Shown here piece after piece: positions 1-64,000 of a DNA stretch of 64,000 nt (positions within the stretch are counted from its first letter, which is position 1; each line of letters starts with the position of its first letter). Made by a program: the position numbers and the translations under genes. Location of the stretch: assembly GCA_034401795.1 (NCBI GenBank), contig CM067369.1:133953350-134017349 (forward strand). Reading direction: 5' to 3'. The stretch is from Chaetoderma sp. LZ-2023a (lineage: Eukaryota > Mollusca > Caudofoveata > Chaetodermatida > Chaetodermatidae). A model generated the notes under the pieces. The model made no database searches and was not told the origin of the DNA. It was given only the letters and a program-made list of their open reading frames with translations.

Positions 1-171
1 TTCGGATCACTGCAATGCTGCAAAATAAAAAAAGAACTGGATCACTTGGACGATGGCGTCATAATTATATCCACACGCCCAGGCCCTCATTTTTTACGCT
101 AGATCAAAATAATTCTTTGTAATGTGTTTTACTAAACATGCTCACCAAATCGATATGGGAGATGACAGCCT

Positions 172-1902
172 TTGGAAATTTTTACACGCACACGCACGCA
201 AACACGCGCACATACGCACACACGCATAGACCTAATTCGTAGCAACATTGTGCAACATCCAGACTATTCACCATCTAACTCTTGTAGTTTGTCTGGGTCA
301 AACTGCGCTATGACGTCATTCAAATCAGTATCTCCCGATGAAGTATTGACAATAATCCGCAATTCATCAAAAGCATCGTGCTCACTGGACCCAATGCCTA
401 CAAACATACTTAAAGAATGTGTTGACGAATTGCTACCTGCAATAACAAAGGTGTTAAACTTGTCCTTAGAAGGTGGTGTCGTACCTGATTCTTTCAAAAC
501 TGCCAATGTGATTCCATTAATAAAGAAGCCTACACTCGACCAAAATACACTAGGGAACTACAGGCCCGTGTCGAACTTAGCATATCTGTCCAAGGTGCTA
601 CAAAAGGTCGTTGCCAAGCAACTAGATGACCATCTAGAATGCAACAACCTACTAGAACCCTTTCAAAGCGCATACCGGAAGCTCCACAGCACAGAAACTG
701 CTCTACTCCGTGTACAAAATGACATTCTCTGCTCCATGGATGACCGGAAGTGTGTTCTATTGGTTCTTTTAGATTTATCTGCAGCTTTCGACACAATCGA
801 TCATAGCATTCTGATATCACGTTTAACAGAACTCGGTATATCGCACACAGCGCTTGCCTGGTTCAATTCGTACCTTACAAATCGTTACCAAACTGTTATT
901 GTGGACAACCTAAAGTCAGTTTCAAATCAATTACGCTCTGGCGTACCACAAGGATCTGTGCTTGGTCCCATCTTGTTCACAATATACACGGCACCACTAG
1001 GCTACTTAATACGATCTCATGGCATAAGCTACCACTTTTATGCGGACGACACGCAATTGTACCTCGAGTTCCATGTAAACCATCAGTTAAACGCCCATGA
1101 GTGTGTCGAAAACTGTGTTCTTGACATCAAACATTGGATGTTGAACAACATGTTGCAGCTGAACAACAAGAAAACGGAGACTCTCTTGATAACATCTTGC
1201 CACATCCGACAGAATGTGGACATAAAAAGTCTCCATGTTGGAGAGGCCGAAATTGGTTTTAGCGACAGTGCCCGCAACATAGGCGTAACTTTTGATAACA
1301 TTCTTTCAATGGAAGCACATGTGACATCTGTCTCTCGTTCCATCTTCGTCAATATGAGAAACATCAGCAAAATTCGAAATCTGCTTGACACCGACGCAGT
1401 TAAAACACTTGTTCATGCCACCATAACATCCCGGTTGGACTATGGCAATGCATGACTGACTGGCATAACATCAGCCCAGTTGGAGCATCTGCAGAGAGCC
1501 CAGAACACAGCAGCTCGGTTGATCACCCGCACGAGAATGCATGAACACATGACGCCTGTTCTCCACGAACTACACTGGCTGCCAGTTAGAGAACGGATCA
1601 GCTATACGGTCGGACTCTTAGTGTTCAAATGCCTTCATGATCTTGCACCACCTTACCTAAATTCACTGATCGTACGAAGAACATCAGCAAGGTCCCTTCG
1701 ATCAAATTCACAATTACTATGTGTTGTACCACGTTCGAATTTAACCATCGGTGAACGCGCCTTCTCGAGAGCAGGACCAAAATTTTGGAACAATCTACCA
1801 TCTGACATTCAAAATTGTAACAAAATTGAGCCACTTAAATCTATGTTAAAAACTCACCTTTTCACAAGAGCATATTTTTTAATTTTTGTAAAGCGCCTTT
1901 GA
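172..1902 (+). pseudogene. CR1/L2-like LINE reverse transcriptase, 3' part, one internal stop
   Basis: This is the reverse transcriptase region of a non-LTR retrotransposon, which copies element RNA at the target site. Visible in order are the fingers region NYRPVSNLAYLSKVLQK, then motif A (LDLSAAFDTIDH, about nt 769-804), motif B (SGVPQGSVLGPILF, about nt 940-980), the catalytic YADD motif (FYADDTQLY, about nt 1037-1063), and a C-terminal WNNLPSDI segment followed by KTHLF, typical of CR1/L2-type elements. A TGA at 1453-1455 interrupts the frame, but the same frame continues past it with the conserved LQRAQN segment, so this is a nonsense substitution and not an indel. The 5' part (endonuclease, ORF1) is missing. 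The ATG at 172 lies in a CA-rich stretch and is not a natural start; LINE-like residues begin near nt 230. It is probably dead. Confidence 0.9.
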
Positions 1903-1950
1903 GCGGTTTAGTCCGGAATCGGCGCTATAGAAATTTACATACATACATAC
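1893..1950 (+). mobile_element. 3' UTR and tail of the LINE
   Basis: Immediately after the coding remnant comes TGTAAAGCGCCTTTGAGC, then GGCGCTATAGAAATTTAC, then an ACAT repeat. A 3' end that reads AAAGCGC...GGCGCTATA and stops in a short tandem repeat is characteristic of L2/CR1-type LINEs. It marks the true 3' end of the element and fixes its orientation. Confidence 0.8.
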
Positions 1951-2245
1951 ACTAATGTATGTACATACACACATGTACACACCAACACCGCCGCCAGTCA
2001 ACCACCCATCCCTCCCTCAGACATACATTTTCAGACTCGCACTCACACTCACATACTCATGCACTCACCCAATCACCCACTCACACACTCACCCACCCAC
2101 ATACTCAAACTCACGCACATACTTACACACTCACACGCACAGATTCACTCACGTACAGATTCACGCACGCACGCACGCACACGTATGCAAATGCACGCAC
2201 GCACACATGCACTCACGCATGTGTGCACACACTGCATGTCAGCTA
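1940..2245. repeat. CA/ACTC-rich microsatellite
   Basis: A compound simple repeat of ACAT, ACACTC, CACG and ACGC units extends from the LINE tail. Open reading frames here (Thr/His-rich) follow from repeat composition and are not genes. A LINE tail can seed such an array. Confidence 0.9.
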
Positions 2246-2249
2246 TATG

Positions 2250-2940
2250 AGGCCTTTAACCAGTTGCAAAGAAGGTGCATCCTTACAACCCATGGAAAGA
2301 TAGATGATATATAACAAAAAGAGATGGATACATACTCTGTACGTGGAGCAGCTTGAAACCTCCAGAGAAAAGAGGATCCAGATGGTGTGACTGAAAGCCG
2401 GCAGAAAGTGAACAGGCCATCTTGGTTATTGTTGGGTTGGCATCCCCTTGCAGAATGTCATAGAGCTGCTGCTCCCAAGAACACATAATGATCTTACGAT
2501 TCCCAGTTTGTTTCCCATCAGGTATTTTCTTCACATGGACTTTCATGTTTGAGATTTTTTTCAAAATTTGCTATTCAGTCATGTTTTTACCAGTATTCGT
2601 CGAAATTCTACTCTTAGCCTCATGGAGTGCACGTGCTTTCCTCTCTTTGGTTGTTGGCAATAGACTTTTCTCTACTAGAACTGGATGATCCTTGATTATG
2701 CTAACCATAACTAAATTTATTGATTCAGAGTTCGTAGTAGTTTCCTCCAAATCACTAGATGAACCAATGGCGTATGCCTAAACGGTGAAATGAAATTAGT
2801 GCAATACAACGCAGTATGTAATACAGCACGCTAATCAAATGTATATAGGCCTAGTGAACGAAACCGCTCGAGGATTACCTAACGCCTTGCTAGAGCGACT
2901 AAGAAAACGATTGTAGGTCAAGCAAAAGCTTGTGTATATC
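2250..2940. other. No recognised gene
   Basis: There is no element or gene that I recognise. A minus-strand frame at 2283-2564 contains a Lys-rich stretch and could be a remnant of a coding sequence. It lacks any motif I can name, so I do not call it a gene. Confidence 0.4.
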
Positions 2941-2950
2941 ATTTTAAGCT

Positions 2951-3045
2951 TTTGCTTCTGCTTGGTGTGCTTTTGCTTCTGCTTGGTGTGCTTTTGCTTC
3001 TGCTTGGTGTGCTTTTGCTTCTGCTTGGTGTGCTTTTGCTTCTTC
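2951..3045. repeat. 21-bp tandem repeat
   Basis: About four and a half near-identical copies of a 21-bp unit containing CTTGGTGTGC and TTTTGCTTCTG. Copies start at about 2961, 2982, 3003 and 3024. The unit is a multiple of three, so a Ser/Lys/Pro-rich frame stays open on the minus strand by chance. Confidence 0.9.
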
Positions 3046-3117
3046 TAGGAGCTTGAGCTTGTAAGCTTAAGCTAACTTTTATGAATATGGCCCAATGACT
3101 AAGTCTGCTGTGGTCTT

Positions 3118-3240
3118 GCAAGATAAGATGATTTTTGACAACTTAACGCTGGAATGACTGGCTCGATAAGCGAGTCGGTAATTTTAGGGTTAAATTTACA
3201 GAACCAGTCGTCTGTTCGCCTGCAAAATGTTTTTTAATAA
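3118..3240. mobile_element. F1 MITE, degraded copy
   Basis: Retains the F1 centre (GGAATGACTGGCTCGATAAG followed by CGAGTC) and remnants of the arm GTCTGTTCGCCTGCAAAATG. The ends are lost. Confidence 0.6.
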
Positions 3241-3714
3241 GCATAGAATTTTTTTATTAACATAGTCGACCATTAATCATTCAGCCCTTGAAATTTCAGT
3301 GGCCCAATTTCCAGAGAGAAAAGCTGTTGAGAATTTTAAAAGTAATTAATTTCAAAATATTCAACGGAATATTCCTTATATATCATACAGAATTTGTCAT
3401 TTCTGGAGTGTGGGGGAGATAATTTTATCGGGCAATTAGTCAAATTTGACTCTGATGTTTGGAAGTCATTTATCTTCTAACCAGTTTTAAAAACCATGTC
3501 AGAGTGATTTCTATTAGCAGCCATCTATTTGATTATAATGTTTTCCTTCAATTTGTTTTTTTCTCCTTCTGGTGTTAGATTCCCACTTCAGTTTTCTGTG
3601 ACAAAAGAGTGGAGGGGTAACTAGCCTCTCTCCAAGGTAAATAAATATAGCTTTCATTGTATACCAGCCACTAATGTAGGTGATATTTAATACAACCAAA
3701 ATATGTTGGACTCC

Positions 3715-3830
3715 TACTGATTATTTTGAAAATAATTTGACTGAAGATTACTGCTGATTTTGGCAGCAACAACGTTCAGTCAAATTGTTTTCGAAATATT
3801 GTGAAGGTGTCATATAAATTTAGCCTCTGT
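3715..3830. mobile_element. F2/F5-type palindromic MITE core
   Basis: Inverted arms TTTTGAAAATAATTTGACTG and CAGTCAAATTGTTTTCGAAA face each other around a TGCTG...GGCAGCA centre. No intact outer ends are visible. Confidence 0.6.
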
Positions 3831-4078
3831 AGGGAAGCCTCCATTCAGCTTGGTAAACAACACACCTGATGCATTCCACAACTCGCTTTGTCTTCACAAA
3901 GCGCAGAATTTTCTAACTGAATAAGAGTACCTAAGGCACACTTTCAAATGATACCTATAGAGTATAAATAATAGATTTGATATCTAATACGGTGTGTGTT
4001 GTGATTAGATCTAGCTCTAAAGCTAAAGCACACAAAATATGAAAGCCTACACAAGAATATAAGTATTTGAGATACGCT

Positions 4079-4418
4079 TTAACCCTTTAATTGTTAAATT
4101 TGGTCAAGAAAATAAAAATATTTGTTTATTGAATGTCCATTTGCAGGCCAAGAGAAGACTATTTTTGGGAATTTACCACTGGAATGACTGGCTCGGTTAT
4201 TGAGCGAGTCATTTCAGTGATAAATTTTCAAAAATAGTCATCTCTTGACCTGCAAATGGACATTCCTCAAGACCATTGCAGAGATCAGTGGTTTTGAAAA
4301 ATGTCCATCGAGCCAGTCGTTCCAGTGATAAATTAAAAAAAAAAATCTTGTGTTCTGCAAATGGACGTTTTCTATGACAAAAGTGATATTTTCCTGAATA
4401 AATTTAATGGTTAAAGGG
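4079..4418. mobile_element. F1 MITE (piggyBac-type), composite copy
   Basis: Defines family F1: TTAA, then CCCTTTAA, a single-copy arm, then GAATGTCCATTTGCAGGCCA, AGAGAAGACTATTTTTG and a central palindrome around ACTGGCTCG. The same sequences follow inverted, ending TTAAAGGG. This copy has a second partial centre (about 4290-4370), making it longer than the usual roughly 240 bp. TTAA flanks with CCCTT ends are the piggyBac signature. There is no transposase, so it is nonautonomous. Confidence 0.85.
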
Positions 4419-4719
4419 ATAAGAAAACATAATTTCACATCTAATAATCTACAGACAGATGAGCGAAATCTCATTAGCAAAGGAAGAAAAGTAAATGCAA
4501 ACACCCTTCACAAAAGATGCTTAGAAATTAGTTTTCAGTTAGTTTGGAATGTATGTAAACAGTAGAAATAAGGAATCATGATTGAGTGGGCACTTAGGAA
4601 AATTAGCTGTGGATGTTGTTTGGTTAACATTATTATGGTTATTGAACATTTTTTTAAAGAAATCAGCTATGGAGAAAGGATTTATAGAATTTAGAATTTA
4701 TAAAAATACAAATGAAGTC

Positions 4720-4966
4720 TTAACTCTTTACTGCCTAACCCGGCTAAAAATACACCCACCCCGCCACACTGTGGTCTTGGGAAATGTCCATTTGCAGACC
4801 AAGAAGGCTATTCTTGATAATTTACCACTGGAATGACTAGCTCGATAACCGAGCCAGTCATTCGAGCAGTAAATCTTACAAAATAGTCTTCCCTTGGTCT
4901 GTATATAGACATTCTTATGAGAACTTTTTAAATTTTCTTGACTAAATTTAGGCATTAAAGGGTTAA
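4720..4966. mobile_element. F1 MITE, near-complete
   Basis: TTAA at 4720-4723 and 4963-4966 flank CTCTTTA...TTAAAGGG. The arms AATGTCCATTTGCAGACCAA and its inverted partner enclose ACTAGCTCGATAACCGAGCC, a palindromic centre. It is 247 bp, the usual length in this window. Confidence 0.9.
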
Positions 4967-5042
4967 TAGTATTTGTTGTCCATCATCTCTGAATGTCATT
5001 ACGCCCTCATTGGATATCTGATGTACAGATCAGAAATAACTT

Positions 5043-5236
5043 AACATGTTTCCAAAACAAAATTAAACATACTTTGGAATATTTCAAACTTAATTTGATT
5101 GGAAGCCATAATGCTGCCTAAGGCAGCAAGCCATAAGCATCAATGGCTTCCAATCAAAGTAAATCAAAAAGATTCAACAATACATTTCTTGCATCATAGA
5201 CAAAATTGAACTAACATGTTTTTGTTTTGGAAACAT
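5043..5236. mobile_element. F2-like palindromic MITE
   Basis: Outer arms ACATGTTTCCAAAACAAA and TTTGTTTTGGAAACA are inverted copies, with inner arms TTTGATTGGAAGCCAT and ATGGCTTCCAATCAAA. The middle is GCTGCCTAAGGCAGC. It folds into one long hairpin. The ends do not show the CCCTT/TTAA pattern. Confidence 0.7.
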
Positions 5237-5324
5237 TTAAACTTATTTATGAGCTGTACTGTATGTGCACAGAATATTGCCCTAAACGATATATATTATA
5301 ATCCATGACAATGGATAAATCAAC

Positions 5325-5700
5325 ATTTAATAGGCCCATCTCTAGCCAAGCTCCGCCCACACTTTGTCTGTGGTGGGATCGATCGAACGCTGAACTCCCT
5401 GAATGTCAATTTCCAATAAATTGTACATGTACACTGTTGACTATTTTGAAACAATTTTGACTGGGTGCTCCAACAATACCCAGTCAGATTAGTTTCAAAA
5501 TATTCGAGAGAATGCTTATTAAATAGTAACGACATAACTCGTACAACTTACTAAATTTTAAAAGTTCCCGAAGTACTGTTTTCATTACTTTATTGACAGA
5601 CTTAGCTACATCATTCATTACATAGTTAAATTGTGACGTACTTGATTATGACATCATAAACACAATCGAGAGATTGGATTCACCCATTAATCATGATAAA
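5325..5700. mobile_element. F3 MITE
   Basis: Carries the F3 left arm (CATCTCTAGCCAAGCTCCGC, GGGATCGATCGAAC), a central hairpin with GACTGGGTGC...ACCCAGTCAGATTAGTTT, and the F3 right arm (TTATTAAATAG, CATTCATTAC, TGATTATGACATCATAA). Family F3 copies are about 370 bp. Confidence 0.75.
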
Positions 5701-5748
5701 TCGCCATATCTTGTCTCAATGTTGGATGACGCCTTGCTGGGTGGGTTG

Positions 5749-5775
5749 GAGGGGGGGGGGGGGGGGGGAGGGGGG
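5749..5775. repeat. Poly-G tract
   Basis: A run of G interrupted once, about 27 bases long. Long G runs recur at 10467-10580, 35401-35424 and 35545. Their lengths are unreliable in most sequencing data. Confidence 0.85.
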
Positions 5776-5944
5776 CAGATAAATGTATAATGTTCAAAAT
5801 ATCCTTTGCATTTGTCTTCAGGATATAGTCAATTTGGATACCAAAAGACTATCTTTTAAAATTTTCCACTGTATGACTAGCTCAGAAATGGCTGCAGTTG
5901 TAAATTATCATTCAAAAAATTGTTTTCTCTTGGCCTGCAAATAG

Positions 5945-6166
5945 CAATGGTCATGCCGGCCAAAAGCTGGCCTCTGCTATGATCATGTGGAATGTCCATT
6001 TACAGGCCATGAGAATACAATTTTTGAAAATTTACCACAGGAATGACTGGCTCGATAGTCATTCCAGTGATAAATTTTCAAAAATTGTTTTCTCTTGGCC
6101 TGTAAATGGACATTCAATGAGAAAATATTAAAATTCTTGGGACCAAATTTGACCATTAAAGGGTAA
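5945..6166. mobile_element. F1 MITE
   Basis: Arms GGAATGTCCATTTACAGGCC and GGCCTGTAAATGGACATTC are perfect inverted partners around a shortened centre (ACTGGCTCGATAGTCATTCC). The right end is ACCATTAAAGGGTAA and the left terminus is degraded. A further F1 half lies just upstream (5840-5940). Confidence 0.8.
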
Positions 6167-6356
6167 AAAAAATCCCTGAAAAAGTGAATTCTTTATGACA
6201 ATAAAACTAATTATGTTGAATATTTTGAAATTAATTTAACTCGAAGCCATTGTTGCTGAACAGCTTCCAGTCAAATTAATTTCAAAGTCTTCAACAGTTT
6301 TCTTGTATGATTGCCTTGAAAATGAGATATTGGTAATTCATCTATGAAAGGGTTAA
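6167..6356. mobile_element. F2 MITE abutting F1
   Basis: F2 core TTGAATATTTTGAAATTAAT with its inverted partner around GCCATTGTTGCTG. The right end is TATGAAAGGGTTAA with TTAA at 6353-6356. The left end merges with the preceding F1 right terminus, so one was probably inserted at the other's TTAA. Confidence 0.7.
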
Positions 6357-7054
6357 TTTTACAGAGTTGCCCAATTTTGGCCATTAATGGGTTAAAGAAA
6401 TTCTATGCACATATACCTTTTCTGGTTTATTGATACGTACGAAAAAGATAAACACTAACCGGTTGAACTGTTTAAATACTGGTGCGCAATTGGCACGTAC
6501 CTAGCACACGAGGCGCGCATGGCACTCCAAACACTCCAGGTCAAAATGAAAACCAACCGCCCTTCTAAACAGGCATGACAACACGCTTCAAACTTCGATA
6601 TTATAATGTAAATTTGGTATATGACAAAATTATGTCCCAAGATATATAATTATGCTTTCTCGAGTATCGATAAAATTGCAATAATATCTAAAGGACTCAA
6701 AATATGGATGAGTAAGTATATTATGTGACTTACAATGGCTTACGCATGGCTAACACTATTCTAGAGTGTAGAATGGAGCAAATTGTCAAGACATATAATA
6801 CTATTAACCTCAACCGTATTATTTTGCCATTGATAGAATTCTTGTATATTTTCATTGAAATTCTATGATGGGTTAAAAACATCTGCAACGTATCGATCTA
6901 TTATATAGTAACAGATGTTATGCATCGTGATAACTGAAGATGAATGATTTCTTAGCTCAGGTTATACCTTTGACATTCAATCATGATTTGTAAAACAAGT
7001 CTGAGCAAATTAAGTCATGTAGGGGATTTTGCCATGAATGTCAAAAATTTCATC

Positions 7055-7172
7055 AACAGGCAGGCAGGTAGGCAGGCAGGTAGGTAGGTGGAGACGGGCA
7101 GGCAGAGACAGACAGATGGACGGACGGACAGACGGATGGACGGACATACAGACAGACAGACAGACACACAGA
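7055..7172. repeat. GGCA/GACA/GACG tetranucleotide microsatellite
   Basis: GGCAGGCAGGTA repeats pass into GACAGACAGATGGACG and then GACAGACAGACACACA. The open frame across it is a by-product of the repeat. Confidence 0.9.
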
Positions 7173-7371
7173 CAGACTTATACTAGGTGTGAGCTGCAAC
7201 TAAACAAATGTGAGCTTTGCTATAGTTGCAACATTAAGGCGACTTTGCCAACAAGAGGCACAATCGGCTTTTGCCGCTCTCCTTATGGTACATAAGACAA
7301 TCAGATTTTTCTATATAAGATTGGAATGAGATTGGTTGAAATCATTACAACAGTTAATAAGTAGCAGTCTT

Positions 7372-7550
7372 TTAACTGTCTGGCTGCTGAGTTTTTGCAG
7401 ACGACATTCCACGGGTTATATTTAAATATTTTGAAAACAATTTGACTGAAAGTTGTTGGTGCCCTTTCAATTAAATTGTTTTCAAAATATTCAGCAGGCT
7501 CAGAGTTATTGCCCATTGAAATTACTGTCTTCCAGCGGCATAACAGTTAA
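7372..7550. mobile_element. F5 MITE with TTAA flanks
   Basis: TTAA at 7372-7375 and 7547-7550. The left end is CTGTCTGGCTGCTGAG and the right end carries its imperfect inverse. The hairpin arms are TTTTGAAAACAATTTGACTG and CAATTAAATTGTTTTCAAAA. A second copy at 36730-36943 has the same ends, which defines the family. Confidence 0.75.
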
Positions 7551-7734
7551 ACAACGTCCCGGACATGTTAGATACAAGATGGTCATCGAAATAATAACAA
7601 TTCAAATTAATGTACAGAAGTTCTGAAGTCTACAGTGCTATGGTCCTCCCAGCCACGTTTGATTGAAATCAGTTCAGCAGTTAATGTGCTGTAGTCTTTT
7701 AAATGATTTTCTAGACATATTCGGAAATCCAAAA

Positions 7735-8116
7735 AAAATATTCATGAATCCAGTTTTTCAGTCAATCATATGATGTCATAATCAAGTATGTGATGTGAAT
7801 AGGCTGACATTATAATCAATTACGTTTTGAATGACTCAATTTAGTCTGTCTTAAATGTTTAATAGTCCCTCAGGTTGTACGAATTGTATGTCTTTACTAT
7901 TTAATAAAACGGCTGGTGAATATTTTAAACTAATTTAACTGGGACCCAGTCAAATTAGTTTTAAAATATTGAACACCTTAACTGTATAGTTTTCTGGAAC
8001 TTGAGAAATTGAGATTCAGTGAGTGCAGGGATCGATCGGTGCCAGCACGGGCAAAGCATTGGTAGAGTTTAGCTAGAGATGGGCAGGGCATAGCTAAAAC
8101 TGGATTCTTTCATTGG
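7735..8116. mobile_element. F3 MITE, reverse orientation
   Basis: Reads in reverse: ATGATGTCATAATCAAG, GACTCAATTTAGTCTGTCTT, TTTACTATTTAATAAA, the hairpin AACTGGGACCCAGTCAAATT, then ATCGATCGG and GATGGGCAGGGCATAGCTAA. The end ATTCTTTCATTGG resembles the inverse of the other F3 ends. Confidence 0.75.
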
Positions 8117-9974
8117 CTTAATAACCATGACCTTAGACCGTGTGATGCCCAATATTCACGAGGTTTCTTTAGGACACCAAGGAATCAAACTCCATGCCAT
8201 GCTTAGTAAGGATCCCTTCAGTAGAACTCAAGTTATTGTCCAACCCTAATTTCTTTTAAATTTGGTCAGTAACCTTGAACCTACTAGATTTTGAGCCAAA
8301 AAATCTTGACTCTGCTCCATGGCATGAAGGGAAGTCGATGCCATGGCGTGTAAGGATGCCGTCAGTAGAACTTGAATTATTATCAAAACAAAATCTTCGT
8401 AACTGAATTAGTGTCTTTGACCTTTGCCCATTTGACCCCTAAAAATCATGGTGCTTCTTTAGGCCCCTAAGGACAACTGTTGTGCCCTGGATGATATGAA
8501 TATTCATCCGTTCAGTAGAGCTTTAGTTATAAGCATCCAGGATGTAAGTTAGCATAAATCATTAGTAACTGGCAATACATTTCTTACCTAGATTTTTTGG
8601 ATTTTTTTCTAAACAAGATGGCTGCCAATAAAAATACTGAATACAACTTCTATAAATTGGTAAAGTAGTTAATAATTCAAGACTTTTGAAAGATTTTTCA
8701 GCATTTTTTGGCAAACCCAAAAATTGATGAATCAAAATTCTGAATATAAATTCAAATGTCTACCAGCCTAGTATCCTTCCACCCTAATTTCATCGACGTT
8801 GGATCATTGGTTAGTGAGATTAGCATGTTAAGTATTTCTTGAGAATCCAAGATAGATTGTCATCGGAAAATAGACCAATCAAATTTCTGCATATATGTTC
8901 AGAGGTCTATGACCTATGGTACTTTCAGCAAAGTTTAGTTGAAATCAATCTTATAGTTAATGAAGTCTTTTAACTGATTTTCCAGAAAACCCAAGATGGT
9001 GGACAGAAAAATTGACCAATCAGATTTCCTTATACAAGTTTGGTTGAAATTGGCCAACAGCTTATTAAGGACTCATTTAAAGCAAAATTAGCCTAATTTT
9101 GGAAAATTCAACATGGCCATCGGAAAAATTTACCAATCAGATTTCTGTATACAAGTTCAGAAGTCAATGGTGAGAAGGGTGACCTTTCAGCAAAGTCTCG
9201 TGTAAATCAACCCTTGAACGATTAGTGAGGAGTAGGCATAATAAGATATTCCCAAAATTTTTGGTAAATTCAAGATGGTTTGATAATGGGAAACATTTAC
9301 CAATCAAATTTCTGTATAAAAGTTTGGAAGTTAACTGCTATATGTGTCAGTGGAGCCAAATTTGGTTCCAATCAGCCAAGAGCTTAATGAGGAGTAGCAT
9401 TTTAGAGCAAAAGCTGACAGGACAGGCGAGCTAACAAAACAAGAAACTGGGTCCTACATACTGCACATTCAGGACATTTTCCAAACGATATAAAAATATG
9501 GGAAAAAATTTATTTTCATTATAGTGCAAATCGAATGTAATCATGATATTGAACAAATTTGTAAAGTTCAATTAATACCGGATAACCCCTTGATGAATAT
9601 AAATGTCTATTGAGAAACTGTAACATTCTTCTAATTCTTGGTGCACACCAGATTCTGGACACCGGGCGGCGGACTCCCATTTGGCTCACTATGTCTAGTC
9701 ATGCTCAGCCTCACTAACAGATCAACTAACATCTGCCTAATCCTAAATCCAACATCAAAATCCTGACCACACACAAATACAGTTACTTTTCCCTTCAGTT
9801 TATATATTTTATATTGTCTATCCAGATGCAAGCTCTGATTAAAACTACATAAATCAGCATTAAGCATCACATAAGATCACATCAACCTGAAGAAGTTTAC
9901 TGGAAGAACAACGCAATAAAAATATATATTTATTGCATAGTTAATACAGAGAACACCAAAAACCTTTGATTCGT

Positions 9975-10210
9975 ACCCCTTTAATGGTCCAATATGGTCA
10001 AGAAAATCAAAATATTTCCTTTTTGAATGTCAATCTGCAGGTAAAGAGAAGTATTTTTGAAAATTTAACACTAGAATGACTGGCTCGATTATCGAGCCAG
10101 TTATTCCAGTGGCAAATTTTCAAAAATACTCTTCTCTTTATCTGCAGATGGACATTCCTCAAGACTTCTGCAGAGGCCAGTTTTGGCTGACTAGACTATT
10201 AAAGGGTTAA
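9975..10210. mobile_element. F1 MITE, near-complete
   Basis: CCCCTTTAATGG at the left and ACTATTAAAGGGTTAA at the right, with TTAA at 10207-10210. The centre GGCTCGATTATCGAGCC is a perfect palindrome. Arms GAAGTATTTTTGAAAATTTA and the inverse fold over it. Confidence 0.9.
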
Positions 10211-10393
10211 TGGTCAAATCCAGTCAAGATCAAATTTTTTGCCTCTTGAATGCTGATGATTTTGCAAGCCAAGAGAAGACTAGTTTTTGACATTTACCAG
10301 TCAAATGATCGGATCGATCATCCAGCCAAACTTAAATCTTCAGGACCACAGCAGAGGTTATAGCTCTGGTCGGCCTGGCCATTAACGGGTTAA
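10207..10393. mobile_element. F1 MITE, degraded, sharing a TTAA with its neighbour
   Basis: Begins at the TTAA ending the previous F1 and finishes ACGGGTTAA (TTAA 10390-10393). It retains AAGCCAAGAGAAGACTAG and GATCGGATCGATC. The CCCTTT on the left is gone. Confidence 0.6.
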
Positions 10394-10466
10394 ATTATTC
10401 CATTGCATAATATAGCTGATGTTCATTCTGGAGACAAACCCCAGTACCATGTGCAGGGCCTTACAG

Positions 10467-10585
10467 GGCCCTCGGGGGGGGGGGGGGGAGGAGAGATATC
10501 AGGTGTTGTAAATTTTGATTTTCAAACCATTCCCATTACAGCGAGGGGGAGGGGTGGGTGATGGGAGGGGGGGGGGGGGGAGGGA
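10467..10585. repeat. G-rich tracts
   Basis: Two poly-G runs separated by about 80 bases. No gene is present. Confidence 0.7.
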
Positions 10586-10774
10586 GGAGATATGCCATGC
10601 CCCTTTAAGCTGTTGGCTCTACAGCTTTCAGTAACATTGTTGACACCATCCTTTCTTCATCAGCCTCTAATAATTAACTTTTTGCATGCTAAGAATCCTT
10701 CAGGTTTTTGGGAAAATAATTTTACTGAAAGTCATTGCTGCCTAACCACCTAATACAATTAGGTTCTTATCCCT

Positions 10775-10887
10775 TTAACCCTTGCCGACCAGAAATGACA
10801 AATTCTGTATAATGTGAGGAATATTCTGTTGAATATCTTGAATGCTTTCCTGTATTGAAATTGAGAGCCTAGCATTTTAAGGGTTAA
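10775..10887. mobile_element. F2 MITE, internally deleted
   Basis: TTAACCCTTGCCGACC at the left and ATTTTAAGGGTTAA at the right, TTAA on both sides (10775-10778 and 10884-10887). The left arm up to TTCTGTTGAATATCTTGAA is present, and the central hairpin and most of the right arm are gone. Confidence 0.75.
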
Positions 10888-11389
10888 TTTAGGGCTAAAT
10901 TGCAGTTCTCCATTTAAACTGCTATTGAAATCACATTTTTACTGATTTCTGCTCTGATAATATTTCGTAACCTAAACTTATGACATTCTTTGTTGCGATT
11001 TACTCAACCAAAAACAAAATAAATATCATTTTACAATAGCCACGAGCCACATAATACAGTACGTCACCAACCCCCCACCCCCCCCACCCCAATGTTGCAT
11101 TGTTCTCAAACAAAGCTTATAAAATCTGTCATCCCTATACAATCAAATAAACTGAAATACATTCTTGACAGCAAGTATTATTAAACTTCTACCCATGGGC
11201 AAGGTAGCTTTTTTTACGATGTTAAAGATGGCTGTACACATTTATTGTGAACAAACGCCTAATGAGCTTGAAATCAGTGATAACATCTAGGCAAATAAAA
11301 CAATTAATACATGTGTCATTTATCATCTGCATGATGGATAACGATATGGTTTAGTGTTAATGAGGTGTATTGTTAACAATATAAGAATC

Positions 11390-11665
11390 CACTTTTAGCT
11401 ATGCCCCGTCCATCTCTAGCTAACCTCTGCCCACGCTTCGCCGTGTTGGGATCAATCGAACCCAGAACTCCATGAACCTCGATTTCCAGAAAACTATACA
11501 GGCAGGCTGTTGAATATTTTGATACTATGGCAGCAACAGCGCCCAGTCAAATTAGTTTCAAAATATTCAACAGTATATATATACCTGTGATGTAATTGAT
11601 TATGATGTCATATATTTGACTGACAGATGGGATTTCTCTAATAGTCGATGATGATTTATAATCTC
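11390..11665. mobile_element. F3 MITE
   Basis: TTTTAGCTATGCCCCGTCCA, TGTTGGGATCAATCGAACCC, CCAGAAAACTATACAGG, then a shortened hairpin (ATGGCAGCAACAGCGCCCAG) and the right arm TGATTATGATGTCATATA. Confidence 0.75.
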
Positions 11666-11799
11666 AGTCACTGTTATCAATAGTGACATCCGGTCCATCA
11701 CTCAAGCATGTTACAGTATACTCACTATCCCATATGTAGGCTAGCTGATGTCACAATACATAAGTGATGTATCTAGCCATGTCATGAACATTGAATAGT

Positions 11800-11968
11800 A
11801 CACGTCAAGTGTACGATTTCTATGTCTTATTCAGTTGAATATTTTGAAAAGACGTTGTTGCCACGGCAAAAATAAAATTCTAAATATTCAACACGTTACC
11901 TGTATTAAGTTACCTTGAAATTGGGATTTTGAAAATTCAGGTTTCAAAGTATATAAATTGATTCCAAC
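11800..11968. mobile_element. F3 MITE body next to the 21-bp minisatellite
   Basis: Reverse-oriented F3: TATGTCTTATTCAGTTGAAT, a hairpin with GTTGTTGCCACGGCAA, TTCAACACGTTACCTGTATT, then TTGGGATTTTGAAAATTCAG. The F3 arm that should follow (GGGCATAGCTA) is exactly where the minisatellite begins. Confidence 0.65.
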
Positions 11969-12330
11969 ATGCTGGAAAAGTGGGGAGGGCATAGCTATAA
12001 ATGGGTGGAGCATAGCTATAAATGGGCAGGGTATAGCTATAAATGGGTGGCGCATATCTATAAATGGGTGGAGCATAGCTATAAATGGGCAGGGCATAGC
12101 TATAAATGGGTGGAGCATATCTATAAATGGGAGGAGCATAGCTATAAATGGGCAGGGCATAGCTATAAATGGGTGGAGCATATCTATAAATGGGAGGAGC
12201 ATAGCTATAAATGGGCAGGGCAAAGCTATAAATGGGCAGGGCATATCTATAAATGGGTGGAGCATAGCTATAAATGGGCAGGCCATAGTTATAAATGACC
12301 AAGGCATAGCTATAACTGGGAATAGTATAG
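11969..12330. repeat. 21-bp minisatellite derived from an F3 arm
   Basis: About 16 copies of a 21-bp unit, GGGCAGGGCATAGCTATAAAT with GGTGGAG variants, drifting at the right end. Because 21 is a multiple of three, several frames on both strands stay open and give periodic peptides (YKWVEHS and similar). These are not evidence of genes. The unit matches the end of F3, which already carries two adjacent copies (for example 8066-8105). Confidence 0.9.
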
Positions 12331-12632
12331 CTAGAAATGCATCCGTCTATTGTTCGCATTTATCTAGTTGGGTAACTGAAGTATAACGCTCAAGGCACAA
12401 GGCAGGTGACATGAGACAACATACCCGCGTAATGTAATATGCACGCTATTGTCACATTACGCGCATGCTTGCATGACCATTGTTACATTTATTGTCAAGG
12501 TAACATAACAAAGTGAAAGATATAATCTGAATTAATTAAGGTTTATTTAAATTGGATAAGTCTTTGTTGATTTAATTGTCATTTGAAAAATGCTCCATCG
12601 CTGCAAAGGAGGCTTACGTAAGTTGATTTGTA

Positions 12633-14324
12633 AAACAAGAGGCCTAAGGGGCCTGTGTCGCTCACCGGGAGCACCATCAATTTTTGTCAAAATTGTTGGT
12701 GGGTGATTTAGCAGTCTTTTAAATGAATTTATGGACATTTTTGCAAGTGCAATATGGCCGCCAAACACACTACATTTTGATTGGCCCATGGAGGCCATGT
12801 TCTTTTGATGGATCAACTTCCCGTGAACAAATTTTAATGGCCCAAATTTCGGCCTGATCCCTTCAGCTGTTCAAGAGGAGTCATTTTCGTGAAAACTAGG
12901 TCATCCAAGATGATCGCCGAACCATTTGGTCAATCAAGTCCTCTTGAACAAATTTGTCTTACCGCTTGGCCTAGATGAAAATTCCCCAAGTGGTTTCGGA
13001 GAAGATTTTTAAAGACATCGGCCGAAGTCCAAAATGGCCGCTGGGCACATTGGCCGATCGGGTTCATTTGAACAAACTTGGATCCTTATGCCCTAAGGAT
13101 GCTTCCTGCCAAATATAAGTGACATTGGCCTGGTAGTTCTCGAGAAGACATATTAAATTTCCCATTGCTTTAGCATGGGAGCTTTTGACGAGAAAATTAT
13201 CCAAGATGGCTGCCAAACTGTTTATCCGACAGTTTCGAAAATTGCAAATTTGAGCTCAGAATACCAAAAAACATATATAGAACCAATCTTGGCCTCAAAA
13301 TCCATCAAATAAAAAAATCCAATATGTTCGCCAAACATGTTACATTTTGATTGGCCCATGGAACAAATTTTGCTTACGTCTTTGCGAGATGTTTCATCAG
13401 TTTTGAATCGATTTCCCAAGCCGTTTCGGAGAACGAGATTTTTAGACATTTCCTAAAATCAGCCGAAATCCAAGATGGCCACCGGTCAAATTAGCCGATC
13501 GGCTTCACTTGAACAAACTTGGATCCCTAAGCCCTAAGGATGCTTCCTTTTAAATATAATTGAAATCGGTCTAGAAGTTCTCCAGAAGAAGACATTTTAA
13601 ATTTCCTATTGCTTTAGTATGGGCACCTTTGCTGGGAAAATAATCCAAGATGGTCGCCAAACCATTTATCCGACAGTTTCGAAAATGACAAATTTGAGAT
13701 CAGAATACCCAAAAAACACAGATACACCGATGTCGGCATCAAAATCCATCAAATAAAAAAATCCAATATGGCCGCCAAAAACACTATATTTTGATTGTCC
13801 CACGGCGGCCATGTTTTTTGACAGTTCAACTTCCCATGAACAAATTTTATTGGCCCTTAATCCCTAATCATATCTGCCAAATTTTGACCCGATCCATTCA
13901 GCGGTTCTGAAGAAGTCGTTTTCGCTAAAACTAGGTCAACCAAGATTGCCACCGAACCATTTGACCAATCAAGTTCCCTTGAACAAACTTGGTTCAGCTC
14001 TTACCCTAGATCATATTTCATGAGTTTTGCATCAATCCTCATAATGGTTTCGGAGAAGATTTTTAAAGAGGTTTCCTAAAAATCGGCCGAAATCCAAGAT
14101 GGCCACCGGCCAAATTGGTCGATCGGCTTCATTTGAACAGACTTGAATCCCTATGGCCTAAGGATGCTTCTTGCCAAATGTAATTGAAATTGGCTCAGTG
14201 GTTCTTGAGAAGAAGTCGTTTAAAGGAAAAGTTGATGGACGGACGATGGACGGACACACGATGGTCGATGGACGGTCGCCACGGCATAAGCTCACTTGGC
14301 CTTTCAAGCCAGGTGAGCTAATAA
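12633..14324. mobile_element. 1.7 kb mollusc-type dispersed repeat
   Basis: The left end reads ACAAGAGGCCTAAGGGGCC then TCGCTCACC. The right end reads AAGCTCACTTGGCC then AAGCCAGGTGAGCTAATAA, after a GGACGGACGATGGACGG stretch. The interior is made of diverged modules: CCAAGATGGCCACCGG near 13035, 13470 and 14095; ATCCGACAGTTTCGAAAAT at 13225 and 13670; AAAACTAGGTCA at 12892 and 13937. It has no convincing coding frame. I associate elements with these termini with bivalves and other molluscs, from memory. A truncated left end recurs at 54083. Confidence 0.65.
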
Positions 14325-14499
14325 TCAAATGACATAAAAATATGTTAAGATTTTGAAAATCAATTTCTTTTCGACGCAGGCTAGTTGCTATCATTGAATA
14401 GGTAAAAAATCTGTGATGTTTTATTGATCCCAGATAACTCTTAGTTGACTAAATTGTCATTTGAAAATGTTTAATGACAGAAATAATCTTGTATTGTAT

Positions 14500-14640
14500 T
14501 CTGTTGAATATTTTAGAACTTAATTTGAATGGAAGCCGTTGCTGCCATAGGTAGCAATGACTTCCGGGCAAATTAGTTCCAAAATATTCAACAAAATAAG
14601 TTTTATATCTTCAATAATTTACTTTTTCAAGGTTAACCTG
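14500..14640. mobile_element. F2 MITE
   Basis: TTCTGTTGAATATTTTAGAA, GGAAGCCGTTGCTGCC, ATAGG, then GGTAGCAATGACTTCC, AAAATATTCAACA and TACTTTTTCAAGGTTAA. The left arm is degraded. Confidence 0.75.
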
Positions 14641-14821
14641 GAGCACTAAAATAGTCAAACACCTCACAATAACTTGCCATACTTCACAAAAGTGAGCTAA
14701 AAACAATCTATATAAAGTACATTTTATGAAAAACCAATACTATGAGTGATTTGATTGTACTTTCATTTGTATTCATGAACAATCTATATAACTGTATATT
14801 ACTAATTGATAACACTATACA

Positions 14822-15128
14822 CTATATTTTGGCAAGTGGAGCAGACTCAGCTCATCACCCCAGATTTTTTGGCTTGTGCTCGTCACGCAGGTACCGGATA
14901 GGTGATGAGATACAGGCACCGATAAGTGCAGACTGTCCGTGTCCATAGATGAGAGTCACCTTGGTGGGAGCACAAGCCAAATTAGTACGTTCAATCGTAC
15001 ATCATCCCCCACCACTCTTGGCTTGTTAGCTGAGACTGTTCAAGTGGAGACGCGAAGGAACAGTAAGGCGCTAACCTACCTAGGTGCACGTGTCCAAGCG
15101 GTGGGGAATGATAACCTTACTGCCTATT
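14822..15128. other. Unrecognised block with inverted GGCTTGTGCTC
   Basis: GGCTTGTGCTC (about 14871) and GAGCACAAGCC (about 14968) are exact inverted copies about 90 bases apart. The block is more GC-rich than its surroundings. I recognise no gene or repeat family. A Pol III B-box-like GTTCAATC (about 14988) is present, but no matching A box is convincing. Confidence 0.35.
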
Positions 15129-15129
15129 G

Positions 15130-16030
15130 AAATTTGGAAGATTACTTGTTGGGTTGCAAGATTTTAATGCTGAAAAGCCTACTGTCTAGTGAAATTTGGG
15201 AAATTAATTATTAAATTGCAAGAATTTAATGATGAAACGCCAAAACTCAGATATTCTGGAATATCCCATTCTTGAATAGCTAAGCGCACCCCCTACACAG
15301 AAGTTAACCCTATGAGATCGGATAGGCCTACGACAGCGACTTATCTAATTAGTTATTCTCACTTTTCCATTATTTCATTTTATTTTGTTTTAAAACCAAC
15401 GCACTGCAAGCAAACAAACTTACAGTTACTTAGATTACTTGGGAAAAAAAACAACCCAACTCAATGACACTATTAGTATTACTGCTGTCACAATTAGATT
15501 ATAACTTGTAACTTAATTTCAAATTTTTCTGATAGTAGACTAATTATGTGCTCTATAGGACATATATTCTTGAAACTTTGAACAATTCACAGTATGCTTG
15601 ACTACTTGCCACTAGCTATAGACAGACTGTGACTCACTGCTAAACAGCCCCAGATTTAGGCAATCAACATTCCTCTCCTAATAAGGATGCTTGCTGCTGG
15701 CTGGCTGCATACATATTCATGAATAGGAACTAAGTTATCGATAGCATGATACCTGTAGCTGCTTGTACCATATACATGATTCTGTAAGCTGCCTCACATT
15801 CCTACCATTGTATGTATGGAGAAGCTGAGCTGTAACTATGAGGGTTATTGGGTACTGATTTTCATAGGGAGATTTACATGGAAGTATGCTGAGCATATAT
15901 GATAGTTATGTTATTGGTATCCATAAACCTGACTTATGTGTACTGTACATAAGCCTGAATATATTTGTCAATATCTAACTTTAATAAAGTGTTACCAGCA
16001 ACTTGAAAATAAATACATTGATTATTCAGT
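15130..16030. other. No recognised feature
   Basis: AT-rich sequence with no coding frame, repeat or RNA that I can support. Confidence 0.5.
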
Positions 16031-16159
16031 CATGTCAGTGTGTATACAAAACATCTCTCCATCCATCCGCTGTCCTTTTTCTCCTAGATAGATTAACAAG
16101 GATATGAGCCAACAGGCAATATTATGTCATGCAACCCATGTGTGTGTGTCTGTCTGTGT

Positions 16160-16530
16160 GGTAAAATTGATTGTAACAACTCCTACACAACTGTTGGATG
16201 AAATTCAATTAAATTTGGTATGTGTGTTACTACCCCTATGAGTGCAGAGTGCATGAGCACATTTGCATTTGACCCAGGGTGGGTGTCAAAGGGTCAAGAA
16301 ATTGATTGTAATGCAACTTCTCCAAAACCATTGGATGGAATTCAACCAAATTTGGTATGTGAGTTACACATATCAATGTGGAGTGCATGAGCACATGTAC
16401 ATTTGGCCCCACCGGGAAATGGGTCAAAAGGCTAAGAAATTGATTGTAATGCAACTCCTCCAAAACTGTTGGATGGAATTCAATCAAATTTGGTATATGA
16501 GTTACCCATATGATTGTGGAGTGCACTGAG
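16160..16530. repeat. About 136-bp tandem repeat, three copies
   Basis: ATTGATTGTAA recurs at 16166, 16301 and 16439. Each unit continues with CTCCAAAAC, TTGGATGGAATTCAA, AAATTTGGTATGTGAGTTAC and GTGCATGAGCACAT. Frames open on both strands follow from the repeat. A related single unit lies inverted at 58600-58690. Confidence 0.85.
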
Positions 16531-16652
16531 CAATCTAGTTACCTTTGCCATCATAGTCTGGGTGTGGGGGAGAGGGGGGGGGGGTGTTTGAAAACCACCA
16601 ACCCCCCCACACACACCGCTGCACCCTTTACAAGCAACCACGTGTGTGGGTG

Positions 16653-16659
<7 letters not shown>

Positions 16660-16722
<63 letters not shown>
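16660..16722. repeat. (CA)n microsatellite
   Basis: CGCGCG followed by about 30 CA repeats. The preceding 100 bases contain G and C runs. Confidence 0.95.
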
Positions 16723-16725
<3 letters not shown>

Positions 16726-17299
16726 GATCTCATTTTAAAATGTTAAACTACGTGGATGTGTATTTCTACAATTTAGACATGAAAGACCAGATCTATAGGA
16801 AAATGAAAAACGTTAGGAATTCTTTAAATTTTGACTGCTCCCTGCGGTCTATGAAGTCCTGCTAATATCATATTGTCACTTCCAGTCTGAATATCACCTC
16901 CCCTCTTATGTAAGTTTCGTATCCACTATACCATCTGCTCCAGTTATTTCCAACAGCCAGATGTCCCAAATGACTGCAAATCCAACATCCTGTCATCCAA
17001 CAGTTATCAACTTCATTTGTCTGATCTTCATGCTCACCACACAACTCATAGTAGGGAGCTCATGCCGAAGATATAAATAATCCATATTTATAATCGTGTC
17101 ATGATCCCAAGAGCTAGTCTATTATAACATTAACTAAATATACACCAATGACTATTGTACTATGTTGACATCGAAGTCAACACAGAACTGGACAAATTTG
17201 ACCTCTGATTTACCAATGGGTTATCAATACATGATACTATCATTAAACTGTTTTAAGTTCAAATTAATACAAATGCTCCATCTTTCTTATACCTCATAA

Positions 17300-18750
17300 A
17301 AATATTTGAAATAAACTCTCCATTAGAAAATTCTGCAAATTTTATCACGACCTTTGTCTAAAAAACTCTTCAGTTCACAGTCTATTAGCTCACTCTCAGC
17401 TTCACTAAACACAATTGGCATGGGAACTTTTAGCTGATGTGGAAATTCTGAGTTCAATTTCATATCGAAGCACTGTGTTTAGAATGAAAGGGTCATAGGT
17501 TATTTGACTACAGTTAGAGAATAATCTACTGATATTACCAGCTTTAACCAATTTGTTAGGTGAAGTAAGCAACTGCTTATCTCTCACATTTTTATGTGAA
17601 ACACCTGTTACCAACATTGAGGAAACAAGGTATTCTCATGCTTCTTTAGTTCCCGATGCGCAGTCCTGTTGTTGCAACTTTTCCCCCTGAAATTGCCTAA
17701 ACTGCGTCCATGGTCTATTTTTTTCAGACTATTGCTACCAGAAAAAGAACACTGACCGTGGCTCTTCAAAGGCGATTTTTGTCCGCCATATGGATGAAAC
17801 CGCTTCTGTTCTTGTGTCTGCGGCCTCCATCTCCCATCCAACTTCCTCCGGACCTTATTCACCTCCTCCACTGCCTTTAAATCCTCCAGAAAATTTCCCC
17901 TATACAATTTGGTAGTAATCTTAAACCTATTAGAACTATCTCCCTAAAGTCTTCATTCAACTCAGGTCGAATCAATTCTCTACAACGATGATTTCATTCC
18001 ACATTTGCATGCATTAGCAATGCAGTAGCATCCACTGATTTTTGCAAAAGTTCCTTAACCGCACTTTCATCCAGCATTGTTTTGTCCCTAATAGTTTTTA
18101 TCAGGGTGTCTCAGATCTGCACAATGACCGTTAGACCTCTTAATAAACGTGCCTGAATTCCCTGAGTCCTCAGATCCCTAGAAATGGCCATGAAATTAAG
18201 TTTCGACCAAATCTTGTTAACCACAGTAGTGTTCAACGTGACACAATTAAGTGGATGAAGATATAATTATCTTTTCTTTAGGTTTATCTGCATTCATCGT
18301 TAAACTGGCCATTTTACTAATTACCTCCGCTAATTGTTCATCAACGTCATTGCCACACCTATCCTTGACCTGATAAGTTCGTGCAATGTTGACCAACACA
18401 TCCTCACTACTGTGACTTTCCTGACTACATTCTCAACACAAACCAGATCCGGACGCGACACATCTGTATCATCTGGAATCTCCTCATCCTCCTTCGAATC
18501 GGAAGAAATCTCACCCATCGCGCCTAAGCTGTGAGAAACAAGTTTATCCAAAGTTCCGGTGACCGATGCAACACTATTTCGCAAACTTCCAAATTCCTGC
18601 CGAGTAACAAAATCCATTATTCCAGAACCCTCAATAACGGTTTTGCTTACCGGAAGCCATGATTTATTGCACACATAATCCATGGAAAACTGAACCTTTG
18701 AGCAATGAAACTTTTCGTCAAACAAAATGTATCTTGAGACTCTCACATCA
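17300..18750 (-). pseudogene. Decayed gag/pol fragment of a DIRS-like tyrosine-recombinase retroelement
   Basis: Read on the minus strand in several frames, the order matches Gag of DIRS/Ngaro-type elements. An acidic leader (DSKEDEEIPDDTD, near 18470) is followed by NKIWSKLNFMAISRDLRTQG, a segment ending ALLMHANVE, RELIRPELNEDF, and then a frame containing NFLEDLKAVEEVNKVRRKL. Further down, the beginning of Pol appears: ITYDPFILNTVLRYEIEL and FSEAESELIDCELKSFLDKG, as in the region before RT in these elements. Stops and frame changes separate the pieces, and RT and recombinase are absent. The assignment rests on remembered family patterns. It differs from the DIRS copy at 41-50 kb. Confidence 0.55.
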
Positions 18751-20760
18751 TTAACCAGGTGAGAACAAAATGTAACACCCGAAATTTATGTTAAAAAATC
18801 ATGCACCACCTTTTTTCAAATTATTATAGCACCTAAATACAATATAATTTTAGTTTGGAAAAGGTACTTTTTGAAATGCTCATGAGTTAACCTTTAGGAC
18901 CATATGCATATGTTATGTCTAAGAAATAGGTGCATGCATGCTGCACTTAATGAGATCAAAATATAGCACACGTTTTTCAGTGACATTATACACATTTCAT
19001 CCTGTTATCTATAACACTCAGAAGAATTAGAAAAGTTTGCCTCCACATATAATAAATATTCTTACATAGTTATAATCAGCATCATTTATTCTTTCATTTG
19101 ACATGTGAGCATGTAGTATATACATACAATTCGGTTTGTCTGTCTGTATGCTTGTTTAACAGTCCACCAAATTATTGAAAAGATGCTTTTTGAGAGTAAA
19201 TTTAAATTCTTTTCTCAAATTTTTGATCAGTTAAATGTAAATAGCCACAACACAGCTTTTACTATTTAAAATTAGTACACTGTGGCGGCTTATGTATAAT
19301 GTAGAATTAGTGTTGTTGTAATCTAAATTTCCGCCTACAGCATTTTTTATATTTCTGCTTTTAAATTTCTACTACTGAAAGATGCTTAAGTGATATACCA
19401 TTATAGTTGTAGTATGTTGTCACCCAATATATTGGCTGTTAATCCTGTAAGTATGTTATAAATAATCATTTTGAAAGTTCAATTTAAAGTGAAAAATGTG
19501 AACACAGAGAAATCGAGCATTAAAGTAGCTGGCTTTCCACTTATTTCTATGTAATTTTGGATGAACTTATGCTTGCTATTGTTGGTATATACCATAAGAA
19601 CTAACCTATCAAAAATTTCAAATTTTGTAAAAAGAATGCCCCGGAAATGAAAATAGACCACTTCATGAATCGCGTCCAGGTGTCCTCTGAGCATCTAGAT
19701 TTCAAATATTTCCTGGAATGTCCTCTCTTGTTTCCAACTTTGAAAAAATTCCTGCCGACGCCTAAGGCTGTGAAAAACCAGGAAATTGTAACTTTTGTGC
19801 AGAACCATAATTTATTATGAAGCTCGGAAGTAAACGAGGAATCAGTAATCATTAAATATGATTGGCCTATGTCTTGTAAACACACTACTTGAGAACACAG
19901 ACATCATGGTATTGGCATCTCATTCATATACACACCGGGAACTACAGTTATATTTATTATGCAAACCTATTTTGTTTAAATTTTTGTCCCTTCGAATTAG
20001 CTCTGCGAATGGCTTAGATACTCCATTCCCGGACTGACGTTTTTTCAGAAAATACACTCCCACAATGCAACGCTCACAGCACTTCTGGCTGGTAAACTAA
20101 CAGGGCGTAGTGAAAACGGAATTATTTTACTATTGGGCTCAGATCCAGGGCACTTTAAGAATGAAGAAGTGAGATCATAATATTATTGAGGTCACACATC
20201 ATTGGAAAGCTCAGCCAATTTTCTAAACATTTTATGTATTAGTTATTATATTTTTCCAAAATTTTGTCATGCTAATTATAATTTTAAAATACCCCCTATT
20301 GGCCAATTGATTTGTTAAAGCTAGGGAAAATAGTGTATTTTATATAAGCGAATAGAGGAGTGAAAATTTTACAAAACTAAAAAAAATAATGCATAAATGT
20401 CTAGAGAATTGCATGCAATATTGTTATTGTAGTTTATGATAGGAACTCTTTAAAATGCAGATGTTGTTTAGCGCAATAATAACTCAATGCGGGCCTGGAG
20501 CGGCTCATTTCCTCGGTTACCAGCCAGCAAATGCACTATGAGCATTGATTTAGCGGAATCATTTGTAATGACGTCAGTGTGGGAAAGGTGTATTGGGCAC
20601 TAATATCGGCCATACACATCAATTAATTTCACAAGTTGTTGTGTTCAGATAAAGATTCCTTTAAGTAAATCAGTTTCTAAACTGTGGTTTGGGCTTGGTT
20701 GTCAGAAATAATAGCATTTATCATTACTGTATGATTACCCTGACTGAGTATCATATTGCC
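18750..20760. other. No recognised feature
   Basis: Two kilobases of AT-rich sequence. Short frames (for example 19479-19885, minus) have no recognisable motif. I see no repeats or MITE cores. Confidence 0.5.
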
Positions 20761-20796
20761 GATCTGGACACACCTGATTAGTATCTGTTTAACCCC

Positions 20797-21009
20797 TTAA
20801 CCCTCAAATTTATCAAGAAAATTTGAATTTTCTCATAGAAAATGTCCATTTGCAAACCAAGAGAAGAATATTTTTGAAAATTTCCCACTGGAATGACAGT
20901 TATTCCAGTGATAAATTTTCAAAAATACTTTTCTCTTGGTCCACAAATGGAAATTTTTCAAAACTAGTGCTGAAGCCATTTTTGGCCGATATGAGTGTTA
21001 AACGGTTAA
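20797..21009. mobile_element. F1 MITE
   Basis: TTAACCCTCAAATTTATCAAG on the left and GAGTGTTAAACGGTTAA on the right. Arms AAATGTCCATTTGCAAACCA and TGGTCCACAAATGGAAATTT. The central palindrome is shortened to GGAATGACAGTTATTCC. Confidence 0.85.
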
Positions 21010-21189
21010 GACCCTATTGTGTGTTGATAGGAATTGTTTATTTCAATACAAAGTTGGGGTAAATTTAACACAAGGTTCAGGTATTGATGACTGATAGATA
21101 GGTTACTTTTAAATCACTTATTAACGCACAAAAAACCTTTTATGACAGACAGAAAATTTCAATTAACCCTATAAACACGAAATCGTGAC

Positions 21190-21340
21190 TTTAATAAATG
21201 TATTTAGTTTAATATTTTGAAACTAATTTGCTATGTTGATGCCATATGCTACAGCAACAGCTCTCCATCAAATTAGTTTCAAAATATGCAACTACTTACC
21301 TGTATTAAGTTACCTTGAAATTCAGGTTCTGAGAACGCAG
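21190..21340. mobile_element. F3 MITE core
   Basis: TTTAGTTTAATATTTTGAAA, CTAATTTG, a GCCATATGC/CAACAG loop, ATCAAATTAGTTTCAAAA, then TTACCTGTATTAAGTTACCT. The ends are not visible. Confidence 0.65.
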
Positions 21341-21351
21341 TGTTAAAAGGT

Positions 21352-21579
21352 TTAACCCTGTAACCCACGAATTTATTTTTTTTAAATTAAATTTTCTCAT
21401 TGAAAATATCTATTTGCATCCAAAGAGAATACTATTTTTGAAAAGTTACCACTGAAATTACTGGCTCGGTCATTTCAGTGGTAAATTTTCAAAAATAGTC
21501 TTCTCTTGGTCTGCAAATGGACATTTCTCAAGGCCACTGCAGAAGCCATATTTTGCTGATATGAGTGTTACGAGGTTAA
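21352..21579. mobile_element. F1 MITE, near-complete
   Basis: TTAACCCTGTAACCC at the left, GAGTGTTACGAGGTTAA at the right. TTAA on both sides (21352-21355, 21576-21579). Arms ACTATTTTTGAAAAGTTACC and its inverse around TTACTGGCTCGGTCATTTCA. Confidence 0.88.
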
Positions 21580-21884
21580 TGTATGAAAACGTGTTATTCA
21601 GACCACAAAATACACTGGACACAGCTTACAATGGGAAATCATTTGATTGACAATTTTCATAATAGTACTAAAGGTTTGTTCACTCAGGGATAAGCAGAAA
21701 GATGACGATCAAAAGGAAATCCCCACTCCTCTTATAACATATTTTGTGATACAATAATAAGCACGATAAAATTTCTAAATTAAATTCTGGAATCGCTGAA
21801 GCCGAATAAATTTCAGAGTACTTAAGGTGGCGATTGATTATACGACTGTTAAAATATGATGAAAACTGGGCTTTGTGTGTAAAT

Positions 21885-21916
21885 GATAATGATGATGGTG
21901 GTGGTGGTAGTGGTGG

Positions 21917-21957
<41 letters not shown>

Positions 21958-22020
21958 GTGGTGGTAGTGGCGATGATGATGCTGATGATGATGATGATGG
22001 TGGTGGTGATGTTGATGATA

Positions 22021-22068
<48 letters not shown>

Positions 22069-22098
22069 GTGGTGGTGATGACGATGATGATGTGATGG
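21885..22098. repeat. GAT/GGT trinucleotide microsatellite
   Basis: About 70 triplets, mostly GAT with GGT and GAC variants. Asp-, Met- and His-rich frames on both strands are products of the repeat. Confidence 0.95.
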
Positions 22099-22119
22099 AT
22101 TAGCGAATGGCCAGAAGCT

Positions 22120-22555
22120 GGTTATCTGACCCACAACCACGTTAACCAGGAGCCGGTTATCTGGTGATAGTTAATGATGACCAGGAGCTGGAGACCTGGT
22201 TACGCACGATATTATTAGAAGCTGGAAATCTGGTCATGGATGATACTACCTGGAGCTGGAGACCTGATTACGAATGATATTACCAGGAGCTGGAGACCTG
22301 GCTGCAGATGACAATACCAGGAGCTGGAGACCTGGCTATAGCTGATATTACCACGAGCTGGAAACCTGGCTACACATGATATTACCAGGAGCTGGAGACC
22401 TGGCTACAGATGATATTACCAGGAGCTGGAGACCTGGCTACAGATGATATTATCAGGAGCTGGAGACCTGGCTACAGATGATATTGCCAGGAGCTGGAGA
22501 CCTGGCTACAGATGATATTATCAGGAGCTGGCGACCTGGCTATAGCTGATAGTAA
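22120..22555. repeat. 34-bp minisatellite
   Basis: About a dozen copies of a unit built from ACCAGGAGCTGGAGACCTGG plus CTACAGATGATATT. The central copies (22310-22540) are nearly identical and the leftmost are diverged. Each unit contains CCAG/CTGG and CCAGG/CCTGG inverted pairs. Confidence 0.92.
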
Positions 22556-22589
22556 TGACCTAAAGTGATGGAGAGATTTTTGGATGAAA

Positions 22590-23190
22590 GTTCATATTGT
22601 GCCCACAAATCAAAACGTATATTGACTGGACAAACGTGAATTAACTGTTAATGGGCCCTAAACTGAGATGGCGCCCATATCTATTTACGAATCTGTATGA
22701 GGACTGCTGATACTCATTTTTATATTTGAACTTCACAATGGAAACATTCTCTCAGCCACGCCGGTGTATATGGCCGGCGTAGAAATATATACACGTGAGA
22801 CGATGGCTGCCTACATCACAACTTCGCTAAGGTGCAACTAACTCTCACGAAGGCCAACCACCGAATGCTTGTCGAGGCGACGATTTTAACACATGCACAC
22901 AATATATTGTGACCCGTCTGGATCACGCGGATATACAACATGTTGATTTGTAACTCCTATATAACTGCTCAAATAATCCATAGAGATTCCATACATTTTA
23001 TAAATAATGAAATCTACATTGATTATAACCTAATCATAATAACAAATACAATTATCTTAATTCTAACTGATACAAATTTTGTATAAATGTAAATCTCGAT
23101 TACAAATATCCCCTATGCTTTTATAATTGACCTGAAGTAATTTATTTCATTAAATCAACCAGAAAGCATGCAAGACTGAATAACAATCTG
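22590..23190. other. No recognised feature
   Basis: Nothing supportable apart from a short GCCGG/CCGGC inverted pair near 22761-22780. Confidence 0.5.
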
Positions 23191-23309
23191 TCTACCTATA
23201 TTGTAGCGGATTTGGAATCCAAATATGTTGCGGGTGGCATAAGCTAATGTGATTGTATAGAAATATGATTGCTATGTATGATCTTACGATCATATGATAG
23301 CAACCGTCG

Positions 23310-23342
23310 TCACAATGATGATGATGATGGTGGTGGTGGTGG

Positions 23343-23394
<52 letters not shown>

Positions 23395-23690
23395 AATGAT
23401 GATGATGGTGGTGATAGTGGTGGTGATAGTGGTGGTAATGATGATGATGGGTGGTGGCAGCAGCGGCGGCGGCAGCGACGACGACGGTGGTGGTCGTGAT
23501 GATGATGATGATGATGGTGGTGGTAGTGGTGGGATGATGATGATGATGGTGGCGATGGTGGTGGTGGCGATGGTGGTGGTTGCGATGATGATGATGATGG
23601 TGAAGGTGATGATGATGATGGTTAGTGGTACTGATGACGGCGGTGACGGCAGCGGCGACAACAACGACGATGATGATGATGGTGGTGAAG
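23310..23690. repeat. GAT/GGT trinucleotide microsatellite, second array
   Basis: Long interrupted ATG/GAT array with GGT, GGC and GAC variants. The minus-strand frame at 23192-23761 (His/Thr/Ile-rich) and its counterparts are repeat products. Confidence 0.95.
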
Positions 23691-23711
23691 ATGATGTCAT
23701 ATATAAAACTA

Positions 23712-23920
23712 TTAAACCTTTCACCGATAAATTCCACATACCTCATTTTCAAGGCAACCATGCATATGCGAAAACTCTTAAATATTTTGAAATATTTCTG
23801 GAAGCCATTGCTGCCTAAGGCAGCAATGGCATCCCATCATATTAATTTCAAAATATTCCACAGAGTAGATTTTATATCATAAAGATTATACTTTTTCAAG
23901 GATCTGTCAGTGAAAGGGTT
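23712..23920. mobile_element. F2 MITE, near-complete
   Basis: TTAAACCTTTCACCGATAAA on the left; ATCTGTCAGTGAAAGGG on the right. Centre GAAGCCATTGCTGCC/TAA/GGCAGCAATGGCATC. Together with 39308-39518 it shows the F2 ends as TTAA-CCCTTTCACTGACAAA and inverse. Confidence 0.85.
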
Positions 23921-23936
23921 CCCAGGCAAAAAAAAC

Positions 23937-23960
23937 CTTGGATATTCATGAATATCCAAG
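23937..23960. repeat. Perfect 24-bp palindrome
   Basis: CTTGGATATTCA followed immediately by its exact reverse complement, adjacent to the right end of the F2 copy. An almost identical palindrome stands at 39058-39081 next to an F4 copy. Confidence 0.9.
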
Positions 23961-24031
23961 TTCTGACAAGTCGCTTAATGTTTCATTGTATATAAACAAA
24001 GAAGAAATAAGATGGGTATAGTATAAATGGT

Positions 24032-24193
24032 TTAAACCTCAAATTTGTTGAAGAAAATGTTCATTTACAGACCAAGAGAACATTTTTTTTTTTTAAGTTT
24101 CACTGGAATGACTGGATTCGGTGATTTAAGGCAGTCATTCCAGTTGGGAATTTGCAAAAAAATAGTCTTCTCTTGGCACTAGTTAAGGGTTAA
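24032..24193. mobile_element. F1 MITE, shortened
   Basis: TTAAACCTCAAATTTGTTGA on the left and GTTAAGGGTTAA on the right. Arms TTCATTTACAGACCAAGAGA and AGTCTTCTCTTGGCA. The centre is diverged. Confidence 0.75.
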
Positions 24194-24234
24194 ATTTAAC
24201 TTCAATTTTGAATTACGTGTGTAAAATAGAGTTC

Positions 24235-24605
24235 AATTTCTAGCTATGCCTCGCCCATTTCTAGCTAAGCTCCGCCCAGTGTTTTCGATGTGTTGGCAAC
24301 GATTTATGTACTTTGAACCCTGAATTCTCAGAATTCTATTTTCAAAGTAACTATACATGTAAGCCGTTAAATATTTCAAAACTAATTTAACTCAGGGTGC
24401 TCTCAGCAATATCCCCCCAATTGAATTAGTTTAAATATTCAACATAGTGTTTATTAAATAATAAATCCATCAAAGACATACAATTCGTACACTTGACAAA
24501 ATTTTCAATGTTCATCACAGAGCTAGACAAACGTCATTCATTATGCATTTTGATTGCAATGTGACGTAATTGATTATGATGTCATATACTTGAGTGACAG
24601 ATCAG
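24235..24605. mobile_element. F3 MITE
   Basis: CTAGCTATGCCTCGCCCATT, CTAAGCTCCGCCC, a hairpin built on CAAAACTAATTTAACTCAGG and inverse, TGTTTATTAAATAATAAATC, CATTCATTATGC, GATTATGATGTCATA. The duplication at 24301 begins inside it. Confidence 0.75.
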
Positions 24606-24689
24606 ATCCATCCATAGCATATACATTTCTTTATCGCTAAAAAACTGATTTACACAATTAATAACTTAATCTATAGAACAAGTTACAAC

Positions 24690-25060
24690 CAATGGACTTT
24701 TCTGGTTTTAGTTATGCCCCATCCATCTCTAGCTAAGCTCCACCCACACCTCACTCGTGTTTGGATCAATCGAATCTCTATTTCCAGAAAACTATTCAGG
24801 TAAGGTGTTGAATATTTTGATACTAATTTGACTTGCTGCTGCGGCTGCCTATGGCAGCCGCAGCACCCAGTAAAATTAGTTTCAAAATATTCAACAGCAT
24901 GTTTATTAAATAGCAAAGACATACAATGCGTACAACATGTCGGACTACTAAGTGTTTAAGACAGACTAAATCGAGTCATTCATGATGTCATGACTATGAC
25001 ATCATCCTACACGTCATGTAGTTGATTACGATGGATGGATAAAATGGAAAGGTTCATTGC
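24690..25060. mobile_element. F3 MITE, best copy
   Basis: CAATGGACTTTTCTGGTTTT, TTATGCCCCATCCATC, GGATCAATCGAATC, then a hairpin with the perfect palindrome GCTGCGGCTGCC/TAT/GGCAGCCGCAGC inside TTGACTT and AATTAGTTT arms. The right arm is ATGTTTATTAAATAGCAAAG, ATGATGTCATGACTATGACA, and the end is AAATGGAAAGGTTCATTG, roughly the inverse of the beginning. The second copy is at 26582-26955. Confidence 0.85.
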
Positions 25061-25099
25061 ACCATGGCGTATAAAGATTAATAAAGGTGCTAGCTAGAA

Positions 25100-25618
25100 C
25101 ACCCCGTACATAGTAAATATAATATACCCATGTAAACTCGATTTTTTACAGAATTTTAATTCTTGCCAATATGGATATAATTTGCAGAGATGTAAATTAC
25201 AAAGTCGACAATGTCAGGGGTGAGGTGGTGTCTGTGGGTTGGGGTGTGGGGGAGGCAGGGGGGGAGGGGGTTACACAAGTATCATGGCTCAGAATCCGGG
25301 GTTACACAAGTATCATGGCTCAGAATCCCCACCCACCCATTGAGCTCAGGTGACAAGGGTTATCCAACCAAATTACTGGAGTATTAAATTCACAGAATAA
25401 TGTAAAATAAAATCATGATTCTCACTTTAGAATGATTATTTATTGTGATTACATCATGGATGGGAAATCTTGAACAAAGCACTAGAGGATATATAATTTG
25501 TGAACAGTCAGCTAGTCTGTTATTTACCATGTATTCAATGTCACTTAAAGTATTATCATGAAGCCACCTGTCTGAGAATAAACACATCTCTTGCTGAATG
25601 CCCCAGATTATAGCTGTA
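25100..25618. other. No recognised gene within duplication
   Basis: Contains a G-rich stretch (25215-25270). The short minus frame at 25390-25587 (copy at 27257) has no known motif. Confidence 0.5.
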
Positions 25619-26190
25619 TTAACACTTCAATGGCCAAGATTGCTCAAGAAAATTCAAAATTTTGCACTTTGAACATCCATATGCAGGTCAAGAGTTAATC
25701 TTTTCATGGCTAAGAAGACTTTTTTACTTAGTAATTGTCCATTAGCAACCTAGGCATAGGATATTTTTAAAAGTTTACCACTGGAATGACTGATTTGCTT
25801 ATTGATCCAGACATTTTCTCAGATGAAATGGATATTCCCCAATACCACTGCCAAAGGCGTTTTTCCCAGCTTGACCATTAACCTTTAATGGATGGGTTTG
25901 GTCTAGAAAATACAAAACTTTACCAAATGCTATCCATTTGCATGCCAAGAAAAGGTTATCTTTTTTTTCTTTGCCACTGAAATGGTTAGGTCTAATACTG
26001 AACTGGTCTTGAGAAATGTTCATTCATTTTTAGACCAAGAATAATATTTTTGAAAATTTACCACAGGACATGTTTGCCTCAATAACTGAGCCTATCATTC
26101 CATTAATAAATTTCCAAAAATAATCTCCTCCTGGTCAGCAATGGACATTTTCTATGAGAAAATTATAATTTTCTGACCAATATTCCCACT
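25619..26190. mobile_element. Cluster of degraded F1 MITEs
   Basis: At least three F1 remnants: TTAACACTTCAATGGCCAAG with CCATATGCAGGTCAAGAG; AACCTTTAATGGATGG with CTATCCATTTGCATGCCAAG; and TGTTCATTCATTTTTAGACC with TGGTCAGCAATGGACATTTT. Copied again at 27486-28056. Confidence 0.65.
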
Positions 26191-26199
26191 AACCCGTAC

Positions 26200-28066
26200 G
26201 ATTTATGTACTTTGAACCCTGAATTCTCAGAATTCTATTTTCAAAGTAACTATACATGTAAGCCGTTAAATATTTCAAAACTAATTTGACTCAGGGTGCT
26301 CTCAGCAATATACCCCCAATTGAATTAGTTTAAATATTCAACATAGTGTTTATTAAATAATAAATCCATCAAAGACATACAATTCGTACACTTGACAAAA
26401 TTTTCAATGTTCATCACAGAGCTAGACAAACGTCATTCATTATGCATTTTGATTGCGATGTGACGTAATTGATTATGATGTCATATACTTGAGTGACAGA
26501 TCAGATCCATCCATAGCATATACATTTCTTTATCGCTAAAAAACTGATTTACACAATTAATAACTTAATCTATAGAACAAGTTACAACCAATGGACTTTT
26601 CTGGTTTTAGTTATGCCCCATCCATCTCTAGCTAAGCTCCACCCACACCTCACTCGTGTTTGGATCAATCGAATCTCTATTTCCAGAAAACTATTCAGGT
26701 AAGGTGTTGAATATTTTGATACTAATTTGACTTGCTGCTGCGGCTGCCTATGGCAGCCGCAGCACCCAGTAAAATTAGTTTCAAAATATTCAACAGCATG
26801 TTTATTAAATAGCAAAGACATACAATGCGTACAACATGTCGGACTACTAAGTGTTTAAGACAGACTAAATCGAGTCATTCATGATGTCATGACTATGACA
26901 TCATCCTACACGTCACGTAGTTGATTACGATGGATGGATAAAATGGAAAGGTTCATTGCACCATGGCGTATAAAGATTAATAAAGGTGCTAGCTAGAACA
27001 CCCCGTACATAGTAAATATAATATACCCATGTAAACTCGATTTTTTACAGAATTTTAATTCTTGCCAATATGGATATCATTTGCAGAGATGTAAATTACA
27101 AGGTCGACAATGTCAGGGGTGAGGTGGTGTCTGTGGGTTGGGTGTGGGGGAGGCAGGGGGGGAGGGGGTTACACAAGTATCATGGCTCAGAATCCCCACC
27201 CACCCATTGAGCTCAGGTGACAAGGGTTATCCAACCAAATTACTGGAGTATTAAATTCACAGAATAATGTAAAATAAAATCATGATTCTCACTTTAGAAT
27301 GATTATTTATTGTGATTACATCATGGATGGGAAATCTTGAACAAAGCACTAGAGGATATATAATTTGTGAACAGTCAGCTAGTCTGTTATTTACCATGTA
27401 TTCAATGTCACTTAAAGTATTATCATGAAGCCACCTGTCTGAGAATAAACACATCTCTTGCTGAATGCCCCAGATTATAGCTGTATTAACACTTCAATGG
27501 CCAAGATTGCTCAAGAAAATTCAAAATTTTGCTCTTTGAACATCCATATGCAGGTCAAGAGTTAATCTTTTCATGGCTAAGAAGACTTTTTTACTTAGTA
27601 ATTGTCCATTAGCAACCTAGGCATAGGATATTTTTAAAAGTTTACCACTGGAATGACTGATTTGCTTATTGATCCAGACATTTTCTCAGACGAAATGGAT
27701 ATTCCCCAATACCACTGCCAAAGGCGTTTTTCCCAGCTTGACCATTAACCTTTAATGGATGGGTTTGGTCTAGAAAATACAAAACTTTACCAAATGCTAT
27801 CCATTTGCATGCCAAGAAAAGGTTATCTTTTTTTTCTTTGCCACTGAAATGGTTAGGTCTAATACTGAACTGGTCTTGAGAAATGTTCATTAATTTTTAG
27901 ACCAAGAATAATATTTTTGAAAATTTACCACAGGACATGTTTGCCTCAATAACTGAGCCTATCATTCCATTAATAAATTTCCAAAAATAATCTCCTCCTG
28001 GTCAGCAATGGACATTTTCCATGAGAAAATTATAATTTTCTGACCAATGTTCCCACTAACCCGTAC
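26200..28066. repeat. Tandem segmental duplication, copy 2 (1,867 bp)
   Basis: Direct repeat of 24301-26199. The junction reads CCCGTAC|GATTTATG against GGCAAC|GATTTATG at the left edge of copy 1, so only AC is shared at the breakpoint. The MITEs inside are the same as in copy 1. Confidence 0.95.
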
Positions 28067-28265
28067 CACTCTTATTCTCAATATTATATCTTTTACTGTG
28101 TCAATAGCAAAGAAACTGGTGTACATTTCCCAACAATTTTAGTGGACGATGTTGCTGTCTATGACAGCAACATCTTCCATCAAATTTGTCAAAAAATTAA
28201 CACCAGTCCATCTTTTAATTTAATTTGAAAATTTAAAACTTTGACATCAGAATGGTAAGGGTTAA
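28057..28265. mobile_element. F4 MITE, near-complete
   Basis: Left end AACCCGTACCACTCTTATTC, right end ATCAGAATGGTAAGGGTTAA. Arms GAAACTGGTGTACATTT and inverse. Centre GATGTTGCTGTC/TAT/GACAGCAACATC. Other copies are at 38855, 54797, and split at 40989/50043. Confidence 0.88.
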
Positions 28266-28269
28266 AAAC

Positions 28270-28880
28270 AGATAAAACAGTTAATTCAGTGAACAAGACT
28301 ATCTAAATTATAAGATCTCTTCTGTTACCTGGGAGATAATTTATTCTGTGCAGAGCCATAACTAAAGTCTAAAGCAGATGTATTGTCATTCTCCATCATT
28401 AATGCCAATTTCAAGCACAATGATGATTAGTAAGGTGACACTACTATGACAAATCAAATAAATACTAAAATTTGTAAGCAATTATTTGTGGACAATTGTG
28501 AATACAGACTACTGTATCAATTTAGGATTACCTGAGTACACTGGACTGAAAGAAGTGCAAAGGAAGGATTGTAATAGCTTTTGTTGCATTTAATCAATGT
28601 TTTTTAAAACTCTTGGTGATGCATTAACTATACATAGTTCAGTCTCTGTTGATAAGTCAACTGTCACATGTTTTCCTCAGTATACCGGTAACATGGCTGG
28701 GAAGGCATGAGTTTGCAAGTGAGATTACGTGATTAAATTGAAAATCACAATTATTTCTTAAATCATTAATTTATATTCAGGATTAAAAATTATATAATCC
28801 AATAATCGTGAATACTTTCTACTGCATAAAATATTTCATAGCCTACCTTTTAATTACTCTTTAATGTGATCTGTCACAAA
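28270..28880. other. No recognised feature
   Basis: AT-rich sequence without a coding frame or repeat I can name. Confidence 0.5.
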
Positions 28881-28889
28881 AAATGACAA

Positions 28890-28985
28890 GTCAGGTTAAG
28901 AGATTATTTTGAAAATGTATCACTGGAATGACTGCCTTGAAAATCGAGCCAGGTATTCCAGTGATACATTTTCAACTAGATGGAC
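28890..28985. mobile_element. F1 MITE centre, degraded
   Basis: GAAAATGTATCACTGGAATG and CATTCCAGTGATACATTTTC (partly) form a hairpin. Outer ends are lost. Confidence 0.6.
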
Positions 28986-29039
28986 TGCGTCCTGCATGTC
29001 GAGCCCTTTAGTTTTTCTACATATCACATACGTGTGGCA

Positions 29040-29540
29040 GTGTCGCAAAATAAGGATTTCTTAAAATAATATACGCCTTGATAAGTCCATTGAAAACTCT
29101 AACATTCTTCTAATTCTTGAAAAGGAGACAAATCACACAGAAATAAACTAAGCCCAAAATCATATAAAAGTATTAAAAAAACACTTTAAAATGTTTTAAT
29201 TTTGGTGCAAACTGAATGTAATAATGATACATGTATAGAACTATTCTGTAAAGTTTTGTTGGGATTAGCCCTTGATAAATTAAAAGAACATTGAAAACCT
29301 TTAACAGTCTTCTAATTCTTTCTCCACAATACACTAAGTCCAAACTACGTAAAAATATGGAAACAATTTGACAATTATTTTCATTATGATGGAGTCAGGA
29401 TGCAATGATGGCATAGAACAAATCTGTACAGTTTTATTGCGAGCCATTGACGAATTAAATGTCTATTGAAAAACTTTAACATTTACCTAATTCTTGTTGC
29501 AAAATAGGCTAAGTCCTAACCCCGTAACATATGGAAAAAA
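29040..29540. repeat. Three diverged tandem modules
   Basis: Phrases such as TTTAACATTCTTCTAATTCTT, ACTAAGTCC and AAAAATATGGAAA recur at about 29095, 29300 and 29470, and related sequence is at 9500-9640. No gene is present. Confidence 0.55.
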
Positions 29541-29544
29541 TGTG

Positions 29545-29826
29545 AAAATTATTTTAATTATCTTCTTCTTCTTTTCGATCGCTGGTATCACACTTGGAGA
29601 GCCGTTCTCACGATGAAATCTGTGGTTTTCTGCAGTTCTTCCACAGGCCAATACAGCTTTTCAAGAAAAGAGGTTGACAAAGGCCAGATCTCTTCTCTCA
29701 GCAGCTGATACGTACTGCAACATTGAAGTATGTGCTCTGTGGTCTGTTCTGCTTCTCCACAAGGACAAGCGGGCGATGTTGTAAGGTGGAACCGCCTGTA
29801 CATGTGTTGGTTTAGTCTGTTGGTTT
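29545..29826 (-). pseudogene. LINE reverse transcriptase C-terminus fragment
   Basis: The minus-strand frame 29588-29803 reads HMYRRFHLTTSPACPCGEAEQT, with TEHILQCC and the downstream EEIWP and FIVRTALQV segments. This is the zinc-finger-like C-terminal region (CPCG...TEH.L..C) of a widespread group of non-LTR RTs whose copies end in AAG repeats, here GAAAAGAAGAAGA at 29560-29576 on the same strand. Everything upstream, including the catalytic domain, is missing, so it is a 5'-truncated dead copy. Confidence 0.8.
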
Positions 29827-30047
29827 AGTATTTTAATTATGATATGTATACTGTATGCAATGATGGTATAGGACAAATCAGTAAAGTTTTATTGAGATTG
29901 AGTAAGCCATTGATGACTTAAATGTACATTGAAAGACCTTTAACATTTATCTGCGTGCAGCACGCCTTCTGGATCAATATGTCAAGCCATCCTATTCTCG
30001 ACAAAAATTGTCTTCTCGTTGCCTGCAAATGGACTTTTATAAATGCT

Positions 30048-31125
30048 ATTGCAGCTAGGGCTGCGCGGTTTGGCTTACAGCCATATCGGTTTCGATATGA
30101 CTTTTCATATCGGTTTTAACCGAATATCGGTTTTATGGACATGAAACAAAAAATTTAAATGATAAAAATTAGCACGAAAACAGAACGTATTCACGCCCTG
30201 ATACATTCGTAATGTTTTACGCCTTTAAAGCTTAATATACCTTATAATATCCATCATCGCAGGAGTGAAATTATTAATTAGACCGCCTAAATATTACGCA
30301 CAGTTAAATAAACATCGTTTATTTTGTCAAAATTAATCATAAATCAGCAAAACAGGTTGCGAAAAGACGTAAATAACGCGATTGTAATTAATTATGATGT
30401 AATTATCTCCCTTTCGTCTTTCATTTCCAATTCGGCCTGAGGACGAAATCATGCCTTGAAGAAAATATTAAGTGTAATATTGCGATCGCGAATTTCATAA
30501 GTTAATATGATATTGTGTATAGAAGATAACGTTTTAAAAACGGTTTGAGTAATAATTTTATTTAAAATTATATCCTAATCAGCAAAATGTATTCAGCATT
30601 ATATTTATTGGCGAGATTTTGATGCATTCGGGCGATTTAGTGTTGGGACGACTTTGCATTATGTTAATTAGCCAGTGACGTAAATAAAATGGATGCCGTT
30701 GTTTAGAAATGTTTTCCCCGATACAAATTTTAATGACAAATTCCCACATTAGTATTGTGTTTTATATTGCAAATTTATCTGAGACTATCAGAGAAAAGAC
30801 GAGTGGATATTGATTTAATTAATTCGCTGCTTGATTTCTCTCGGCGTACAGCGAGTTACATTGATACACAATATGCGCAATTGGGGCCACGTTCAATTAT
30901 TAGTTGCCCCGAACATAGCTTAATGGAAAGTATGGCCATTATTATTCATTACGATTTTCATGCTCGTTAGTATCTTTTATTTTTAACAATCCTGATACGA
31001 AAATCCGAAAATATGTTCATATTCGGTTTTTCGATATTTATTTTTTATAATCGGTTATGAAACCGTCAGTGCAGGATATCGGTTTTAAATATGGTATCGG
31101 TATATCGCGCAGCCCTAATTGCAGC
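30048..31125. mobile_element. Nonautonomous hAT transposon with 8-bp target duplication
   Basis: The element spans 30056-31117 (1,062 bp). It begins TAGGGCTGCGCG and ends CGCGCAGCCCTA, a perfect 12-bp terminal inverted repeat. It is flanked on both sides by ATTGCAGC (30048-30055 and 31118-31125). An 8-bp duplication and a (C/T)AGGG-type end are hallmarks of hAT transposons. Several TATCGGTTTT motifs near both ends look like subterminal transposase sites. No transposase is encoded; the frame at 30755-30970 has no recognisable motif. It sits next to an F1 remnant (29990-30047). Confidence 0.92.
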
Positions 31126-31330
31126 TTTCCTCATTGTTATGCTTTTGGTGTTATGTCTGGGTAATTTCATTGTACCCTAGCTGATTAATCGAGTCATCAA
31201 GAATATTCTTAAATAATCGATTGTGATCAATCAAAGCAATAATCGCACAAACCTAAGGGGGCTGTGGAGGGAGGTGATATCTGTCGACATAATACCCAGA
31301 TAAGAAGTCAAGACCTGAGTGTTGTATCAT

Positions 31331-31568
31331 TTAACCATTTACTCCTCAATATTGGGCAAGAAAATTGAAAATTTCATTTAATGAATTTCCCTTTACAGAT
31401 GAAGAGAAAACTAGTTTTGAAAATTAATCACTGAAGTGACTGGAAAGGTTATCTAACCAGTCAATTCAGTGGTTAGTTTTCAACACGAGTCTAAATCTCG
31501 CCTGAAAACAGGGCATTCCATAAGACTATTGCAAAGGCCAGTGATGGCTGACATTTTCTTTTACTTAA
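31331..31568. mobile_element. F1 MITE
   Basis: TTAACCATTTACTCC at the left, TTTACTTAA at the right. Arms ACTAGTTTTGAAAATTAATC and inverse around GACTGG...CCAGTC. Confidence 0.8.
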
Positions 31569-31771
31569 CCCTGTCAAAAGCAGCTTCTGCATTTGTCCTG
31601 AGAAATGTTCATTTGTACACCGAGAGAAGACTACTTTTCAGAATTTACCACTGGACTGACTGGCTCAATAATCGAGCCAGACATTCCAGTGGTAAATTTC
31701 TCAAAATAGTCTTCTCTTGGCCTGTAAATGGACATATTCTATGAGATTTTCTTGACAAAATTTGAAGGTTT
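31565..31771. mobile_element. F1 MITE sharing a TTAA with the previous copy
   Basis: TTAACCCTGTCAAAAGCAGC at the left, TTGAAGGTTTA at the right. Centre GGCTCAATAATCGAGCC. Arms AAATGTTCATTTGTACACCG and GGCCTGTAAATGGACAT. Confidence 0.85.
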
Positions 31772-32339
31772 ATCATTACCCTTCATGAATACAGCCCCTG
31801 AGTAGTGTGTATATTCATGGATTTTTAGCCCTTTAAAACCACCTGTGCATAGACAAATGTTTACAAACAAACCAATTCAGCACGATGCGCAACAGATATT
31901 TTGCTGAATATTCTGAAAATAATTTGACTGACAGTTTTCCTACCTATGGTGGCACCATAATTGAGTAAAATTATTTGCACAAGTAATTCAAAATTCTCAC
32001 TCTCAATACATCGCAATACCCCAGTGGTACTATTTGACAGACACTCTTATGATAAATCTTTCAAAGAGGATTCAAGAAGTGTTGGAACATAGTGGTTATT
32101 ATGCAGAGGCTCAAATTAAAACCCACTAATACCAACAATTAGTGTTACTTTTAATGGAGAATTATGTTATTTGACATTGAATGGGTGAAATATTCTGGTC
32201 ACTAACCATCAGTGAAAGGAAATGACCACCATCAAAAGGCTGGTCTGTTAAATTAACGAAGACCTATGCATTTGTGATGATCAGTGCCTTTCAAGTGCTT
32301 TTTTACATTATTTGGCAGTGTAAAAAAAGGGTTAGCCAT

Positions 32340-32539
32340 TTAACATTTGAGCTGCCAAAAATGCAGTGGTCTTTGAGAAATGTCCATTTGCAGACCAAAA
32401 GAAGCTTATTTTTTAAAATCTACCACTAGAATGACTGGCTCGATAACCGAGCCAGCTTCTCTTAATTTTGGTCAGCAGATGGACATTTTCTATGAGAAAA
32501 TAGCAATTTCCTTTAACAAATCTGAGCATTCAAGGGTTG
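32340..32539. mobile_element. F1 MITE with one arm deleted
   Basis: TTAACATTTGAGCTGCC at the left, GCATTCAAGGGTTGA at the right. Centre GGCTCGATAACCGAGCC intact. The right inner arm between the centre and TCTCTTAATTTTGG is missing about 30 bases. Confidence 0.8.
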
Positions 32540-32829
32540 AAAAACATGGTTTGAATACAAATTAGTGACCAATGACAACTGAAAGGCGGTCTATGTATTT
32601 TGAAAGGGCTTTGGGAACCATACTCTGTGTTCAGTTAATGGTCAAAATAAAAAGATTTGACCGCTCTGAACATCTGCTGACAAGTAAATGCTACTTTGTG
32701 CATCTGACAATAATTTCAGACTGCAAAATATAAATACAATCTTTGACAATTCCTGTTATGTTTATGATAAAAACCTGTCATCTTCTGGCAATAATAACAA
32801 CAGAATTTAGAGGCATCAGGAACTTTCGC

Positions 32830-32960
32830 ACGTCAGGAAGACCTGAATTTTTGTTTAATCTTAGCACTGGAATGACTGCCTCAATAACTGAGTCAGTCAT
32901 TCAGTAAACTCAAGCAAAACTTTAAACTTTTACAAAATGTTTTGACTATTAAGCATTTAA
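32830..32960. mobile_element. F1 MITE, degraded
   Basis: TTAGCACTGGAATGACTGCC, TCAATAACTGAGTCAGTCATTC (shortened). Outer arms barely recognisable. Confidence 0.5.
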
Positions 32961-33094
32961 CACTTGAAATGTCAGTATTTCAATAGCGAGACAGCTATTC
33001 ATGAACTTTTTACCCAATTCACTAGACACAAGGGTAAATATGAGCATGGAGTGCTTGTTGTTGTTATTGTTGCTGCTGTTGTTTATTTTTTTAT

Positions 33095-33970
33095 TTGAAC
33101 TCTGGTTCTACTGAAAGGATCCTCCCCAAATTTTGAGGGAAGCATACCCGTGGGGTCCCACACATATGCCAATTTAGCGTCAAAAGCTAAAATGCAACAG
33201 CTTTCACTAACAGTTTTCAAAAGACATCTTTAGGCCAAAATAACAAATAGTTTCATTTCCTGTAAACCTCTCGGGTGAAATTGTTCTTTTTTTTCACCCG
33301 GGCGGGAATAAGAAAATGAGTTTTTTCTACCCATCAGAAATGTTAAAACATCCTTACATTTGTCAAACTATGCAAATTGCAATGTTTTTAAGGCCATTTG
33401 TATGCCATGTGAATCCCTTTTGCTAATTGCGACATGAAATACATGACAAATTTGGCAATTACAACCATATTTAAATAAATTAATTAAATATCAGAAAAAC
33501 AAATATTTATGTCCTTTCTAAAATAAATTAATAATTGAAAAAAAGTTTCCTCCCTCCCTACTTAAGTCTTTTTCCCCCCACCCAGTTTGCAGGAAACAAA
33601 TTTTTTTAATGGATGGCCTTACCTACTCTTTAATAACTCTGGTTGAATACTGGTGCAATCTTCTCCAAACATGGAAGCTTTCCTATGTGGTCCCGAACAC
33701 ATATGTCAATTTTGTGGCCAAAGGATAGATGGCAACAGCTCGCAGCTATATTGTTTTCCAGATAGATATTTTAAAGCATTTTTCAATAAGTCGAATGGAG
33801 CAATCCGTTTCGAACTTGGGTTGATGTTTGTCTGTAGAGTCCTAAATATGCCAATTTTGCTGTCAAAAACTAAAACGCAACAGCTTTCAGCAACATTGTT
33901 TCCAAAATAGATACTATTGACCTTATGGCGGCTTGACAAAAAAAATATATCAACGACGCGGGTATTGGAC
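33095..33970. repeat. Imperfect internal repeats
   Basis: The phrase GCAACAGCTTTCA with TTTCCAAAA or TTTTCAAAAGA following, preceded by CCAATTTTG and TGTCAAAA, occurs around 33165-33230, 33700-33765 and 33845-33910. CATGGAAGCTTTCC/GGGAAGCATACC also recur. Short frames on both strands have no known motif. Confidence 0.55.
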
Positions 33971-33974
33971 AAAT

Positions 33975-34122
33975 TTGTCCTTATTTAGACTAATTTTACT
34001 AGAACCCAGAACCGTAAGTAGCAACAGCTTCCAGTCAACTTAAATTAGTTTCCAAATAATCAACAGAATATTCCTTATATCATAAAGGATTTGTTGTTCC
34101 CAGTCTGAAAGTGTTAAAGCAT
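33975..34122. mobile_element. F2 MITE, degraded
   Basis: Right half clear: GCAACAGCTTCCAGTCAA, TAATCAACAGAATATTCC, TTATATCATAAAGGATTTG, AAAGTGTTAA. Left half worn. Confidence 0.6.
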
Positions 34123-34339
34123 TAAGACCATTGTCACTCTAGTAGCAATCTGGAAAAAACCCCAAAGATTTAGTTCCTGGTCCGGTCTCAGGCAACTTTT
34201 GTTTGACATATAATCTGGAAAGTACATCCACTCTATTATTTTTGCTGAATTCCAAGAAAAAACCCATATACAGCCTTTTCATTGCGGGTGGTAGTGACCT
34301 GAAAATTTCATTTTTTTTCATATGAGGTTTTGTCGTACA

Positions 34340-34900
34340 TTGCATTACTTTGAAATCCTAAATGTCTATAGTTCACAATATGACTGTGAAAGTGTCAAGC
34401 ACGAGTTGCCAGAACCAGACCATGGATCTAGAAAAGCAGATTTGGCTACTAGACTATATTGTTTTCCAAGAAAGGCTTTGACATATATTGATCTTTAACT
34501 TATACGCCAAACCACAGGCAGCAACAGCTCCCAGTCAACTTAGATCCTGTGCATTGATTGGGAATATGGTTCTCCCCAGAGCTTTGTGTCAGAGCTCCAT
34601 ACACCACATGGCTGTCAGTTGTTTCTTGACAAAATTCTAAGCAGGACCTCATGCAAATCTGACTTTTCAAAATCTATTATCTAAAGCAGTACTTAACACC
34701 AACAATTACAATCATTAAGCACTCGAGAGTATTATTAATCAAAGTTACGAACATTAAACAGTGATATACTCTGAGATAATCAGCCTCAATTTCAGTTATT
34801 TAGCGCAACTCATTCATCCATTGTAATAGCCTCCACACTTCTAGTTAGTTTAGTACCCATGAACTAACAAATACTCCTTGATTTATTTGAAAAATATGTC
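34340..34900. other. No recognised feature
   Basis: No gene or element that I can support. Confidence 0.5.
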
Positions 34901-34921
34901 TATTATGGATATATGAGAACT

Positions 34922-35120
34922 TTAACCCTTTAACACTCATATCAGCCAAAAATGGCCTCTGCAGTGGTCTTCAGAAATGTCAATTTGTAGACCCTAAAAG
35001 CCTATTTTTGAAAATTTATCACTGGAATGACTGGCTCGATAAGCGAGCCAGTCATTCCAGTGAAAAATTTTCAAGAATAATCTTCTCTTGGACATTTTCT
35101 GAGAAAATTAAAAAAAAATT
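34922..35120. mobile_element. F1 MITE joined to F2
   Basis: TTAACCCTTTAACACTCATA at the left, perfect centre ACTGGCTCGATAAGCGAGCC. The right arm breaks into CCCTTTATCACTTACAGACC, an F2 left end, giving an F1/F2 junction without an intervening TTAA. Confidence 0.8.
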
Positions 35121-35235
35121 CCCTTTATCACTTACAGACCAAAAATGGCAAATTCTTGATGGTATAAGGAACATTCTGTTGAATATTTTGAAACCAATTT
35201 GATCGGGAGCGGTCAGGCTGCAATGGCTTCTTTCA
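35121..35235. mobile_element. F2 MITE, left half
   Basis: TGGTATAAGGAACATTCTGT, TGAATATTTTGAAACCAATT, then GAGC...GCTGCAATGGCTTC. The rest is missing. Confidence 0.65.
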
Positions 35236-35400
35236 AAGTCAAAGTGACAGTCAAAAACTCCATTAAAACTTGACAAAAGCAGCTGAAACTCGAACTTGAT
35301 CTGTAATTTCTCATATCAAAGTAATGTACCAATTATCAGTCTAATATCTTGAAGGGCTGCGAAATAAATTGTGAAAAACTAACATTTCTTTGTATGTCGA

Positions 35401-35424
35401 AGGGGGGGGGGGGGGGGGGGGGGG
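35401..35424. repeat. 24-base poly-G run
   Basis: Uninterrupted G run; another of 13 bases lies near 35545. Frames across them are not genes. Confidence 0.9.
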
Positions 35425-35929
35425 ATTGACGAAACGGAATCAGCAATTTTGTGAAACTGAAAATGGCAAATTTTGACAAATGCTGTATATGGGCATACTA
35501 ATGGACATCTCTGAAGGAATTTCCTGAAGACCATTGCAGTGAGGGGGGGGGGGGGGAATGGAAAGGGGTTTGACAATGACCAGCGTGGCAATTAATGTGT
35601 TCTTCCAAGATGATTGAGAGAAGACCATCAAATTTCACAAACATGGTTGGAGACATTTTTAAACGCATAAATCACACTTCACATGATTAACCTGCCAACT
35701 GGATTACTGAAGCTGTTTCCTGTCCAGCTGATGTAAATATCTCTTTCACTTTAGTGCACCTAGAATTGGAGCGACAAAGGTTTTGCTTTGTTATCTAGGC
35801 GGCAAAATATTCACCTGATTTGCTTCAGAAGGGTTCACATTGATTGGCTGATTGACTAACTCTCTATAGAGTCATCGACCATGATAAATCCTACTTTAAA
35901 TACAACTGCACTCAGCACTCAGTAAAGCA

Positions 35930-36110
35930 ACTCCGCTACTTACGTTAACTCTTTCACTATTAAAAGACATTTTATTTGACAATATATTTACAATATTTTG
36001 ACAGTTTGCTCAAAATTTAAAAAATATTTTGACTGATGGTTCCTGATACCTCAGGCAGCAGCATATTTCCCTCAAATTGCTTTTAAAATATCGAACATAT
36101 TTTTCCATAT
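35930..36110. mobile_element. F2-like MITE, diverged
   Basis: TTAACTCTTTCACTATTAAA at the left, AAAATATTTTGACTGATGGT and the imperfect inverse CAAATTGCTTTTAAAATATC around a GATACCTCAGGCAGCAGC centre. No right end. Confidence 0.55.
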
Positions 36111-36729
36111 TAAGCTATATACAAGTAAAATGTGATTTAAAATTGTTTACAGACATGTGAACTGGGGACATAATTATACACCCTATTTTCTATAGTCTAG
36201 CTTCTAACTAGTGAAAACTTTCAGAACATTGAAGCGTAAATCAAAGGAACTATAAAATCCCTTTAAGTGTTGCTATGGTTGATAAAACATGAAAAGGAAC
36301 CTTTAGTGATAACTATGAATGGAATTTTGTCCCACAGGCAGCAAGAAAACAACAATGGCTATTGGCTGTGCACTGCACATCCCAAACAAATACTCAAGTC
36401 ATGAATTGACAAATATTTAGTTTCATTAACACTTTTAAACTAATTACTTCATAATAGATGACATTTAACTGGTATGATCAAGATATTTCAATCAAGAGGT
36501 TATAAAGTCAGAAATGTCTACTTCAACTTCACATTGTAAGTGAGTCTCTATGCAAGAATACAATGACTTCTTCCAGCGGACTGAAAACTGTTGCTGTCAT
36601 ATATTAAAGATAAGATTGTTTTCAAAATAGTCAGTATGTATGATTACTTGCTTCCCGCTGAAGGCATCATCGGTTCATTGGTGTCTCTGGATGACATAGA
36701 TTATGTGAGCTTCACTTAGTATGTCTGTA

Positions 36730-36943
36730 TTAACTGTCTCGCTGCTGGAAGCCACTAGACAATAATTCCAATGGGCAATAACTCTGAATCTGTTGAAAAT
36801 TTTAAAAACAAATTTAACTTTAAAATGTTGGTGTCCTAGACACCAACAACTTTCAGTCAAATTGTTTTCAAAATATTTAGCAGGTCTAGCAATATAACCC
36901 TTGGAATATGCCGTCTGCACAAACTCAGCAGTCAGATAGTTAA
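36730..36943. mobile_element. F5 MITE with TTAA flanks
   Basis: TTAACTGTCTCGCTGCTGGA at 36730 and CTCAGCAGTCAGATAGTTAA ending at 36943. The centre GTTGGTGTCC/TA/GGACACCAAC is a near-perfect hairpin. Same ends as 7372-7550. Confidence 0.82.
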
Positions 36944-37099
36944 CATGTTCAATACGAAAACAAGTGACAGTACGGTTGTGACTTTTGCAGCTTAATGTGA
37001 GAAATGTTCAAAATTGTAAATCTTCATAAACATATCTTCTCTTGACCTGCAAATGGACTGTTGCCCCAGACCACTGCAGAGGACGGACCATTTTGGAAG

Positions 37100-38160
37100 T
37101 GCAATTTATATTATCACTGGCTACCAGTACCACAACCTTTTGACCCCATAACCCATAAATTTCTGTGGGGCGCCATTGGCAACCCATGCTAAAGTCTGGT
37201 GGAGATATCACCACAAGTAATTGAGTTTTCATCAAGTAACACAATTTCTATAATCAAGGTATCATGAATGTAACCTTTTGCTTTTAACACCCCAATAAAT
37301 AGGTACTCCCACTCAGGTCGTATTAACCACACACGGGCCATGTTTTCGAGAAGATACCTCTAGTTATCATCTGCAAATATAATTTCAGTGATTGCGTAAA
37401 TTACCACAACTGTGACCACTGATCACAAATCATACAGAAATGGAAGGCTGGACAGTCACAAATACACCAACACACAGTCGAAAAAGACAAACACTCATCT
37501 ATTTTGAAGGCCTCAAAATTAAAAGCATCCGTATTTTGAAAAAATTATTTTACTCAATGTAATGATTTAAATTTTTATATTCAACACTCGCTTTCATAAA
37601 TTCTGTCCCTCCTCAACAAAGGTTTGTTAAAATCAGTACCATCACCATAATTACCTCCATGCACACTTTCAGTACAAAGGTCCTTTCATCATTTAAATCG
37701 AAAAGCAAATCCTAGCTAATCCTCCATCATGCACTTTTGACTATGTTCTCCTATTACGAGAATGAATGAAGACTCAATGCAGTGATGTGACGGTGGCATT
37801 ACAAAATGAAAACATTGTTAATTTTAATGGAATTTATGTTTGTATTTGTACACGGCTTGTGTTTGCGGCGTTCTGACAGTTGGTTGTCAAACAATGAATG
37901 AGCCTCAAAAGTACCGCAAAGTTTCTCCAACTAAAGATATCCAAAGATCAGCCCAAACAAGAAATCTGTTTGACAAACTGGAAAAAGGGTATTTTCAAAT
38001 TCAAATATTTGATTCTGACTATTTTAGATACACTAGGATAGGTTAGAATATTAGTTGCTAAATAATATTTGTCAGGGATCAGTAAGGTGAAGAGGGTATT
38101 GGTATTGCATTCGTGTATGCGCATGCATGCGAGCGTGCGTGCGTGTGATCCCATGGAAAC
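37100..38160. other. No recognised gene
   Basis: Low-complexity and AT-rich sequence with a short GCATGCATGCGAGCGTGCG stretch near 38119. The plus frame at 37840-38046 has no recognisable motif. An F1 arm remnant lies at 37005-37080. Confidence 0.45.
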
Positions 38161-38164
38161 AAAT

Positions 38165-38490
38165 TAACTGAGACACTTGCATCTAGCAAGTGGAAGCAGC
38201 TTACTGACAGAGACAAAACTAGGTCAAATGTTAAAGTGAATTTGACCCTTGAACTCTGCTCTTAGTGTTAAGTTTTTGTATTTTTTAATTGTCCTTACAT
38301 TTCAGAATTGTTTCACCCAATTGGAAACAAAATAGACAGATGCATTGCTATATAACAAGAGGAAGCAGTTTATTGCCATGGATGTCACTAGGTCAAAATT
38401 CAAGGTCATTTTCACCTTTGACCTCTGCTCTCTTACTGTTAAGTTTTTCTGTTAATATCCTTTTCTATTTCAAGATTATTTGACCCAAAT
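38165..38490. repeat. About 160-bp imperfect tandem duplication
   Basis: AGTGGAAGCAGCTTACTG...ACTAGGTCAAA...TTGACCCTTGAACTCTGCTC at 38190-38262 is repeated as AGAGGAAGCAGTTTATTG...ACTAGGTCAAA...CTTTGACCTCTGCTC at 38359-38430. No gene is present. Confidence 0.65.
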
Positions 38491-38854
38491 AGATGGCAGG
38501 GTGGGGTCAAGGGGTCAGGGCAGGGTGTATGTGAAGGTGTAATTTGGAAGACTTCATTTGGTCTCTATTAGTATTGCATTAATCAACTGCGCTATTTAAT
38601 TTAACAACTAAACCTTTCAACAAATATCTAGTCAAATTAATTTCAAAATATTTAGTCAAATTCATTTCAAAATTTTAACAGTTAAGTCCATGTTTAATGG
38701 TTAACATAATTGTGAAATATCAGGATTGCAGGACCGAGCATAGTTTCCTTAAGCAGAGACAGCTGAAAGGGCATGATAAAAGCTGCATACAGTGGGGATC
38801 ACATTGGAGGGTTGAGTCTGCTTTTAGGTGGGATTAGCTGGTTTATTCAAGCTC

Positions 38855-39054
38855 TTAACCCGTACAACTCTGATTTCAAAACAGTAAATTTTCAAACTAA
38901 ATTAAAAGATGAACTGGTGTACATTTTTCAACAAATTTAGTGGAAGATGTTGCTGTCGGAGGCACCAAGATCGTCCACCAAAATTGTTGAAAAATGTACA
39001 CCACTTTCTTTGCTATTGACACCGTAAAAGATAGAACAGTGTGCTAAGGATTAA
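38855..39054. mobile_element. F4 MITE with TTAA flanks
   Basis: TTAACCCGTACAACTCTGAT at the left and GTGTGCTAAGGATTAA at the right. Arms AACTGGTGTACATTTTTCAA and TTGAAAAATGTACACCA. TTAA at 38855-38858 and 39051-39054; the flanks outside (AAGCTC and GAGCTT) are also inverted copies. Confidence 0.85.
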
Positions 39055-39057
39055 GAG

Positions 39058-39081
39058 CTTGGATATTCAAGAATATCCAAG
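39058..39081. repeat. 24-bp near-perfect palindrome
   Basis: CTTGGATATTC-AA-GAATATCCAAG, directly outside the F4 copy. It is the same as the palindrome at 23937 except for the two central bases. Confidence 0.88.
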
Positions 39082-39307
39082 CTTTTGTGGCATGGGTGGT
39101 GGGTTGAGTCAAGTGATTGTATGAAAGATTGAATAAATTCATTCAAGCTGGAACATCATTCTCGGTAAATTCTCGGTATTATAATTAAGCTTATTTAAGA
39201 ACTTGGGTAAACTGTATGATATGAAAGGATACTCGAGACAGGCAGAGTGGGATGACTGACAAAATAAGAAAATCTCAAATGCATTCCGTAGAGACCAGTC
39301 TGGTCAC

Positions 39308-39518
39308 TTAACCCTGTCACCAATGAATTCCCCATATCCAATTTTCAACGCAACCATACAAGAACCCTGTTCAGTATTTTGAAATTAATTTGACTGGAAG
39401 ATGTTGCTGCCTACGGTAGCAATGTCTTTCCGTCAAATTAATGTCAAAATAGTCAACGGAATAAGTTTAATGTCGTAAAGAATATATTTTCTCAGGGGTT
39501 TGTCAGTGAAAGGGTTAA
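39308..39518. mobile_element. F2 MITE, complete
   Basis: TTAACCCTGTCACCAATGAA at the left and TTTGTCAGTGAAAGGGTTAA at the right, TTAA both sides. Inner arms TTTGAAATTAATTTGACTGG and CCGTCAAATTAATGTCAAAA. Centre TTGCTGCC/TACGG/TAGCAA. This copy best defines the F2 ends. Confidence 0.9.
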
Positions 39519-39524
39519 ATAGAT

Positions 39525-39960
39525 TTTAACCCTTTCCACACAATGACAATAGCCATATTCACATATTGTGAGAGAAAGATTTAAGACTTTAAGAGCATAT
39601 AATCACTATTATATTCTACAGAAAAAATTGGTTCTATCTAATTTGATTCAGCATGAACTTTCCTTCAAATCTAGATCAAAATATTTACATGAATAAAAAA
39701 AGTGCAGGTATTCCCTAAGAAAAAGCTAGACATTTCAATACTATAGACTACTAATGATCAATTTTTACAAAATAATTAAAGACACAAAACCTATTCTGTT
39801 GAATAATTTTAATCACATTTGACTGAAAGCTGTTGCTGCCTTTGAACCGCAACAGTTTCCAGTAAAAATAGTTTCAAAATATTCAAAAGCTTGCTATGTA
39901 TGTGGTTGTCTTAAAACTAAAACACCCGAATAGCAGTATTGAAAGGGTTATCTCTCACTG
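39525..39960. mobile_element. F2 MITE, diverged
   Basis: TTAACCCTTTCCACACAATG at 39527, a hairpin with CTGAAAGCTGTTGCTGCC and GCAACAGTTTCCAGT near 39820-39865, and TTGAAAGGGTTA near 39950. It is longer than other F2 copies; there may be two overlapping copies. Confidence 0.6.
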
Positions 39961-40287
39961 GGCATCTCAATAGCTTAACATCCAGTGACCTTAGACATAG
40001 TCTGACCCTTGGTCATTGTGTTATTCTCAAACTTCTGCCGCTCCAAGCATGAATGTCCAACACAAAATACACAACGCATAACAATGGCAGATCATTTCTT
40101 TAGAAATCATCTAAAATGGAAAGAATTCTATGTATTCTGCAGATTTCTAATTCCTTCCAAATTACTTCTCTATTTTCTATGTCTGTGTGCAATTAAGTCG
40201 TGTCAAATAACAAACAAAAATCAGTAAGATGCACTGAAATGTGGCAGCATGTTTGTCAGTATAAACACATGAAGAAGACAGAGTTAA

Positions 40288-40528
40288 TCAACCCTTTAAC
40301 GGTTAAGCCGGCCGAAACAGGCCTCTGTTATGGTCCTCTGGAATGTTCATTTACAGATCAAGCGAATACAATTTTTGAAAATTTACCACTGGAATGACTG
40401 GCTCAATAACCGAGCCAGCCATTCCAGTGATAAATTTTCAAAAAATTGTATTCTCTTGGCCTGTAAATGGGCATTCAATAGGTAAATTTCTTAATCTTCT
40501 TACCCAAATTTGACCATTAAAGGGTTAA
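40288..40528. mobile_element. F1 MITE, near-complete
   Basis: AACCCTTTAACGGTTAAGCC at the left and ACCATTAAAGGGTTAA at the right. Centre GGCTCAATAACCGAGCC. Arms TACAATTTTTGAAAATTTAC and the inverse. Confidence 0.88.
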
Positions 40529-40599
40529 GTTGATTTGCCAGAGACATTATCTACACAAATGGATCCAGTTTGCACCAGGAAATGTATCATTATTTGGTA

Positions 40600-40945
40600 C
40601 TTGTAAAACTATTGCTAAAACCTTTAATGGTCAAAATTGGTGAACAAGTCATTCCAGTGAGGAATTTTCAAAAATTATATTGTCTTGGGTCTGCAAGTAA
40701 ATGTTTATCAAGAACGCAGAAGCTATTTTTGGCCGACTTGCTGAAGAAGCCCTTCCAGTGAAGAATTTTCAAAAATCATAATATCTTGGTATGCAAATGA
40801 ACGTTTATCAAGAACACAGCAGCTATTTTTGGCTGACAGTGTTAAACAATTTATCATCGAATTTGGTCAAGACATTTAAACTTTTTAATAATCAATGACT
40901 ATTTTTGAAGATGTAAGTACAACTGGAATGACTGGTTCAATTATC
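40600..40945. mobile_element. Half-copies of F1
   Basis: Two right-half remnants in series, each ATTCCAGTGAGGAATTTTCA or close, then TCTTGG, GCAA, ATGTTTATCAAGAAC and TATTTTTGGC. A further centre (CTGGAATGACTGGTTC) is at 40921-40936. It looks like repeated partial duplication. Confidence 0.6.
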
Positions 40946-40988
40946 TTCTCTTGGCATTTCTGTGGGTTTTTTTGGGGCAGGTTGTGCG

Positions 40989-41043
40989 TTAACTCTTACC
41001 ACACTGATATCAATATCCTATCTTTTACTGTGCCAATAGCAAC
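40989..41043. mobile_element. F4 MITE, left half, split by the DIRS element
   Basis: TTAACTCTTACCACACTGAT, then CTATCTTTTACTGTGCCAAT and AGCAA, which is the F4 left arm. It stops where the DIRS terminal repeat starts. The matching right half resumes at 50043. Confidence 0.85.
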
Positions 41044-41055
41044 AAAAAAAACCCA

Positions 41056-41370
41056 CAGACCCCCCTTGTGGGTTGGTCTGTTGTTTTATTAACCACTATA
41101 AAAACATACTTACCGTTCAATCACTACTTGCTAAATCAATTATCTGCATTTAGCTATCAGAATAAGATTTTTATGCCTGCATACACACCTCCCCATGCCT
41201 ATTCCTATTAATATGGACCCTCAATCAGGCTACTGGTTAAGTCCATCTCCCGCATACTGACAGCTATAGACTGGCACCAGTCTATACTCACCCCATAGTG
41301 ACGCTTGTCACTAAGCGTGCTTGCGCATGCGCACTGGAGCCCAAATAGGAAACAGATTCACTTTTCTACC
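41056..41370. repeat. DIRS left inverted terminal repeat
   Basis: Nucleotides 41110-41368 are the inverted copy of 49775-50026, very similar by eye, with a small length difference near 41320. The outer 54 bases (CACAGACCCCCCTTGTGGG onwards) are absent from the right repeat but appear inverted in the complementary region at 41393. It contains TGCGCATGCGCA at 41322-41333. Confidence 0.92.
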
Positions 41371-41392
41371 ACGTGGGGTGGCTGAGACCGGG

Positions 41393-41525
41393 TCGTAGTG
41401 ATTGAACGGTAAGTATGTTTTTATAGTGGCTAATAAAACAACAGACCAACCCACAAGGGGGATCTGTGGGGGGTTGTTATTACACCACAAAAACATCCAT
41501 TACCGTTCAGTCACTACTTGCTAAA
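41393..41525. repeat. DIRS internal complementary region (ICR)
   Basis: The first part (to about 41473) is the reverse complement of the element's left end: GTAGTGATTGAACGGTAAG, ATGTTTTTATAGTGG, CAACAGACCAACCCACAAGG. The second part (TTGTTATTACACCACAAAAA, CATCCATTACCGTTCAGTCA) is the reverse complement of the right end. A block matching both outer ends back-to-back is the ICR of DIRS1-type elements, used as the template to complete the termini in a circular intermediate. Confidence 0.88.
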
Positions 41526-41819
41526 CCCGTAGATTTGGTCAGTGCCCCATTTAAACATTAGGTGGGAGGAGATTTGAGAATCAACAAACAAGGATAAAAA
41601 TCGAACCAATCTTATCCAAATGTTAATAACATAACATAATAGTGTATTTAACTCAATCACACCATGATTAACAAATAAGGAAAACTTGAACTTAAAGAAA
41701 TAAATAAAAACCAAAAGAAGACTCTCACCATTTCTCACAGACGCAGAGTCCTAACGAAAATGGTGAAAAGTGCTTGGTAAATGGTCTTCGCCTTTTTTAG
41801 TTAAAATAGTATGTTACGA

Positions 41820-42075
41820 AAGAAGGAGGCTGCTGCACTCTGGTCTTTGAGATAAAAGGATGTAAAAGTGGATTCAGATTTCCATCCTGCCACCTGCATG
41901 ACCTCATCTAAAGATGAACCGTCAAAAGAGCGAAAGAAGTAGCCATACCTCTAAATGCATGGGATTTAATCTGGGAGAGATTAATTTGGTCCGGTGAGGC
42001 TATCCCATAACAAAGCTTAATTGTCTCACAATTCCATCTGGCAATCGTAGATTTTGAGACCGGCTTAGATAACCC
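41820..42075 (-). pseudogene. Tyrosine recombinase C-terminus, extra copy
   Basis: The minus strand reads SKPVSKSTIARWNCETIKLC and then SHAFRGMATSFAL, giving the recombinase HxxR motif. After one frameshift it continues LDEVMQVAGWKSESTF and TSFYLKD, with the catalytic tyrosine region. It is truncated at CTTAGATAA, where a second terminal repeat begins (42076). It is highly similar to 42890-43140. Confidence 0.85.
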
Positions 42076-42393
42076 CCCACAGACCCCCCTTGTGGGTTGG
42101 TCTGTTGTTTTATTAACCACTATAAAAACATACTTACCGTTCAATCACTACTTGCTAAATCAATTATCTGCATTTAGCTATCAGAATAAGATTTTTATGC
42201 CTGCATACACACCTCCCCATGCCTATTCCTATTAATATAGACCCTCAACCAGGCTACTGGTTAAGTCCATCTCCAGCATACTGACAGCTATATACTGGCA
42301 CCAGTCTATATTCACCCCATAGTGATGCTTGTCACTAAGCGCGCTTGCGCATGCGCACTGGAGCCCAAATAGGAAACCGATTCACTTTTCTAA
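42076..42393. repeat. Second copy of the DIRS left terminal repeat
   Basis: Direct repeat of 41056-41370 with a few substitutions, inserted after the truncated recombinase end. TGCGCATGCGCA is at 42346-42357. Confidence 0.92.
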
Positions 42394-42458
42394 ATTTAAG
42401 TGCTAAATATTAAAGGCCAATTCTCAAATCTTACCATGGGGGGTGGCCGAGGCCGGGT

Positions 42459-42593
42459 CATAGTGATTGAACGGTAAGTATGTTTTTATAGTGGTTAATA
42501 AACCAACAGACCAACCCACAAGGGGGGTCTGTGGGGGGGGGTTGTTATTACACCACAAAAACATCCATTACCATTCAATCACTACTTGCTAAA
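42459..42593. repeat. Second copy of the ICR
   Basis: Same composite as 41393-41525. It is preceded by about 44 extra bases (TTTAAGTGCTAAATATTAAA and following) not present in the first copy. Confidence 0.9.
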
Positions 42594-42889
42594 CCCGTAG
42601 ATTTGGTCAGTGCCCCATTTAAACATTAGGTGGGAGGAGATTTGAGAATCAACAAACAAGGATAAAAATCGAACCAATCTTATCCAAATGTTAATAACAT
42701 AACATAATAGTGTATTTAACTCAATCACACCGTGATTAACAAATAAGGAAAACTTGAACTTAAAGAAATAAATAAAAACCAAAAGAAGACTCTCACCATT
42801 TCTCACAGACGCACAGTCCTAATGAAAATGGTGAAAAGTGCTTGGTAAATGGTCTTCGCCTTTTTTAGTTAAAATAGTATGTTACGAAA

Positions 42890-43260
42890 GAAGTAGGCTG
42901 CTGCACTCTGGTCTTTGAGATAAAAGGATGTAAAAGTGGATTCAGATTTCCATCCTGCCACCTGCATGACCTCATCTAAAGACGAACCGTCAAAAGAGCG
43001 AAAGAAGTAGCCATACATCTAACGCATGGGCTTTAATCTGGGAGAGATTAATTTGATCCGGTGAGCAAAGCTTAATTGTCTCACAATCCCATCTGGCAAT
43101 CGTAGATTTTGAGACCGGCTTAGATAACTCTTGGTTTAAACGTGATTTATTTTGTTCAGATGGAAGCACGATAAGACTTAGAGTCTTATGCCCATGTCTC
43201 CCATACACATACAGATTATACACAATTTTTTTACAACAAAATGGCGGCAAATCATAATAG
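42890..43260 (-). pseudogene. Tyrosine recombinase, C-terminal part
   Basis: LPSEQNKSRLNQELSKPVSK, STIARWDCETIKL, INLSQIKAHAL and, in another frame, the GWKSESTF/FYLKD segment. The HxxR motif appears as AHAL followed by a frame break (the first copy has HAFR), so this copy is also non-functional. It is the continuation of the core at 43770-44396, separated by inserted sequence. Confidence 0.8.
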
Positions 43261-43312
43261 TTTAATTAATTGTAGTCTATTAGTGTGTGCATAAGTGTGT
43301 GGATGTTGAGTG

Positions 43313-43425
43313 TGAGGTGGGGGAGAGCAGGAAGAAAGACCGAGATAGAGAGAGAGAGGGGGAAAGGGGGGAGAGAGGGTGAGAGATAGAGAGAGCGAGG
43401 AATAAGATCAAATGGAAGAATAGAA
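43313..43425. repeat. GA-rich simple repeat
   Basis: AGAGAGAGAGGGGGAAAGGG-type sequence next to the 3' end of the LINE fragment; it may be the expanded tail of that insertion. Confidence 0.8.
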
Positions 43426-43429
43426 GAGG

Positions 43430-43795
43430 TGAGCTCTAGGTGCTGCCTTCGCCCCGACCTGTACGTGTTGGGCTGCTGTCCATTTACCGCGTAAACTATA
43501 AGTTCGAGAACAGGAAGCTACCGAAAGCAGTTGGTGTTAATTATGTATTGACATACCATATTACAGATCAGTTTGTTCATTTCCAAGTTGGCAGTGTAAG
43601 TCCCGTATAGAAGCTGGTTGACCATAAGAGTAGCAAGAGAAATATTGTTCAAGGCAAGCTGATTTTGGAAAACGACTCTGCTCGTTTAAAAGGGCACAAT
43701 GTAAGAGGTAGTGGTTTGTAGATTCATCATTGTGCCCACAAAAACAACTGACAGATTCCGACAGAAAGTTGTCAATTAGATAGCTCTTCCGCGTA
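43430..43795 (-). pseudogene. LINE reverse transcriptase C-terminal fragment inside the DIRS recombinase
   Basis: The minus strand reads FPTRKSYLIDNFLSESVSCF, then CGHNDESTNHYLLHCALLNE. After a frameshift it continues QLLYGTYTANLEMNKLICNM and ends NTNCFR-stop. The CxCG...STxHYLLHC pattern followed by LLxG and a short FI/NT tail is the common C-terminus of several LINE clades. It lies between the recombinase pieces, so it is a later 5'-truncated insertion. Confidence 0.78.
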
Positions 43796-44396
43796 GGAAA
43801 CCCATAAATGGGATGGATCGACCCTTTTAAAATCGGTTCGCTGTTTGTAGGTTCTTAATGCCCTAACCGGACACAAAAATTTATCGGATAGTGAAAAAGA
43901 TGATAAAGATTTTTAAATGATCAGACTAAACTGAGTTTTAGATAAAAAGTCCTTTCTAGGATATAAAATCAAACCGTCTCCTGAAACTATAAATCTATCC
44001 ATTTCAGCAGAAAGAGCATGAATCTCTGAACACTTTCTAGTGGAGGCGGCAGCAACAAGAAAAACCCCTTTGAGAGTTAAAAGCTCAATACTGATAGAAG
44101 AAATCGGTTCAAAATGGCGACCTGCCAAAACTTGAAGAACCAAAGCCAAATTCCAGGAAGGTAAAGGCTTAGCAATCGGAGGACGCATATTACCTAGACC
44201 TCTAATAAAACTATTAAGAGTCTTAGTATCATTGACATCAGCATTCCGAAGACAAGGAAGGGAAGACGCCAGAGAAAATCTATATCCCGTGACCGTATTA
44301 GCTGACAAATGTAAAGAATCAAACAAATAGGATAAAAATTCTAATACTTGTGGTATAGAAACAGAATCGGGCACGAAACCCTGGTCTGAAAACCAC
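43770..44396 (-). pseudogene. Tyrosine recombinase, N-terminal and core part
   Basis: SIPQVLEFLSYLFDSLHLSA then NTVTGYRFSLASSLP form the N-terminal core-binding domain. The core follows with VFLVAAASTRKCSEIHALS, containing the first catalytic arginine, then DGLILYPRKDFLSKTQFSL. After a stop at 43913 comes DKFLCPVRALRTYKQRTD in the next frame. These are characteristic blocks of DIRS recombinases (ASxxRxSEIHAL and LCPVRALxxY). HxxR and Y lie downstream at 42890-43140. Confidence 0.88.
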
Positions 44397-45400
44397 TCAC
44401 CACAAAATTTTAAGTCGACCCATGTAAACTTGACAGGTCGATTCCCTTCTGGCAGTCAATAATTCTCTGAGATCTTGAAGAAGCCTTATTCTCGAGGACC
44501 TCAGACTCGAGATTCTCCAAACGCACAGATTGAAGATTTCTGGATTTGGATGCACACAAAGACCTCTTACTTGAGATAGAAGATCCTGGGATACTGGAAG
44601 AAGATGAGGGAAGTCTACCAGAAGATCTAGAAGGTCTATAAACCAAATCCTCTTGGGCCAAAAGGGAGCTATCAGAAGAACCTCGCAATCTTGGTCCTTG
44701 ACCTTCTTCAAGACTAGCGGAATCAAATTGTTGGAGGGAAGGCATAGGCGAACATTCCTGTCCAGGACTGAGACATAGCATCCACCGCCAGGTCTTGACT
44801 GTCCGGAAAAGGAGACATGCAAGAGGAGATTTGGGCATTCAGAAAGGTCGTGAACAGATCTACTAGAGGACGATCCATAAGACTGAAAAACGCTCTGACA
44901 ACCGACTTCTTTAACTTCCACTCTGTGTGGGTGAAGTTACTGGGGCGTGACAGTTGGTCCGCCAGAAAATTCAGACTGCCTGGGACATGGGAGGACACTA
45001 GAAAAATCTGACTCTTGCGGCACCACAAGAGAAGATTCCACACTTCTAGACAAAGGAGAGATGACCTTGTACCTCCCTGCCTGTTGATATAAGACACCAC
45101 TGTCGAATTGTCCGACCGAATCGAGACTGAGACCTATCACAAGATCTGATCATGAAAGAAGAGCCTTCTTGACAGCCCACAACTCCAGAATCTTGATATG
45201 GGCTATCGACTCCTCCAGGGAGCAAAGGCCGGAAACTGACAGGGAGTCCCAGACTGCTCCCCAACCCTCCTGGGAAGTGTCTCTGAAGATAATCGCCTGA
45301 GGGGAGAACTTTACCAGTGGAACACCCATCAGAAGCAGAGAACGATCTCTCCAAAAATCTAGATGAGGGATCAAATGTTCTCTGATGGTAAATAGAGTGG
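44397..45400 (-). pseudogene. DIRS RNase H and linker domains
   Basis: RNase H: IIFRDTSQEGWGAVWDSL, ESIAHIKILELWAVKKALLS and, in a second frame, SIRSDNSTVVSYINRQGG. The usual first Asp of TDAS is changed (RDTS). The linker follows with SSHVPGSLNFLADQLSRPSN, RPLVDLFTTFLNAQ, SPFPDSQDLAVDAMSQSW and FAYAFPPT. In a third frame it continues NNLIPLVLKKVKDQDCEVLL, IAPFWPKRIWFIDLL and the PNPEIF segment leading to the recombinase. At least two frameshifts separate these blocks. RNase H degrades RNA in RNA/DNA hybrids during element replication. Confidence 0.88.
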
Positions 45401-46060
45401 ACTGACTGCTTCCATAGGGACATTAAATACATTTGGAAGGGTCTCCTCATCAGCGCCGCCCAAGGAATTACTTTCTCTACTCTGACCATCAGTCCTATCA
45501 CTCTTAAAAAGAATCTTGCTCTTACCATGGGAGAAGACAGGATTTCCATTGCCACTGATAAAGCCTCTATCCTTGGATCTGAGGGGAAGACTAGACCCCG
45601 GGCCAGGTCGAAAGAAACGCCTAGATGTGTAAGGATATGAGATGGAACTAGGCTTGATTTCTTTAGACTTAAAATCCACCCTAGGTTGCATGCCAGACTG
45701 CAAACCTCTGAAAGAATTCCTGAGAGAATTGAAGAAGACTTACTTTACTAGCCCATCGTCTATATAAACATGGAGATGGATAGAACGATGGTGAAAATTT
45801 CTGCCATGGCTGAGACTATGCGAGAAAAAGAAAAGGAGCCGTGGTCAGTCCAAAAGACATGACGCGAAACTGCCAAACTCGATCTTAGTAAGCAAAACTC
45901 AGGAATTTACTGAAGGAAGGGTAAATGAAAAACATGAAAGGCGTCATATTGGTCAATGGAAACGACCACATACCCTGACCTAGATTGGAAAATATCCGGG
46001 AGATGGTCTCCATCTTGACTTGGGAGTAAGAATCATGAGATTTAATCATGACATACCCCT
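45400..46060 (-). pseudogene. DIRS reverse transcriptase
   Basis: SYSQVKMETISRIFSNLGQG opens the domain. Motif A appears as VVVSIDQYDAF in another frame. Then FRVMSFGLTTAP, and the catalytic motif as HVYIDDGLVK (YIDD encoded by the complement of 45755-45766). The thumb follows as ARFFLRVIGLMVRVEKVIPW and LMRRPFQMYLMSLW. The four pieces lie in different frames with stops between them, so the enzyme is dead. The N-terminal part before KMET is not recognisable. Confidence 0.82.
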
Positions 46061-47880
46061 TGTTAAATTAAAATTAATGCAGATATGAATGACAGGGTAG
46101 GAAAACCTGACAGGGTAGGAAAACCTACCCTAGGCTGAACGCTCTCATGTATGTATAAATTCCTTAGAATTAACATAATTCACAAAGAAAACTAACATGA
46201 TAATGACCAAATTGTCAATTGAAAGGACCAGAGGAGACAAGAAAAAAGGAATTAAAAGAGGAAACAGCCGACACAAAAGAAGGAAGGTCTATAGAAAACT
46301 CGTCCTTAAAAAGAAGAGAAAGAGTCTAAGCAATCCACCAGAGAGACAGGGACCAGACATCCGAAGAGACCCTGACTGGACAAAATCTCCTCAGCCCTGA
46401 CCGACTAGGGAACAGAAGAATAAGAAGACGGATTAGGAGAAAAGAGATGAGAAGAGTCACCAGAGGCCACAGAATCAACAGTTCAAATGGAAAGAGGAGA
46501 GCAAAGCCTCTTGGAAGCTAGACAGTTAGAAAAATGTAAAGAATCAGAAAAGGAAAAAGATTGATCAGAAGGAATGTGAACAGATACAACATCCTGACCA
46601 GAGGACATGGAAAGAATAGAATGAAAGAACGAACAAGAGACGAATCCCTAAAAACAGAAAACAATGAAAAAACCAGACCTTAATCAACAATTAGAAACTC
46701 AAGTTCAAAAGAGAACGACAGAAACAATCAGATCAAGATGATCAAAAGAGGAAGAAGAAGGAGGAAGAGAGGAATTAAGAAGAATGGAAGATGAAGAGGA
46801 AAGAACAGGACCAGAAGATCCCTGGATAGGATAGATAGATGATGAAATACGGGAAACCTCAGAGGAGGGAAAAAAGAAGAAAGACAGAAAGAGAGAAAGA
46901 GGAAGGAGACCATGACTAGAAGAAAACTTTAGCAGGAGAAGGAGCAGAGGATGAAGGAAGAGACCTATACTTATCTTACTCATTATTATTAGACTTAGAA
47001 CCAATATTATCATCATGTAAAGACAGATGTCATTGAGATTGATATGCTAATAAAAGGAATGATTGATAGAATGATAATGAATCCCGGGAACATCTGGATG
47101 TTAAATACACAAAACACTAATACTTGATTATGATTAAACACTACGGGATGAAAGCACAAAACAAAACACTGAAAAACAGAGGCAATATAAAATCTAAGCA
47201 AAAGAGACTCGCCTAAACCATGACTGTAACAACGCAGAAGAAAAAACTCGGCTTTTATTCCTTCTTCCTTCACCATAATCTTATTTCTCTATTCTCAGCA
47301 TTTTCTAGCTCTTGTAATCATTAATCTTAGAGCCATTCTCTTCCCTATGAATCCACTACTGAAACTATTCCTTTCAGCAGCTGACAGAATTAGACTAATA
47401 ATTACGCTAGAAACGGGGATTTTCTTCGAGAAAATAACTCCCTTTGGATAAATAAATATGTCAACCTGCCGACATAAGAGGAAAAAAGAGCGCGAAAAAA
47501 GGCTGAACGGCCCAAAGACAACTGGCCATCTAAAGTTGGATGAAATTAAAAACTAATTTTAATTGCGACATCTAGTGATAATGCGTAGAATACACTGACT
47601 TATCGACTGCAACAAAAAACCCATCCGGCAACCAGTCGGAAGAGTCTTTAATTACGTTGAAAAGTTTCACTGATAAAAGAATAAATGCTGAATATTTACA
47701 ATTTCAAGAGAGACTTCAAGACTGGCAATGTCTCGGAATTAGTATTTTCAGCGATTAAACATTCCGATTTTAAAAGCACTTACTGAAATAAGACTAACCT
47801 GGAATCTCAATAAGAGCTATCACCGCAAATCAAAAAGGAAAACAGAACCGGACGTTAATCATAGAACACCATGAAACCGG
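46060..47880. other. DIRS interior, not interpretable
   Basis: Strongly purine-rich on the plus strand (AGAAGA, GGAAGAAGAAGG). Minus-strand frames are Ser/Leu/Phe-rich, for example 46705-47016, from this bias. In position it should hold the end of gag and the start of pol, but no motif is visible. It may be diverged or acquired sequence. Confidence 0.45.
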
Positions 47881-47887
47881 TAATGAC

Positions 47888-49235
47888 CCTATCCCCGGAT
47901 GTACGAATCCGGAAGTGAAAAAATAGGAAACGGAAATGCGCAAACCGGAAGAAGACAACCGGAAACTGAACCCAGATGTACATTAAAAAAACAGAATAAA
48001 CAAAGGAACCGGAAATACGCAAAACAGGAAGTCAGTCCGGATACGGAAAGAACGGAGGTAGATCCAGAAAATGGAAGTAACCCCTGTCCTGAGGACGGAA
48101 GTTTATCGGAGTCTGAATGACCCGGAAGTACACCTCTAGAAACAGAAGTGGAAGTGTACAGACAGGAATCCAAACTGGAAGCGGGAGCGCTTCTACCGGA
48201 AGACAAAAAATAATAGGAGTCCACAGACCCCGGATATCCGGCATCACCGGAAGCGCTGCTAAAACCGGAAACGGAACTAGGAACCGGATCTTGAGGACCC
48301 GATGTCCTACAAAAATGGAAGACATACTGGAAACAGACGGAACGGAAGTAATAACTGGATCTTGACGACCTGGATTTCCTGCCAAACCGGAAGTCCTACC
48401 GGAAATGGATGCCAGAGAAGAAAGAATCAGATCCTGAAGACCCGGATGTCTTGCTAAACCGGAAGTTAAAACGGAAAAAGGAAGTAAACTCGAGTCCAGA
48501 GGACCCGAGTCCACCACAACGGAACCGGAAGAACTAGCAAGACTAGAAATCAAATTCTTGGCAATGGGCGATCTAGAAAGAACCTTGATGACCGGTACAA
48601 TCGAAAAATTGGCATTTGCATACAGTCCAGCCTTATGGACATCAGCCTCAGCCTCTGTCACCACTGCTTGTGGGTTATGCCCGTCACCCTCAAGTCTTAG
48701 GTGGGTTTGACCAGGTACACTACACGAGCCCACATTCGAGAGCTTAGTCTCTCTAGACTTCTGCTTCGGAGATTTTTTAACCTGCATGGAGGTTAGAGGT
48801 ACCGGTTTCCCCCATTTGCGGGAACGTCCGCTAGCCTTCGAGCTATCATTGGAACTTGAATAAATATCCTGTTTCTTAGTCTCCTTTATTGCAGAAGATA
48901 TCCTTTCGTCAAGGGATTTCGTCAAAACAGATGCGAACGATTCAAATCTTGCAAAAAGAGCTAGCACGGCATCTGAATTCGCTGAAGAGGCTCCCCCCCT
49001 CCTCCGTTGCTACCGGTAAAGATACATAAGATTGTGCAAAAGACACAGCTTTCGCCTTGCTAGCAACGGAGGTAGGGGAAGGATGACCGGAGGGCAGCGG
49101 TTGTTTAAACGGTAAATCTTTACAAAGAGGCCTTAGACACCGAGACCGGACACCCTTTACAGATCCCACACATCGTTGTGAAGGTACAAGTGGTACATAT
49201 CGCAGACATGCCCGGAAAATTCAACTGAATGATGG
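47888..49235 (-). pseudogene. Gag-like region of the DIRS element
   Basis: Near the right end a short frame starts MSAICTTCTFTTMCGICKGC, a CxxC...CGxCxxC cluster that could bind zinc. A later minus frame (48032-48967) starts LALFARFESFASVLTKSLDE, basic and Ser-rich, with diverged internal repeats (SGLARHPGLQDLILSSLASI and SGLAGNPGRQDPVITSVPSV). Its place upstream of RT and its composition suggest Gag, the RNA-binding particle protein. I recognise no certain Gag motif. Frames are broken between the pieces. Confidence 0.5.
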
Positions 49236-49239
49236 CGAT

Positions 49240-49770
49240 CACACTTTGATGACGTACATTTTGTCTTGTCAGACGATTTAGCGGACTCCTAAAAACGAAA
49301 AACGTAACAATGAAGCATATCGCTTAAAAATCGTAAAAAGAAGACTAGAAAGATAAAAATCATTTCTTTAAAAGGCGGAAAAGTTCAAATCAGAAAGCAA
49401 AATCACTACCGACAAGAAAGCAAACTTGCATAGGGATAAATGATAATCCTTATAATGCACTAGAGTAAATTGATAAGGGCTCTGGATGACTGCTGGAGTT
49501 TAATATATGATGATGAATGATATAGGCATAGTAATTAAGATACCACGAAACGAGAACGATCTTTCACGAAAACCGGTAACAATATGAACATAGTTATAAA
49601 ATACCATATAACCATGAATATACTTCCTTCACATAACGTAGGGAGGATTGACTTCATATTAGGCATAATCTTGATAATATAGAAGGCAAAAAATGTAGCT
49701 GACACAGCACAAAGCACAAAAAACTTAGACAAATATTTTAAGCAGTTGTTCTGCATGCAGAATAATTGAA
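49240..49770. other. DIRS 5' leader region, no gene
   Basis: AT-rich sequence between the Gag-like start and the right terminal repeat. The minus frame at 49535-49807 is hydrophobic but overlaps the terminal repeat, and I do not consider it real. Confidence 0.45.
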
Positions 49771-49774
49771 AAGT

Positions 49775-50042
49775 GAATCTGTTTCCTATTTGGGCTCCAG
49801 TGCGCATGCGCGCTTAGTGACAAGCGTCACTATGGGGTGAGTATAGACTCATGCCAGTCTATAGCTGTCAGTATGCTGGAGATGGACTTAACCAGTAGCC
49901 TGGATGAGGGTCCATATTAATAGGAATAGGCATGGGGAGGTGTGTATGCAGGCATAAAAATCTTATTCTGATAGCTAAATGCAGATAATTGATTTAGCAA
50001 GTAGTGACTGAACGGTAATGGATGTTTTTGTGGCGTAATAAC
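49775..50042. repeat. DIRS right inverted terminal repeat
   Basis: Inverted copy of 41110-41368. The outermost 16 bases (GTGGCGTAATAACA) are unique to this end and appear inverted in the ICR at 41473. TGCGCATGCGCG is at 49801-49812. In the direction of transcription this is the 5' end and presumably carries the promoter. Confidence 0.92.
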
Positions 50043-50149
50043 AACTGGTGTACATTTTACTACAATTTTGGTGGATGATGTTGCTGTCTAATCTTTTAAT
50101 TTAATTTGAAAATTTATAAAAATTTTCACATCAGAGTGGTAAGGGTTAA
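50043..50149. mobile_element. F4 MITE, right half
   Basis: ACTGGTGTACATTTTACTAC, GGTGGATGATGTTGCTGTCT, then ATCTTTTAATTTAATTTGAA and CATCAGAGTGGTAAGGGTTAA. TTAA at 50146-50149. The central hairpin is partly deleted. It continues the left half at 40989-41043. Confidence 0.85.
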
Positions 50150-50151
50150 CG

Positions 50152-50280
50152 GGTTAAACATATAATGGCAAAGATTGATTTTTGTGAAGGAAATATCCAT
50201 TTACAGGGCAAAAGTATTAGACTATTTTCTTTAATTTATCATTAGAAAGACTGGCTAGGTTATAGAGACAGTTGTATTCA
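50152..50280. mobile_element. F1 MITE, degraded left part
   Basis: TAATGGCAAAGATTG, AAATATCCATTTACAGGGCA, TTAGACTATTTTCTTTAATT, then AAGACTGGCTAGGTT. The right half is missing. Confidence 0.55.
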
Positions 50281-50439
50281 TCATCATCATTTCAAAGGAC
50301 ATAAGACATTGGCTTTTTTGTGTCACGGTAGATTTAATACTACTTTACATACTGCATGCGTGAAGGAGAAGTTGCGAAAAAAGAAAGTATGTGTATGCTA
50401 CATATAACTATGCTACAAGATTTACAAATATTTAGTTTT

Positions 50440-50700
50440 TGACAGGCTAGGTGACAGTGTCCAGGTCGTCAGCTGTGGTGTGCCGCCTACAACCTAGACA
50501 CTTAGTCAGCCCTTAGGTCAGCTGTGGTGTGCCGCCTACCAGGAAGACTGACCCACCAAGTCTGTCTAGTGTGACTAGCTATAAACATACATATATAATT
50601 GGATTTGTTATCACAATACATTTTAAAAAACCGGCATTACTTGAAGGATAGGTTGGCACAGATAACACGTCAAATCATTAGAAGTATATTTATTCTATGC
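50440..50700 (-). mobile_element. LINE 3' tail, separate truncated copy
   Basis: TCAGCTGTGGTGTGCCGCCT twice (about 50469 and 50519), the GACTGACCCACCAAG segment and the following AT-rich stretch match the 3' end of the LINE at 50940-51188. This is a second, severely 5'-truncated copy in the same orientation. Confidence 0.8.
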
Positions 50701-50799
50701 AATAATCGTACTGTATTTAAGATATAAATGGTACGTCATTTTAATGCGATTTAGGTTGGTGTGGTTCCACACCCAAACCATATCACTGCCATGTCAAAT

Positions 50800-50870
50800 T
50801 ACAATGGGGGTGGCGGTAGGGATGGGAGAGGGGGTGGGTGGGGGTGGGGGTTGTGCGATTACAGCCCTAA
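50800..50870. repeat. G-rich stretch
   Basis: GGGGGTGGCGGTAGGGATGG and GGGTGGGTGGGGGTGGGGGT; compatible with G-quadruplex folding, not a gene. Confidence 0.7.
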
Positions 50871-50929
50871 ACCCAGACTCCTCCAGTTTTACTCATGATA
50901 TTGTACAAGGTTTGTAATGTTTACAAGGT

Positions 50930-53690
50930 TTTTAACAGGCAACATGATGTGTCACGGTCGTTAGCTGTGGTGTGCCGCCTACAACCAAGACACATAGACA
51001 GCCCTTAGGTCAGCTGTGGTGTACCGCCTACCAGGAGGACTGACCAACCAAGCCTGTCAAATATGGCTATCGATAAATATATAGTTGAATTTCTACAACG
51101 ATGCATTTTGAAATAACTGTAGTCTTTGCCGGTATGCTGGTGTATGTAACACGCCCAATCATATGAAGTATAATTAGTTCTGTACAAGTTAGTCAAAGGT
51201 GAATGTACGGTCTTCAAGATGTGTGCCAAGTTTATGCTTAAACTCATCCATGTTCTTTGCTTCTACTATGTGTGATGTTAGAGCATTCCATGATGGTGAC
51301 ACTCGCTGAGTAAGGAAAAATTTGCGTGTCCTTATGTTGCAGTAGTCTATTCATATTTTGTATTTGTGGCCCCGTGTTATGCTGCTTGTAGGTTTCCCAA
51401 AGAGATTTTCTGGATCGACATTGTACATATGAGTTTGTAGTCTTCAATTAAATCTCCTCGAGTCTGGCGATACTTTAGAGAATACAAGTTGAGCTCTCGG
51501 AGTCTGTCTTTGTAGCTGAAGCTCTTTAATGCTGCAGGTAATCTGGTAGCTCGTCTTTGGACATTTTCTAAATTGCCTTTCATTGTCTTACAAGATGTGG
51601 TGACCAGATCGAGTTGCAATACTCCAGGATGGATCTGACTAATGTTTTGTATACAGGAAAATAGCTGTGTCCATGTGACTAAATGTTCTCTTTATGATGC
51701 CCAGTTTGTTGGCTTTGTTTACAATGGTGTTGATATGTTTATCGAAGTTCAATTTCTCGTCAATATAGACCCCAAGATCCTTCTTGCATATTGTCCTGGA
51801 TATAGGCGGGTGGCTGTCAGTGTCTGTCATGACATATTACAGTTCAGGGTTGTTTTTCCTGTCTATGAATCTTGGTTGAATTGAACCTGAGTTGCCAATC
51901 TAATGACCATTTGCAAGTTGAGTCAATGTTCTTCTGTATGTCAGTTGTTTCTGGGTTCCCAATTATTTTAGTATCATCGGCAAATATTTTACAGATACAT
52001 TCAATACATTCAGGTAAATCATTAATGAATAGCACAAATAATGCTGGACCTAAAACGCTGCCTTGTGGCACTCCACTAGTTACATCTTTGTATTCAGACA
52101 TTGCAGTATTAACCAGCACCCTCTGCTTTCGGTTACTTAGGAAGCTCTGGATCCAGTTGTTCATTGTCTTGCTGATACCGTAAGAGTGTAGTTTAGTGAG
52201 AAGTCTTTCATGTGGAACCGTGTCGAATGCCTTTTAAAATCGAGGTAGATCACATCTACTGGTTTGTTGGCATCCAATAATTGGGTTACTACTTCCAGGT
52301 ATTCCAACAGCTAGGTCTTACATGATCTTTTAGTTCTGAATCCATGTTGACACTTAGATAATAGATCACTCATTTCTAAGTGAACCATAATAGTGTCACG
52401 CACAAACGATTCTAATACCTTGCATAAAATGCAGGTCAAGCTAACAGGCCTGTAGTTACCAGGGTCCTGCTTTGTTCCTTTCTTAAAAACACAAGTTACA
52501 TTGGCTGTTTTCCATAAGTCCGGAATCAGACCTTCTAAAGATTTGATAAAAAGTATACTCACTGGTACGCTAAGTTCTATTGCTGCCTCCTTCAAAATCC
52601 TAGGTGGAATATCATCTGGTCCTGTACTTTTATTTGGGTTTAGGTGTTTAAGCTTATTCTCGACGGCAAATGGCACAATTAGTATGTCAGCTAGGAAGGT
52701 TCCATCATTTCTATCATGGAGTTCCGGGATTTTGTCACGGTTTTCTTTCATAAAGACGCTGGCAAAAGAGTTATTTAGTACTTGTGGTTTTTCTGTATTA
52801 ATCTTGGCAGTAATCCCCCGATCTGGACATATTAAGTTTCCAATGCTTTCTTTCAGATGTGACTTACTCTTAACGTAATTCCAGAGGGCCTTATGGTTTG
52901 TGCTACATTCCGTGGCTATCTTTCTCTCAAATTCTGCTTTTGTATACCTAATCGATGATGCAGCCAGATTTCTTGCTTGTTGGTACTTTCTGTAGTCGCT
53001 GCACTTTTTTTACTTTTTAAATTTCTTGTAGGCCTTGCGCTTTTCCTTTATCAAATCATGAACACGTTGGTTTGTTCAGATTTGTCTTTTTCTTAGGCTC
53101 CCTACCCGGCCTCGATTTAGGGATATTGTGCAGTATAGGTTCTGGAAGAGAAATTTACCTAGCTGCCACTGTGATAAGGACATTAATTTCACCCCAGTCT
53201 GTATCGTTGAGTTCTTTTCTAAGGTTGATATAATCTCCTTTGTTTAGAAGAAGTTTACAAGGTTCTTGGTGTGTGCTGTTCGTGAGGATTTCTGGGTGTA
53301 GCTGAATTATTAAAGTGTTGTGGTCGCTCTTGCCTAGAGGTGCTTCATGTATGATGTTTGTAACTATATCTGTGTTATTGGTTAGTACAAGGTCCAAAAT
53401 ATTTGCTGTTTGATTTTCCCTGTGGCGGGTTGGGCCACAGACCATTTGCTGTAGGAAGTTGTCTTGCAAGGCGCTCAGAAACTTTTCACTGTAAGGGTCA
53501 GAGGTTGTTCCTGTTGTCCAATCTACATTGGGGGTAATTAAAGTCCCCAGCTATTATGGTGTGCTCTTCTTTCTCCTTTTCAACTCTGTCAAGCAAGGGC
53601 ATTAAATTATCATTGTTATTGCTATCAGAGTTTGGGCTCCTGTATACACATCCGACTATTACTTTTTCATTATTTCTGTTTTACTAAGAG
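50930..53690 (-). pseudogene. CR1-type LINE: endonuclease C-terminal part plus reverse transcriptase
   Basis: On the minus strand, starting at 53690: an endonuclease (EEP family) with VIVGCVYRSPNS, AGDFNYP and, in the next frame, PLGKSDHNTLI, the active-site GDFN and SDH motifs. RT follows: LNPNKSTGPDDIPPRILKEA, NYRPVSLTCILCKVLES, SGVPQGSVLGPALF and the catalytic FADD (CKIFADDTKIIG, near 51990). The C-terminus has DLGVYIDEKLNFDKHI and WNALTSHIVEAKNMDEFKHK, with stop at 51189-51191. The 3' UTR extends to about 50930. Several frameshifts break the frame, and the 5' end, including ORF1 and the endonuclease N-terminus, is missing. Dead copy. Confidence 0.92.
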
Positions 53691-53785
53691 CAGTGTTAAA
53701 TCTTCAAAAATAGTCATCTCTTGGTCTGAAAATGGGCCTTCCAGATCAAAACTATGACACATACTGGATTGAGATGTCTAAGCTA

Positions 53786-54006
53786 TTAACCCTTTCAGCG
53801 CCAAATCCAAGAAAAGATATATGCTTTACGGTATAAAACTTATTCTGTTGAATAGCTCGAAATTAATTTGGCTGAAACCCGTTGCTGCCAAATAGCAATG
53901 GTTTCCAGTCAAATTAATTTCATAATAATCAACAGTTTTCCTGCATAATAGCCGCCTTGAAAATTAGATATATGTGGAATGTACCGGTGATAGGGTCAAA
54001 GGGTAA
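53786..54006. mobile_element. F2 MITE
   Basis: TTAACCCTTTCAGCGCCAAA at the left and GGGTCAAAGGGTAAA at the right. Centre CCCGTTGCTGCC/AAATA/GCAATGG. Arms TCGAAATTAATTTGGCTG and AGTCAAATTAATTTCATA. An F1 arm remnant lies just upstream at 53697-53745. Confidence 0.82.
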
Positions 54007-54082
54007 AAATATGATTAAATTTAACTTCTCATATAGCCTGCTTCATCACAGCAAAACAGTGATATCAACTAAATAATGAAAA

Positions 54083-54160
54083 ACAACAAGAGGCCCAAGG
54101 GGCTTAACACTCACCTTGATCATTAGCATCTGAACAGATATAATACTTTAAATTCAGTAG
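54083..54160. mobile_element. Truncated left end of the mollusc-type repeat
   Basis: ACAACAAGAGGCCCAAGGGGC followed by TTAACACTCACC matches the left end of the 12633-14324 element. The rest is missing. Confidence 0.6.
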
Positions 54161-54177
54161 TAACAATAGAAAACTTC

Positions 54178-54335
54178 CTTCATCCAACCCACCCACTCAC
54201 CCACCCTTCCTGCATACCACGCACCCACCCACTCACCCTTTCTCCCACCCACACAATGACCCAACAACCCACCCATCTTACATCCCTCCCTCCCACTCCC
54301 TCCATCCCACCCACCCACCAATAACTCCATGTTCC
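54178..54335. repeat. CCCA/CCCT-rich simple repeat
   Basis: ACCCACTCACCCACCC and similar units over about 150 bases. The minus frame (Gly/Trp-rich) is a repeat product. Confidence 0.9.
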
Positions 54336-54339
54336 CTAA

Positions 54340-54790
54340 GCTGGTCGGTATATCCATTTGTTAATATATGAAAAGAAATTATATACATTTCCATTGTCCA
54401 TCTTAAATAGCAGATTAATCATAAACATTTACCTGTTAATAATAGCAATCTATTATAAATAATAAAACAATGAACTAAAATTAGCATGTATATTGAGAAT
54501 TGCAGCCATCAAAAGAATCATTAATTTACAATAACGATGCATATTTCTTCGGGAATACAATAATAGCTACACTTTATTGTTTTTTACTCAATTGCCCTTT
54601 GAGTAAAAGACAGTAGTTACACCAAAAATAGTGCACACAGTTTCTATATATATATATGCAGCTAAGCTACAGTTTAAAAAACCCAAACAAATTATGTTTG
54701 TGAATAGAATAGAATAAAGACAATTATGATAACTGCATTTATTTAACAATGGTTGTATGAGAATTATGTGCAGTTAATATGCAAAAAAAA
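54340..54790. other. No recognised feature
   Basis: AT-rich sequence with a short TATATATATATA run near 54645. Confidence 0.55.
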
Positions 54791-54796
54791 TGCACA

Positions 54797-55003
54797 AACC
54801 CTTAGCTGACTCTGATGTCTAAATTTTAAATTTTCAAATTAAATTAAAGGATGAACTGGTGTTCATTTTTCTACAAACTTGGTGGAGGATGGTGCTGTCA
54901 TAGACAGCAACATCGTCCACCAAAATTGTTGAAATATGCACACCAGTTTCTTCGCTATTGGCACAGTAAAAGATAGAATACTGACAACAGAGTGACAAGG
55001 GTT
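54797..55003. mobile_element. F4 MITE
   Basis: AACCCTTAGCTGACTCTGAT at the left and ACAGAGTGACAAGGGTTGA at the right. Centre GATGGTGCTGTC/ATA/GACAGCAACATC. Arms ACTGGTGTTCATTTTTCTAC and the inverse. Confidence 0.85.
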
Positions 55004-55107
55004 GAGAAAAGAATACAATCTTTGATTGACAGCAACTGATCGCATGTGTTCAGCAAGAATGATCTGGGTCAAAGCCAAGATGATAATGATCATGTCACAA
55101 CATCAAC

Positions 55108-55369
55108 ATCCCTTTCACCAACAAATCCCGGAAAAGGTATATAAAACTTATTATTACGTTGAATATTTTGAAATTTACTTGACTGGAAGTGATTGCTGCC
55201 GTAGCATTTAATAAAAAATCTAAATTTGCAAACCGAGAAGACTATTTTTTTAAATCTACCACTGTACTGATTTCTAGGCTTAGTATTCGAGTTAGTTATT
55301 CCAGTGATAAATTTTCAAAAATATCTTCTCTTGCAGTGCAAATCGACATTTGGCCGTCAAATGTTGAAG
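55108..55369. mobile_element. F2/F1 chimera
   Basis: The left part is F2 (CCCTTTCACCAACAAATCCC to GATTGCTGCC). At about 55200 it switches to F1 (AATTTGCAAACCGAGAAGAC, TATTCCAGTGATAAATTTTC, TCTTCTCTTGCAGTGCAAAT). F1 has no CCCTTT end at the junction, so this is a recombination or deletion joint and not a simple insertion. Confidence 0.75.
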
Positions 55370-55755
55370 AACAACCCTCCTGAATAGAGCATTTTCGTAA
55401 TCTATTCCCCGATGTATCTGACTCTTTGCAGTCAGATCTAGCGCCATTTAGAAATTTTCAAAAGTACACCCCCACCCCTATAGTATAATAATCAGATATT
55501 TATAAATCATGGAGTTATCTACCTTATCGTAGGTAATACGAAAACAGCAAATTCATTTACTGATAGGTCAATCTGATTTCAGGACACATTAATAATAATG
55601 TAAGACATTGAAATAGCTATCCATGCACCCCATTAAGAATGAACTCAACTATTTGAAAAATAATCACAACACAACCTTTCAGGAACATTATCTTCATAAT
55701 ACACATGGCTTTATCCGAACCTGGGCTCCAAAACAAAGTGTATTTAGCCCTTTAA
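55370..55755. other. No recognised feature
   Basis: No gene or repeat that I can support. Confidence 0.5.
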
Positions 55756-55759
55756 CCAC

Positions 55760-55990
55760 TTAACCCGTAAATTTTTTCAAGAAAATTAAAATTTTCTCAT
55801 ATAAAATGTCCATTTGCAGACCAAGAGAAAACTATTTTTGAAAATTTACCATTGCAATGACTGGCTCAGTTATCGAGCCAGTCATTCCAATAGTAAATTT
55901 TCAAAAGTTGTATTCCCTTCGCCTGTAAATGGGCATTCAATAAGCAGATATTTAAATTTCCTTGACTAAATTTGACAATCAAAGGGTTAA
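55760..55990. mobile_element. F1 MITE, near-complete
   Basis: TTAACCCGTAAATTTTTTCA at the left, GACAATCAAAGGGTTAA at the right. Perfect centre TGGCTCAGTTATCGAGCCA. Arms AAATGTCCATTTGCAGACCA and GCCTGTAAATGGGCATT. Confidence 0.9.
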
Positions 55991-56229
55991 TACACTCTCT
56001 CTCAGCAGTAAAATAGCTAAACGGCATTACAATAGTAATTAGAGAGATATTTATGGATTTATTTACTGACTTAGCGCCTATGCTGACATCAAACACATCA
56101 TTTATTCTCTGAACATATGCTAATTAATCAAAATCATGTTAATATTTCTGAATGATTACAATTAACTATAGCCGAGACAGATCAGTGCGGGATCAATCTT
56201 TAGCTCTGTCTCTTCCCTTCCCCCCCCCC

Positions 56230-56400
56230 CCATGTGCAAATTATTTTTAAAATATTTAACAGCTTACCTGTATAGCTTTCTGGAAATTAATAGTCAGGGA
56301 GTTCAGGGATTGATCGATCCCAAAATGAGCGAGGTGTGGGTGGAAGCTGAGTTAGAGATAGCTAAAACTGGAAAGGTTCATTGATTATAACATCAGCCTT
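56230..56400. mobile_element. F3 MITE, partial, reverse
   Basis: AAAATATTTAACAGCTTACC, TGTATAGCTTTCTGGAAATT, GGGATTGATCGATCCC, AGATAGCTAAAACTGG and the end AAAGGTTCATTG. The other half is replaced by C-rich sequence. Confidence 0.7.
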
Positions 56401-57250
56401 GCATTCAATAGGGAAAACGCTACATAGTGATCAGCGTGTGCAAAATCGGCGTTTCTCGTTTTGTATATTATATGATATAATTAATGCCAAAACAGCAGAT
56501 TGTCAATAGTTTATGTATTAGCTAAACGTTTTGGATTGTTTTCCCTATGGAATGCAAGGCTGATACTTGAATAATATATATTTTTAAAGAAGGAGCAATC
56601 AGAGACTGCCCATTTTCACAGTAACATCCTTTGTTTGATCTAAATCAGATCATTATTATTTTGATAAAGCTCAGGACCCAGACACAAGCATGCACGCACT
56701 CAAGCACACATACGCACGCACGCACACACACATGGACACAGACACACATGGACATGCTCAGCCACTCAAGACCACACATACCCACCAACAATAACAATGC
56801 CTACTGTAGTCACATTATTTCAAAATATCCAACTGAATATTACTAATACATCAAAATGAGTTTGTTTTTTCTGGTCTCTAAGGGTTCATGGTTAAACTAG
56901 ATGCCGGAGGGCAGAATGGGTATTCAAGAGATACTGTCAGGTAAATCAGCCTGCCCTATCAGTAAATGGACAAGAAGATGATTACAGGAGAAGGCATCTA
57001 TTGTTGCTAATGGACAATTTGTTACCCCCTAGGAGCAACTTTATTTGCAAACCTAAATGCGGTTAGTTCAATCATAGGCTTTTTACTACCATAAATAGAA
57101 TGGTCTCTGGGATTTATTTTACAACTAAAATGATCAATAACCTTTGCAAGTAATAATAATCCTACATAATGGAATGTTTGAGTACTGAGCCTAAGGCTAA
57201 TACAGTTCTGACAGCAGGGGAAGTGGAAGAATAGTTAGACGGTCATTGAC
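56400..57250. other. No recognised gene; CA-rich stretch
   Basis: ACACACACGCACGC-like sequence lies at 56670-56790. The rest is AT-rich sequence with nothing recognised. Confidence 0.55.
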
Positions 57251-57274
57251 ATACAAAGGGTTAATTTAATGATC

Positions 57275-57494
57275 AACCCGGTCATAACTGACCCATGAAA
57301 AGGCCTTTAGGAATGTCCTTTTGCAGGCAAAGAGTATTTTTTGAAAATTTACAACCAGAATGACTGGCTCGTTAATCGAGCCAGTCATTTCAGTGGTAAA
57401 TTTTAAAAAATCAGCTTTTCTTGGCCTGCAACTGGACATTCACTAAACAAAAATGTAAATTTTCCTGACAAATCTTGACCCTACAAGAGCTAAC
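57275..57494. mobile_element. F1 MITE, worn ends
   Basis: AACCCGGTCATAACTGACCC at the left, CTACAAGAGCTAAC at the right. Perfect centre TGGCTCGTTAATCGAGCCA. Arms GTATTTTTTGAAAATTTACA and the inverse. Confidence 0.8.
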
Positions 57495-57529
57495 ATGTGT
57501 GCTAGCTTCACTGATAATACAGAAATCCA

Positions 57530-57970
57530 GTCTGTCAGTCAAGTATATGATGTCATAATAATTACTTCATAGGTAGGCTGATGTCACAATTTTAATAGTA
57601 CTTCAAGTTGTACGTATTGTATGACTTTATTACCCTTTAATGGTCATGCCAGCCAAAACCGCCCTCTGTTATGGTCCTGCGGAATGTCCATTTACAGGCC
57701 AAGAGAATACCATTTTTGAAAATTTACCACTGGAATGACTGGCTCGATAAACGAGTCAGTCATTCCAGTGATAAATATTCAAAAATTATATTCTCTTGGC
57801 CTGTAAATGGACATTTAATAGGCAGATATTTAACTTTTCTTGACCAAATTTGACCATTAAAGGGTTACTAGCACTCTGTTGAATATTTTGAACTAATTTG
57901 GCTGGGCGGTGGAGCTTATCCAGAGATGGGCAGGACATAACCAAAACTAGATTCAGCCATTCTATTCCAA
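57530..57970. mobile_element. F3 MITE interrupted by an F1 insertion
   Basis: F3 sequence runs to TACGTATTGTATGACTTTATTA (57608-57632) and resumes at TTACTAGCACTCTGTTGAAT (57865). F1 fills the gap, with TTA on each side, as expected for insertion into a TTAA-like site. Confidence 0.75.
57630..57868. mobile_element. F1 MITE nested in F3
   Basis: TTACCCTTTAATGGTCATGC at the left, ACCATTAAAGGGTTA at the right. Arms ACCATTTTTGAAAATTTACC and the inverse around GGCTCGATAAACGAGTC. Confidence 0.9.
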
Positions 57971-58029
57971 TAACCACAGGTATTTTCATATGAAAATTTG
58001 TGGATAAAGTGAATTTCCACGGCGAAAGT

Positions 58030-58365
58030 CCAGTTAGATTATCAAAAGATGGACCATTCAAGTTTTAGCTATGCCCCGCTCATCTCTATCTAAACTCCAC
58101 ACAACCTTCGCTCCTGTTGGGATCAATCGATCTCTGAACTCCCTGACTATCAATTGTTGCGCCCAGTCAAATTAGTTTCAAAATATATAACAGCATGTTT
58201 ATTAAATAGCAAAAACATACAATTCATTCAACCTGACAGACTATTAAGCGTTTTAACACGGACTAAATCGAGTCATTCATGACGTATTGATTATGACATC
58301 ATCCTACACATCACGCAATTGATTATGATGTCATATGATGGAAGGATAAACTGGAAAGGTCCATT
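58030..58365. mobile_element. F3 MITE, shortened hairpin
   Basis: GACCATTCAAGTTTTAGC, TATGCCCCGCTCATCTC, GGGATCAATCGATCTC, only the right half of the hairpin (GCGCCCAGTCAAATTAGTTT), then ATGTTTATTAAATAGCAAAA, CATTCATGACG, TGATTATGATGTCATA and AACTGGAAAGGTCCATTG. Confidence 0.8.
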
Positions 58366-58599
58366 GCGTATAAGTAATTTATCTCTAAAATGTCAGAATT
58401 GCGTTTTCCTTTGAGACCATCAAGAGGTACAGATTGCAGAATATTTTGAAACAAGCTTTCCTGAAAATTGGTGTTGCCCGACAGATATTAATTAATAGGT
58501 AACTAGATTGGATTGTCTGTGGGGTGCCATCACAAATCCCTACATTCGCCGCTTTGACCTTTTAACCCCCACCCAAACTCCACCCACCCTTCGAGATGG

Positions 58600-58690
58600 A
58601 GCTAAATGTAAATATCCTCTTACCCTCAACAATCATGTGGGTAACTTACATACCAAATTTGGTTGAACGGCTTTGGAGCAGTTATGTTAA
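58600..58690. repeat. Inverted single unit of the 136-bp repeat
   Basis: GTAACTTACATACCAAATTTG then CTTTGGAGCAGTTATGTT is the reverse complement of the core of the tandem repeat at 16160-16530. Confidence 0.6.
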
Positions 58691-58959
58691 AGCACCCCTT
58701 GAACATTAACAAGATACTACCAGACAGCAGATACTTACTGAATCATGCAAGAAGAAAGTATTTTAAAAATATTAAAAATGTATGTAGGAAATGGCTTCTT
58801 AGACCCTCTCATATCCATTTTAGGGCGAGGAACACTATTTGGAGGGAACACTCCTCTTAGACCTTCCCTAGGCTGGATCCACGGCATAAAGGAAACCCAT
58901 GCCAACTCATGCGAAGATCGCTGCAGCATCCGGTTTTTGATCGTCTTGAAATCAAAAGG

Positions 58960-59114
58960 TTAACTTTTTAACACCCATATCAGCCAAAAACGGCTTCTTC
59001 AGTGGTCTTGAGAAATGTCCATTTGCAAACTAAGAGAAGACTATTTTTGCAAATGGACATTTTCTATGAGAAAATTAAAATTTTCTTGAACAAATTTGAG
59101 TGTTAAAGGGTTAA
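58960..59114. mobile_element. F1 MITE lacking its central palindrome
   Basis: TTAA at 58960-58963 and 59111-59114. The left arm (ACACCCATATCAGCCAAAAA) and right arm (ACAAATTTGAGTGTTAAAGGG) are intact. The centre is deleted between AAGACTATTTTTG and CAAATGGACATTTT. It is 155 bp instead of about 240. Confidence 0.85.
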
Positions 59115-59421
59115 GTAATTCCTTTTAGCAAAATGCCAAAATACAGTTTTCTCATCATCTATTGATATACTTTATAAGAAAATTGTTTTTCGCTTTTTTA
59201 CATATAATCTTTAATGAAGTATAAATAAAAGTAGGTACACATTCAGTGATTCATATTAAATCATACCTGATAGTCATAACCTCTCACATATTCATATATT
59301 TAGTGAGAAGATTAGTTATTAAGTACCAAAAACAACCTTATGCTTATACATATCATTTTGCAAAATGGTTCACTTTTCTGTCTATATATATATATTTATA
59401 AAAGCCAGTTTGCTGCATTAA

Positions 59422-59530
59422 TTAACCCTGTCAACCATAAGTACCTGATAAAATACTCGCTATGTGGAAAAAAAATTCTGGCCAATATTTTGAAACTAAT
59501 TTGACTGAAAGTTGTCGATGCGATTTTGTC
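59422..59530. mobile_element. F2 MITE, left half
   Basis: TTAACCCTGTCAACCATAAG, CCAATATTTTGAAACTAATT, GACTGAAAGTTGTCG, then the sequence departs from the family. Confidence 0.65.
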
Positions 59531-60590
59531 AAATCACTATGTACAAATTTTACATCATACCAGTATGTTAGTTTTGAACTTGACATCTTAGTTTAACACG
59601 ACCAGTGTCAACCATTGCCCCAGTCCACTCATTAGAGTTTTTGTTGTTCAGTGACCCAAGAATACCATATTAATACAATTCTTTGTTTATCCTAATAATT
59701 AACTAAAAACAAATCTGTCACGCTATATCTAAAGCCATAAATACACACATGTGCCAGCATAAAGTGACAGTATATTTGCTATTAATTGGATAATTTGATA
59801 ATTTTTCAGCCCACTGAGTAGCTGTCCTTTCAACAAATCATACTTGATGGACAGACTGGATTTCTCTACTGGCAAGGAAGGTTAATACAGAATTAAAAGC
59901 CCTACACCAGGTGATTTTGAAACCATCTCCCAGATACCATTAATGTTACTTCTTTGCATTGACATTTCTTCAAAATGGACAGTTTTATTTTCTCTCAGTA
60001 ACAAGTAAAGTCCTGTAAAGTACAACCGAGTACAACTGATTATATGTATTAAGCACAATTGGTGTCAAGGCATTTAACATTAAATCTCCTTTATATGAGC
60101 AAACTGTCATATAAATCCAATTCACCAATGGCAGCCAATTCATGATTTAAATCCACATTCTGACAAAATCTGCCTTACATCCGTCAATGATCTTCCACAA
60201 TAAATAAAACTTAAATACTAGTCAAGATATAAAATAACTCTATAGAAAGTCAGCGTATACTTTTCATTTCCATTCTCACAAAGCGGGCAGAGATCAATGC
60301 CTAATACTAACTACCATTTTTTATTGAAGTTTAGGGCTTTTTTAACAAAGGTGATGGTTGACAGAATAAACCCACTGATACAGTGTTTGTTTGAGGCACA
60401 GGTGAATGATGTTTTGAACTGGATGTCAAATCATATCCTCCCCTGGCCCAACACAACCACCCCCATAGTTATGAAGAATTGACCCCAGGAGTGAATGGGT
60501 CACTCAAATTCACACAAAATAGAGTCTGAAAAGACATAAATGTATCCTCACACACTTGGCCTGTTAAGTATTTTCCCCGCTAAACAGATG
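59530..60590. other. No recognised feature
   Basis: AT-rich sequence with no convincing coding frame; the plus frame at 60297-60482 has no known motif. Confidence 0.5.
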
Positions 60591-60598
60591 AGACAGCT

Positions 60599-60692
60599 GC
60601 TGTGTAATATTTTGGAACTGATTTGACTGGAAGTTGCTGCTGCCTTAAGCCACAGTATCATCCATTCAACTTAGTTTCAAAATATTAAACAT
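60599..60692. mobile_element. F2 MITE core
   Basis: GTAATATTTTGGAACTGATT, GACTGGAAGTTGCTGCTGCC, then TCAACTTAGTTTCAAAATATTAAAC (in part). Ends not visible. Confidence 0.6.
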
Positions 60693-60699
60693 CATTTAT

Positions 60700-61245
60700 T
60701 ACAACAAATGATCATTATATAGTACGTCATTGACCGCTAAGCAAGTGATTGATGAATAAACATAGCATATAGTCCAGGAGCTAAAGCTAGGTCAGAATCA
60801 TGACGTAGCACACCCAGTTCGGAAGGTCTGACACTTGCTGTGGCTTGGGGGACATGTCCCACACATTTTAAGCCCTGTTGTACAAACAAATTGTGGTAGC
60901 ACTAATTAGTTATCCTGATTTCTTTGCATAGGGGGGTCTAGGCTTTGGCTGTATCCACAGTGCACAACGATATAAGCATGATCGTGTCATAACTCAAAGT
61001 AATATCGTATTAGATTCACCATATATGATATTTAGACGGATATCGACCTAACATATATCCAACATACATTTTGCATGCATATACCAAAGGCGAGGGTGAA
61101 ATGTGAAGGTTATATTTTATGTATGTATACTAACTCCATCATAGAATCTGTATATCCAGCTGTACCACTGTTGACAAAGCACCCAGGTAATGGTGGTTGG
61201 AATGAGACAGATGGATGTGGTGGTAATCGGTGCGGAAAAACAAAT
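60700..61245. other. No recognised feature
   Basis: Upstream of the coding remnant at 61249. It may contain its promoter or an earlier exon, but I see neither a TATA box nor a splice site I could defend. Confidence 0.45.
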
Positions 61246-61248
61246 TAA

Positions 61249-64000
61249 AATGAATACTACACCTCACATTGCTGTCATTGTGACAACCAATGTGATAGCT
61301 CAATCCAGGAACATGCATTAGTCATGGATCTTGCATGGGCCATCGTTCGAATGTGTCCAATAAAATTGTTTGCGGTAGATCTTGTACCCATGATGACCAC
61401 AGAAACACAAACAGTCCCTAGTTGGAGTGGATTTAATGCACTTGTATCATGTGCTAACGCACCTTTTACACAAATCGGTTACTGTCCAATGATTTCCGGA
61501 TCACCAACTGAATTCAATACGGTGTATACGGTCATGAAACAAGTTCAAAGAATGATGACAACACTAGGACAGAATGACTCGGTCATTACATTCGACTTGG
61601 CCATATATGTCAAGGCAAAGGAGATACAGTGGCGATATAAAGAAGAGTTTAGTGACACTGTGATCAGACTGGGGGGATTCCACATTGCGCTAAACTACTT
61701 AGCTGTTATTGGAAAGATGTTTGATGACTCTGGCTTAGAAGATCTCCTCATAGAGGCCAACACATATGGTAGCAGCACGGCTGCTGCTCTACTTAAAGGG
61801 AAGTCATATAATCGAGGAGTGAGGGCTCACAAATTGGTTATGGAAGCGCTGCTGCGATTACAATGGCAGTCTTTTTCCAAATGGGTTCAACAAAATGGAC
61901 AACATGAAGACCACATTACTCCAACATAATTGGAATCTGGATGAGAAAATTAAGATGTGCCGAAGCAGCATTGACGACTTAGACGCACTGCAAGAAAATT
62001 TCAAAGAGGTGTGTATGTACGTGAATAAATTGCAACAGCTGTTCAAATCCTTTAAAGTTGAGTCAAGCTCGAAATCACACCTGTTCGCATTTTGGAACTC
62101 ATATATTCATATGGTAGAGCTGCTGCTTGGATTCATAAGAGCTGAGAGAACTGGAGATTGGCAGGCACATCTATCTGCTACTGCTGCTATGGCTCCATAT
62201 TTCTACAGCATGGACAGAACCAATTATGCAAGATGGCTGCCAATATATCTTGCGGACATGAAGATGCTTCCAAGTACACATCCCCATGTACATGAACAAT
62301 TCTTGAATGGAAATCATTCCGTAAGTCGCTCAGACCATCCATTCAATCAAGTGTGGACAGATATGGCCTTAGAGCAATCGATTAATTTGGATTCCAAAAA
62401 GCGAGGTGGTATTATTGGAATAACACAAAAGCCAGGAGCTCTGGAGAGGTGGTTTTTAACTAGCCACGAGAGGGCAGCCATAACAACGGTCACAAAGCAA
62501 ATGTGTGGGTTACAAGATAGTCACATGTTTGGAGTACATAAGGAAATGGGGACTAATCGAATGAACAGGGATGAAACCGATGTGCAGAAGATACTTTCGA
62601 TGTTCTCATCAGATATAATGACCAATCCCTTTAATATTGCGGAAAACGATGACAGCGAGTGTCTTCCGCTTGTAAACATTGCAACTGGCGTGGTATTGCC
62701 TAGTGAAATCGCCAAGAGACTTGTTTCCGCCTGTGACATTGGTAAGGAGATTATGGAAAATTTTGTTCAGGAGCGGCTGGACACTAACACGAGAAGCTTT
62801 TGGGACACGTTGCCACACTTAAAACTTAAAACATTTGCCAGCCTAGCACAGAAGAAAAAACTCAAAACAAATGATGAAAAAATTCACAATGTGAGATCTG
62901 ACCGCGAACTATTTGGTCGATTAATTATTGCCGCAAGGTCCAGAGATGTTGATTTAAAACTAGTGATGACGTATGAACTGTCTGCTGTTCCACTATCATT
63001 GTCACATACGGATGGGACTCTAAGAAAGAATGTGAAAAGTGTTTTGTTAAGTGAACTAGAAAAGGAAGTAAATGTTGATGGACGGCTTCCACCTGTTGAC
63101 AAGACAGGCGCAACAGCTTATGTAGTACATGGCATGGCAATTGTGCAAATGGTTAAAACTGGAGGTACGTCTACATTTGGAGAATTGGCTGATAAATACT
63201 GGCACATCTTTACAGTTCCACTGAATCAAGAAGACTGCAACAGAGTAGATATAGTTTTTGACAGATATGATAGACTGGAATCTCTCAAAGCGGAAGAGCG
63301 GCTAAAACGTGGGTCATCAACAGCATTGGAAGTAAAGATTGCTGGAGAAAATACTCCCGTTCCAAAGCAATGGGCCAAGTACATCAGCAATCCAAGCAAC
63401 AAAAGTAACCTGGTTGCATTTCTCAGCAAGCGGTGGCGTGATACTGGTCCAAATATGCTATCTGCCGACAATTGCGTCATTCTTGCTGGTGGCTTTAACG
63501 ATGGAATGGATGTTGTTGTCATTTCAGCGAACAATTCGTCGTATTTGGAAGAACTTCGATCAGATCACGAGGATGCAGATACGCGTATGATGTTGCACGC
63601 GCTACACGCTTCAAAAGACCACATGCGTGTTGTTATAGTCTCCTGATACAGACGTGGCAGTACTTAGTATATATACGTATCGTTCGCTTCACTGTTCTGA
63701 ACTATGGTTCCGTATGGGCACAAAGGACAAATTGCGATACATACCAATACATACAGTTGCTCAAGTACTGGGCCCAGCTATCTGTCTGTCTTTGCTTGGG
63801 TTTCATTCTCTTACAAGTTGTGATAGCACTAGTGCATTATTTGGAGTCGCTAAGAGAAAAGCATTCAATCTCTTAAAGTCATCTGAATGTCATCAGCTTA
63901 GCTTAGCCCAACTCGGCGAACATGTTGACTTATCACCAAATACTGCAATTCTATGTGAGAAATTTGTCTGTGAGTTGTATACCACCAGGGATGTGGGAAA
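61249..64000 (+). pseudogene. PIN/FEN-like uncharacterised metazoan protein, two frameshifts, runs off the window
   Basis: A long coding remnant in three frames. Part 1 (61249-about 61900) has HCCHCDNQCD, FNALVSCANAPFTQIGYCPM, TFDLAIYVKAKEIQWR, RLGGFHIALNYLAVIGKMF and EANTYGSSTAAALLKGKSYN. Part 2 (about 61895-63643) has FIRAERTGDWQAHL, NYARWLPIYLADMK and GGIIGITQKPGALERWFLTS. It continues with YVVHGMAIVQMVK, VDIVFDRYDRLESLKAEE, CVILAGGFNDG and HEDADTRMMLHALHA. Part 3 (63645 to the end, open) has DTDVAVL and GFHSLTSCDSTSALFG. From memory, similar proteins occur in corals, molluscs and fish, with motifs DGMAxVQ, EADTRMxxHA, DTDV and TGCDTTSA. The spaced acidic motifs suggest a PIN/FEN-like nuclease fold (inference). 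The function is unknown to me. The ATG at 61324 is only the first Met and the real start is uncertain. Confidence 0.75.

Follow-up and report, generated by a model that had tools for sequence, protein, structure and literature searches.

A composite DIRS1-like retrotransposon within a Chaetoderma MITE and the extended target preference of its family

In a stretch of 64,000 nucleotides from Chaetoderma sp. LZ-2023a (assembly GCA_034401795.1, contig CM067369.1, positions 133,953,350 to 134,017,349 of the forward strand; all of it is here called the window), the sequence comparisons described below support reading positions 41053-50042 as a decayed, composite DIRS1-like retrotransposon, lying on the minus strand within a copy of the F4 MITE. 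Within its very large genomic family the element is an ordinary copy, and the kind of retrotransposon is ordinary too; its composite state is unusual, though it can be explained. Its family prefers an extended target, about AAY-NN-CA-GTT, and we consider this preference the part most worth following: target choice by DIRS elements has so far been poorly described, and the family gives a testable target motif for a DIRS recombinase. Because the family runs to thousands of copies and some lie in a MITE with many empty sister copies, occupied sites can be compared directly with empty ones. The doubled 3' tail of the window copy may in addition record a partial integration.

F4 occurs in the window as copies at 28057-28265, 38855-39054 and 54797-55003, plus the one split copy that houses the element. 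We class it as a MITE because it is palindromic and because most of 23 comparison copies (3 in the window and 20 fetched from the genome, where 40 of 4793 candidates were scored) start with TTAACCC and end with GGGTTAA; it is short (~208 bp) and high-copy, with terminal inverted repeats and TTAA at both ends. This end type, TTAA with CCC...GGG, is the same as that of piggyBac-like MITEs, a label that we presume fits F4. In blastn comparisons the left flank of the element (40990-41042) matches F4 at 28057-28110, and the right flank matches it in two blocks, 50043-50090 at 28114-28161 and 50091-50149 at 28210-28265, so that the flanks meet at F4 coordinates 28110 and 28114 with 3 bases between them. 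A preliminary description of this locus had proposed an insertion into F4 with both halves of the target identifiable, and had set alignment of the flanks at non-adjacent F4 positions as the test beforehand; since the flanks are adjacent in F4, the proposal holds. Its right boundary (50043) agrees within 3 bases with ours (50042/50045), while its left boundary (41043) has to be shifted to the end of an A-run, at about 41049-41053, where this A-run gives the joined flanks 4 bases more than each of the 23 comparison copies. The halves do not restore an intact F4 either, for the right one lacks 48 bp (28162-28209) that all 23 other copies keep. As had been described, there is no long target duplication: F4 is not duplicated, and the AAC/GTT junction comes without a longer repeat, AAC standing on both sides of the element in F4.

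The terminal repeats of the element are inverted (218 bp at 96% identity plus 44 bp at 100%), and its internal complementary regions align with the two element ends joined at AAC. A pattern scan of the window and the fetched loci matched 26 complementary regions, each with a G-run before the junction, after exclusion of four further matches that were flank sequence. Read on the minus strand, the blocks follow the order Gag-like, RT/RNase H, recombinase, broken by stops and frameshifts; the inverted repeats reported earlier are thus confirmed, and the coding blocks are present in broken form with weak Pfam support. The ends are inverted and are not split direct repeats, and only the doubled tail, unseen in other copies, forms a long direct repeat; in this the Chaetoderma element differs from Ngaro and PAT elements, which have split direct repeats in place of inverted ones. 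What had been pictured as a single element remains a DIRS1-like insertion, but one whose structure is not simple, with a doubled tail, two complementary regions and a nested insert (Table 1).

Table 1. Features of the composite element and of the F4 copy around it (window positions)
Feature	Positions	Strand	Evidence
Composite DIRS1-like element; 5' end 50042, 3' end ~41053	41053-50042	-	Inverted repeats, complementary regions, genome relatives
F4 MITE left part, with the A-run and AAC flanking the element	40990-41052	+	blastn, alignment
Tail unit 1: second tail copy, with complementary region 41395-41525; adjoins F4 flank	41053-42073	-	Inverted repeats, complementary-region alignment
Tail unit 2: recombinase end, complementary region 42461-42593, 3' terminal repeat	42074-43128	-	980 of 1008 bases identical to unit 1
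LINE-like insert, 643 bp, in the recombinase gene	43133-43775	-	Lacking in 25 of 25 copies that span the site; sub-threshold zf-RVT match, E 0.015
Putative recombinase, N-terminal and first catalytic part	43913-44455	-	PF02899, E 0.21 (below cut-off); stop-free relative L020
Putative RT and RNase H region, split among several frames	44723-45960	-	Frames, motifs by eye
Gag-like region, overlapping frames of 325 and 92 codons	48032-49220	-	Open frames; assigned by position
5' terminal repeat, starting GTTATTACGCCAC	49768-50042	-	Inverted match to 41100-41366 and 42124-42390
F4 MITE right part, AAC first, without 48 internal bases	50043-50149	+	blastn

For all DIRS domains the Pfam matches lay below the curated cut-offs. 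The RNase H profile PF17917 reached E values of 0.0017 and 0.0074 in pieces of 2 of 10 relatives, and the tyrosine recombinase profile PF00589 reached 0.0014, 0.016 and 0.034 in 3 of 4 C-terminal pieces from relatives, all sub-threshold; Pfam gave chance-level matches only for the Gag-like region. The profile comparison suggested in the preliminary description was therefore borne out in part, PF00589 being matched, below its cut-off, in better preserved relatives only, and the window's own recombinase piece giving nothing beyond the PF02899 match of Table 1. Across the recombinases of five relatives HxxR, W and Y are invariant, which we take to be the signature of tyrosine recombinases; the RT region was assigned through motifs recognized by eye, which we likewise assume to be those of RT. 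Resting on motifs and sub-threshold Pfam matches, the RT and recombinase assignments should be seen as modest in strength. Searching the PDB by sequence turned up neither a recombinase nor an RT chain. For the methyltransferase domain, another feature of DIRS1-like elements, no profile was matched by the pieces compared with Pfam in general. In viral contigs the RNase H piece had 12 pattern matches and the recombinase piece 19, of which none was confirmed.

Further copies of the terminal repeats, for which a search had been proposed, proved abundant. The genome comprises 2.44 Gb on 2753 contigs and contains the exact 25-base 5' end, preceded by GTT with a non-G base before it, 2617 times, and a query with the 5' terminal repeat matched in 40 of 40 scored loci out of 1995 candidates. 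From comparison of 20 long loci fetched for the purpose, an uninterrupted family member would measure ~7.3 kb; DIRS copies nested in DIRS copies were found at three of the fetched loci (L016, L026 and L040).

The target preference of this family extends beyond the trinucleotide at the junction. At 22 distinct sites the 5' flank ended in GTT in 20 and in ATT in 2, and the same flanks had A at -9 in 16 and C or T at -8 in 19. AYM at -9 to -7 was 3.4 times as frequent before the genomic 5' ends (644 of 2617) as at background HGTT sites (104 of 1436, taken from the window with the element left out). A neutral 5'-end pattern (which excludes G at -4 and -16) had 2153 matches, and the first 100 flanks listed, all from a single contig and some of them representing insertions into related repeats, showed A at -10 (63 flanks), -9 (61) and -4 (73), C or T at -8 (83), and C at -5 (41); after severe thinning to 70 flanks, positions -10, -9, -8 and -6 were still biased and -5 weakly so. 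Among the titles listed by literature searches none named an extended DIRS target motif, which is no proof of absence.

The F4 site fits AAY-NN-CA-GTT, and it is used repeatedly: 12 family 5' ends lie at the F4 site AATGNACNCCAGTT, including those of the window copy and L016, some of which may be duplicated insertions. It could be supposed that this recurrence stems from the abundance of F4 alone, with no target preference beyond the trinucleotide, and F4 is indeed abundant, the site pattern occurring 18706 times in the genome against 215 for a reversed control. With that abundance counted in, however, only 0.76 5' ends are expected at the average HGTT rate where 12 were observed, an excess of ~16-fold that is approximate because the pattern behind the count of 12 requires three fewer 5'-end bases and the background covers only 55 kb of the window; moreover, the AAY and CA biases are also seen in flanks outside F4. 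We judge abundance alone highly improbable as an explanation. Under the target model F4 sites score at the 96th and 99.6th percentiles of background, so that sequence preference probably accounts for much of the excess.

The composite state of the window copy has two components. Many of the fetched loci align with the element up to its base 6267 and then resume at 6911, which shows that the window copy carries an insert; it is flanked by 13-bp duplications (43120-43132 and 43776-43788) and is missing from every family copy spanning the site. We call it LINE-like because of its weak zf-RVT match (E 0.015, below cut-off) and the 13-bp duplication. The other component is the doubled tail, whose two units are 97.2% identical over their aligned bases, with 28 differences. 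Their junction, where a 3' end stands against a GTT of the recombinase gene (AAC at 42071-42073), occurs once in the genome, whether searched exactly or with up to 3 mismatches. This GTT is located within the 13-bp duplication of the LINE-like insert, and the insert abuts the junction. Scored as a target, it rises from the 36th percentile of background in the uninserted context to the 97.9th once the edge of the insert precedes it. The position of the GTT within the duplication and this jump in score favour the order F4, DIRS element, LINE-like insert, second DIRS tail, an order drawn from one site.

The history that we propose, and regard as probable as a whole, is that a DIRS element entered F4, received the LINE-like insert and then acquired the tail of a second DIRS element at the improved GTT. 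The tyrosine recombinase of the first element would have inserted it, as a circle, at the GTT within CACCAGTT of F4, a sequence that fits the preferred target of the family. A LINE-like fragment would next have entered the recombinase gene of this element, producing the 13-bp duplication, and the edge of the fragment would have placed a better target sequence before the GTT within that duplication. A second family member would then have integrated at this GTT by its 3' end, and its 1.05-kb tail is all that survives. For the circle and for its recombination at a 3-bp junction we rely on the published DIRS model. No 5' end of a second element was seen at the locus, and we infer that the remainder of that element was lost or never arrived; the tail alone could result if sequence between short repeats was deleted, if the recombinase acted between an internal GTT and the end of the second element, or if a short circle was integrated. 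As a tentative extension, which we think somewhat unlikely, the recombinase may read a target of ~10 bases (AAY-NN-CA-GTT), which would make the MITE a reusable landing pad, and may also integrate tail-only circles, running from an internal GTT to the 3' end, wherever another insertion creates a good target.

The doubled tail could have come about in other ways, and the relationship of its two units bears on them. Among 37 other tails, 37 of the 666 pairs match each other as well as the two units do or better, and each unit has a closer relative elsewhere among the compared tails. The units share three non-majority bases, a number equalled or exceeded by 26 of 560 other pairs, and a maximum-likelihood tree of 39 tails (the two units and the 37 others) joins them with a support of only 40, on a stem (0.0009) shorter than the tips (0.015). 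By comparison, the recently duplicated pair L038/L042 is 99.2% identical and has a support of 100. From these similarity ranks and the tree, the tails would come from two family members or else have been copied at about the time of insertion, and would not be products of late duplication; a recent tandem duplication is rejected, as other close family pairs are just as divergent (2.8%). An in-situ duplication of the tail soon after insertion, by unequal exchange or by recombinase action between the 3' end and an internal GTT, would suit the shared non-majority bases and the joining of the units in the tree, which make it possible that both arose from one source at about the time of insertion. 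Yet the units differ as unrelated copies do, with many other pairs as close, and fall short of what L038/L042 displays, and we find such a duplication distinctly unlikely.

Alternatively, two full elements could have been nested in the same orientation, with homologous recombination between their bodies removing one body and leaving two tails. The nested insertions at the three fetched loci give this a precedent, and the tails do resemble those of two family members. But a LINE-like insert in the outer element would be lost along with the outer body, so the insert must by coincidence sit in the inner element, at the very site that the inner element used; furthermore, the uninserted site is a poor target, at the 36th percentile of background and the 2nd of insertions. 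Nesting followed by recombination thus appears unlikely, and arrival of a second tail after the LINE-like insert is the reading that we prefer.

Placed among known elements, the Chaetoderma family is closest in description to the DIRS1-like group. PMC3266345 attributes to DIRS1-like elements inverted terminal repeats and complementary regions that overlap on a 3-bp circular junction, lists AAC junctions for GaDIRS1, GaDIRS2, SkoDIRS2 and TnDIRS1a, and gives GTT ends and lengths of 5.3-6.3 kb for the first three (Table 3 there). GaDIRS1, GaDIRS2 and SkoDIRS2 resemble the present family in their inverted repeats, complementary regions at AAC, GTT ends and lack of target duplication, and further in a 3'-end extension and the Gag - RT/RNase H - recombinase regions; they are shorter than the uninterrupted Chaetoderma element would be, and the window copy is composite and broken. 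For DIRS-1 of Dictyostelium, PMC5633606 presents a circle model with the complementary region as template and reports copies inserted in other copies, and both complementary regions and nested copies recur here. DIRS-1 is said there to target its own copies with no apparent sequence preference, whereas the Chaetoderma family has an extended preference around GTT and strong self-targeting is not evident. More generally, passages on DIRS target choice in PMC3266345, PMC5633606, PMC5977194 and PMC9210276 describe a trinucleotide or no preference.

A small peculiarity concerns the 3' end of the element. At three sites with a readable empty target (F4 in the window, another DIRS copy at L026 and an older one at L040), comparison by eye gives GGGTTT for the 3' end, in contrast to the G-run of the complementary regions. 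The TTT in place of GGG may be part of the element or a result of integration; at least five T followed the G-run in 12 of the 35 3' ends examined.

Among the genomic loci that carry relatives of the window DIRS1-like element, 47 open stretches of at least 60 codons contained motifs of the putative tyrosine recombinase. With exact motifs, two of them (in loci L037 and L025) spanned both halves of the recombinase gene; inspection by eye showed that open stretches in L040, L052 and L058 span both halves as well. An open recombinase C-terminus is retained in each of these five loci. A broken form of the gene is common to several other DIRS copies, and a broken subfamily may therefore have spread with help from other copies of the family.

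Part of the G-run gives way to a T-run at 12 of the 35 3' ends examined; in the window element, the T-run at this end reads as A in the orientation used here.

At locus L023, two 5' ends lie in tandem and share an identical 40-base flank, the mark of a duplication that included the flank. At L010, both ends of the element bear one and the same 5' flank, the second time inverted, so that the 3' end seems to have given way to the 5' end plus the adjoining flank, copied in inverse orientation. At L016, a different copy of the F4 MITE holds a DIRS insertion at a site identical to that in the window, and the body of this inserted copy itself carries a second DIRS copy.

Coordinates of DIRS element ends at fetched loci (own coordinates) and of features in the window
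Location	Feature	Position	Strand or arrangement
L023	DIRS 5' ends	828 and 2826	tandem
L010	paired ends	9166 and 2559	minus and plus, respectively
L016	DIRS 5' ends	9191 and 5498	minus
window	T-run at DIRS 3' end	41044-41051	
window	array of 21/63-bp units	11981-12339	tandem
window	array of 34-bp units	22180-22551	tandem

Besides the two arrays tabulated, the window contains a tandem pair (40637-40837; 100 bp) of a palindromic repeat family other than F4, with many further occurrences within the window.
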